Below are positions 1 through 64,000 of a DNA stretch of 64,000 nucleotides, one piece after another (position 1 is the stretch's first letter; every line of letters starts with the position of its first letter). Location of the stretch: NCBI GenBank assembly GCA_014323795.1, contig JACONK010000037.1, forward strand, positions 124,001-188,000, written 5' to 3'. The stretch comes from Paracoccaceae bacterium (GTDB lineage: Bacteria; Pseudomonadota; Alphaproteobacteria; Rhodobacterales; Rhodobacteraceae). The notes beneath the pieces were generated by a model. The model had not been told where the DNA came from, did no database searches, and saw nothing but the letters and a program-made list of their open reading frames with translations. Both the position numbers and the translations under genes were made by a program.

Positions 1-23
1 CCCGCGTGGCGTGCCTGCGCTGA
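1..23 (+). CDS. 3' end of an upstream gene (partial)
   Basis: An open frame enters from the left edge and stops at a TGA at 21-23, 4 bases before the next ATG. Only six codons are visible, so nothing can be said about the product. The tight spacing suggests that it is the preceding gene of the Ter biosynthetic operon, which in other genomes often carries ATP-grasp or phosphoribosyltransferase genes; this is inference only. Confidence 0.3.
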
Positions 24-27
24 CCGG

Positions 28-768
28 ATGACCGACCGTTCACCCATCGTCTTTGCGGATCTTGACGATACGCTGTTTCAGACAATGCGCAAAATGTCCG
101 GCCCGGCACACGCACGGCGGCTTGCTGCCCGCGCCGCGAATGGCAGCCATTCCTATATGACAGAGGCCCAGGCGGCAACTGTGCGCTGGCTTCTGGACAG
201 TACGCGCCTTATTCCGACCACCGCACGCAGTTCCGAGGTGCTGGCCCAGGCAACAATCCGGTTCACGGATTACAAAATATGTTCCAACGGCGGCGCAATC
301 ATCACGCCCGACGGTGCGCATGATCGCACGTGGGCGGCGCGCACCGCCGGGATTTCGGCCCGGCATGCGCCCGCGTTTTCCGCATTGCAGGACGCGGTAT
401 CCGCGCTTGTCCAAAGGGATGCATTGCGCTGCTGGCTGGTGTGCGAGGCGCAAATTCCGGTGTATTTTGTCGCCAAGATCAGTGTCGGTACGCCTCGGAC
501 GGTGCTGGATGAGGCTGAATGGCTCTGCCGTGCCCGGGTCGGAACTGATCTTGTGTTCCATCGCAACGGGCGCAATTTGTCGTTCACCCCAAAAGGTCTT
601 GCCAAAAGCGACGCTGTGAAAGAGCTGCTCCGGCGGCTTCCGGATACGGACAGGCGCCCGATCTGGGGGATGGGTGACAGTATAAGCGACCTGCCTTTCA
701 TGCGGCTGTGCCAGATGATGGTGGCCCCGGCCAATTCGCAAATCACAAAGACGCATTTGGAGATCTGA
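28..768 (+). CDS. HAD-family hydrolase of the Ter biosynthetic operon
   Basis: This 246-residue protein belongs to the haloacid dehalogenase superfamily. The nucleophile motif DLDDT is at residues 11-15, a conserved lysine region (KGLAKSDAV) follows near residue 190, and the metal-binding motif GMGDSISDLPF is near residue 215. HAD phosphatases of this type occur in the biosynthetic arm of Ter stress-response loci, where they are proposed to remove a phosphate from a nucleoside-like metabolite. The start lies just after the previous stop, and the gene ends 3 bases before the StiP-like gene, so the three plus-strand genes 28-2759 form one operon. The substrate is unknown. The family assignment is firm and the pathway role rests on context. 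Confidence 0.8.
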   Translation: MTDRSPIVFADLDDTLFQTMRKMSGPAHARRLAARAANGSHSYMTEAQAATVRWLLDSTRLIPTTARSSEVLAQATIRFTDYKICSNGGAIITPDGAHDRTWAARTAGISARHAPAFSALQDAVSALVQRDALRCWLVCEAQIPVYFVAKISVGTPRTVLDEAEWLCRARVGTDLVFHRNGRNLSFTPKGLAKSDAVKELLRRLPDTDRRPIWGMGDSISDLPFMRLCQMMVAPANSQITKTHLEI

Positions 769-771
769 CCC

Positions 772-1875
772 ATGCGGGATGGGAATGACCTGCTGTCGGG
801 TTCCTATGATCCCGACGATGTTATATTCCTGCTGAAACCGGTTAAAATAGCCGCGACCGGCATCCGCACAAAGGAACGCCTGATCCAGACCGGCGCGGCC
901 CATTATTCCGAGATGATATCAGAAGAACGCCGCCCCGATGCGCGGTATCTTGAAATTTTTGAAGACGCTTTTACGCGCGGTGCCCGGCGCATGGGAACCG
1001 ACATCGCCCGCATCGCCGCAACCATCGCCGACAGGGCGGCACAGGGTGCCTTCCCGTGCGAAATCACGCTCTGTTCCCTGGTGCGTGCGGGTGTGCCCTA
1101 TGGTGTGCTTCTTCACCGGGCGCTCAAGGGGCTGGGGCTTGACAGCATCCATTACGGGGTATCAATCATCCGCGACCGGGGGCTTGATGCAAACGCGATG
1201 GCCCATATCTTTGCCCGGCACGACCCGGACGGCGTAATCTTTGTGGACGGATGGACCGGAAAGGGGGCCATCCTGCGCGAGCTGCGCACCAGCTGGGCCA
1301 GCCTTGGCCGTTCGGGTGTGCCGGAACTGGTCGTGCTTGCAGATCCCGGCGGTTTTGCCACCCTTTCGGGCAGCCATGATGATTGGCTTATCCCGTCCGG
1401 CATTCTGGGTGCAAATATTTCCGGCCTGATAAGCCGTTCTATTCTGAACGCCGGCGTAATCGGCCCGAATGATTTTCACGGGGCCATGTCCGTGGACCAC
1501 CTGCGCGATATGGATATCTCAAGGCGGTTTGTCGATGTTATATCCCGATGCGCCGCCGCCGCGCAGCCAAAGGCCCTGCCGATTCCGTTTGATGCGGATC
1601 ATCTTGCGCAGCTGCGCGCGGCGGCCACCGATTGCGTGGGGGCCATACTGCGCGCCTATGATGTTGACAATCCGAACCGGATCAAGCCAGGGCTGGCCGA
1701 GGCCACCCGCGCCGTGCTGCGCCGCCGGCCTGACCGCGTATTCCTGCGCGATGTGTCCGATCCGGATTCGGCGGCCATCGTTCACCTGTGCCGCACGGAT
1801 ACGGTGCCCATTGTCGAATGCGCCCGAACCACTGGCCCTTACCGGGCCATCACGCTGATCAAAAAGGTGTCCTGA
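772..1875 (+). CDS. StiP-like / phosphoribosyltransferase-fold protein with C-terminal RNA-binding module (Ter operon)
   Basis: This 367-residue protein has the layout of the Ter-associated family annotated as 'cysteine protease StiP'. The start has SGSYDPDDV at residues 9-17. A phosphoribosyltransferase-like core follows, with SLVRAGVPYG at about 102-111 and a PRPP-loop-like VDGWTGKG at 158-165. The last ~70 residues resemble the PELOTA RNA-binding module. In published comparative analyses of Ter systems, such proteins are predicted to take part in making a nucleoside-like metabolite with the HAD and aldolase neighbours. The stop overlaps the next start (TGATG), which implies translational coupling. 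The protease name is historical; the visible motifs favour a phosphoribosyltransferase fold. Confidence 0.8.
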   Translation: MRDGNDLLSGSYDPDDVIFLLKPVKIAATGIRTKERLIQTGAAHYSEMISEERRPDARYLEIFEDAFTRGARRMGTDIARIAATIADRAAQGAFPCEITLCSLVRAGVPYGVLLHRALKGLGLDSIHYGVSIIRDRGLDANAMAHIFARHDPDGVIFVDGWTGKGAILRELRTSWASLGRSGVPELVVLADPGGFATLSGSHDDWLIPSGILGANISGLISRSILNAGVIGPNDFHGAMSVDHLRDMDISRRFVDVISRCAAAAQPKALPIPFDADHLAQLRAAATDCVGAILRAYDVDNPNRIKPGLAEATRAVLRRRPDRVFLRDVSDPDSAAIVHLCRTDTVPIVECARTTGPYRAITLIKKVS

Positions 1876-2759
1876 TGCACCATTCCTTCCGGGGTTATGC
1901 GCTCGGCGCGACCCTTTACATGCCCGTCATCCACCCGAAGATGGAAGATTTTCTGTTTGGCCGGATGTCTGCCCCCGCATCATCCATTGTGTTGTGCCTT
2001 GAAGATGCGCTGCATGATTACGACGTGCGGCGTGGCGTGGAACAGGTGCGGGCCCTGTGCCGGGGCGGGCCGTTTTCCTGCGCCGCACAGGTTTATATCC
2101 GGCCCCGGTCGCTTGATATGGCGCGAACTCTGGCGGGGTTTCACAACATTTGGAAATTTGACGGCTTTGTTGCGCCCAAGGTGATGCCCGGCACGGCCAC
2201 CGCGTGGCTTGATATTGCCCGGGGTCCGGGGATGTTCCTTATGCCGACGCTGGAAAGCGCGGCTTATTTTGATCCGGGCCAGGTTGTCGCCGTCCGCGAT
2301 GCGCTTGCCCGGCATGATTGTGGCCGAATTTCCGCCATCCGCCTTGGCGGAAATGATCTGCTGGGGGCACTTGGTCTGCGCCGCCAGCGCGGCGTGACCT
2401 CGTGGGAGGGGCCGTTGGGGTGGGCTCTGTCAATGATGTCTTCCATATTTATCTCTGCAGGCTATCCGGTGGCCGCACCGGTGTTTGACATTATCGACGA
2501 TGCGGACACGCTAAGACGGGAAGCCGAGCGTGATGTGGCCGCCGGCTTTGTGTCCAAGACCGCCATCCATCCGGAACAGGTGCCCGTCATCGAACATGCG
2601 TTCCGGGTGTCGGCCGAGGATCTCAGGCAGGCTTCCGCCATTCTGGATTCCGGTGCGCAGGCGGTGTTCCGAACGGACGGTGCGATGTGCGAGCCGTCCA
2701 CGCATCGCGCCTGGGCCAACCGTACCATGGCCCGGGCCGAGGTATTCGGCCAGAAGTGA
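1875..2759 (+). CDS. HpcH/HpaI aldolase / citrate lyase-like TIM-barrel protein (Ter operon)
   Basis: This 294-residue protein resembles the HpcH/HpaI aldolase and citrate lyase beta-subunit family. CLEDALHDYDV near residues 39-49 supplies acidic residues typical of the family, a conserved PTLES segment lies near residue 125, and KTAIHPEQV near residue 230 matches the family signature (K.. IHP.Q). A longer open frame begins at 1788, but the ATG at 1875 overlaps the upstream stop and begins directly with the family-like N-terminus, so it is preferred. It is the last gene of the plus-strand Ter biosynthetic operon and converges tail to tail with the kinase gene, only 2 bases apart. The substrate is unknown. 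Confidence 0.82.
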   Translation: MHHSFRGYALGATLYMPVIHPKMEDFLFGRMSAPASSIVLCLEDALHDYDVRRGVEQVRALCRGGPFSCAAQVYIRPRSLDMARTLAGFHNIWKFDGFVAPKVMPGTATAWLDIARGPGMFLMPTLESAAYFDPGQVVAVRDALARHDCGRISAIRLGGNDLLGALGLRRQRGVTSWEGPLGWALSMMSSIFISAGYPVAAPVFDIIDDADTLRREAERDVAAGFVSKTAIHPEQVPVIEHAFRVSAEDLRQASAILDSGAQAVFRTDGAMCEPSTHRAWANRTMARAEVFGQK

Positions 2760-2761
2760 CC

Positions 2762-4252
2762 CTAGCCGCCCGCCATCTGAACCTGCACCAGCCGCCCGTC
2801 CTGGCCACCGGATAACAGGATCTGCGCACCATCGTCCAGCGTGACACTGCCACCGACCGGGATGTCACGCTGCCCCGTGATGTCTTTCATACCCTGCAGG
2901 CCCTCGTTGACCAGGCACCAGTCGCCATTGTGAAATTGAAAATAGCCGACCCGGTGCCGGTGCCGGTCTTCCAGATGTTCATTCGGATAGAGGCTGCGGT
3001 CGGCGTGCCACCAAAACAGCGATTGCCCGTCCCACACCATCAGGCGGTGGTTGTCCGGGCGATACTGGCCCGCCGTCCGGCTGGAATAAAGGTTAAGCAC
3101 CGGCAGCTTACCCCGATAGGGGGTGCCACAATGCGGACAGACAGGCGAACAGGAATTGTCAAATACATACCAGCCCATATCGCATCGGGCCGAACATGGC
3201 TGGATCATGTCCAGGGTGCGCACCAGCGCATTTTCCCAGTCGGCTGCCGATGGCCGATCACCCGGCCGGTGCAGACCTTCGATAAAGGCCTTGTCAAACA
3301 GATCTTTCAGCAGGGGACCGGCCATTGTGTAAGGCCGTTCCGCCGGATCACCCCAGGGCAGTGCCTGCGGGCGCAGGTCCGCCCGCCGCACACGGTTGCC
3401 CGTATCGGACGGATGCTCCACAAACAGGGCCTGCGTGCCCATCCCGAGTTCTTCATCCCTGACGGGATCCGGGTCAAACACCTTCGCGCCGCGCAGGGGG
3501 TGGCGGTAGAAGAGATACATATAAATCAGAACCGCCAGTGCGTGCCGGTCTGTCAGGCGCGACGGCAGTGCCCGGTTCGGGTCAGCCTTGTCCAGATGCT
3601 GCGTGGCGATAACCTCGGGGGCGATGAAATCCGGTGTGCCTGCCACATCCGGCGGGTATTTGCCGGGCACCACCAGCCCGTCAATGTCAATCAGGCAGGC
3701 CCGGCCTTTTGTGGGGTCCACCAGAACATTCTTGTAGCTCAGATCACTATGGGCCAGGCCCGCCATATGCAGCCTGCGCACCGCCCGTGCAATCGACAGA
3801 CAGATTTTGAGATGTGTCAGCCATGTGCCCTTTTCGCGCGGGTCCAGAAATTTTTCGCGGTTGGATGCGGAGGCGAACCATTTGCCTTCCTTGTCCTTGC
3901 CGCGAATGTTGAGCATATCATCATTTTTTGATCCGTATTCAAAAAAGAAATCCTTATCAAAAAAAGGCACAACGACGCCCAGGTGCCCGTTGTGGCAGAC
4001 AATGTCCGTGGGCCAGCAGAAATGCTGCTGCCAGAAATCCCCGCCATCCTGATCAAAAAGATTCACGCGGTAGCGGGTAACAATTTCCCGCATGCGCTCT
4101 TTGAGTTCCGTGCTCGCCTTATCCCGAAAAAACCCCACCGCATATGTTCGGTCCGGATTGAAATATATATCCTTCATCGCCCCGGAGGCCCTGATTTCAT
4201 CCGTAAAGATAATGGTCCGCCCGGAATCCGCCTTTAGTGTGACGGTGTTCAT
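2762..4252 (-). CDS. Protein kinase-like protein (YegI type) with C-terminal zinc-ribbon-like segment
   Basis: This 496-residue protein has a eukaryote-like protein kinase core. The catalytic loop is HSDLSYKN (residues 168-175), the metal-binding position reads DIDG instead of DFG (189-192), and an APE motif is at 211-213. A classical glycine-rich loop is not obvious. Past about residue 350 there is a cysteine-rich stretch, CSARC followed by CPHC, that looks like a zinc ribbon, and then a beta-rich tail. In E. coli the similar YegI kinase is encoded with a PP2C phosphatase (PphC/YegK) and a VWA protein (YegL); the same trio is present here. The start overlaps the phosphatase stop by 4 bases. 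It is the last gene of the minus-strand Ter operon. Its targets are unknown. Confidence 0.82.
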   Translation of the reverse strand: MNTVTLKADSGRTIIFTDEIRASGAMKDIYFNPDRTYAVGFFRDKASTELKERMREIVTRYRVNLFDQDGGDFWQQHFCWPTDIVCHNGHLGVVVPFFDKDFFFEYGSKNDDMLNIRGKDKEGKWFASASNREKFLDPREKGTWLTHLKICLSIARAVRRLHMAGLAHSDLSYKNVLVDPTKGRACLIDIDGLVVPGKYPPDVAGTPDFIAPEVIATQHLDKADPNRALPSRLTDRHALAVLIYMYLFYRHPLRGAKVFDPDPVRDEELGMGTQALFVEHPSDTGNRVRRADLRPQALPWGDPAERPYTMAGPLLKDLFDKAFIEGLHRPGDRPSAADWENALVRTLDMIQPCSARCDMGWYVFDNSCSPVCPHCGTPYRGKLPVLNLYSSRTAGQYRPDNHRLMVWDGQSLFWWHADRSLYPNEHLEDRHRHRVGYFQFHNGDWCLVNEGLQGMKDITGQRDIPVGGSVTLDDGAQILLSGGQDGRLVQVQMAGG

Positions 4253-6144
4253 GGGCTTTCACCCGTTCTTTCGGTGGCTGGTGCCGGTTCTTTCGGCACC
4301 ATCACTGCCAAGGTTCGGTCATCGTGATTGCCCCGCGACCAGAATTCCATCCATTCCAGAAACTGCTCTCTGATGGCTGCATTATCCGGTGCAAACGTCA
4401 CCGCTTTTGTCAGGTCATCTTCCCAGAAGGTGCGCCATCGGGCCGGGTTTGCGAAGGCCGCATCGGTTTCGAATTTCGGGTCCGTGATTCCGTCGGTCAT
4501 CGCCATGAATGCGGTAAAACTGTCCCGTATTTCGGCGAACACGCGCGATTTCCCGCCGTGCGGGCGGTCCAGCTCCCCAAGTGTCAGGAATCGCGTTTGA
4601 CCTGCGAATTCGCCGCTGTCGGGCCGACACATAAGAACCGCCGCACCCGCCGCGCCGTCCCAGAGGCCGATGCCGCCATCGCCGACCGAGAAGCTCAGCA
4701 GCAGCCACCGGCGGTTCACCTTCCTTGCGGCGGCGATGGCCAGCGTCGTGGACAGATGCGCGACCGGGCATGCAAGTTTTTGCGCACATGCCTCAAGCTC
4801 CTGCGCCGCTGTTCGGGCCGCCCGCATCAAACTGCTGACCACCGGGGCCGGCACGTTATTGCCGGGCCCGCTGTCCGCCATATCCTGCACCAGGGCCTGG
4901 GCAACAGGGTCTACCTCTTCCGGCAGAAGCGTCTGCAATGCGCGGCAGGCCGTTTCACAGGCCACACGGCTGCCCTCGCGGCTGGCCGGGGCGGACCCGG
5001 CCCCATCGGCCACCACCATCACATGCCAGCCGCTGCCCGCATCATATGACAAGGCGAAATGGTCATCCCGATACGTACCTTCCCTGGCATGGCTGCGCCC
5101 GCGTGTGCTGGCGGCCACCAGAAAGGCCTCGCCTTCAACCTGTTCAAAGGCCTCATCCGGCTTGGCCAGGGGTGCGTTTTGGTCAGACGGGATCGATATC
5201 CAAAGATCTTTCGGGCGCGGAATAACGGATAACCGCGCCCGGACGGATACCCTGCGCCCGTCTTTGAGGCCGCTCAAATCGATGGTGTATTCGCCCGCCT
5301 GCATCGATTCTGCCGACAGGCTGCCATCCGCACCCAAAACCAGCCCGGTGCCGTTGTCATTGTGCATCCGCAGGCTGGAATAGCCTTTGAGCGGCGGGGC
5401 GGCGTAGGGCGTTTTTGCCCGTGCATTGGGAAGCGACACAGGTTCGGGCGGGGCCGAACGCAGGGTGGTGGCCTGCGGCCCGGTGCCGGGGCGTTCCGGT
5501 ATATCTGCCGGGCCCGCCACCGCAGTCGGGGCGCACACGGCCTCCATGTCCTTCGGGTCAGGGTTCGCGCCGGTTTCGGCGGTGTCAGGCGCGTGCGCAT
5601 CCGTGCCGTCGGGGGCGGGGTCATCCGGGGTGTCCTGCCCGGCATGGCCTTTGAGCGGCGGCGCGGTGCGGGGTGTTTTTGCCTGTGCATCGGGAAGTGA
5701 TACAGGTTCGGGTGCTGCCGAAGGTACAGGGCCGGCCTGCGTTCCGGCACCGGGGGGTTCGGGCATATCAGCCGGGCCCGGCATGGCGGTCGGGGGTGGC
5801 GCGGCCTCCCTGTCCTCCGGGTCAGGGTCCGCGCCGGTTTCGGCGGTGTCAGGGGTGTGCGCATCCTTGCCGCCGGGGGCGGGGCCATCCGGGGTGTCCT
5901 GTGCGGCATGGCCGGCGGGTATGTCCGGTTCCGCCGCGCCTTCGGGCCATCCGGGTGTGCGGGTCTGCTCACGCCGATGCAAATACGCACGGACCAGTTG
6001 TTCTTCCTGTTCTTCCGGTGTCAGCCCCTGGCCATCCGCGCCGTCCAGGGGGCCTTCTGCCTTCAGGCCCTGTGCCTTCAGGATGAAGGCCAACACGCTG
6101 AAAGCGGCGGCGCACGGATCCGGTATTGTCGTTTCGTCTGTCAT
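4249..6144 (-). CDS. PP2C-type serine/threonine phosphatase with long Pro/Ala-rich repeated linker
   Basis: This 631-residue protein has a C-terminal PP2C (PPM) domain from about residue 350. RDDHFALSYD, VVADGAGSA and FMAMTDGITDP are visible and match the metal-binding and core motifs of the PphC-type family. The N-terminal third is a short helical stretch followed by a low-complexity Pro/Ala/Asp linker built from two 88-residue direct repeats (residues 78-253). Between linker and phosphatase lies a beta-rich region of about 100 residues. The gene overlaps the kinase start by 4 bases, so phosphatase and kinase are translationally coupled and are likely to act on the same substrates. The phosphatase call is firm; the linker function is unknown. 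Confidence 0.85.
   Translation of the reverse strand: MTDETTIPDPCAAAFSVLAFILKAQGLKAEGPLDGADGQGLTPEEQEEQLVRAYLHRREQTRTPGWPEGAAEPDIPAGHAAQDTPDGPAPGGKDAHTPDTAETGADPDPEDREAAPPPTAMPGPADMPEPPGAGTQAGPVPSAAPEPVSLPDAQAKTPRTAPPLKGHAGQDTPDDPAPDGTDAHAPDTAETGANPDPKDMEAVCAPTAVAGPADIPERPGTGPQATTLRSAPPEPVSLPNARAKTPYAAPPLKGYSSLRMHNDNGTGLVLGADGSLSAESMQAGEYTIDLSGLKDGRRVSVRARLSVIPRPKDLWISIPSDQNAPLAKPDEAFEQVEGEAFLVAASTRGRSHAREGTYRDDHFALSYDAGSGWHVMVVADGAGSAPASREGSRVACETACRALQTLLPEEVDPVAQALVQDMADSGPGNNVPAPVVSSLMRAARTAAQELEACAQKLACPVAHLSTTLAIAAARKVNRRWLLLSFSVGDGGIGLWDGAAGAAVLMCRPDSGEFAGQTRFLTLGELDRPHGGKSRVFAEIRDSFTAFMAMTDGITDPKFETDAAFANPARWRTFWEDDLTKAVTFAPDNAAIREQFLEWMEFWSRGNHDDRTLAVMVPKEPAPATERTGESP
5386..5913 (-). 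repeat. Two tandem 264-bp repeats inside the PP2C gene
   Basis: Residues 78-165 and 166-253 of the phosphatase are two copies of an 88-residue unit. Both units start with GHA(A/G)QDTPD, contain DTAETGA(D/N)PDP and end with TAPPLK or AAPPLK. At the DNA level this is a head-to-tail duplication of 264 bp, in frame, with moderate divergence between the copies. Confidence 0.9.
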
Positions 6145-6271
6145 GCTGTCCCCCTGGTACCGGGCATTCGGTAAAGGCGTTTCTTCACATCACCCGCCGC
6201 ACCGCAGGGGGCACTTTGCCACCGGCGAAACCGGTTATCCGCCCTGAATATATTTGCCGGGAATCCGCGCA

Positions 6272-6907
6272 TCAGAAGACAACATTGATTTCCGGCGGCG
6301 GGGCGGGCAATTCGGCGGCACCCGCGATGCCCTGGGATTTGCTGCCATGGGCGATCACGGCACTGACCCACTGGAACAGTTTTCCAAAGGCCGCAGTATC
6401 CATCGTGTCAAGGCGCACGACAGAATCGCAGATCTGTCGCAGATCCTCTTCGCGCGCCTTCGGCCCCGCCGCGCAGCCGATGATCTGTGCAAAGCCCAGT
6501 TTCCTTATTTCGGCGCATTGCGCATTATAAAGCCCGATGTCAGAAGGCTTGCCGTCGGTCATCACAAACAGGAACGGTGCCCAATCGCCCTTGACGCTGT
6601 CTGTGCCTTTAACAATGTCCTGCCTGGCCTGCCTGCCCAGCATTTCCAGTGCCAGGCCCAGGTGGGTCGGCCCGGACCGGGGTGTCGTGATTCGGGGCAG
6701 CACGATATCTTCCAGCGGGGCAAGTGGTACAACCGTCCTGGCGTCCGCATCAAAGGTTATCACCGTCAGGTGCACGGTTTCCAGCGCATAAGGATCCTGG
6801 CGCAGGGCCCCCACAAGGGTTTCCATACCGGCGTTTACCGCCTCAATCGGTTCCCCCTGCATACTGCCAGAGGTATCAAGAAGCACATAGACAAGAAGGC
6901 GTCGCAT
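6272..6907 (-). CDS. VWA-domain protein (TerY/YegL type), downstream copy
   Basis: This 211-residue protein is essentially one von Willebrand factor A domain. The MIDAS motif DTSGS is at residues 11-15 and a conserved FVMTDGKPSD segment is near residue 110. TerY/YegL proteins are small cytosolic VWA proteins found with PP2C phosphatases and kinases in Ter loci, where they are thought to act as metal-dependent interaction modules. The gene follows the second VWA gene by 13 bases. A 127-base gap separates it from the phosphatase. The two VWA genes are clear paralogues (both begin MRRL and share the LRQDPYALET segment) and probably arose by tandem duplication. Confidence 0.85.
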   Translation of the reverse strand: MRRLLVYVLLDTSGSMQGEPIEAVNAGMETLVGALRQDPYALETVHLTVITFDADARTVVPLAPLEDIVLPRITTPRSGPTHLGLALEMLGRQARQDIVKGTDSVKGDWAPFLFVMTDGKPSDIGLYNAQCAEIRKLGFAQIIGCAAGPKAREEDLRQICDSVVRLDTMDTAAFGKLFQWVSAVIAHGSKSQGIAGAAELPAPPPEINVVF

Positions 6908-6920
6908 GGCAGCCTTTCGT

Positions 6921-7559
6921 TCAGATTTTAGTCAGGGAAATGCCCGCAGGCGGGGGCGGAAGGTCGCCACCGGTGGCGTCGTTCTTGGCCAGATCAATCT
7001 TGCGCGACGACACGGTGATGGAAGCTGAAACCCACTTGAAGAAGGCCGAAATCGTGGAACTGTCCGCCGTGTCAAGCGTCACCACCGTTTCAGATATTTC
7101 AGACAGCACAGCCGTATCCGCGCCCGGCCCGGCGGCACAGCACACGGTCAGGCCCGGCCTGGCGTCCCGAAATTCCTGCAGGGCCGTTTTCCAATCATCG
7201 GTGGGCAGCCCGTCTGTCATCAGAAACACCAGTGGCTTCCAGTCGCCCTTGACCTCGGCCGAGCTTTTCTGCACTTCCGTGCTGATGCACTGCGCCACTG
7301 TTTTAAGGGCATCCCCCAATGCGGTGACGCCCCTTGCCTGAAGATCCGGGGTCTGGAAATCCGTAATTTCCGTCAGGGGTACAATCTGGCGCGCCTCGGT
7401 ATCAAAGGTGATGACCGAAAGAAATGCGGTTTCCAGCGCATAAGGATCCTGGCGCAGCGTACTGATCAGCAGATCCAGGCCTTTTTGCACGGCGTTGACA
7501 GGTTCGCCGCCCATGGAGGCCGACGTATCCAGAAGCAGATAGATTGGCAGACGTCTCAT
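6921..7559 (-). CDS. VWA-domain protein (TerY/YegL type), upstream copy
   Basis: This 212-residue VWA protein has a MIDAS DTSAS at residues 11-15 and a VFLMTDGLPTDD segment near residue 110. The open frame extends upstream to 7688, but the ATG at 7559 is preceded by a good AGGAG ribosome site and gives the same MRRLPIYLLLDTS beginning as the neighbouring paralogue, so it is chosen. It is a member of the minus-strand Ter operon, 19 bases after the DUF4236 gene. Its likely role is metal-dependent protein interaction in the kinase/phosphatase module, inferred from family and context. Confidence 0.85.
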   Translation of the reverse strand: MRRLPIYLLLDTSASMGGEPVNAVQKGLDLLISTLRQDPYALETAFLSVITFDTEARQIVPLTEITDFQTPDLQARGVTALGDALKTVAQCISTEVQKSSAEVKGDWKPLVFLMTDGLPTDDWKTALQEFRDARPGLTVCCAAGPGADTAVLSEISETVVTLDTADSSTISAFFKWVSASITVSSRKIDLAKNDATGGDLPPPPAGISLTKI

Positions 7560-7578
7560 TTGGAGATCTCCTGTTTTG

Positions 7579-8610
7579 CTAAGGGGCGCGTCCCTTGAGC
7601 CTGTCTTCGACATCGGCAAAGGTTTTGTCGGCCGCGTAGATGCCTGAAAGCTCTTGCCGGCACCGGGCGCGGTCGCCGGATTCATCATGCGTCAGGGCCT
7701 TTTCATACCAGGCCAGCATGCGCATATCCCCGGGTACTGCCGGATGGGCCATGGCCCTGGCATAAAGTCTGATCGCATCGTCATGATCGCCGCAGCGGGT
7801 TCGTGCGCGGGCCGTATAAAACGCCAGTGCCCAAGACAAATCCGGGTCCGGTGTTGCAGCGGACAGAATCCCGGCAAGCCGGTCCATCGGCATTGAGCGG
7901 CCGTCATCCAGTTCGAACGCGATCTCCGCAAGCGACATGGCAATCACGAAATCCTCCGGTACCGCGGCGTTCATATCTTTCAGGATCGACAGGGCCTGGC
8001 GCAGATTGCCCGCGGCCTGGAGTGCTTCGACAAGCACCAGTTTCGTGGCCTGCGGGGCCGGTTCGACATGCGCCGTCACCTCGGGGGTGATCGGAACCGC
8101 GATTTGCAGCGTCACGCCATTGCGTGCGCAGAGCGCGCCCAGATCATCGGATTCAAGTGCCGCCCGCAAGGCGCGGAGTGCCCCTGGCCAGTCGCCAGCC
8201 TGAAACGCGGCCATGCCCAGCACCCAATGTGCATCCCCGGCGTCCAGGCCTTCAAGTGCACACAGTTCATCCGGTGCCGCGCCGCCCTGAAACGCCACCA
8301 CGGCGCGCAGAAACACGCGATCCTCTTCCGCCTGCCCGGCGGCGGGGTCAACAGCGGGCGGTGCGGGGGATGGCGCAGGGTTTGCGGGCTCGCCCGCGGC
8401 AGGCCCGTTCCTCTGTGTGCGGCGCTTCTTGCCGTGCAGCATGGTGTAATGCAGGCCGGTGCCGGGCAGGCCCACGGTCGTGCGCCGGCCGCGCGGGCCG
8501 ATCGTATGTCGCAAGCCACGGGGGCCAAAGCTGATGGAGGGCCCCGACCGGCTCATGTTGAGCGTCACGCCCGGGAACAGATTTCTGCGCATGAAAAAGC
8601 GAAAGGGCAT
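7579..8610 (-). CDS. DUF4236 protein with C-terminal helical (TPR-like) region
   Basis: This 343-residue protein has an N-terminal DUF4236 domain at about residues 1-58 (MPFRFFMRR, then LNMSRSGPSISFGPRG and TTVGLPGTGLHYT), a Pro/Ala linker and an alanine-rich helical C-terminal region that resembles TPR-type repeats. The open frame extends to 8757, but the ATG at 8610 begins the DUF4236 consensus exactly and lies 4 bases from the terA stop. DUF4236 has no known biochemical function. Within the Ter operon it could be a scaffold for the TerD-domain and VWA proteins; this is inference. Confidence 0.75.
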   Translation of the reverse strand: MPFRFFMRRNLFPGVTLNMSRSGPSISFGPRGLRHTIGPRGRRTTVGLPGTGLHYTMLHGKKRRTQRNGPAAGEPANPAPSPAPPAVDPAAGQAEEDRVFLRAVVAFQGGAAPDELCALEGLDAGDAHWVLGMAAFQAGDWPGALRALRAALESDDLGALCARNGVTLQIAVPITPEVTAHVEPAPQATKLVLVEALQAAGNLRQALSILKDMNAAVPEDFVIAMSLAEIAFELDDGRSMPMDRLAGILSAATPDPDLSWALAFYTARARTRCGDHDDAIRLYARAMAHPAVPGDMRMLAWYEKALTHDESGDRARCRQELSGIYAADKTFADVEDRLKGRAP

Positions 8611-8614
8611 TTCG

Positions 8615-9781
8615 TTACTTGCTCCCTTCAACCCAGCGCATGCCCCAGCCATAGGATTTATCCATGGGTTCGTGACCCGCGAAAAACCGCACTTCGCGTG
8701 ACACCCTGATTTCCCCGCCGATATTTTCAAGCAGGGCCACTGCGCACATGGTGTCACTGCCGCTGCCGGCCAGTTCGTTCATGCGCACCTCCACTTCCGG
8801 CTGCCCCGGTACCATCACCCGCACCACACCGTCGGTTTCCCGCCAATTGGCCACCCCTTCGTAAATGAAGGCGAAGATCAGCACACGCTTCATCAGATTC
8901 CACCGGTCACCGTTGATGTCAAGCCACTCTCCGCCAGATGCCGCGCCGCTGCGGTCATCCCCCTGCAGGACGGCGTAGGGAAAATCCTGCCAGGATCCGA
9001 AACTATCGCCCAAGGCCTGCACCGCAGTGCGGGATCCGTCCCGGGTTTCAATCAACGCGCCAAGGTCCAGATCAATGGCGGTGCTGCCTATGCCGAAGAA
9101 GCCGCCGGATTTCCTCTGGTTCCAGTCCAGATTCACCCGGATACGGCCAAAACGCCCGTCATCCTTCCCAAGCGATATGGTGCGTTCGGTTTTTGTCAGC
9201 GACACCTTGGACAGGCTGACAGGTTGCGGCGCGGGGGCGGGCTTTGGGGCTGGTTGGGGCTTTGGCGCGGGGGCGGGTTTTGGTGCGGGCTGCGGTGCGG
9301 CGACCTCCACGCCGAAATGCGTGGCCAGGGCGGCCAGGCCACCGTTGAAGCCTTAGCTGACATTGCGCAGTTTCCACTGCCCGTTGCGCCGGTAAATCTC
9401 TGCCAGAATCAGTGCCGCCTCGCTGCGCCCGGCGGTCTCCACGGCCAGCCTGTGGCCCTCGGAACTGGTCACCGTGACGGCAGAGGCGGTGCCGAAATTG
9501 CCCGCGTCCAGGGTGGCCGTGAACACAATCTTTTCCACATCACCGGCGAGTTTTGATGTGTCCACATCAAAGGTGCTGCGCCCGCCGGAGGTGGACAGGC
9601 GCACAGCCCCGCCGCCGATGGCGGGCTGGTTGAAAAAGCACATATCCCCGTCGCCGCGCACCCTGCCGCCTGCGTAGAGCAGGAGCGCACTGGCATCGGC
9701 GGCGGCACCGGCCACCTCAACGGTCAGGCTGACCTTCCGTCCGGACAGGGGCGCATTCGCGCCCAGGGAAAGCGTGGTCAT
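8615..9781 (-). pseudogene. terA: TerA-like protein (two TerD-type domains) interrupted by an in-frame TAA
   Basis: Read through one stop codon, this frame encodes 388 codons, close to the size of TerA (about 385 residues). The first 142 codons form a TerD-type domain (MTTLSLGANAPLSG start). A TAA at 9353-9355 then interrupts the frame exactly where every other TerD-family gene in this operon reads '(Q/A)G(F/Y)(N/E)GGL'. After it the frame continues GFNGGLAALATHFGVEVAAP, a Pro/Ala linker and a second TerD-like domain that ends at the TAA at 8615-8617. The simplest reading is a CAA (Gln) to TAA nonsense mutation. Without readthrough, a 142-residue N-terminal fragment is made; the only start for the rest is a weak GTG at 9310. 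Confidence 0.82.
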
Positions 9782-9823
9782 TCACATCCTCCAGCCCCCG
9801 CGCCCGGTGCGGGGGTACAAAGG

Positions 9824-10402
9824 TCAGCCCAGGGTTACGCCATGGGAGGCGGCAAGCGGCCCAAGGCCCCCTTCGAAGCCTGCGCCGACCGCCTTGAATT
9901 TCCACTCATCATTGTGGCGATAGAGTTCGCCAAAGACCATCGCCGTTTCAATGGAGTAGTCTTCCGAAAGGTCATAGCGGGCGATTTCCTTGCCGCCATC
10001 CTGGTTCACAACGCGCATGAAGGCGTTCGCCACCTGGCCGAAATTCTGGCTGCGCTGCGCCGCTTCGTGGATGGTTACGGCAAAAACCAGCTTTTTGACC
10101 TCGGCGGGCAGTTTTGACAGATCCACCTTGACCGCCTCATCATCGCCGTCGCCCGCGCCGGTGCGATTGTCGCCGGTATGTTACACCGCGCCATCAGGGC
10201 AGAGCTTGTTGTTGTAAAAGATGAAATGGCTGTCGGACATGACCTTGTCATCGGCCCCGCAGATGAACACCGACGCATCCAGATCAAAATCGGTGCCATC
10301 GGTGACACGGGCATCCCAGCCGAGGCCGACCAGAACCTGTGAAAGGCCAGGGGCCTCTTTGCTAAGGGAAATGTTACCGCCTTTGGAAAGGGAAACTGCC
10401 AT
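9824..10402 (-). pseudogene. terD: TerD protein interrupted by an in-frame TAA
   Basis: The frame has 192 codons, the length of TerD. It begins [15 protein letters not shown], the standard TerD N-terminus, and ends with the usual [10 protein letters not shown] tail. A TAA at 10181-10183 interrupts it after codon 73, just before the conserved [15 protein letters not shown] calcium-binding segment. The intact paralogue at 10465-11043 has Ser-His-Thr-Gly-Asp at the same place, so one sense codon (probably CAA or GAA) has become TAA. The downstream part alone would have to start at an ATG-less or internal site and would lack the N-terminal half. The neighbours on both sides keep normal operon spacing. 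Confidence 0.82.
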
Positions 10403-10464
10403 TGGAATGTGTCCTTATGTTTGGGTATGATGGATGGGGCCGCGCACAGGGTGGCCCCCCGGGC

Positions 10465-11043
10465 CTAGCTTGCGCTTAGGCCATATTGCGAGGCCATGGC
10501 CCCCAGGCCGCCGTTGTAGCCCTGGCCCACGGCACGGAATTTCCATTCACCATTATGGCGGTACAGTTCACCGAAGACCATTGCCGTCTCAGTCGAATAA
10601 TCTTCTGAGAGGTCGTAGCGCACAACCTCCGCCCCGTTATCTTCGTTGACGATGCGGATGAAGGCGTTGGCCACCTGGCCGAAGGATTGCCTGCGGGTTT
10701 CATGGTCGTGGATGGTCACTGTTACGGCCAGGGTCTGCACATCTGCCGGAACCTTGCTCAGGTCCACCCTGATCGCCTCATCATCGCCGTCGCCCGCACC
10801 AGTGCGGTTGTCACCGGTGTGGCTGACAGAACCGCAGGACGAATGCATCTGATTGTAAAAGATGAAATCCGCATCGCTGCGGCATTTGCCCCCGGCGTTC
10901 AGCATGAACAGGGAGGCATCCAGATCAAAATCCTGGCCGTCTGTGGCGCGCTCATCCCAGCCGAGGCCCAGAAGAACCCGCGTCAGGCCCGGGGCTTCCT
11001 TGCTGAGAGAGATATTCTGACCTTTTGAAAGCGACAGTGCCAT
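10465..11043 (-). CDS. terE: TerD-family protein (TerD/TerE type), intact
   Basis: This 192-residue TerD-domain protein begins [15 protein letters not shown] and contains [11 protein letters not shown] and the acidic calcium-site segment [15 protein letters not shown]. It ends with a [12 protein letters not shown] tail. TerD-domain proteins bind calcium and are cytosolic parts of the Ter stress-response complex. The open frame extends to 11217, but the ATG at 11043 gives the family N-terminus and is preceded by a GGAG site. It is the only complete member of the TerD/TerE pair here, because its downstream neighbour has a nonsense codon. TerD and TerE are hard to tell apart, so the symbol is tentative. 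Confidence 0.85.
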
Positions 11044-11081
11044 TGGCTTGGTCTCCTTGAAGTTAACAGGGCAGGGTTTGT

Positions 11082-12038
11082 TCAGATCAGATACTGGCTT
11101 ACAACAAAGGCCCCATAGCCCGCAAGCATAAAAATTCCAACCCCGCGGCCAACCCCGGCCTTGCCGCCAAACAGCAGCAATGCGGCGAACAGCAGGGTAA
11201 CGCCGGTTAAGACCCACATGTCAAAAGACGCAAACCGTTCAGCAATAATCAGGGGTTTTACGATTGCCGAGATTGCCATCACCGACAGAATGTTGAAAAT
11301 GTTGGACCCCAGAATGCCGCCAACGATCATGTCAAACTGGGCCTTGCGCGCCGCCGCGACACAGGCCGTCAGTTCCGGCAGCGAGGTTCCGAACGCAATC
11401 ACCGTGAGGCCGATCACCGATTCCGGCACCCCCAGGGACAGGCCACCGGCCACGGCACCCTGCACCAGGATTTCCGAGCCGACCAGCAGCGTTACCAGGC
11501 CAACGGCAAGCATCGCCCAGACCTTCCAGCCCTGCGCGTCGCTGCCTTCCACCTCATCCGTGTCCAGCCTGGAGGCGCGGTACTGATAGACGATGTACGT
11601 TATAATGGCCGCCACCATGGCCAGCCCGCCCCAGCGGGGCAGGATGCCGTGCAGAATGCCCGCGATCATCGCCGCCGTTGCCGCAAGCATGACGCACACA
11701 TCCACGCGCACTGCGCCGCGTTCCACCACAATCGGGGCAATGATGGCGCTGACCGCGACCACAAGCATGACATTGGCGATATTGGAGCCGATCACATTGC
11801 CCACAGAGATGCCGGGATAGCCTTTCAGGTTGGCGTTGACCGATGTGAACAGTTCCGGGGCCGAGGTACCAAAGGCCAGAATCGTCGCCGCGATGAACAG
11901 TTTGGACAGGCCGGATTGTTCCGCCGCGGCCACGGCGTTGTCAATGGTCCAGTCGCCGCCCTTGATCAGCAGATACACGCCAAAGGCGATTGCGCCCAGC
12001 GCAATAATGCCCAGCTGATAGGATGCGAGTTCATGCAT
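11082..12038 (-). CDS. CaCA-family calcium/sodium antiporter (YrbG type) within the Ter operon
   Basis: This 318-residue integral membrane protein shows the two inverted alpha-repeats of the Ca2+:cation antiporter superfamily: FGTSAPEL with [10 protein letters not shown] in the first half, and FGTSLPEL with [10 protein letters not shown] in the second. About ten hydrophobic segments are visible. It sits between terB and the TerD-family genes, where a typical ter cluster has the membrane protein TerC. Since TerD proteins bind calcium, moving calcium across the membrane would fit the system. That link is inference; the antiporter family call is firm. Confidence 0.85.
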
Positions 12039-12103
12039 GGAACGCCTCTTTCATGTCGTCACAGAAGGGCGCACATCCGGGGGTGCCGCCGGTCCGCCGG
12101 GGG

Positions 12104-12553
12104 TTACAGGTCAAATTCAGCGGGGTTCAGGCCCAAATCGCGGGCGATTTCGGCCACGATTGCGCGTTCATCCGCGTCAAAATCGCCATCGGCCGCGCCA
12201 ATCGCGCAGACAATGCGTACCAGCAGACGCGCCTGTGCCTCATTGCCCTTGATTTTGCCGATGGTTCTCAGGGCGGTTGCCTTGCCGATGGCGTGATCAA
12301 ACTCAAAATCCGCGGCGGTTTTCTGAAACAGTTCGATCACCTGGCGCATATCGAAATGTTTCAGCTCGTCGGCGCGTTCGATGAACCCCGCCATTTTTTG
12401 CTTTTCGCTTGCGTCAATGCTGCCATCGGCCGCCGCAACCAGGGCGCAGCCGCTGACGACCGCCTCCATAAAGGTGCGGTTTTTAAACTTCGCGACCTCT
12501 GCAGTCATCCTGGCGCGGGCCGTTGCGGTGTTTTCTTTCAGCCAGTTCAGCAT
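12104..12553 (-). CDS. terB: TerB family protein
   Basis: This 149-residue protein matches TerB in length (about 150) and pattern: an all-helical protein with acidic repeats such as AAADGSIDASEK near residue 45 and GAADGDFDADE near residue 125 that form the metal-binding sites of the family. TerB is thought to bridge TerD-domain proteins and the membrane component. It lies between terZ and the antiporter with normal operon spacing. The stop is a TAA at the expected C-terminus, which shows that TAA is read as stop in this operon. Confidence 0.88.
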   Translation of the reverse strand: MLNWLKENTATARARMTAEVAKFKNRTFMEAVVSGCALVAAADGSIDASEKQKMAGFIERADELKHFDMRQVIELFQKTAADFEFDHAIGKATALRTIGKIKGNEAQARLLVRIVCAIGAADGDFDADERAIVAEIARDLGLNPAEFDL

Positions 12554-12587
12554 TTCTTTCAGCCGGTTCAGTATTTTATGTTATTTT

Positions 12588-13184
12588 TTAAAGGATTGCA
12601 GCGGCGGCGGCGGCAATGTCGCGGGCACTGCGCCCGTCCGCGGGCCTGCCATGCGCCGTCATTTGCCAGCCGGTGCCGGTTTTTGCCATGGACGCCATGA
12701 TGACGCCGGTGTGCGGGCCCTGTTCGGCCAGTTGATAGCGGCAGATCTCCTTGCCAGCGGTTTCATCCACAAGCCGGGCAAAGGCGTTTTCAACCTCATT
12801 AAAGGTCTGGCCGCGAAAACTGTTCACGGTGAACACAAGGTAGTGCACCCGACTGTCAAGGCGGGCGAGATCCACATATATCACCTCATCATCGCCGTCG
12901 CCAGCACCGGTCAGATTGTCGCCGCCGTGCCGGATGGAGCCGTCTTTTGAATTCAGCTGGCCGTAATAGACCATATCCACTTCGGCCCGGTTGCCATCGA
13001 ACAGAATGACCGATGCGTCCAGATCAATTTCATCCGCCGCGCCACCGCCCAGAAGCCCGCTGAAAAAGCCCTTCTTCTTTTGCTGCGCCGGATCCCAGCC
13101 GCAGCCCATAAAAACCCTGGTCAGGCCCCCGCCGCCGTCCTTGGACAGGCTGATGGTCTGGCCCTTGCTTAGGTTAATGCTCAT
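12588..13184 (-). CDS. terZ: TerZ-like TerD-domain protein
   Basis: This 198-residue protein begins MSINLSKGQTISLSK and carries a TerD domain with EIDLDASVILFD and [15 protein letters not shown]. An insertion with KKKGFFSGLLGGG near residue 45 and an alanine-rich tail separate it from TerD/TerE and are usual for TerZ. It is the first gene of the minus-strand Ter operon. The open frame extends to 13256, but the ATG at 13184 is the family start. A sigma70-type promoter lies upstream at 13262-13290. It probably binds calcium like its paralogues. Confidence 0.83.
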   Translation of the reverse strand: MSINLSKGQTISLSKDGGGGLTRVFMGCGWDPAQQKKKGFFSGLLGGGAADEIDLDASVILFDGNRAEVDMVYYGQLNSKDGSIRHGGDNLTGAGDGDDEVIYVDLARLDSRVHYLVFTVNSFRGQTFNEVENAFARLVDETAGKEICRYQLAEQGPHTGVIMASMAKTGTGWQMTAHGRPADGRSARDIAAAAAAIL

Positions 13185-13261
13185 CGTGCCTTGCCTTTCC
13201 TGTGCTGTTTTCCGGCGGATGTCGGCCTGTTTCCACATGGTCCGGTGCAGCCGCAACCCTG

Positions 13262-13290
13262 TATATCGGTCCGGACCTGCATAATGTCAA
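13262..13290 (-). promoter_or_regulatory. Sigma70-type promoter for the Ter operon
   Basis: On the minus strand, TTGACA (13285-13290) is separated by 17 bases from GATATA (13262-13267). It lies about 80 bases upstream of the terZ start and is the only good promoter seen ahead of the eleven-gene minus-strand operon. Confidence 0.6.
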
Positions 13291-13318
13291 GCGCGAATGT
13301 GGCACGGCGGTGAATCCT

Positions 13319-13430
13319 TGTTACGCCCCCGGCCTTTTACGCATGCCGCACCAGCCGGGCGGTGTCGTTTTGGAAGCGGCGTTTGGCCCGGGTGCGGTTC
13401 GGCACCGCATCGTTCAGGGCGTTGAAAAGG
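13319..13430 (-). pseudogene. Degenerate 3'-end remnant of an MmeI-like methyltransferase (copy A)
   Basis: Read on the minus strand, about 30 codons ending at a TAA (13337-13339) give NDAVPNRTRAKRRFQNDTAR followed by a short tail. This matches the last 35 residues of the methyltransferase at 16336 (NDEVVERIQAGRRFRNDTDR and onwards). The DNA is recognisably similar from the stop-codon region upward, with substitutions and small gaps. No further methyltransferase sequence follows, so only the 3' tip remains. Confidence 0.65.
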
Positions 13431-13432
13431 CT

Positions 13433-13460
13433 TTTAAAGGCGGTTTAACGGCCCTTTAAA
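13433..13460. repeat. Inverted repeat (8-bp arms, 12-base loop)
   Basis: TTTAAAGG (13433-13440) and its complement CCTTTAAA (13453-13460) flank a 12-base loop, just beyond methyltransferase remnant A. It could fold as a hairpin, but no T-run follows closely enough to call it a terminator. Its role is unknown. Confidence 0.4.
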
Positions 13461-13545
13461 CGGCGTTTTCTCCCTCGATTTCGGGCACTTCTGCAAGGAT
13501 TCGGCAGCACGGGCCTGCGCCGCGGGTGGCAGGGTCATTTCCCGG

Positions 13546-13758
13546 TCATTTTCCCAGGGGCGGGTCCAAGTTCCACTTTTGTCCGAACAACTTCGGGAAG
13601 GATGAATATGGCAGGTCAGGCAGTTCGGGTTTCGGCCTGTCGCGCAGCCCCCGCCGCCGCTGACGGCGCACCGGGGCATCCCCGGATGCGGCGCGTTGTT
13701 CTTCCAATTGCCGGCGGAATTCTTCCAGCGCGGCTTCAAAATCTTCCTCGGTTCTCAT
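13546..13758 (-). CDS. Small hypothetical protein, 70 residues
   Basis: The ATG at 13758 is preceded by a good GGGAGAA ribosome site, and the 70-residue product has a charged coiled-coil-like N-terminus (EEDFEAALEEFRRQLEEQ) and a basic Arg/Pro middle. I do not recognise a family. It follows the SDH protease on the same strand after 125 bases and may belong to the same cassette. The alternative start at 13806 adds 16 residues and has no clear ribosome site. Confidence 0.5.
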   Translation of the reverse strand: MRTEEDFEAALEEFRRQLEEQRAASGDAPVRRQRRRGLRDRPKPELPDLPYSSFPKLFGQKWNLDPPLGK

Positions 13759-13883
13759 TTCGATTCTCCCTGGCTTGAGGTTATCACCTCGGTTTTCCCT
13801 GGCCAACTCCCGGCCAGCAGAAGGGGCCTAACGCCCCAGGTTCAGGAAACGGTGCTTTGTGTGTATGGCAATTCCGCTTCCCA

Positions 13884-14417
13884 TCATGGTGCAATAATCT
13901 CGGAGTCAGAGATCGGCTTCTTGTTCGCCAACTCATCGTACTTTCTCAGATAGCCCAGCCCAAGCACCGAACGCCCGTCCGATGCGCGAATTTGAGGATC
14001 AATCGGTCCAAGAACAGAATAATAGTCCATATATATCTCATCCCCGGAAAGGCAAAGCACTGTGCCCGCGGAGTAGGCAAAATTCGGCACAACAAAAACC
14101 ACGGTTTTGAAGTGTTGGCGGAATACGTCACTGATCCGCTCAACCACTTCAACGAAACCACCGTCCGTCTCCAGAACGACAATCAGCTTATCGTGCCGGT
14201 TTTCCCCTGCCACGAGTGTCTCCACTTCTCTTCTGACGATGTCGTCAATACCATGGTGCATCGGTGCACGGATGAGAATGGCTTCCCCCGATAAATTCTC
14301 TTCCAGTGATTCACATCTCTCCTTCAAAAGATTTTCGATGATATCGTTGCACCTGATATGATTCATGATGTTGATGATCCGGTTCTCGTTAACGCACAGA
14401 CACCTAATGGCAATCAT
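13884..14417 (-). CDS. SDH-family Clp-fold (SppA-like) serine protease, C-terminally truncated
   Basis: This 177-residue product resembles the N-terminal two thirds of the Ser-Asp-His Clp-fold serine proteases. LIVVLETDGGFVEVVERI is followed by the nucleophile region NFAYSAGT and then by MDYYSVLGPIDPQ. Family members known to me continue for roughly another 100 residues after the point where this frame ends (TGA after IIAP), and no continuing homology is visible in any frame downstream, so the gene looks truncated. It overlaps the end of the small upstream gene by 14 bases, a pairing typical of this family. An alternative ATG is at 14366. It may be a proteolytic stress or defence effector, now possibly inactive. 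Confidence 0.65.
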   Translation of the reverse strand: MIAIRCLCVNENRIINIMNHIRCNDIIENLLKERCESLEENLSGEAILIRAPMHHGIDDIVRREVETLVAGENRHDKLIVVLETDGGFVEVVERISDVFRQHFKTVVFVVPNFAYSAGTVLCLSGDEIYMDYYSVLGPIDPQIRASDGRSVLGLGYLRKYDELANKKPISDSEIIAP

Positions 14418-14595
14418 TGAAGGTCAAGGGTACAAAATCCCCGTTCTGAATAGCCTTTTCAAGCCGCAGAACCTCTTCACAGACGCCTTCTTCGGTTGCC
14501 TTGTACGGGTTGTCCACGAAAAATTTCACGTTCGTCAGGCCGTCCTTCTGTTTTTTCCTATACAGGTCGGCGACGCGGTCGATTGCACTGGTCAT
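14404..14595 (-). CDS. Small protein paired with the SDH protease
   Basis: The ATG at 14595 follows an AAAGGGG ribosome site and gives 63 residues: a helical start (AIDRVADLYRKKQKDG), then VKFFVDNP and a C-terminal PLTFND motif. Small proteins of this pattern are commonly encoded directly upstream of SDH/Clp-fold proteases. Their function is unknown; they may be an adaptor or an antitoxin. The frame extends to 14646 without a better start. It is translationally coupled to the protease by overlap. Confidence 0.6.
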   Translation of the reverse strand: MTSAIDRVADLYRKKQKDGLTNVKFFVDNPYKATEEGVCEEVLRLEKAIQNGDFVPLTFNDCH

Positions 14596-14654
14596 GTCTT
14601 TACCCCTTTCTGCGCTTCTTGCGTTCGCGGCGCGGTATTCGGCCACTGACGTAC

Positions 14655-14664
14655 AAACCGGTTT
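14655..14664. promoter_or_regulatory. Palindrome AAACCGGTTT at the SDH promoter start site (possible operator)
   Basis: A perfect 10-bp palindrome lies 7 bases downstream of the -10 box of the minus-strand promoter 14672-14699, so it would straddle the transcription start. This placement suits repressor binding. No regulator gene is seen beside it, and short palindromes can occur by chance. Confidence 0.35.
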
Positions 14665-14671
14665 ACAAACC

Positions 14672-14699
14672 TATATAAAATAAAACTTGCTAATAACAA
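14672..14699 (-). promoter_or_regulatory. Promoter for the small-protein / SDH-protease pair
   Basis: On the minus strand, TTGTTA (14694-14699) and TATATA (14672-14677) are separated by 16 bases. The surrounding sequence is much more AT-rich than the rest of the window and includes a 10-bp inverted repeat (14676-14685 with 14701-14710). It lies about 75 bases upstream of the ATG at 14595. Confidence 0.55.
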
Positions 14700-14722
14700 C
14701 TTTTATTTTAATCGGGGTCATT

Positions 14723-14746
14723 ACACACACACACACACACACACAC
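14723..14746. repeat. (AC)12 dinucleotide microsatellite
   Basis: Twelve uninterrupted AC units lie in the intergenic space upstream of the SDH promoter. Long dinucleotide tracts are unusual in bacteria and prone to slippage. Confidence 0.95.
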
Positions 14747-14910
14747 AAACATGTTGCATATTTGGCACACTCCGCCCCACTGGTGCAACCTTCACAAATT
14801 CATACGCCCAGGCACGGCCCGGGGGTACGCGGGGTTCCCGTTTTTTCACGGGTGTCATTTTCATTCCACAGCCTGGCAACCGGGCGGGGTGTGCGCCCGG
14901 TCAGTGAATG

Positions 14911-15010
14911 GTCGCCTCCCCTGCCCTTTCATACATGCCGCAACAGCCATTTCAGGCGGCGTTCGGCCCGGATGCGGTTCGGCACCTCATCATTGCGGGC
15001 CGGAACGCGG
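14911..15010 (-). pseudogene. Degenerate 3'-end remnant of an MmeI-like methyltransferase (copy B)
   Basis: On the minus strand this reads ARNDEVPNRIRAERRLKWLL, ending at a TGA (14929-14931). The last 38 residues of the intact 3' end at 16336 read ARNDEVVERIQAGRRF, then a seven-residue segment missing here, then RLEWLF. The DNA aligns well apart from a 21-base in-frame deletion. Only the 3' tip of the gene is present. Confidence 0.7.
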
Positions 15011-15100
15011 GCCTGGGGGGATTATACATTTGCATAAGCCATTGCGATTGATGAAGATTATGCCGCTCAGAACGCGCTGGTCATCGGCACACGGCTTGCC

Positions 15101-15532
15101 GTGGGATCTTGGGGAAAGGGCTCAAGACGCGCCATCCGCGCATCTGTCAGCCGGAACATGCCAGAGAGGCCTTTCGTGCGCTGTAGGGCAACCTGCATAT
15201 TCTACCCCCCTCACGCACCCCCCGATACTGCCCGGTCGCGCATTCCCTTGTATCGACTGGAGGTCAATCCCCTCCGCCCCCACACGAATGCATTTATTGG
15301 CCCGGAGGCTCTGCACGGCCTGTATTTTGCCGCGGGATGCACACATGAACACGATTTTCACGACAGTTTGACAAAAGATGGAACGTTGCGCAAAAATCCA
15401 CTTGCAATCGCGCGTGAGGCTGTCGTTGACCCGGCGGATTTTTCCAACGGGCTGGCTGTGTTCTGTAACAAGGTGAACCTGGTGAACGGATCGGACATTC
15501 CCGCGCCACCAGCCCAGGGGGCGTTCCTGTGA
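15101..15532 (+). CDS. Hypothetical protein, first gene of an unknown two-gene module
   Basis: I do not recognise a family with certainty. The frame from a GTG at 15101 encodes 143 residues with a convincing protein-like core (IPLYRLEVNPLRPHTNAFIG, then THEHDFHDSLTKDGTLRKNP) and ends NLVNGSDIPAPP. The stop overlaps the GTG of the next gene, so the two are coupled. Protein-like sequence (AAQNALVIGTRLAVGSWGKG) continues upstream in the same frame as far as a TAA at about 15042. The true start is therefore uncertain, and the gene may have lost its 5' end at methyltransferase remnant B. Confidence 0.5.
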   Translation: MGSWGKGSRRAIRASVSRNMPERPFVRCRATCIFYPPHAPPDTARSRIPLYRLEVNPLRPHTNAFIGPEALHGLYFAAGCTHEHDFHDSLTKDGTLRKNPLAIAREAVVDPADFSNGLAVFCNKVNLVNGSDIPAPPAQGAFL

Positions 15533-16299
15533 TTCTTGAAAAGGCAAATAGCGGGCTTCGGGAGCGGCTGAAAGAATCGTGTGCCGGGTTAATGGCAAGC
15601 CGGGGTTCAATCGGTGGCCGTATTTTGCTTGATGTCCCGACGATTTATCCCAGCGGGGCGTCTGCCGTGGTTGAGATTGAGCGGAATGGTGACCGGGTCC
15701 GGGTCTCTGACATGGGCAATGGGCTGCTTGAGGCAGAGATGATGGCGGCACAGGACGGCTACCGGCCCCTTGCCAGAAAGAAGGCGCAGGCGTTCGGCAT
15801 CGGCTTTGACAACCGGGACAACCGGGCGCTGTTTACGCTTTGGGTGCCCGAGGGGCGGCTCGGGGGGGCCATTATCTGTGTGGCCAACGCCTCAACCCAG
15901 GCAGCGGCAGAGGCGGTGCGGGTGGCATCGGAGGCGCGGGCGCGGCAGAAGGCCGAAGCGGTATTTGAGCGCATTGACCGTGTGTTCGGTTCCCGCGCCA
16001 CAGCCAGAACGGCAGAGATCAGGGGGCGGCGGGCGACCTGGAATGCCCGCAACGTTGTGACGCTGCCCAATGCCAGGCGGGCAATCTTTGAGCCGATGAA
16101 CAACAACACCGGCTCGGTTTCCGGCAAGTTCCTGATGTTCACGGATATTCGGGAAGCGGGTGCCGGAATTGCGCTCAACGCTGTTGTGGAAGACAGCCAA
16201 AACCTGAATGCGAAGGCACAGATGGTCGCAGACCTCGCGAACATCATAGACATCCGGTCACCGGACGAAATGTTTAAGCGCATGGGCGTGGCGGGATAA
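15529..16299 (+). CDS. Hypothetical protein, DUF1828-like, second gene of the module
   Basis: This 256-residue protein starts at a GTG that overlaps the previous stop. The N-terminal part, with a hydrophilic beta-rich stretch and RVRVSDMGNGLLEAEMM, resembles DUF1828-type proteins (the pattern 'V.D.G..L'). The C-terminal half has a conserved-looking FLMFTDIREAGAGIALNAVVED segment. DUF1828 proteins appear in phage-related and defence-related small operons, but their biochemical role is unknown. The gene ends 36 bases from the convergent methyltransferase 3' end. The DUF match is a recollection of pattern, not a search result. Confidence 0.6.
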   Translation: MILEKANSGLRERLKESCAGLMASRGSIGGRILLDVPTIYPSGASAVVEIERNGDRVRVSDMGNGLLEAEMMAAQDGYRPLARKKAQAFGIGFDNRDNRALFTLWVPEGRLGGAIICVANASTQAAAEAVRVASEARARQKAEAVFERIDRVFGSRATARTAEIRGRRATWNARNVVTLPNARRAIFEPMNNNTGSVSGKFLMFTDIREAGAGIALNAVVEDSQNLNAKAQMVADLANIIDIRSPDEMFKRMGVAG

Positions 16300-16335
16300 G
16301 GGTGCGGAAGCAGGGCCCGGTGCGGCACACACACG

Positions 16336-18420
16336 TTACGCCACCCCCGTCTGCCCTTTCACGTAGGCTTCGAACAGCCATTCCAGGCGGTCGGTGTCGT
16401 TGCGGAAGCGGCGGCCGGCCTGGATGCGTTCCACAACCTCATCGTTGCGGGCGTGGGCGCGGCAAAGGGGTTCGGGCGTGGCACCGGGGGCGTAGAGGTC
16501 TGCGATGGTGGCGGGGAAGCAGGCCTCGCGGGCCAGCAGGATATCTTTGGCACATTCAGCCAGGCGGGCCTTGTCGTTCTGCGTCAGCGGGGGAAGGGGA
16601 AAGGTGTTCCAGCCCAGGGTGTTGGAATATCTGAAGCGGGTTTCCAGCCGGGAACAGACGGCCCCGACCCAGACCAGATGCAGGCGGGAGGCGAGGATGG
16701 CCAGGTTCCACAGCGGCGCGTCGTAAAGGGCGAAATTGCTGTTACTGATAATGGCACCCGGCGGCACCAGGCCGACCGGAAAGTATTCGCGATGTTCTGA
16801 ACTGACACCCGGGATGACGATTGTTTGTTCATCCCCGCGCTGGCGAACCTCACCGAAACGATGCGGGGTATTTGCCAATTGTCGCGTCGTCTCACTCCTT
16901 GAAGATAAGCGGTGCCGGCGCACCGCCTCAAACCTCGCGCAAAGCCAGGCGTTCTCTTTCGCTTCGGCGTATTCACTGTCCGCAACCCATATGCAGCGCC
17001 GCTCTTCACCTCTGATAAACTCTTTGGACCCGACAATGGGTTTGATGAATTTAGAAGGAACATCATGCGCATTGATGGCGGCATCCGCCTGTGAAAAGCT
17101 AAGCAACAGATGCCCGCCGTCATTCGGCATATTCCCGAACTGCATATCCGCAACATCGGCCAGGGGTTTGGGGCGGGGCGTCACGATCACATCCGGGGCG
17201 GCGATCAGATATGCGTTGATATGGGTGCAGGTGCGCCGGGTTGTGCCGCCATCGGCCAGGGTAAACAGGCGGCGGGGCGTGGCCGGGCGGCGGGACAGGC
17301 CCACAATCACCACGCTGACGCCGGCGTTATATTTGGCCAGGTTGGCCCATTTGAAACTGTTATGGGCAAAGGCAATCCGGGCACCCGTGGCAAAAAGCGC
17401 GGGCCACAGAACAGGCACCTGACGCCCCTGGCAGATGGAATTGGTGGCCACAAAGGCGCAATCGGCGGGCGTGGCGCGTGCATAATCCGCCGCCTTCATA
17501 AACCAGCCGGACACATAATCCAGCGATTTCCAGTTTTTCACCCGGCCGTCAAAAACGGCTTTCAGATCTTCCTTCTGTTCCTTTGATTTCCATTGCGACC
17601 CACGATAGGGCGGGTTGCCGCAGATAAAGGTTGTGCCGCCCTCATTGGCAAAGGCGCGCCCGGCCTGCTGCGGGGTGTGGAACAGGTCTTCGGCCCGCTG
17701 GTCCACCCCGGTGCCCGCCGGCGGGCAGACAGAACGCCAATCCAGCCGCAGGGCATTGCCGCAGGTGATCCAGTTGCGGGCGTCCAGGGGCAGGAATTCG
17801 GCCAGGGCCTCCGCCTGGCCCCGGTGGGCCACGTCACACTGATACTCAGCGATAATCAGGGCCAGGCGGGCAATTTCCGCCGGGAAACTGTTGAGCTCAA
17901 TGCCGCGAAAATTGGTCAGGGGAATGGTGCTGCGGCGGCCGGCCTCCCCCAGGCGGGCGTTGATTTCCGCCTCTATCCCGCGCAGTTCCTTGTAGGCGAT
18001 TACCAGAAAGTTGCCGGACCCGCAGGCCGGATCAAACACCCGGATCCGGGCCAGGCTTTTGCGCAGGTTCCCCAGTTTTCGGCGGTTATTCCCGGCCGCC
18101 TGCAATTACGCGCGCAGGGCATCCAAAAACAGCGGGTCCAGCACCTTGCGGATATTGGGGACGGACGTGTAATGCATCCCCAGGCTGGCCCGTTCGCCTT
18201 CATCGGCGACGGCCTGGATCATGGACCCGAAAATATCCGGGTTGATCTGCGTCCAGTCCAGCGCGCCGATATGCAACAGGTAAGACCGCGCCGCCTGGCC
18301 AATGTTCGGGACCGCCGCCGGGCCATCAAACAGCCCGCCATTGACATAGGGAAAGGCCGCGGCCCAGGGGCGCAGCGCGGGCGGATCTGTGGCGGGCACG
18401 GATGGGTCTGCGGCGGGCAT
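16336..18420 (-). pseudogene. MmeI-like class I DNA methyltransferase, 5'-truncated and with an in-frame TAA
   Basis: The frame from an ATG at 18420 (with a GGGGGAG ribosome site) encodes 694 codons, broken by a TAA at 18106-18108. Before the stop, AFPYVNGGLFDG and GMHYTSVPNIRKVLDPLFLD match the segment that normally precedes the SAM motif. After it the same frame continues into DPACGSGNF (motif I) and CGNPPY (motif IV), then the target-recognition and C-terminal regions. Family members usually have about 200-250 more N-terminal residues, including a nuclease domain in MmeI itself; these are absent here. An N6-adenine methyltransferase is expected from NPPY. The gene is divergent from the helicase and separated from it by an IS remnant. 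Without readthrough, only a 104-residue fragment or a weak TTG-started C-terminal part would form. Confidence 0.8.
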
Positions 18421-18577
18421 GAGCTCCCCCTGTTTGCGGCTGTGGCGGGGCGGCAGCCTATCACACCAGGGCCATGCATGAAAATGCCGTTGAACCGGGC
18501 GGGCGGATGTGCGGGAATGACCTCCCGGCCCGAAGGGCCGGTTGACGGGATTTATACGGTAAAATCCCAAATTGCCC

Positions 18578-18606
18578 TTGACAGGTGTGAAACGTGGTTT
18601 ATTATC
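18578..18606 (+). promoter_or_regulatory. Promoter upstream of the IS remnant and helicase operon
   Basis: TTGACA (18578-18583) is followed after 16 or 17 bases by TATTAT/ATTATC (18600-18606). It lies 35 bases ahead of the transposase remnant and about 215 bases ahead of the helicase ATG. It may be the IS element's own promoter, now driving the helicase, nuclease and ATPase genes. Confidence 0.55.
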
Positions 18607-18640
18607 TTCATTAAAGATGTATATTTTAGGAATAAACGCG

Positions 18641-18805
18641 ATGTGCAAGACACCTGGCAAGGCGCACCGTAACGGTAGCAGTCTTAAGACGCTCATGGGG
18701 ATGTTTCCGGATGATGACAAGGCGCGTGTCTGGCCGGGGTCTGTTCTGTGGCCACTGTTGTGCAGCCATTGTAACAGATCAAAAGGCAACCGTCGCCATG
18801 GCTGA
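18641..18805 (+). mobile_element. IS1595-type transposase N-terminal remnant
   Basis: A 54-residue frame reads KTPGKAHRNGSSLKTLMGMF, PDDDKARVW and, a little later, SVLWPLLCSHC. This matches the N-terminal signature of IS1595-family transposases ('APGKSHRKG.SL.EL..MFPDE..A..WFE...WP.G..C.HCGS'), including the start of the zinc ribbon. The frame breaks after the first CxxC, and no catalytic DDE region follows. The ends of the element were not identified. It sits between the truncated methyltransferase 5' end and the helicase, so an insertion here may have caused the truncation. Confidence 0.65.
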
Positions 18806-18822
18806 ATGGAACACAACTGACC

Positions 18823-20799
18823 ATGCCCGAAACACTATCTGTCACCTATGCCCAAAGCGGGGCCTCGACCCAATCCAATGAACGGGGCATGCGCCCGATG
18901 CAGGAACGCGCCTGGGCCAGGCGGGGGGAACAGTACCTGCTGATCAAATCCCCGCCGGCCTCGGGCAAATCGCGGGCACTGATGTTCATCGCGCTGGATA
19001 AACTGCACAGGCAGGGGCTGCGCAAGGCCATCATCTGTGTGCCGGAAACCGCCATCGGGGCAAGTTTTGCCGATGAACCCCTGTCCCGTTTCGGCTTTGA
19101 TTGGGATTGGCAGGTGGCACCGCGGTGGAACCTGTGTAACGCCCCGGGCGGCGATGAAGGCAAGGTGGGTGCTGTCCAAACCTTTCTTGCCAGCGCGGGC
19201 CGGGTATTGGTCTGCACCCATGCGACCTTCCGCTTTGCCGTTGCCCGGTTCGGCTGTGCGGCGTTTGACGATTGCCTGATCGCGGTGGATGAGGTGCACC
19301 ACGTTTCCGCCAACCCGGACAACCGGCTGGGCGCACTGCTGGCCGAGCTGATCGCCCGTGCTAGGGCGCATATCCTGGCCATGACGGGCAGTTATTTCCG
19401 GGGCGACGCAGCCCCTGTGCTGACCCCCGGGGATGAGGCGAAATTCGATACCGTTACCTACACCTACTATGAACAGCTCAACGGCTATCAGCATCTTAAG
19501 GCACTCGATATCGGCTATGCCTTCTATACCGGTGCCTATGTTGACCGGATCGGGGATGTGCTTGACCCGGCTGAAAAGACGATCATTCACATCCCTTCGG
19601 TCAATGCGCGCGAAAGCACGAAGGATAAAAACCGGGAAGTTGAGCGCATCATCGATGCCCTGGGCAGCTGGCAGGGAACAGACGAGGCCACGGGATTTCA
19701 GCTTGTCAAAACCGCGCAGGGCCGTGTGCTGCGCATCGCCGACCTGGTGGATGATATGCCCGCAAGGCGCGGCAGGGTGTCGGCCGCGCTGAAAGACCCG
19801 GACCAGAAAAACAACCGCGATCATGTGGATATTATCATCGCCCTGGGCATGGCCAAGGAAGGTTTTGACTGGATCTGGTGCGAACACGCGCTGACCGTCG
19901 GCTATCGGTCCAGCCTGACAGAAATCGTGCAGATTATCGGGCGGGCGACCCGCGATGCGCCGGGCAAGACCCGTGCCCGATTCACCAATCTGATCGCCGA
20001 ACCGGACGCATCAGAAGAAAATGTGGCCGAAGCCATCAACGATACGCTGAAAGCCATCGCCGCAAGCCTGCTGATGGAACAGGTGCTGGCCCCGCGCTTT
20101 CATTTCACGCCGAAAAGCCCGGACAGCGGGCCGGCGGACGGGTTCGACTATGGCACAACCGGCTATAACCCGGACGGGAACAACATCGGATTTAATGAGC
20201 ACAGCGGACAATTGCATATGGAAATCAAGGGGCTGGCCAGGCCTGAAAGCCCGGAAGCCAGCCGCATTTGCCGGGAAGACCTCAACGAGGTGATCACCGC
20301 CTTTGTTCAGGATAAAACGGCAATTGAACGCGGGATGTTTGACGAAGAGGTGGCACCCCAGGAACTGACCCAGGCGCGCATGGGCAAGATTGTCCGGGAC
20401 AAATACCCGGACCTGGGCGAACGGGATCAGGAAGCGGTGCGCCAGCACGCGATTGCCGCGCTGAACGTGACACAGCAGGCAAGGCAGGCTGCCGTTTCGG
20501 GGGCTGAAACGGATGCCCGGGCCGGCGGCAATACGGCACTGATCGAAGGGGTGCGCAGGTTTGCGATGGATGTGCGCGACCTGGACATTGACCTGATTGA
20601 CAGCATCAACCCTTTCAGCGCGGCCTATGCCATCCTGGCCAAAACCATGAATGAGGAAAGGCTGCAGCAGGTCGCCCGCGTGATCGCGGCAAGGCGCGTG
20701 CAGATTGACCCGGAGGAGGCGCGCGCCCTGGCCCGGCGGGCCCTTAAGTTCAGGCAGGACCGGGGGCGGCTGCCGGCCGTCACATCCCCGGACGCCTAG
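18823..20799 (+). CDS. SF2 DEAD/DEAH-box helicase, short C-terminal truncation by TAG
   Basis: This 658-residue superfamily 2 helicase has Walker A PPASGKS near residue 44, the box DEVHH near residue 157, a motif III-like MTGSY near residue 187 and motif VI QIIGRATRDAPGK near residue 370. After the TAG at 20797-20799 the same frame continues for 21 codons (ERRMAEGVEVLRRMQREA) and ends at a TGA at 20866, overlapping the next ATG. Relatives end with a pattern like 'DPWEKRMAEG', so TGG (Trp) has probably become TAG. The helicase core is complete. With the divergent methyltransferase and the downstream nuclease it looks like part of a restriction-modification-type defence system. Confidence 0.82.
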   Translation: MPETLSVTYAQSGASTQSNERGMRPMQERAWARRGEQYLLIKSPPASGKSRALMFIALDKLHRQGLRKAIICVPETAIGASFADEPLSRFGFDWDWQVAPRWNLCNAPGGDEGKVGAVQTFLASAGRVLVCTHATFRFAVARFGCAAFDDCLIAVDEVHHVSANPDNRLGALLAELIARARAHILAMTGSYFRGDAAPVLTPGDEAKFDTVTYTYYEQLNGYQHLKALDIGYAFYTGAYVDRIGDVLDPAEKTIIHIPSVNARESTKDKNREVERIIDALGSWQGTDEATGFQLVKTAQGRVLRIADLVDDMPARRGRVSAALKDPDQKNNRDHVDIIIALGMAKEGFDWIWCEHALTVGYRSSLTEIVQIIGRATRDAPGKTRARFTNLIAEPDASEENVAEAINDTLKAIAASLLMEQVLAPRFHFTPKSPDSGPADGFDYGTTGYNPDGNNIGFNEHSGQLHMEIKGLARPESPEASRICREDLNEVITAFVQDKTAIERGMFDEEVAPQELTQARMGKIVRDKYPDLGERDQEAVRQHAIAALNVTQQARQAAVSGAETDARAGGNTALIEGVRRFAMDVRDLDIDLIDSINPFSAAYAILAKTMNEERLQQVARVIAARRVQIDPEEARALARRALKFRQDRGRLPAVTSPDA

Positions 20800-20857
20800 G
20801 AACGGCGCATGGCCGAAGGTGTGGAAGTCCTGCGCCGGATGCAGCGGGAGGCCGCCA

Positions 20858-22048
20858 ATGCCTGATGCGTTCACCGAAGAAGACGCGGCCCTGCTGGCCG
20901 CGCTGGGCATTGAGGCAGACACCGGGGCACCCGCCCCCCACACCGCGCAGGAAGAGCGGATCATCGCAGGTTTTGCGGAGATCCAGTGCTTTGCCGAATC
21001 CCATGGCCGCCCCCCGCAGCCGGGTGCGGGCCGCCCCATCCTGGAACGGCTGCATGCGGTGCGGCTGGACCGCATCCGGCACATGGCAGAGGCCCGCGCC
21101 CTGGTTGAACCGACAGATCATCAGGGGCTTCTTGCCGGGGCCATGTCCGGTGCTGCCGGCACGGAAGAGGGGCCCGATGATGACGCCGCACTGCTGGCAG
21201 AACTCGGGCGCGGGGATGAAACACGGCCCATCACCGAATTGCGCCATGTCCGCTCAACCGCCGAAAGGCGGGCCGCCGAAGACATCGCCAACCGCCAGCG
21301 CTGCACGGATTTTGACAGGTTCAAACCGCTGTTTGAACAGGTGCAGCACGAGCTGAATGCCGGCCTGCGGGAAACGCGCCCCTTTGCGCGCAAGGCTGAA
21401 ATTGAACAGGGGCGGTTTTTCATTGTCGGCGGGCAGAAAGCCTATGTGGCGGAAAAGGGGGATGAATTCCCAAATAAAAAAGGGCATACTGATGCCCGCC
21501 TGCGCGTGATTTTTGACAACGGCACCGAAAGTGATCTGCTGATGCGGTCGCTTCAGCGGGCCCTGCACAAGGATGACGCGGGCCGGCGCATCACCGAACC
21601 GGAGGCCGGGCCCCTGTTCGCCGCCAGCGCGGCGGAAGGCGACATGGCCAGCGGCACCATCTATGTGCTGCGCAGCATGTCCGATCATCCGGTCGTCGCG
21701 CAAAACCGGGAGACCGTGCACAAGATCGGCGTGACCGGCGGTTCTGTGGAAAGCCGCATCGCGCATGCCCGGCAGGACCCCACCTTCCTGATGGCAGACG
21801 TTGAGATTGTCGCGACCTACGATCTTTTCAACATCAATCGCAGCAGGCTGGAAAACCTGATCCACCGCATCTTTGCCGCGGCCCGGCTTGACATAGAAAT
21901 CACAGACAGGTTCGGCCAGCCCGTCACCCCGCGCGAATGGTTTCTGGTGCCGATCGAGGCCATTGAAGAGGCCATTGACCGGATCAGGGACGGCTCCATC
22001 GCCGGATATTTTTATGATCCGCAGACGGCACAGCTGATGATGCGCTGA
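20858..22048 (+). CDS. GIY-YIG nuclease family protein (T5orf172 type)
   Basis: This 396-residue protein has a C-terminal GIY-YIG-type nuclease domain at about residues 265-360. GTIYVLRS forms the first strand (the 'GIY' position), HKIGVTGGSVESRI supplies the 'YIG' and the catalytic Arg region, and ENLIHRIF supplies the metal-binding Glu. The N-terminal 200 residues are helical and Ala/Glu-rich. The ATG at 20858 follows a GGGAGG site and overlaps the original helicase end. It is probably the DNA-cutting component that works with the helicase, with self-protection by the methyltransferase. The pairing is inferred from context. Confidence 0.8.
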   Translation: MPDAFTEEDAALLAALGIEADTGAPAPHTAQEERIIAGFAEIQCFAESHGRPPQPGAGRPILERLHAVRLDRIRHMAEARALVEPTDHQGLLAGAMSGAAGTEEGPDDDAALLAELGRGDETRPITELRHVRSTAERRAAEDIANRQRCTDFDRFKPLFEQVQHELNAGLRETRPFARKAEIEQGRFFIVGGQKAYVAEKGDEFPNKKGHTDARLRVIFDNGTESDLLMRSLQRALHKDDAGRRITEPEAGPLFAASAAEGDMASGTIYVLRSMSDHPVVAQNRETVHKIGVTGGSVESRIAHARQDPTFLMADVEIVATYDLFNINRSRLENLIHRIFAAARLDIEITDRFGQPVTPREWFLVPIEAIEEAIDRIRDGSIAGYFYDPQTAQLMMR

Positions 22049-22074
22049 TAAATGGAGACACCAGGGGTTTGTAA

Positions 22075-24359
22075 ATGCTCAAGAAAATAATCTCAGTCAG
22101 GAATGTCGGTCGGTTCCGCAATTCGACAGAACGTGGCAATCCACAGTTCAAAAAATATACCTTTATCTATGGTGCCAACGGTTCCGGCAAAACAACCCTC
22201 TGCGCCGTTTTACGATCTTTGCAAACGGGCGATCCTGCCCACATCCTTGGCCGCAAGACCGTTGCCGCGAAAGATGCACCATTAATTGAACTGGATATGG
22301 AAGGCGGGCAAGCCCGCTTTAACGATGCTGAATGGAACACACCCAGGCCGGAAATCGCCATCTTTGACGGCGTGTTTGTAACCGAAAATGTCTACTTCGG
22401 CGAGATCGTGGGCAACGAACACAAGCGTAACCTCTATCGCATTATCATAGGTGCCGAAGGCGCAAAACTTGCAAGGCAGGCCGATGATCTTGCCACCAAG
22501 AGCCGGGCCAAAACCAGTGAAGTCAGCACAACGGAAAAGAACGTTCAACAGCGCATATACCGCAAGGTATGAATCTGAAGGATTTCATTAACCTGCCCAA
22601 GATTGACGACATCGACACCCGGATAGAGGCCCAAGAGCGCGATGTGGCCGCGCTGAAGCAGGTCGAAGTGCTGCGGAAACGTCCTGCCTTGTCAGAGTTT
22701 CCAGTCCCGAAATTGCCGGAGGATTTCACCGGTTTGTTAGCCCGCACTATCGACGACATCGCGCAGGATTCGGAACGCATGTTATCGGAACATTTGACCA
22801 AGCACGGCATGGAGGGCAGCGGCGGCAAATGGGTCGCTGACGGGCTCTTACATGCCGACGATACCTGCCCTTTCTGCGGGCAGGATATTCGGGGCCTTCC
22901 CCTGATTGCTGCTTTTCGGGCCGTGTTTAGCAAGCGTTACAAAGATCTGGCCGCAAAGATTGCCACCATGAAAGGCGTGGCCTGTGATATGAGAGACAAA
23001 GAGTTGGCCAATCTTGATGCGATCACCGGTCAAAATAACGACCACGTTAAGTTCTGGCAACAGTATTGTGAAATCAAGGCATCTGCCCTTGCCTTGCCCC
23101 GTGGGGCCGTTGATGCCATCCGCGGGATGGCTGGCGCGGCGATTGAACTTCTTGATCGCAAGGCGGCGCGGCCGCTTGATCCGATTACACCGGACGAAAA
23201 ATTCACTGCCGTACGCGACGCCTATAAACGCGCTGCGGAGGCCATCAAGGCTGCAAATGCTGCAATCCGTGAAACGAATCACGTCATTGCAGGCAAGAAG
23301 GCAACAGCCGATACAGGCGATCTGGAATCTGCCGAGGGTAAACTGATCCGCCTAAAGGCAAGTCAGACCCGTCACCAGGCGGACGTGTCTGCACTTTGCG
23401 CCGACTATACGAAGCTTGGTGCCGAAAAAAGCGACATTAATAAGCGCAAGGAAAAGATCAGAAAGCGTCTTAACGAACATACAGAAACCGTGGTGAAACC
23501 CTACGAGGATCTCATCAACGACTACCTTATGAAGTTCGGTGCCGATTTTTCCATTACCAAAACCAAGCATACTTACCCAAGCGGCGTTGCGACATCAGAC
23601 TACCAGATTCTTATCAATGAGACGGCGGTTGACCTCGGCAACAGCAAGACGCCGGGGGATATTCCGAGTTTCAGGAACACCCTAAGTGCCGGTGATCGGA
23701 GCGCACTGGCCCTTGCGTTTTTCCTTGCACAGTTGGAGCGCGACCCGACGGTCGCCAAAAATCTGGTCGTATTCGACGATCCCTTTAACAGCCAGGACGC
23801 TTTCCGCAGGCAACAGACAGTGCACGAAATCATTAAGGTAGCCGGGAAATGCGCCCAGGTGATCGTACTTTCGCACGATGCCACTTTCCTGAAGCAGGTT
23901 TGGGACAAGTCACCTAAGGATAAGCGTGTCGCGCTGGAAACTGCCGATCAGCGTGTCCAAGGATCCAAACTCCGGTGTTTTGACATCGACAAGGCGTGTC
24001 GCAGCCGAACCATGGCCGAGATAGACGATTTGCAGGCTTATTTGACGCATGGTAAGGGTAACGAACGGGATATCATCCGCAAAATGCGCCCTGTCCTGGA
24101 AACCTATTGCCGCAAGACTTATCCGGACATATTAGAGCCTGGTGCCTCACTTGGAGCTATCTTGGCAAAGATACGTGAAAGTGACGATCAGCATCCTGCC
24201 AAGCCGCTTTGTGAGGAGCTTGACGACATCAATGACTACACAAATCGGTATCATCATGGCGAGAATGGGACAGATGCCACGCCTGATCAAATTGATCCTG
24301 TGGAATTGAAAGGTTACGTTCAGCGCACACTCGATATCGTGAAGGCACTTCCGGCATAG
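22075..24359 (+). pseudogene. AAA_13 / RloC-like ATPase split by a -1 frameshift
   Basis: Two overlapping frames together make one ATPase of about 760 residues. The first (22075-22572) holds Walker A YGANGSGKTTL and a FDGVFVTENVYFG segment. The second (22569-24359) begins MNLKDFINLP, contains CPFCGQ, a long coiled coil, Walker B VVFDDPFNSQD and a C-terminal NDYTNRYHH region. Relatives read straight through the junction with a 'GM' pair where this sequence has GTATGA, so one base is missing near 22566-22569. The layout recalls COG4694 proteins (RloC/PrrC-like tRNA-cleaving ATPases), but an anticodon-nuclease active site was not identified. ATGA overlap could allow coupled translation of two halves. 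It follows the nuclease by 26 bases in the same operon. Confidence 0.75.
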
Positions 24360-24528
24360 TGACCCCGCGAATCTGATCTGCCGCCTCTTTTGTGGTGGAT
24401 GTCGTGAAGCTGTCGCCTGACCTGCCCCGCCGACCGAACCGGCATCACCCCTTTGACCGCCACTTATATGCAGCCCACCCTGTCCGGCCCGGGGGCAGGT
24501 TCCTCTTGCGGCCCGAATCCGGTTCAGC

Positions 24529-24557
24529 TTGCCCCGTCCGGGGCTATTCCCTACACT
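24529..24557 (+). promoter_or_regulatory. Promoter of the CPBP-accD-folC operon
   Basis: TTGCCC (24529-24534), a 17-base spacer and TACACT (24552-24557) lie 40 bases upstream of the ATG at 24597. The rest of the gap 24360-24528 shows nothing recognisable. Confidence 0.45.
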
Positions 24558-24596
24558 GAAACCACCTGATGTATCAAAAGCGCGGTGCAGGTTCCT

Positions 24597-25574
24597 ATGC
24601 TTCCGGCGATGAATGATGCCTTTTCGCGGTTTGTCGCGCCGGCCCGCCCGCCAGTTTCCTGGTGGCGGCCGGTCGCCGCGCTGGTGTGCATGGTGGTTGT
24701 ATCGATTATCGGCAGTGTGCTGGTGCCGGCCATCGCCGCCGCCGTGCAGGGCATTACGGGCCCCATGTCCCTGGAACGCATATTTGCCCAGGGGGCTGTC
24801 GCCCTGGCCACCCTGCACAGGCCGGTATCGGTGCTGCTGCTGCTGGGCACATTTGTTTTCTGGTTCTGCGCGGTCCTTGCAGCCACCTGCCTTTTCCACA
24901 AAAGGGGGCTGCGATCCTTGACAGGGCCGTGGCCTGGCCGCAGGGTCATGGCGGTTACATCCGGCATCATCGTTATCCTGGCCATCGGCGCGGCGGGTTC
25001 GGCTGTTCTGGCAGACCGGCCCGCGCAAAACATGCGGTTTGCCACCTGGCTGGGCTACATGCCCGTCGCGCTGCCCCTGTTGCTGATACAGGTTACAGCA
25101 GAAGAGCTGATCTTTCGCGGCTACCTTTTGCAGGAACTGGCCGTGCGGTACCAGGCACCCCTTGTATGGTGGGTGCTGCCCGCTGCCGTTTTCGGGCTGG
25201 TGCACTACCAGGGGGAAACATTCGGGTCCAACGCCTGGCTGATCGTGGGGTTCGCCTTTTTCATGGGGCTGGTGCTGGCGGATATCACGGTGCGCACCGG
25301 GTCCCTGCTGCCCGCTGTCATCCTTCATTTCGCCAATAACTTCGTAGCCATGATGCTGGTTGCGCTGGACGGCACGGTGACCGGCCTGTCCCTGTTTATT
25401 TCCGATATCCATGTTTCGGATGAAACGGCCGTCAGGGGCCATTTGCTGCAAGGCCTTGCGGTTGCGGGGGTGCTTTACGCCTTTTGGCTGGCCTGGCACT
25501 GGCGGTGCGCCGGATTGCACGGGCGGCCCGCACCGCATAAATCCGCGTCTGACATCGACAAAAAGCAGCCATGA
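24597..25574 (+). CDS. CPBP-family intramembrane metalloprotease
   Basis: This 325-residue membrane protein has about eight hydrophobic segments and the CPBP (Rce1/Abi) motifs EELIFRG (glutamates and arginine), FGLVHYQGE (histidine) and ILHFANN (HxxxN). CPBP proteins are glutamate-type intramembrane proteases that cleave prenylated or peptide substrates; the bacterial substrates are mostly unknown. The start is either this ATG or a GTG at 24585; neither has a strong ribosome site. The stop overlaps the accD ATG by 4 bases, so it is coupled to accD. Confidence 0.8.
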   Translation: MLPAMNDAFSRFVAPARPPVSWWRPVAALVCMVVVSIIGSVLVPAIAAAVQGITGPMSLERIFAQGAVALATLHRPVSVLLLLGTFVFWFCAVLAATCLFHKRGLRSLTGPWPGRRVMAVTSGIIVILAIGAAGSAVLADRPAQNMRFATWLGYMPVALPLLLIQVTAEELIFRGYLLQELAVRYQAPLVWWVLPAAVFGLVHYQGETFGSNAWLIVGFAFFMGLVLADITVRTGSLLPAVILHFANNFVAMMLVALDGTVTGLSLFISDIHVSDETAVRGHLLQGLAVAGVLYAFWLAWHWRCAGLHGRPAPHKSASDIDKKQP

Positions 25575-44970: not shown

Positions 44971-46587
44971 ATGGCAAGCACGAGCGCAAACCGGCTGGAA
45001 CTTTTGCAAATCGCCAACGCGGTCGCACGGGAAAAGATGATCGATCCGGACCTGGTGATTGTCGTAGTGGAAGAATCAATGGCGAAGGCGGCGAAGCAGC
45101 ACTACGGCCAGGAGCTCGATATCCGTGCGCATATTGATCGTAAATCCGGTGAACTGGCCATGACGCGCGTACGCACGGTGGTCCAGGAGGTGGAAAACAG
45201 TTTCACCGAGCTAACGGTCGAAGACGCCCGGAAATACAGGGAAGGCGCGGTACCCGGTGACGAGCTGATTGACCCGCTTCCGCCCATCGATATGAACCGC
45301 ATCGGCGCACAATCCGCCAAACAGGTGATCCTGCAAAAAGTCCGCGAAGCGGAGCGTGAGCGTCAATACGAGGAATTCAAGGACCGCCAGGGCACAATCA
45401 TCAACGGCGTGGTCAGTCGGATTGAATACGGCAACGTCATCGTGGATGTGGGCCGCGGGGAGGCCGTGTGCCGCCGTGACCAGCTGATCCCGCGCGAGAT
45501 ATTCCGCAACGGCGACCGCATCCGCGCCTACATCCGTGAGGTACGGTCAGAGATGCGCGGCCCGCAGATATTCCTGTCCCGCACTGCACCGGAGTTCATG
45601 GCTGAACTGTTCAAAATGGAAGTGCCGGAGAATTACGACGGAATAATTGAGATCAAGGCCGTCGCCCGTGACCCGGGCAGCCGCGCCAAGATCGGCGTGA
45701 TCTCTTACGACAGTTCAATTGACCCGGTCGGTGCATGCGTCGGTATGCGCGGTTCCCGCGTACAGGCTGTTGTGAACGAACTGCAGGGCGAAAAGATCGA
45801 CATCATACCCTGGAACGATGATGCGCCCACCTTCCTTGTGAACGCGCTGCAGCCGGCTGAGGTGACCAAGGTTGTCCTGGATGATGAGACGGACCGGGTC
45901 GAGGTTGTGGTGCCGGAAGAGCAACTGTCGCTCGCCATCGGTCGCCGCGGACAGAACGTTCGCCTGGCCAGCCGGCTGACCGGTCTCGACATCGATATTA
46001 TGACCGAAGAAGAGGAATCGGCCCGCCGTCAGGCCGAATTCGAGGAACGTTCCAGGCTCTTCACAGATACGATGAACGTGGACGAAGTTGTGGCACAACT
46101 TCTTGTTTCCGAAGGATTTGCCACTCTGGAAGAGGTCGCTTACGTCGAAATCGATGAACTATTGGCCATCGAGGGATTTGACGAAGAAACCGCTGATGAA
46201 CTGCAGGCTCGCGCCCGTGAATCGCTTGATGAAATCAACCAGCATACCCTGGAAGAGGCCCGTGATCTGGGCGTTGAACAATCGCTTGTTGATTTTGAGG
46301 GTCTGACCCCGCAAATGATGGTCGTGCTCGCCAAAGACGGCGTAAAAACGCTGGAAGATTTCGCCAGATGCGCAGACTGGGAACTGGCAGGGGAGTGGAC
46401 CGAGGCAGACGGCAAGCGCGTCCGCGAAGAGGGCCTGCTTGAAGCCTTTGACGTGAATCTGGAAGAAGCGCGGGAACTGGTGATGCGTGCGCGTCTGACA
46501 CTGGGCTACGTAACAGAAGAAGACATCGCCGCTCAGCAAACGGCAGAAGAAGATGGCGGCGAGACCATACAGGATGACCGGGTCTGA
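44971..46587 (+). CDS. nusA: Transcription termination/antitermination protein NusA
   Basis: This 538-residue protein has the NusA layout: an N-terminal RNA-polymerase-binding domain, an S1 domain around residues 135-200 ([21 protein letters not shown]), two KH domains ([37 protein letters not shown]) and acidic C-terminal repeats ([37 protein letters not shown]). It acts in pausing, termination and antitermination. It starts 12 bases after rimP and overlaps the ylxR start. Confidence 0.96.
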
Positions 46588-47233
46588 TGCCAGCCTCGGA
46601 CACACAACCCCGGGCCGCACCGGGGCCAAACTCCGTGCAGGTGCCCATGCAGGTGATCGCCGGTGCATTGTCACCGGCGAAATCCTGCCCCGTGCCAGGC
46701 TGATCCGCTTTGTGGTGAGTTCTGAAGGTGTTGTTGTACCCGACATACCGGAAAAGTTGCCGGGCCGGGGCATGTGGGTTTCCGCGGATCGCGGGGTACT
46801 TGAAAAAGCAACCCGGAAAAACCCGTTCCTAGGTGCGGCGCAGGTAAGGGTGGCCTTGCCGGACGGCTTCATCGAACTGGTAGAAACCCGGCTCGCCCAC
46901 CGGGTGATTTCACTTATCTCCCTTGCGCGTCGATCCGGCGATGCTATTTGTGGATATGAGAAGACGAAGGTCGCCCTGAATAACCGGTCAGCGGCTCTTT
47001 TGGCCCAAGCCAGCGACGGATCATCGGGCCAAAAGCGCAAACTGCGCCCGCCAGGCGACAAAAATACATGTATCTTTTGCCTGACAGCCGCCGAATTAGG
47101 TTTGGCATTTGGGCGACAACATGTGATACACGCGGCACTTATGTCGGGCGGGCTGACGGAAACAATCCGCCGGGACGCTAAAAGGCTGGCTGGTGTTCGC
47201 AAAATCCAGACAAACAGGATAACACCGGGATAA
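46574..47233 (+). CDS. YlxR-type RNA-binding protein (DUF448) fused to an L7Ae-like domain
   Basis: This 219-residue protein has an N-terminal DUF448/YlxR domain (RRCIVTGEILPRARLIRFVV; LPGRGMWVSADRGVLE) and, from about residue 105, an L7Ae/L30e-like module (SLARRSGDAICGYEKTKVAL) with an unusual Cys-containing insertion (NTCIFC). The fused form is typical of Alphaproteobacteria. Its place between nusA and infB is conserved; the role is in RNA binding and possibly translation or RNase regulation. The start at 46574 overlaps nusA by 14 bases; 46553 is possible. Confidence 0.88.
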   Translation: MTGSDASLGHTTPGRTGAKLRAGAHAGDRRCIVTGEILPRARLIRFVVSSEGVVVPDIPEKLPGRGMWVSADRGVLEKATRKNPFLGAAQVRVALPDGFIELVETRLAHRVISLISLARRSGDAICGYEKTKVALNNRSAALLAQASDGSSGQKRKLRPPGDKNTCIFCLTAAELGLAFGRQHVIHAALMSGGLTETIRRDAKRLAGVRKIQTNRITPG

Positions 47234-47257
47234 CCGGCCGGAAGGATGATTAGACTT

Positions 47258-49753
47258 ATGAGTGATAACGAAAATTCCGGCCCGACCACAGGCAGACCGC
47301 CGGGTTTACGCGGGAGTAGACAAACAGGCCGTGTTAAGCAAAGCTTTTCCCACGGTCGTTCAAAATCCGTCGTTGTGGAGAAAAAGCGCAAGCGGGTCAT
47401 GGTACCCGGCAAAGGTGCCGCCCGTGGCAAAGCCAGTGGAGGCGGACCAGTCGGCGGCGTGAACGCACCCGGCATTTCGGACGCAGAGATGGAGCGCCGC
47501 AAAAAGGCACTTGCTGCAGCGGCCGCTGTGGAGGCGAAACGTCAGGCCAAGGAAGCGGAAGAGACCACCCGTCGCGAAGCGGAGCGGGAAGAACGCCGTC
47601 GGGAGAAAGAAGAAAAAGAGCGGGAAGATGCCGAACGCGCCGAGCGTATGCGCCGGAAAGAGGCTGAGGCATCCCGCACTGCCGAAGAGAAAGCCATGCC
47701 GGCCGGCAAAGCGGAGCCTGCGGCTGATCCGGCAGCCGCGCAGGCTGCTGTCCAAAAGCAGCCGACCAAGGGCCGTGAGAAAGAGCGTGACACCCGTCAT
47801 GATGATCGTAAGCAAAACCGCGGCAAGGGCGGCGGACGCGACAAAAGCCGCCGGTCCGGCAAACTGACCATCAGCCAGGCCCTGTCCAGTCGCGAAGGCG
47901 GGCGTCAGCGTTCCATGGCCGCTATGCGCCGCGCCCAGGAACGGGAACGCCGCAAGCAGATGGATGGCTCCGGTGGCGACCGTGAAAAAATCGTACGCGA
48001 CGTGCAGGTGCCGGAGGCGATCACGGTTCAGGAACTTGCCAACCGCATGGCTGAAAAGACGGCTGCTGTTGTGAAGTCATTGATGAAAAACGGAATCATG
48101 GTTTCCCAGAATCAGACCATCTACGCCGACACGGCGGCACTGATCGTCAAAGAGTTTGGGCACAAGGTTGTCCGCGTCTCTGACGCTGACGTTGAGGACG
48201 CGATACAGATAATCGAGGACAAGGACGAAGATCTGCAGCCGCGCCCGCCCGTGATCACCATCATGGGCCACGTCGACCACGGTAAAACCTCCGTGCTTGA
48301 TGCAATCCGCGACACCAACGTGGTGTCCGGCGAAGCCGGCGGCATAACCCAGCACATCGGTGCCTATCAGATTAAAACCGACGATGGCACCGTGCTTAGC
48401 TTCATCGACACCCCCGGCCATGCGGCTTTCACATCCATGCGGGCACGCGGGGCGCAAGTGACGGATATCGTCGTGCTGGTTATCGCTGCGGATGATGCAG
48501 TCATGCCGCAGACCATTGAAGCCATCAACCACGCCAAAGCAGCCGAAGTGCCGATGATCGTTGCCATCAACAAGATGGACAAGCCGGGTGCCAATCCTGA
48601 CAAGGTGCGCACCGACCTGCTGCAACACGAAGTAATTACCGAGGCCATGTCCGGCGAAGTCCAGGATGTTGAGATATCGGCGATCAACGGCAAAGGAATC
48701 CCCCAATTGCTGGAGGCGATCAGCCTCCAGGCGGAAATCCTGGAGCTGACAGCCAACCCGGACCGCCCGGCGGAAGGTGCTGTGATCGAAGCAAAGCTGG
48801 ATGTAGGCCGTGGCCCGGTGGCAACGGTTCTAATTCAGAAAGGCACCCTGAAACAGGGCGACATCTTTGTTGTGGGTGAAAAATGGGGTAAAGTTCGTGC
48901 ACTCGTCAACGACAACGGCGAAAGGGTAAGGTTTGCTGGCCCGTCGGCACCGGTCGAGGTTCTGGGCCTGAACGGCGCACCGGAGGCGGGTGACATACTT
49001 AACGTAGTGGCATCTGAGGCGGAAGCCCGCGAGATCGCGGAATACCGCATCCAGGTATCAAAGGACAAAAAAGCCGCCGCAGGTTTTGGCACAACACTCG
49101 ACCAACTGCTGGCGAAAGCCAAAGCCGATGAAAACGTTGCCGAACTGTCGATTGTTGTGAAGGCTGACGTGCAGGGTTCTGCAGAAGCGATTGTCCAGGC
49201 TATGGAAAAGATTGGCACAGACGAAGTTCGTGTGCGTGTGCTTCACTCTGGCGTCGGGGCCATTACCGAATCAGACGTAACCCTGGCAGAGGCCAGCGGT
49301 GCGCCAATCATCGGCTTCAATGTACGCGCCAACGCACCTGCCCGAAGTGCCGCCAACCAAAAAGGGCTTGAGCTCCGCTACTATTCGATCATTTACGACC
49401 TTGTGGATGACGTGAAGGCGGCTGCGAGCGGTCTGTTGAGCGCAGAAGTGCGTGAAACCTTCATAGGGTATGCGAAGATCAAGGAAGTCTTCAAAATCTC
49501 TGGTGTTGGCAACATTGCCGGGTGCGCAGTCACCGAAGGTATCGCCCGCCGCGCTGCCAGTGTGCGCCTGCTGCGCGACGATGTGGTGATTCACGAAGGC
49601 AAACTGAAGACGCTCAAGCGCTTTAAGGATGAGGTCAGAGAAGTGCTCGCTGGCCAGGAATGCGGCATGGCGTTTGAAACCTACGAGGATATCCGAAAAG
49701 ACGATGTGATCGAAATATTCGAGACTGAAGAGGTTGAGCGGACGCTGGTGTGA
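47258..49753 (+). CDS. infB: Translation initiation factor IF-2
   Basis: This 831-residue protein is IF-2. A basic, highly charged N-terminal region (coiled coil near residues 85-150, rich in Lys/Arg/Glu) precedes the GTPase domain with G1 GHVDHGKT near residue 337, G3 DTPGH and G4 NKMDKP, and then beta-barrel domains and the fMet-tRNA-binding C-terminal domain. The ATG at 47258 has a GGAAGG site 12 bases upstream; an ATG at 47246 is too close to it. It is the last gene of the operon. Confidence 0.96.
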
Positions 49754-49872
49754 TCTTGCAACCGTAAAAATAAAAGAAGGCGCGGCAGGTTTGCGCTCCG
49801 TCGTCTTTGGCAGGATTCACGGATCTCTGGCAGAAGTATTTTGGACAAAGAATAAATACAGGTCTTCCACCT

Positions 49873-50430
49873 ATGAGCGTAGATCGATTTCCGGACTGGC
49901 ACGGCACCACGGTTGTGGGTGTCAAAAAAGGCGGCGAAGTGGTAATTTGCGGCGATGGGCAGGTGAGTTTGGGGCCAACAGTCATAAAAAGCTCTGCCCG
50001 GAAAGTGCGGCGGATTAATCCGGGCGGGTTTGATGTAGTTTGTGGCTTTGCCGGTTCTACGGCTGATGCCTTCACCCTGCTGGAGCGGCTGGAAGCCAAA
50101 CTGGAAGCGATGCCAGGACAATTGCAGCGTGCGAGCGTGGAACTGGCAAAGGACTGGCGCACCGACAAATACCTGCAAAAACTGGAGGCGATGCTGATCG
50201 TTACCGATGGGGACGCACTTTACATCGTCACCGGTGCGGGCGACGTGCTGGAACCGGAGCACGGCACTGCCGCCATCGGATCAGGCGGAAATTACGCGCT
50301 TGCCGCTGCGCGTGCACTGATGGACAGTGACAAGAGCGCAGAAGAGATAGCCCGGCGGGCACTCGAAGTCGCGGCAGGGATTTGCGTCTACACAAACGGC
50401 AACTTTACCACGGAACGAATTACCAAGTGA
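49873..50430 (+). CDS. hslV: ATP-dependent protease HslUV, peptidase subunit
   Basis: This 185-residue protein is HslV (ClpQ). The short N-terminal propeptide ends in HG before the catalytic threonines ([11 protein letters not shown]), and [27 protein letters not shown] and [17 protein letters not shown] are family signatures. It forms the proteolytic core of HslUV in the cytosol. The ATG at 49873 gives the alphaproteobacterial propeptide. Its end overlaps the next GTG by 4 bases. No heat-shock promoter could be recognised with confidence upstream. Confidence 0.94.
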
Positions 50431-51494
50431 ACCTGACGAAAGAAGACTTGCGTGCCGCCGTGGGCACGGGCACAATTACCGAAGGGCAGGCCAGGGGCCT
50501 GATCGCCTTGGCCAAGGCACGGTCCGTGGTGCGCGATTCAGTAATGAAAGGCGACGAACCCTTCGAGATATTCCGCGGCTTTAACGAGATTTTTGTGACC
50601 GTCGGGCTCGCGATCTTCTTCGTGGGATATTCTATTTTCCTTGATTATAATTTTTTCCCGGAAAATCTGTTGATCACACAGGATGGCGGTACGCGGGCCG
50701 GCGCAGTGCACACGCTGGTGTTGAGTGTGGTGGCAATCGGAATTATCTGTTTGATAACTTTATACCTTACGCTGCGTCGCATGATGGTGGCACCATCCAT
50801 TCTGCTTGCATCAGCGACAGCATATTTCGCAGCCTGGGCCGGTGCCGCACTCGCCGTTTTGATGATCAACGAAGTGTGGGTCATACCGCTTTTGGCCCTT
50901 GTGGTTTTAGCCGCCTACTGGACCTGGGCACGTATCCCCTACACATTGCTTCTGGTATCGCTCGCCACGCTGGCATTGATCGTGGCGATCCTTTGGCCCG
51001 AAGGCACGGCACCGGATTTTGATGACTTTTTCCTGCTTTCCGCAGACGGTCCTTTCGCAATTGTCACACTTATCCTGGGGGGTGCTTTTTTCGGGGTCGC
51101 AATGTGGTTTGACCAGTCCGATCCGCACAGGATTACACGCAGGACGAGCCATGCGTTTTGGCTGCATGTGGCTGCCGCCCCAATGATCGTGAACCCTGTG
51201 GCAGCCACACTTTTTGCCATGAATACCAATGGTGCAGAGGCGATCCTGGTTTTGTTTGTTATCGCCCTTGCTATCATCGCGCTTGTTATCGACCGCCGTT
51301 CCTTCCTGTTGTCCGGTATCGGCTACATCATCGCCCTGATTGTGACTGTCCTTGACAACAGCCGGGCGGAGGCACTGTTGGGGCTCGGTGTCATTCTTGT
51401 CACGCTCGGCACCATGTGGGAGAATATCCGCACTGCCATCATGCGCAGGCTACCCGACTTTCCCGGCAAATCCAACTTACCCCCGTGGGCATAG
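50427..51494 (+). CDS. Membrane protein of unknown function between hslV and hslU
   Basis: This 355-residue protein starts at a GTG overlapping the hslV stop. A charged N-terminal segment of about 65 residues ([20 protein letters not shown]) is followed by some ten hydrophobic segments. I do not recognise a family with certainty; the layout resembles DUF2157-like membrane proteins. Translational coupling to hslV suggests co-expression with the protease, but no function can be given. Confidence 0.8.
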
Positions 51495-51596
51495 AATAAT
51501 CGCTAACGAAACGCGCCTTCGGGCACGTCACAGGATAGCAACCTGTCTGATGAATTTTCCCCGAATCGCTATCGGGATACCAAAGGAAAAACGCAC

Positions 51597-52622
51597 ATGA
51601 TCTATGGCAACCTCGGCAACTCCGGACTTATCTCTTCCCGGCTGATATTCGGAACGATGACGTTCAACCTCGGGGCGGAATGGATGCCCGGTATCGCCTC
51701 TGTCGGGCAAGCCGCTGCAACCGACATGGTCGCGGCATGTCTTGATGCAGGCATCAACCACTTCGATACGGCGGACGGCTACAGCCAAGGCGAATCCGAA
51801 ATTGCTCTTGGCAAGGCCCTTGGGAGGCGTCGCGACGACGCGATCATCACCACCAAATATGGCTTCCGCAATGGTGATCCGATTACCCGGTCGGGTCTGT
51901 CGCGGCGTCATACGATCCGCAGCGTGGAGGCGAGCCTCAACCGGCTCGGTACAGACTGCATTGACGTGCTTATCATCCACAAAGAGGATTTCACCACCCC
52001 GCTGGAAGAAACGCTGCACACGCTCGACGATCTGATCCGTGCAGGCAAGCTGCGCTATGTGGGCGTGTCAAACTGGCCCGCATGGCGCGTGGCCCGTGCG
52101 GTGCAATATCAACAGGATAACCACATGTCGCAGTTCATTGCGGGACAGATGCTCTACAACCTCGTTGTACGGGATGTGGAAGACGACATGCTGCCGATGA
52201 TGCGCGAGATGGGCCTGGGCCTGATGGCCTGGTCACCGCTGGCCGGAGGACTGCTGACAGGCAAGTATGACCCGGCGAACCTGTCCGCGTCGGAAGGACG
52301 GCTTCAGGGTGGTGATTTCCTGGGCACCCCTGTCGATGCGGCAAAGGCTGCGATTGAAACGCTGCGGGATATCGCGGCTGCCCACAAATCCGAGCCGGCG
52401 CAGATCGCACTCGCCTGGGCTTTGGCGCAGGGTCCGTCGGTTTTTCCGATCATCGGTGCCAGCAGGATGCCGCATCTGACCTCTGCCATCACGGCCGCCT
52501 CCCTGGCACTCACTTCCAAGGATATGGACCAGCTTGACGCCATCGCCCCGCCCGCCCGCCGCTACCCGACATGGTTTACTGATTTTACCGCTGACGAAGT
52601 GCACAAAAAGCACCTGACATGA
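51597..52622 (+). CDS. Aldo/keto reductase family oxidoreductase
   Basis: This 341-residue TIM-barrel protein has the aldo/keto reductase tetrad in [13 protein letters not shown] (Asp, Tyr), TTKYGF (Lys) and LIIHKED (His), and the NADPH-binding C-terminal IGASRMPHL segment. The substrate is unknown. It begins with [11 protein letters not shown], typical of the YajO/Tas branch. It lies one base before hslU, so it shares its transcript. Confidence 0.9.
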
Positions 52623-52623
52623 C

Positions 52624-53928
52624 ATGACCGACCTGACCCCCCGCGAAATCGTCTCCGAACTTGACCGGTTTATCATCGGTCAGAGGGATGCCAGGCGCGC
52701 CGTGGCCGTGGCCCTGCGCAACCGCTGGCGGCGCAGGCAACTGGATGATGACCTGCGCAATGAGGTGTATCCCAAGAATATCCTGATGATCGGACCAACC
52801 GGTGTAGGCAAGACCGAGATCAGCCGGCGCCTCGCCAAACTCGCCAAGGCACCGTTTCTGAAGGTTGAGGCGACAAAATTCACCGAGGTCGGCTATGTCG
52901 GCCGAGACGTAGAACAGATTGTGCGTGATCTTGTGGACAGTGCCATTGTCATGGTCCGCGAAGAGATGCGTGCGCAGGTCAAGGCCAACGCCCATAGCGC
53001 GGCAGAAGATCGTGTGCTTGATGCGCTGACAGGGACCGATTCGCGGGAGGCAACGCGAGAGACGTTCCGCAGGAAATTGCGCGACGGCAGGCTTGATGAC
53101 AAGGTGATCGAGCTTGAGGTGGCGGATACCTCCAGCCCCATGCAGATGCTCGAACTTCCGGGGATGAACCAGCAGGCCGGGATAATGAACCTTGGTGATA
53201 TACTTGGCAAAGCGTTCTCTGGCCGAACCAAGCGACGCAGGCTTACAGTGGCAGAGAGTTATGAGATCCTGATCACGGAAGAGGCTGACAATCTTGTCGA
53301 TCAGGAAACTGTCACCCGCGATGCGCTGAAGGCAGTGGAGGAAAACGGTATCGTCTTCCTCGACGAAATCGATAAGGTCTGCGCACGCACCGACATTCGC
53401 GGGACAGATGTGTCCCGCGAAGGGGTGCAGCGTGACCTGCTGCCGCTGATCGAAGGCACGACCGTCAGTACCAGGCATGGGCCGGTGCAAACGGACCACA
53501 TCCTGTTTATCGCCTCCGGCGCATTCCACACTGTCAAACCCAGTGACCTGCTGCCGGAATTGCAGGGTCGCCTTCCTATCCGTGTGGAACTGCGGGCCCT
53601 GACAGAGGAGGATTTTGTCCGCATCCTGACGGAGACAGACAATGCCCTGACCCGCCAATACCAGGCTTTGATGGGGACGGAGGGTGTGAAGGTCAGTTTT
53701 ACCGAAGACGGCATCAGGGCAATCGCGTCAATCGCGGCGGAGGTGAACTCCGCAGTCGAAAATATCGGTGCCAGACGCCTGCAGACAGTGATGGAGCGTG
53801 TGTTTGAGGAACTGTCTTTTGTTGCACCGGATAGTGGTGGTAAGTCGGTTATGGTTGACGCGGACTATGTGGAAGAGCATCTGGGTGAACTGGTGCGGTC
53901 CACGGATATGAGCCGATATGTTCTTTAG
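52624..53928 (+). CDS. hslU: ATP-dependent protease HslUV, ATPase subunit
   Basis: This 434-residue AAA+ protein is HslU (ClpY). [16 protein letters not shown] starts the protein, Walker [10 protein letters not shown] is at residues 57-65, FLDEIDK is Walker B, and the C-terminus [12 protein letters not shown] is the tail that docks into HslV. The central I-domain is present. It unfolds substrates for HslV. It is separated from hslV by two genes, which is not the usual arrangement. Confidence 0.95.
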
Positions 53929-54290
53929 ACGCCCCTGAAGGTACGCCTGCAACTCAAGAGTCGGCACGGATGTGCCCTGCGATTCAGGGTCGTCTGCACC
54001 AAACACGCCCCCGGACAGCGGCTTCGTCACATGATCGGGGTGGCGGGAGGCCACAGATTGCCGGGCCGATGAACATATGCAGCCAAGAGTGATGTGCCCG
54101 ATCCGGGCTGGTTGTGGCAGATAAACCGGGGCGCAGCGGGTGTGCCTGAAGTGATCGCCGTTGTGGTTTCCAGGATCCGGCGGGCCTTCCCGGGGCTTAC
54201 TGCCATGCCTGTGGATGCTGCGCCCGTGGCGCAGAAGCGACCCTCGCCGAAGAATCCGTCCCGCACTCCCTTTGGACAGGGCACAGCCCG
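53929..54290. other. Intergenic region between hslU and the convergent ugd-like gene
   Basis: This is 362 bases between convergent genes. Small frames exist on both strands (for example 54094-54294 plus and 54027-54284 minus), but none has a ribosome site or a recognisable protein pattern. No clear terminator hairpin with a T-run is seen. Confidence 0.35.
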
Positions 54291-55598
54291 CTAACGACCG
54301 ACACTGACGTAAGTCAGACCGGCCGCCCCCGCCTCTGCCGGGTCGTAGATGTTGCGCAGGTCGGCCATCTTCGGTTCCCGCATGATCCTGGCAACCTTAT
54401 CAAGGTCAAGGGCCCGAAACTCGTTCCATTCCGTCAGTATCAGCACGCAGGATGCGTCGCGGATGGCCTTGTAAACATCCTCTTGCCAGCTGACGCCCAC
54501 AAGCAGGTTCGCACCCTCTTTCCGGCCCTGAGGATCCACCACATGAACGTTGGCCCCTGCCTCCACCAGCGCGGGCACAATCGTCAGGGCCGGGCTGTCG
54601 CGCATGTCGTCGGTCAGCGGCTTGAATGTTGCGCCGAGTACGGCGATTTTCTTGCCGTTCACGTTATTCCCGCACAGGTCCATTACCTTGTCGATCATCC
54701 GATGTTTAACTGCCTCGTTGGTGGCGATCACCTGTTCGACAATGCGCATGGGCGAATTTGCTTCTTGTCCGATGCGGGCGAGTGCCCTGGTGTCCTTCGG
54801 GAAGCAGGAGCCGCCATAGCCCGGGCCCGCATGCAGGAATTTCGGTGCGATGCGTTTGTCCATCCCCATGCCTTTAGCGACCGATTTCACATCCGCGCCC
54901 ACATTTTCGCACAGGGCGGCAATTTCGTTGATGAAGGTGATCTTTGTGGCCAGAAATGCGTTGGCAGCGTATTTAATCAGTTCCGCGCTTTCCGGGTCGG
55001 TATAGACAATCGGGGCCTCCCGAAGGGTAAGCGGGCGGTAGACGCGGGCCATCAGTGCTTTCGCCTTTGGGTCTTCGACGCCCACAACCACGCGGTCCGG
55101 GCGCATAAAATCCTCTATCGCTGCGCCTTCGCGCAGGAATTCAGGGTTTGAGGCGACATGAAAGCCCGCTTCCCGGTTCTCCTGTGCAATTATCCGCCCG
55201 ATTTCCCGATTCGTGCCAACCGGCACAGTCGATTTACAGACAATCAACGTGTAACCCGACAATGACCGGGCGATTTCGCGAGCCGCTGCATAAACGCAGG
55301 TGAGATCCGCATGCCCATCCCCCCGGCGTGCAGGGGTGCCCACACTGATAAACACCACATCCGCCCCCGCCACGCCAGCCGCAAGATCAGTCGAGAATCT
55401 GAGTCGCCCGGCGGCCATGTTCCTGGCCATCATATCATCAAGGCCGGGCTCATAGACAGGCACTTCACCGCGTTCGAGCATGGTGATTTTTTCAGCATCC
55501 ACGTCAACGCAGATTACATCATGGCCGAAGTCGGAAAAGCACACACCGGAAACCAGTCCGACATAGCCGGTGCCAATCATTGCAAGGTTCATGGACAT
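54291..55598 (-). CDS. ugd: UDP-glucose 6-dehydrogenase
   Basis: This 435-residue protein has the NAD loop MIGTGYVGLVSG, the active-site cysteine in GYGGSCFPKDTRAL, and the C-terminal domain with LGATFKPLTDDMRDSPAL, all diagnostic for UDP-glucose dehydrogenases. It oxidises UDP-glucose to UDP-glucuronate, a precursor of surface polysaccharides. It is divergent from the epimerase-like gene, which probably uses its product. Confidence 0.93.
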   Translation of the reverse strand: MSMNLAMIGTGYVGLVSGVCFSDFGHDVICVDVDAEKITMLERGEVPVYEPGLDDMMARNMAAGRLRFSTDLAAGVAGADVVFISVGTPARRGDGHADLTCVYAAAREIARSLSGYTLIVCKSTVPVGTNREIGRIIAQENREAGFHVASNPEFLREGAAIEDFMRPDRVVVGVEDPKAKALMARVYRPLTLREAPIVYTDPESAELIKYAANAFLATKITFINEIAALCENVGADVKSVAKGMGMDKRIAPKFLHAGPGYGGSCFPKDTRALARIGQEANSPMRIVEQVIATNEAVKHRMIDKVMDLCGNNVNGKKIAVLGATFKPLTDDMRDSPALTIVPALVEAGANVHVVDPQGRKEGANLLVGVSWQEDVYKAIRDASCVLILTEWNEFRALDLDKVARIMREPKMADLRNIYDPAEAGAAGLTYVSVGR

Positions 55599-55747
55599 AC
55601 GGTTCGCTTTTCGCCGCTGTAGGTGGTTACGCAGTTCCCGTTTCTAGCCAAAGTGAGACAGGCGGCAAAGCAATCCTGTTCTGTCTGTGGTGCGGAACGG
55701 GTTGGAGCAGGTTCATTCCTGCGTTATCGGGGCAGGACGGAGGCAAC

Positions 55748-56761
55748 ATGAGCAAGGTGCTTATCACCGGCAGTGCCGGCTTTATCGGGTATCACCTCGC
55801 AAAGCTGCTTCTGGATCAGGGGTGGCAGGTGCTCGGCATCGACTGCCTTTCGGATTATTACGATATCGCGCTGAAACAGAGACGCCATGGAATGCTGGCG
55901 CAGACGCCCGGATTCCAGGCGGCAGAGGTGGATATCCGCGACCTCGACGCGCTGGACAAACCGCTGCGCGACTTTGCGCCGGACGTGATCGTGCATCTCG
56001 CCGCACAGGCAGGTGTGCGCTATTCTATTGAAAATCCGCGCACCTATGTGGAAACCAACGTCACTGGCACCTTTAATGTGATGGAATACGCACGCGAACT
56101 GGCCGTGGACCATTTGTTAATGGCCTCCACCTCCAGCGTCTACGGTGCCAACACGGAAATGCCCTTTGTCGAAACGCAAAAGGTTGACACGCAGATGACG
56201 CTCTACGCCGCGACCAAGAAAGCAAATGAGAACATGGCCCACAGCTACGCCCACCTGTGGCGGCTGCCCACAACCATGTTCCGGCTCTTCACCGTTTACG
56301 GTCCGTGGGGGCGGCCTGATATGGCACTTTTCAGGTTCGTCAAGGACGGGTTTAATGGTACGCCGATTGATGTCTATAATCACGGCCGGATGGAAAGGGA
56401 TTTTACCTATGTTACGGATTTGGTCCACGCGATTGCATTGCTTATCGATGCGGTTCCACCGCAGGCGGAAGGCCGCGGTGAACTGGTAAACGGCGACACG
56501 GTTTCCCCCGCTGCACCGCACCGGGTAGTCAACATCGGCAACTCAGACAAGGTTGCCTTGATGCGCTTCATTGAAGAAATCGAGGCTGCCCTTGGTTTTG
56601 AGCTGAAGAAAAATATGAAGGAAATGCAGATGGGCGATGTGCCCGCCACTTGGGCGGATTGCTCGCTTTTGCAGACATTGACGGGGTATGCCCCTCAGAC
56701 GGACGTGCGCACAGGGGTGCGTGCTTTCGTCGAATGGTACCGGGATTACTATCGTGTCTGA
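55748..56761 (+). CDS. NAD-dependent epimerase, UDP-glucuronate 4-epimerase-like
   Basis: This 337-residue extended SDR has the NAD loop GSAGFIGYHLA near residue 8, the catalytic YAATKK motif near residue 155 and a SSVYG segment near 130. Features such as FRLFTVYGPWGRPDMALF are typical of UDP-glucuronate (Cap1J/GAE) 4-epimerases, which would turn the Ugd product into UDP-galacturonate. The ATG at 55748 has a GGAGG site. The stop overlaps the start of the following dehydrogenase. Confidence 0.88.
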   Translation: MSKVLITGSAGFIGYHLAKLLLDQGWQVLGIDCLSDYYDIALKQRRHGMLAQTPGFQAAEVDIRDLDALDKPLRDFAPDVIVHLAAQAGVRYSIENPRTYVETNVTGTFNVMEYARELAVDHLLMASTSSVYGANTEMPFVETQKVDTQMTLYAATKKANENMAHSYAHLWRLPTTMFRLFTVYGPWGRPDMALFRFVKDGFNGTPIDVYNHGRMERDFTYVTDLVHAIALLIDAVPPQAEGRGELVNGDTVSPAAPHRVVNIGNSDKVALMRFIEEIEAALGFELKKNMKEMQMGDVPATWADCSLLQTLTGYAPQTDVRTGVRAFVEWYRDYYRV

Positions 56762-58013
56762 TTTGTCGGGTGTGCGCATCTGTGTCATGGGACTAGGCTA
56801 CGCTGGCCTGCCTCTGGCCATTGAATTCGCCCGTAAATACCCGGTTGTAGGGTTCGATATTGACGCAGCTCGTACATCGGCCCTGCGCAGCGGCCAGGAC
56901 TACACGCAAGAGGTGCCTGCAGAAGATCTGACGAAGACATCCGCCACATTCTCCGATGACACCGGTGACATCGCGGGCTGCAACGTCTACGTCGTGACCG
57001 TGCCGACCCCCGTGGATATCGCAAAACGGCCGGACCTGCGGCCACTCATGTCCGCTAGTGAAACCGTGGCCAGGGTGTTGAAACCCGGGGATACGGTGAT
57101 CTTCGAAAGCACGGTTTATCCCGGTGCCACGGAAAAGGACTGCGTGCCAGTGCTGGAAATCTCCGGCCTTACCTTCGGGCAGGATTTCCACCTCGGCTAC
57201 AGCCCGGAACGCATCAATCCCGGCGACTCGACCCGTCGGCTGACAGATATTGTCAAGGTCACCAGCGGTTCTTCCCCCGCAGTGGCCGATTTTGTGGATG
57301 CGCTTTACGCAAGCATCATCCCGGCAGGCACCTACAAGGCACCGTCGATCAAGGTGGCTGAGGCCGCCAAAGTTATCGAAAATACCCAGCGCGACATCAA
57401 CATCGCGTTGATCAACGAGCTTGCGCTGATTTTCCACCGCCTTGACATCGATACCGGTGACGTACTGGCAGCGGCAGAAACAAAGTGGAACTTCCTGCCT
57501 TTCCGGCCCGGGCTGGTCGGCGGGCACTGCATCGGGGTGGATCCCTACTACATCACCCACAAGGCGCAGTCGGTGGGCTATACACCGGAAATCATCCTCG
57601 CTGGCCGCCGAATCAACGATACTATGGCCCGGGTCGTGGCAGCAGAGCTTGTGAAGGTCATGATTCGCAAGGGCAGCGACATAAAAGGTGCACGCGTCCT
57701 GGTTCTGGGCCTGACATTCAAGGAAAATTGCACCGATCTGCGCAACACGAAGATCGTCGATATGGTGGCAGAACTTAAAAGCTATGGCCTGTCCGTTGAT
57801 GTGCACGATCCTCTCGCTGACCCGGTGGCGGCACAGTCAGAATACGGACTGGTGCTCGCAGTATCGCCTTCCGAGGCCAGCTATGATGCACTTGTTCTGG
57901 CTGTTGCGCACGATGCCTTTGGTGCAGAGGTTACCCGCTTCGTAAAAGAGGGCGGTGTCGTGCAAGACCTCAAAGGCATTTTGCCGCGTGATGCAGTTGA
58001 TTTTCGGCTCTGA
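56754..58013 (+). CDS. Nucleotide sugar dehydrogenase (UDP-HexNAc 6-dehydrogenase, TviB/WbpO-like)
   Basis: This 419-residue protein begins at a GTG that overlaps the epimerase stop. It has the NAD loop MGLGYAGLPLAIEF, the catalytic cysteine in GLVGGHCIGVDPYY, and LGLTFKENCTDLRNTK, the signature of the TviB/WbpO group that oxidises UDP-GlcNAc or UDP-GalNAc to the uronic acid. It is clearly different from the UDP-glucose dehydrogenase at 54291. Together the three genes make uronic acid precursors for capsule, O-antigen or exopolysaccharide; the glycosyltransferases are not in this window. Confidence 0.88.
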   Translation: MSDLSGVRICVMGLGYAGLPLAIEFARKYPVVGFDIDAARTSALRSGQDYTQEVPAEDLTKTSATFSDDTGDIAGCNVYVVTVPTPVDIAKRPDLRPLMSASETVARVLKPGDTVIFESTVYPGATEKDCVPVLEISGLTFGQDFHLGYSPERINPGDSTRRLTDIVKVTSGSSPAVADFVDALYASIIPAGTYKAPSIKVAEAAKVIENTQRDINIALINELALIFHRLDIDTGDVLAAAETKWNFLPFRPGLVGGHCIGVDPYYITHKAQSVGYTPEIILAGRRINDTMARVVAAELVKVMIRKGSDIKGARVLVLGLTFKENCTDLRNTKIVDMVAELKSYGLSVDVHDPLADPVAAQSEYGLVLAVSPSEASYDALVLAVAHDAFGAEVTRFVKEGGVVQDLKGILPRDAVDFRL

Positions 58014-58098
58014 TCCGTGGAACTGCATCGCGTTTAAACTCTTTTACTTGAGATCGATGCAAACTTTAGCAGGCGTGGAAGGTTATAGAAGACCAGAG

Positions 58099-59883
58099 AT
58101 GTCAGGCCAACGGGACATGCTGTTGCAGGTAGAAAATCTATCGATCAGTTTCGGCAAAGATGCGCCGATTATCCAAAATGTGTCCTTCGGGGTGGAGCGT
58201 GGCCAGACGCTCGCGATTGTTGGCGAAAGCGGCTCAGGCAAAACGATTTGCTGCCGGGCACTTTTGGATATTCTGCCAGGCTCTGCCCGCATTGATACCG
58301 GCACCGCCCGTTTCCGAGGTCTCGGCCTGGATATCGATCTGTTGAACCTTTCGAATAAAGCCATGCGGTCTATCCGTGGCGACCGGATTTCCATGATCTT
58401 TCAGGAACCAATGCGGTCGCTTTCTCCGCTGCACCGGGTGGGCCACCAGGTGGCAGAGGTCTTGTGCCTGCATCGCGGGCTACCCTGGAGGGAGGCAAGG
58501 CGCACCGTCAAGGACCAGTTCAGCCGGGTGGGATTCAAAGATATTCAGCGGGCGTGGAACGCTTATCCTTTTGAGATGTCAGGCGGCATGCGCCAGCGCG
58601 CCATGATCGCCATGGCGATAATTGCGAAGCCTGACGTGCTGATCGCGGATGAGCCTACAACCGCGCTCGACGTGACAACCCAGGCCCATATTCTGGGGCT
58701 GATCAAGGATTTGCGGGAAGAGACCGGCATGTCGGTAATCTTCGTGACGCATGATCTGGGCGTTGTGGCCAACATCGCTGACAGTGTCTGCGTGATGCGC
58801 CGGGGCCGCGTGATGGAAAGCGGGCCGGTAGACACGGTTATCAAAAAGCCCGACCACGGCTACACGCGAAAACTGCTGGCCGCCGCCCCTGTGATCCCGC
58901 ATGAGGCGATGCCGAACGATGTACAGTTGGCAGAAGACCCGATCCTGCGGCTCGATAGCGTACATAAAACGTTTATAATAAAAACCGGACAATTCTTTGG
59001 CCGCGTCAGGGAATTTCGCGCCGTTGAAGACGTCAGCTTCGCAATCCCGCGCGGTAAAACTTTCGCCATCGTGGGGGAAAGTGGCTCAGGCAAAAGCACT
59101 GTGGCCAATATGGTATTGGGCGCACTCCGTGCTGATGAAGGTTCTAAAATTCGCTACTGGCCCAAAAGAGGCGGGGAACCGCTGGACGTGCAGACCCTGA
59201 CAGGCAAATCCAGGCGCAGATTCCAGGGATCGGCGCAGATGGTGTTTCAGGATCCGTTCTCATCGCTCAGCCCACGGATGCAGATCCTCGACATCCTGAC
59301 GGAACCGCTTGCGATCCATGGAATCGGTACCCGCAAAGAACGCCGCGAAAAGGCGGCGGCACTGATTGAACGCGTCGGGCTTGACCCCGGCATGCTGCGG
59401 CGCTTTCCCCACGCGTTCTCCGGTGGCCAACGGCAGCGTCTGTCTATTGCCCGTGCCCTTATGCTGGAACCCGATCTGCTTGTTTGCGATGAACCAACCA
59501 GTGCGCTGGACCTATCGGTGCAGGCGCAAGTGCTCAACTTGTTGGAAGAAATCCGGGATAACCTCGGGCTCAGCTACCTTTTCATCAGCCATGACCTGGC
59601 TGTTGTGGCGCGGGTTGCGGATGAATGCGCCGTGATGCACCAAGGTCTGATTGTGGAAATGGCGGCACCGGATGTGCTGTTTACCCAACCGAAACATCCC
59701 TACACCAAAGCTCTGATTGCTGCCTGTCTGGAGGCGGACGTGGATCGGAAAGTCAACCTTGCCACCATATCGATGGGCGCAGGCGACCCGCATTCATGGC
59801 CCTCAGAATATGCTATGTGTGGTACATCTTTGCCTGCACTTGTTGAAACTGTTCCGGGACATATGGTGAGAATTCAAACATGA
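58099..59883 (+). CDS. Peptide ABC transporter ATP-binding protein with two fused ATPase domains (YejF-like)
   Basis: This 594-residue protein contains two complete ABC ATPases of the oligopeptide type. Each has Walker A GESGSGKT, an ABC signature (SGGMRQR and SGGQRQR) and Walker B (ADEPTTALD and CDEPTSALD). The fused layout is that of YejF, which powers import of peptides and microcin C. The ATG at 58099 is chosen; 58117 is possible. Its stop overlaps the binding-protein ATG (ATGA), and the order here is ATPase, binding protein, permease, permease. Confidence 0.9.
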
Positions 59884-61775
59884 TTCGATGGTTCGCGGCC
59901 TTCCTGCTTCTGCCCGTCCAGGCCACCGCCGAATACGTTGAAACCCCTTTCTGGGAGACAGAGGTCAGGGCAGGCACCATGCCCGCCATCAGTGACCGCC
60001 TGCCGGAAGAGCCGCTATTTGTAAATCTTTCCTCCAGGGGGCGAACACCGGGGCAGCACGGGGGCAGCCTGCGCACCATGGTGACCCGATCCAAGGACAC
60101 CCGGCAGATGGTCGTTTACGGCTACGCAAGACTGCTGGGCTACAGCGAAAATTATACGCTGGTTCCCGATATCCTGAAACAGGTGGACATCTCTGGCGGG
60201 AGCGTTTTTACCTTTCACCTGCGCAAAGGGATGAAATGGTCTGACGGTACCCCCTTCACGTCTGAGGCTTTCCGCTATTGGTGGGAAGATATCGCCAACA
60301 ATGAAGAACTGTCGCCCAGCGGCCCGCCATCTTTCATGCGGCTCGACGGGGAAACGCCCTGCGTGATGTTTCCGGACGATTACACGGTCGTTTTCCGTTG
60401 GTCTCGGCCCAACCCGGGGTTCCTGACCACACTTGCACAGGCACGCCCGCCTTTCATATATCGTCCGGGTCACTATCTCAGGCAATTCCACGGCAAATAT
60501 GCTGACCCCGAAAAAATTAAGGAAAATATCGCCAGGGAAAAGGTCCGCAGCTGGGCCGCGCTTCACAACAAGCGCGACAACATGTATAAATTTGACAACC
60601 CGGCGCTGCCCACCTTGCAGCCATGGTTCCCCGTCGATACCGGTGGGGAGACGCGCCGCATCTTTGTACGCAACCCCTACTACCACCGGGTCGACGAAAT
60701 CGGACGTCAGCTACCCTACATTGACACGGTGGAAATGCAGATCGTGGGCGCAGGCCTTGTCGCTGCCAAAGCCAACGCCGGAGAAGCGGATCTGCAAGCC
60801 CGCGGGCTCGATTTCAAGGACACACCTGTTCTGAAAAAGGGTGCCGCGGAAGGGGGTGGATATAACGTATATTTATGGCCGAACGGCACCGCGAGCCAGA
60901 TCGCCATATACCCAAACCTCAACGCACTGGATCCCGTTTGGCGGGAAGTTTTGCGCGATGCCCGCTTTCGCCGCGCGCTCAGCCTGGCCATCGACCGGCG
61001 CATGATCAACCGCGCACTGTATTTCGGGCTGGCGGCTGAGGGCAATATGACCGCACTGAAGGTGTCGCCATTCTATTCGGAATATAACCTCAAGAGCTAC
61101 GCACACTATGATGTGGCAGAGGCGAACGCGCTGCTTGATCAAATTGGTCTAACAGAACGCCGAGGTGACGGGCTGCGCAAACTGCCAGACGGACGGCCCC
61201 TTCAGCTGGTAGTGGAAACCGCCGGTGAGCGACAAGAGGTTGAAAACGCCCTGCAAATCATTGCCGACACATGGCGGGAAATTGGCGTACATCTTGTTAT
61301 GCGGCCGCTTGACCGGGATATCCTGCGTCAGCGCGTCTATTCCGGAACGACCGAAGCCGCCGTGTGGTTTGGCTGGGACAACGGCATCCCGACTCCGGGC
61401 ACATCTCCTGCCTACCTTGCCCCGCGGATGCAGGAGTTTTTCAGCTGGCCCAAGTGGGGTCAGTATTACCAGACCGGCGGCGATGCAGGAGAAGAAGTCG
61501 ACCTGCCCAGGGCTGCACGGCTTATGCAGCTCGCCGATGAGTGGGACCGCGCCGCCACGGAAGAAACCCGCACCGCCATCTGGAAAGAGATGCTGCGCAT
61601 TCATGCGGAAGAGATGTACGCCATCGGCATTTTGTCGGAGGCCCCTCAGCCGATTGTCGTATCCAAACACTTGCGCAATGTGCCAGAGGTTGGCCTATGG
61701 GCCTGGGAACCTGGTGCCCATTTTGGCCTGCACCGCCCCGATGAATTCTGGTTTGCTGATAATAAAGGCCATTGA
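59880..61775 (+). CDS. Peptide ABC transporter substrate-binding protein (SBP_bac_5, YejA-like)
   Basis: This 631-residue exported protein has a short signal peptide (WFAAFLLLPVQATA), then the family 5 binding-protein fold with VFTFHLRKGMKWSDGTPFTSE, a signature of oligopeptide-binding proteins, and RDARFRRALSLAIDRRMINRAL later on. It delivers peptides to the inner-membrane permeases encoded next. It overlaps both neighbours by the usual 1-4 bases. Confidence 0.92.
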   Translation: MIRWFAAFLLLPVQATAEYVETPFWETEVRAGTMPAISDRLPEEPLFVNLSSRGRTPGQHGGSLRTMVTRSKDTRQMVVYGYARLLGYSENYTLVPDILKQVDISGGSVFTFHLRKGMKWSDGTPFTSEAFRYWWEDIANNEELSPSGPPSFMRLDGETPCVMFPDDYTVVFRWSRPNPGFLTTLAQARPPFIYRPGHYLRQFHGKYADPEKIKENIAREKVRSWAALHNKRDNMYKFDNPALPTLQPWFPVDTGGETRRIFVRNPYYHRVDEIGRQLPYIDTVEMQIVGAGLVAAKANAGEADLQARGLDFKDTPVLKKGAAEGGGYNVYLWPNGTASQIAIYPNLNALDPVWREVLRDARFRRALSLAIDRRMINRALYFGLAAEGNMTALKVSPFYSEYNLKSYAHYDVAEANALLDQIGLTERRGDGLRKLPDGRPLQLVVETAGERQEVENALQIIADTWREIGVHLVMRPLDRDILRQRVYSGTTEAAVWFGWDNGIPTPGTSPAYLAPRMQEFFSWPKWGQYYQTGGDAGEEVDLPRAARLMQLADEWDRAATEETRTAIWKEMLRIHAEEMYAIGILSEAPQPIVVSKHLRNVPEVGLWAWEPGAHFGLHRPDEFWFADNKGH

Positions 61776-62803
61776 TGGAGCTGTTACGCTACGTCACCTT
61801 CCGGTTTTTTACGATGATCCTGACACTGATCGTTGTCAGTATGCTGGTATTTTTCATCATGAATCTGCCCCCGGGCGACTATCTATCGAACCAGATCGCC
61901 GAGCTGCGTGCCACTGGTCAGGACAGCGGTGTGGCAAAAGTGGAATTTCTGCGCAGGGAATATTCGCTCGATCAGCCGTTGTGGAAACAATACCTGATCT
62001 GGATAGGTTTCTGGCCCGGTCCGCACGGGTTCTCCGGCATCATCCAGGGCGACTTCGGCTGGTCTTTTGAATATGACCAACCAGTATCAGAGATCGTTTC
62101 CGATGCCCTTTGGCTGACAGTTCTGCTGAATCTTGCCACAGTGCTGTTTGTCTATGTTGTCGCCATTCCCCTGGGTGTTCTGGAGGCGGTGAAATCCAGA
62201 AGCTGGATCGACTACACGCTGTCCTTCATCGGCTACCTCGGCATTGCCACACCCAACTTTCTGCTGGCTTTGATCCTGTTCTACTACGGTCACAAGTACC
62301 TTGCCCTGCCTGTCGGTGGCCTGATGGACCCGCAGTACGAAGGCCAACCGCTCAGTTGGGCTAAGGTCAGATCGGTGCTTGTTCACCTGATTATCCCGAC
62401 CTTCGTGATCGGCACGGCAGGCGCATCGGTGATGATGCAGCGGCTGAGGGCAAACATGCTTGACGAGCTGCATAAACCCTACGTCGAAACCGCCCGCGCC
62501 AAGGGTGTGGGCCCGATCAGGCTGATTTTCAAATACCCCTTCCGCGTGGCCCTGAACCCATTTGTGGCAGATATCGGCAACCTGCTGCCACAGCTGATAT
62601 CCGGTGCCGTCCTCGTGTCTGTCGTTCTGGGGCTGCAAACCATCGGCCCGGCCCTGCTGACGGCGCTGAAGTCCCAGGATCAGTTCCTGGCGGGCTTCAT
62701 CTTGCTGTTTGTTGCCGGGTTGACACTGATCGGCACGATGATCTCTGACATCCTGCTCGCCATGCTTGATCCGCGTATCCGCTACGGGGGGCATGGAAAG
62801 TGA
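61775..62803 (+). CDS. Peptide ABC transporter permease (YejB/DppB-like)
   Basis: This 342-residue protein has about six membrane segments and the permease EAA loop (YVETARAKGVGPIRLIFKYPFR). It starts MELLRYVTFRFFTMI at an ATG that overlaps the previous stop (TGATG). Its length and sequence fit the YejB/DppB type. It forms the inner-membrane channel with the next gene's product. Confidence 0.92.
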   Translation: MELLRYVTFRFFTMILTLIVVSMLVFFIMNLPPGDYLSNQIAELRATGQDSGVAKVEFLRREYSLDQPLWKQYLIWIGFWPGPHGFSGIIQGDFGWSFEYDQPVSEIVSDALWLTVLLNLATVLFVYVVAIPLGVLEAVKSRSWIDYTLSFIGYLGIATPNFLLALILFYYGHKYLALPVGGLMDPQYEGQPLSWAKVRSVLVHLIIPTFVIGTAGASVMMQRLRANMLDELHKPYVETARAKGVGPIRLIFKYPFRVALNPFVADIGNLLPQLISGAVLVSVVLGLQTIGPALLTALKSQDQFLAGFILLFVAGLTLIGTMISDILLAMLDPRIRYGGHGK

Positions 62804-63954
62804 CCCACCGGCCAAACCATTATGTCGACCCCGCGCCCTACGACCCGGCGGAGGACATCCGTACGCCGGGGCATCCGGACCTCGATGTCCCCAACCGGGT
62901 GCTGATCTGGCACAGGTTCAAACGTTACAAACCGGGGGTAATCAGCGGTATCTTTCTGGCACTCAGTTACCTGATGCTGCCCTTTGCGGGTTTCATTGCG
63001 CCTTACACGCCGAATGAACGACATGCCGCTCACCTCTACGCCACGCCGCAGATGGTTCACCTGTTTCACGAAGGTCAATTTATCGGCCCTTACGTTTATC
63101 CGATCACGGCAGAGGCAGACCTCGTGAACTTCCGCTGGACTTACATTCAGGATCGGAAAACCGCCGCCCGTCTCGAATGGTTTTGCGAAGGGCACACCTA
63201 TAACCTGATGGGCTTTATCCCGTCCGACGCGCACCTGTTCTGCGCCCCCGAAGGCGCAACTGTATTTCTGTGGGGGGCAGATCGGCTGGGCCGGGATATT
63301 TTCAGCCGCATCCTTTATGGTGCCCAGCTGTCGCTGACAGTGGGCCTGATCGGCATTACAGTCAGCTTCCTTTTGGGAATCTCTATCGGCGGCATCGCCG
63401 GTTACTTTGGCGGACGTGTGGACTGGGGCGTACAGCGGGTGATCGAAATCTTGCGATCCTTGCCGGAATTGCCCCTCTGGCTCGCCCTGTCTGCAGCGGT
63501 GCCGGGCCATTGGGGTCCGGGTGCGGTGTTCTTCATCATTTCAATCATCCTCGGCCTGTTGGATTGGCCCGGCCTCGCCCGGGCAGTCAGGTCCAAGTTT
63601 CTGGCCCTGCGCGAAGAGGAGTTTGTCCGTGCGGCGGAGATGATGGGTGCCAGGCCCCGGCGGGTGATTTCCAGGCACCTGTTGCCCAACTTTTCATCCC
63701 ACCTCATTGCCAGTGCCATACTGTCGATTCCGGCAATGATCCTCGGTGAAACCGCGCTCAGTTTTCTGGGCCTTGGTCTGCGTACACCGGCGGTGAGCTG
63801 GGGGGTGATGCTCAACGACGCACAGAACCTCGCAAGCATCGAAATCTATCCCTGGACAGCATTGCCGATGCTTCCCGTTGTGCTGGTTGTGCTTGCCTTC
63901 AATTTCCTGGGCGACGGTCTGCGTGAAAGTCTGGATCCTTATTCGGATGATTAG
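62800..63954 (+). CDS. Peptide ABC transporter permease (YejE/DppC-like)
   Basis: This 384-residue permease has a longer N-terminal and periplasmic part than DppC, as YejE does, followed by the core LGRDIFSRILYGAQLSLTVG and the EAA loop (FVRAAEMMGARPRRVISRHLLPN). It starts at a GTG overlapping the previous stop. It completes a four-gene Yej-like transporter. Confidence 0.92.
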   Translation: MTHRPNHYVDPAPYDPAEDIRTPGHPDLDVPNRVLIWHRFKRYKPGVISGIFLALSYLMLPFAGFIAPYTPNERHAAHLYATPQMVHLFHEGQFIGPYVYPITAEADLVNFRWTYIQDRKTAARLEWFCEGHTYNLMGFIPSDAHLFCAPEGATVFLWGADRLGRDIFSRILYGAQLSLTVGLIGITVSFLLGISIGGIAGYFGGRVDWGVQRVIEILRSLPELPLWLALSAAVPGHWGPGAVFFIISIILGLLDWPGLARAVRSKFLALREEEFVRAAEMMGARPRRVISRHLLPNFSSHLIASAILSIPAMILGETALSFLGLGLRTPAVSWGVMLNDAQNLASIEIYPWTALPMLPVVLVVLAFNFLGDGLRESLDPYSDD

Positions 63955-63960
63955 GGCAAC

Positions 63961-64000
63961 ATGGAGGCTTGTTCATTGGCCAACAGCCAGTTCTCCCGGG
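63961..64000 (+). CDS. Start of a further gene (partial)
   Basis: After the permease stop, an ATG at 63961 or a TTG at 63976 (the latter behind a GGAGG at 63963-63967) could begin a new frame on the same strand that runs off the window. Only about a dozen codons are visible and the product cannot be named. Confidence 0.25.
   Translation, partial: MEACSLANSQFSR

Follow-up and report, generated by a model that had tools for sequence, protein, structure and literature searches.

The junction between an MmeI-like methyltransferase gene and the helicase gene downstream of it, usually a 4-base stop/start overlap, appears to act as a slot in which defence and toxin-antitoxin cassettes are exchanged. 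In this explanation cassettes are exchanged via the flanking genes, misplaced exchanges stack cassettes and leave scars, and two short repeats (tips A and B) in the window, the stretch of 64,000 nucleotides analysed here, are such scars in decayed form. We estimate the probability of this explanation as a whole at about two in three. The swap mechanism is read from related operons and not from the window itself, whose copy of the operon is inverted, IS-interrupted and decayed and whose tips keep no recognizable helicase half.

Decayed copies of the MmeI 3' end

The original prediction that two degenerate, co-oriented copies of the 3' end of the methyltransferase gene occur in the window was borne out. 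With the three segments aligned on the minus strand, the local alignment scores were 61 (A-B), 62 (A-gene) and 48 (B-gene), whereas the maxima in 1000 dinucleotide shuffles were 30, 31 and 32, and the real score was reached in 0 of 1000 shuffles for every pair. Sensitive self-BLAST gave matches of 69.6 to 80%: 13298-13420 matched 14890-15000 at 69.6% over 125 columns, 13351-13422 in tip A matched 16383-16454 in the gene at 76%, and in tip B 14956-15010 and 14921-14959 matched 16408-16462 and 16351-16390 of the gene at 76% and 80%, respectively. Both tips and the gene end are in one orientation, all on the minus strand, and are direct copies. In-frame deletions relative to the gene are present in both tips, and a few bases beyond the tip are common to A and B and absent from the gene.

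In a comparison with the 132 MmeI tails described below, the best match was the window's own tail for both tip A (score 38, runner-up 30) and tip B (29, runner-up 23.5). When A, B and the gene end were searched at the DNA level against the same genome, no further copy of comparable strength was found, and a profile search revealed a single additional MmeI-C-like fragment, which is on contig C18 and separate from these. When a helicase-head half was sought upstream in tips A and B none was found, with scores of 9.5 and 10.0 against shuffle means of 9.9 and 9.8.

Table 1. Features around the two tips, in window positions
Feature	Position	Strand	Remark
TerD gene	12588..13256	-	Start of ter cluster, just past tip A
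Tip A	13298..13425	-	Decayed copy of 3' end of MmeI-like gene; alignment, self-BLAST, comparison with 132 tails
Small ORF	13546..13806	-	A-B cassette; no family found
ClpP-like SDH-type protease fragment	13884..14417	-	A-B cassette; match covers profile positions 96-177 of 286; likely truncated
Small ORF	14404..14646	-	A-B cassette; no family found
Tip B	14890..15010	-	Decayed copy of 3' end of MmeI-like gene, about 7 codons deleted; alignment, self-BLAST, comparison with 132 tails
Fragment of multicopy insertion-sequence transposase gene	15036..15158	-	About 25 bp from tip B
256-aa ORF	15529..16299	+	Uncharacterized; between tip B and MmeI, strand opposite to MmeI
MmeI-like methyltransferase gene, 3' part	16336..18429	-	Methyltransferase, target-recognition and C-terminal domains; domain search
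Partner DEAD/DEAH helicase	18823..20799	+	Divergent from MmeI here
T5orf172/MUG113 gene	20705..22048	+	Third gene of core operon; E. coli counterpart annotated as GIY-YIG nuclease family

A broken MmeI operon

The methyltransferase gene matched the MmeI methyltransferase, target-recognition (TRD) and C-terminal domains (PF20473, 6.3e-114; PF20466, 3.7e-82; PF20467, 2e-9), and by its sequence it is classed as a broken member of the MmeI-like Type IIL/IIG enzymes. An in-frame stop at 18106-18108 terminates a 236-aa upstream ORF, and the first ~220-228 codons are missing at this place and located at G000:C37:121488-122147 (+), to the left of the window. The enzyme is thus split over opposite strands, whereas in relative L029 it forms one chain that includes the N-terminal part. 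As read from the assembly, the gene is split by an inversion of ~20 kb, and the operon as it stands would be a ruin, decayed and rearranged. The helicase is divergent from MmeI in the window because of the inversion. Inverted repeats sought at the inversion ends were weak (E 0.24 and 0.65).

Tail copies in other MmeI loci

The survey covered 132 MmeI loci, including the window, in sets of 81, 36 and 15. Own-tail copies occurred in nine of them (6/81, 3/36 and 0/15), and each of the 12 copies found lies downstream of its MmeI gene and in the orientation of that gene. Their start points vary, ranging from 74 to 234 nt ahead of the stop, with L087 reaching further into the gene; 8 of 9 aligned tips fall within the final 240 nt. 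Three tips are present in L081, where the helicase is upstream of MmeI. Mid-gene control segments were not repeated (0/81, 0/35 and 0/15). A control segment spanning 450 to 300 nt upstream of the stop produced weak matches in 2/81 loci (L040, inverted, and L087, where it is part of the same composite remnant), as did the 150 nt after the stop (L054 and L055).

A profile search of the families of G278, G473 and G626 (9, 74 and 297 genomes) yielded no new genome with two close tail matches on one contig. Five of 20 stronger tails from the G626 family were duplicates of loci in the survey and the remaining 15 had no tip. A duplicate check on all loci returned these five and the sister pair L044/L053, in which the tail is 99% identical, the next 500 nt are the same and the last 600 nt of MmeI are 86% identical; the pair is counted as two loci and counts are also given with L053 dropped.

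A cassette slot between MmeI and helicase

In relatives the core operon consists of an MmeI-like methyltransferase-nuclease, a DEAD/DEAH helicase and a GIY-YIG-like gene, and in 123/132 loci the helicase follows MmeI in the same orientation. The gap between the two genes was <100 bp in 37 of these 123 loci, 100-2000 bp in 64 and >=2 kb in 22; in the own-genus genome G029 the helicase adjoins MmeI. The gaps contain DUF1016/YhcG, SLFN/AlbA, RhuM, PDDEXK_4, Fic, Mrr, AAA_13 and toxin-antitoxin genes, several of which match PADLOC 'PDC-S' models, so that defence genes such as DUF1016, RhuM, AAA_13 and PDDEXK_4 are flanked by core genes belonging to another immune system. For 108 gap proteins, no recombinase or integrase occurred among the 25 Pfam families listed out of 41. 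The MmeI stop was part of ATGA in 77/121 cases and the first forward gap ORF began exactly in the MmeI stop in 46/73 loci; NTGA stops (91/121) are by design a weak count.

Gap contents were unrelated in 29 of 43 close operon pairs, with pairs overlapping. Homology stopped <=5 nt from the MmeI stop in 16 of these 29 pairs and resumed <=5 nt from the helicase start in 17, with both boundaries in 12. Neither a donor molecule nor a recent exchange event was seen among the loci examined. The MmeI 3' end had been proposed to be a hotspot for cassette acquisition. This holds insofar as relatives do show cassette variation 3' of the methyltransferase gene, with tips left and cassettes varying freely, but the hotspot is the MmeI-helicase gap, of which the helicase 5' end is a second boundary that is scarred as well.

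Scars between stacked cassettes

Scars, defined as an MmeI tail, a helicase head or both fused, were present in 12/22 gaps of >=2 kb and in 0/101 shorter gaps, counts that include related loci (Fisher p 4.5e-11; 8.8e-9 with four sister loci taken as one; 11/21 long gaps with L053 dropped). Longer gaps offer more room for a match, and at this sensitivity 10/22 long gaps had no scar. Helicase-head copies between MmeI and helicase were found in 9/123 loci, four of which are sister loci with one common scar. Control queries from inside the helicase gave weak matches in 5/123 loci, none inside the gap judging by positions.

Three loci (L067, L122 and L123) have clear fusions of helicase head and MmeI tail between cassettes; in each the own helicase head was matched upstream of the tip, with 0/300 shuffles reaching the score. 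For the tip of L129 the helicase-head match was borderline (5/300), L029 combines a tip with a head scar elsewhere in the gap, the helicase-head match of the tip itself being no more than suggestive, and no helicase-head half was detected upstream of the tips in L081 (all three), L052 and L087. The fusion junction in three loci lies near codons for [Q/L]ERxY. This junction is a moderately good resemblance, the top in-frame site in 14/108 loci and among the top 100 of 53,601 in 78/108. In L030, L044 and plasmid L187 a scar composed of a helicase head and the last MmeI codons precedes one SLFN_AlbA_2 cassette, which is 95-96% identical in the three while the scar is 68-75% identical; their first cassettes differ (CcdAB-like, no family and HEPN-like, respectively). 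In L028, L036 and L069 the same cassette begins in the MmeI stop. A composite helicase/MmeI query against plasmids was matched by its MmeI part alone in the 40 records listed out of 77. The suggestion that each insertion leaves a tip behind needs revision: events do leave tips in relatives, but the clearest ones are helicase-head/MmeI-tail fusions between stacked cassettes, which points to misplaced exchange and not to simple insertion.

In the proposed exchange, incoming DNA with an MmeI 3' part, a new cassette and a helicase 5' part would recombine with the operon already present by way of the two flanking genes. With both crossovers in register the result would be a clean cassette swap. If the exchange is misplaced, the incoming helicase head may join the resident MmeI tail at a short resemblance, by which the new cassette would be stacked ahead of the old one with a small open fusion frame between them. 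Such a scar, which often retains stop/start overlaps with its neighbors, may supply a fresh homology arm through which the first cassette could later be swapped again, and would decay over time to a tip. Tips A and B would be scars of this kind that have lost their helicase halves, formed before the ~20-kb inversion broke the operon. A more far-reaching proposal, which we put forward tentatively and would not bet on at even odds, is that the junction is an integrase-free platform with coding ends as homology arms, on which in-frame scar mini-genes act as translational bridges and landing pads, letting several defence cassettes stack and the first be re-exchanged with expression unbroken.

Alternative origins of the scars

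A tandem operon duplication, or a second operon landing alongside, followed by deletion from the helicase head to the next MmeI tail, would also leave two cassettes with a fusion scar between them. The product is identical, the junctions are at short resemblances and genome G029 has two separate MmeI operons. A profile scan of 81 loci gave no second full MmeI tail beside the gene, however, and this route alone does not account for the clean one-cassette swaps; we consider it unlikely. We consider it distinctly improbable that each window tip is left over from another MmeI-type system that preceded the present one, at a site where such systems are replaced by one another. The features and flank common to A and B and absent from the present gene would fit, as would the MmeI-C-like fragment elsewhere in the genome, but the own tail was the best of 132 matches for both tips, and the aligned copies cluster at the gene end while mid-gene segments are not repeated.

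Insertion at one end of the gene and co-oriented duplicates of its 3' end are what a site-specific integrase would leave if it inserted cassettes at the MmeI 3' end and duplicated this end each time, like islands in tRNA genes. Such islands have a duplicated 3' core of fixed length, whereas the copy starts vary here; helicase heads are duplicated too, and the Pfam families listed for the gap proteins include no recombinase to the extent given above, so that an integrase is very improbable. Integron arrays, which are marked by an IntI integrase and attC sites, have variable small genes, including toxin-antitoxin pairs, stacked beside a fixed gene. The slot resembles them in this respect and differs in that exchange appears to proceed via flanking coding sequences, again with no integrase in those families. 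The window copies are short and degenerate, yet chance or compositional similarity is ruled out for practical purposes by the shuffles and by the one-sided, one-strand placement of the copies in relatives. Exchange through the flanking genes with occasional stacking remains our preferred reading.

Relation to known defence loci

The embedding of defence genes within immune operons, those of restriction-modification systems among them, has been described as 'guilt-by-embedding' (Payne et al. 2024 preprint, as cited in PMC12255303). The arrangement is similar here, with unrelated defence and toxin-antitoxin genes between the core genes of another immune system, in this case with an MmeI-helicase-GIY-YIG operon as the host, and the scars and swap boundaries suggest a route of embedding. 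Excerpts of two papers report that DarTG2 is lodged between the Type I genes hsdS and hsdR, a site termed a potential recombination hotspot (PMC12255303), and that a Type IC operon contains prrC (PMC3874165). Both are likewise slots within a restriction-modification operon, although the hosts are Type I and not MmeI-like, and tail or head scars are not mentioned in these excerpts. MmeI itself is a Type IIL restriction enzyme (PMC3874165, excerpt); such enzymes have the methyltransferase, recognition and C-terminal domains in common with the window gene, which differs in being split and having a stop, while its relatives share their operon with helicase and GIY-YIG-like genes. Embedded defence genes are therefore already known, and a scar record at the MmeI-helicase gap was not found described, by title or start of abstract, among the literature matches listed for MmeI remnants, embedding, RhuM/DUF1016, hsdR hotspots and truncated copies.

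The scars bear on how defence genes enter other defence operons, itself a documented arrangement. Fusion scars and swap boundaries form a readable exchange record, allow a test of whether given genes move together, and offer a way to find new defence genes in any sequence enclosed by a scar and the core gene that follows it.

Cassettes in the window

At E<=1e-3 the window cassette proteins had no match in 116 other loci, and a PADLOC scan of the two inserts (SDH-type protease fragment and 256-aa ORF) gave no match. The transposase fragment beside tip B is presumably of IS5 type, judged from a sequence motif. Since the ter cluster starts just past tip A, it was possibly a third cassette prior to the inversion.

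Probable exchange of cassettes between MmeI and the helicase

The MmeI-like gene was compared across 132 loci including the window. Named genomes supplied 80 (the best of 241), a tail profile 36 of its stronger matches in samples of the class (386 genomes) and the phylum (397 genomes), and one family 20, five of which were duplicates. In 123 of the 132 loci a DEAD/DEAH helicase gene lies downstream on the same strand, after a gap of <100 bp in 37 loci, 100-2000 bp in 64 and at least 2000 bp in 22. The core operon in E. coli is annotated as DNA methyltransferase, DEAD/DEAH helicase and GIY-YIG nuclease family protein, and its first two genes overlap by 4 bases in both stretches read; the query MmeI found matches in 75 of 5426 E. 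coli genomes, none covering >80% of the query. ATGA ends 77 of 121 MmeI genes, and the first forward gap ORF begins exactly in the MmeI ATGA overlap in 46 of 73 loci.

Domain families were sought in 108 of the 156 gap ORFs, from the first 108 collinear loci; those left out were mainly <80 aa, on the opposite strand or copies from sister loci. Among the 25 of 41 families listed were YhcG/DUF1016 and SLFN_AlbA_2 (10 each), RhuM (8), PDDEXK_4 and Fic (4 each), Mrr and BrnT (3 each), CcdB (2), and AAA_13, Abi_2, DarT and YafQ (1 each). PADLOC has candidate-defence models for several gap-gene families.

The original prediction that cassettes vary 3' of MmeI in relatives was borne out, since 29 of 43 close pairs (MmeI tails at least 78% and helicase heads at least 80% similar) had unrelated gap contents. 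Among these 29 pairs, which overlap, homology stopped within 5 nt of the MmeI stop in 16, restarted within 5 nt of the helicase start in 17, and did both in 12. Loci L074 and L075, for example, have MmeI tails 97% and helicase heads 88% identical, with gaps of 419 and 2682 bp; homology is lost at the MmeI stop (+0) and regained at helicase +3. At L056 and L099 a DUF1016 cassette beside the helicase is reduced to its 3' end, which suggests replacement from the MmeI side.

An SLFN cassette begins in the MmeI stop in L028, L036 and L069 and comes second, after a scar, in L030, L044 and L187. Identity among the latter three is 95-96% for this cassette and 68-75% for the scar, and each has a different first cassette. 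This fits a course in which a new cassette would have been stacked ahead of an old SLFN cassette, the first cassette then being re-exchanged through the scar.

Scars of MmeI tail and helicase head

Repeats of the gene's own tail occurred in nine of the 132 loci: L029, L052 (weak), L067, L081 (three), L087, L122, L123, L129 and the window (two). Each of the 12 copies lies downstream of MmeI on the same strand, and mid-gene control queries gave repeats in 0 of 81, 0 of 35 and 0 of 15 loci. In L067, L122 and L123 the DNA immediately before the tip matches the locus's own helicase start (scores 24.5, 28 and 22; shuffle maxima 18.5, 14.5 and 19; 0 of 300 each), giving fusions of the type ...NELGMRPMQ/ERIYIGRRF... 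Helicase-head copies were present in nine of 123 loci (L029, L030, L067, L122, L123 and sisters L044, L053, L075, L094) and end at helicase nucleotides 85-101; helicase-internal control queries gave five weak matches in the 123 loci, none inside a gap. Scars occurred in 12 of the 22 gaps of at least 2000 bp and in none of the 101 that were shorter or empty, a longer gap offering more room for a match.

In L030 and L187 the scar is one continuous frame, opening at the helicase start and closing with the final MmeI codons; its stop overlaps the start of the following cassette. Scar ORFs overlap the genes on both sides in four loci: L067 and L122 by 4 bases on either side, L123 by 47 with the gene before and 4 with the gene after, and L029 by 4 with the gene before and 1 with the gene after.

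The embedding of defence genes is already known. PMC12255303 places DarTG2 between hsdS and hsdR, at what it regards as a potential hotspot of recombination, with a citation of Payne et al. 2024 on embedding; PMC3874165 mentions prrC within a Type I operon, and PMC12839542 deals with BREX-related systems. No account of helicase-head/MmeI-tail scars was found in the titles and abstract beginnings searched, which does not prove that none exists.

Tips A and B and the broken MmeI gene

That two degenerate MmeI 3' ends lie in the window proved correct: alignment scores were 61 (A-B), 62 (A-gene) and 48 (B-gene), and 1000 shuffles of each pair reached at most 30, 31 and 32. Sensitive self-BLAST aligned 13298-13420 with 14890-15000 (69.6% over 125 columns), tip A with the gene (13351-13422 with 16383-16454, 76%) and tip B with the gene (14956-15010 with 16408-16462, 76%; 14921-14959 with 16351-16390, 80%). 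Among the 132 MmeI tails the window's own matched best both tip A (38, runner-up 30) and tip B (29, runner-up 23.5), and DNA searches of its genome found no further comparable copies. Since A and B share a few bases beyond the tip that the gene lacks, one may have been copied from the other or both derived from an older 3' end.

Both tips lie between inserts downstream of MmeI, as do the scars of relatives, neither has a recognisable helicase half, and an insertion-sequence fragment adjoins tip B. We therefore read them, with moderate confidence, as old scars.

Upstream of the window's MmeI ORF, which retains the methyltransferase, target-recognition and C-terminal domains, lies another ORF with an MmeI-like end, cut off from it by an in-frame stop; homology to an intact relative starts at 18429. 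The missing first 228 residues are encoded ~1.9 kb left of the window, preceded by what we take to be YidC-like and GTPase-like genes. Their position on the plus strand, set against 16336-18822 in the window, points to inversion of a ~20-kb stretch, with one end within MmeI and the other immediately before the helicase at 18823; an assembly error is an alternative, and no strong inverted repeats were found at the ends. The pre-inversion order would have run from MmeI through a 256-aa ORF (opposite strand), the insertion-sequence fragment, tip B, the SDH cassette, tip A, the ter cluster and others to the helicase and T5orf172 gene. Of 33 genomes from the genus, four have an MmeI match; two loci in one of these (G029) preserve the order MmeI-helicase-T5orf172, with the first two genes adjacent.

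Coordinates of features in the window, its genome (G000; C37, this contig) and related loci (L)
Feature	Position	Strand	Remark
Tip A	13298-13425	-	
Tip B	14890-15010	-	
MmeI ORF	16336-18105		
MmeI N-terminal part	G000:C37:121488-122147	+	
Insertion-sequence transposase piece	15036-15158		123 bp; several genome copies, mostly 82-85% identical
Ter cluster	8615-13256	as MmeI	TerD copies and neighbours, immediately beyond tip A; possible large third cassette
MmeI C-terminal fragment (L125)	G000:C18:167852-167932		separate; unlike tips A or B
DUF1016 3' end	L056:12545-12736		
DUF1016 3' end	L099:12569-12754		
Three MmeI tips, Spirulina subsalsa	L081:12521-14429		successively after NTP_transf_2/HepT-like pair and two DUF2281/PIN pairs; helicase upstream of MmeI
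Orphan degenerate MmeI tail	L124:5606-5683		G384:C440, near contig end; immediately 5' of putative PDDEXK_4-type cassette
Inverted internal MmeI segment	L040:15924-15986	opposite to all tips	downstream of gene
Helicase-head scar	L029:14353-14434		in frame after apparent PIN-type toxin gene start (by eye)
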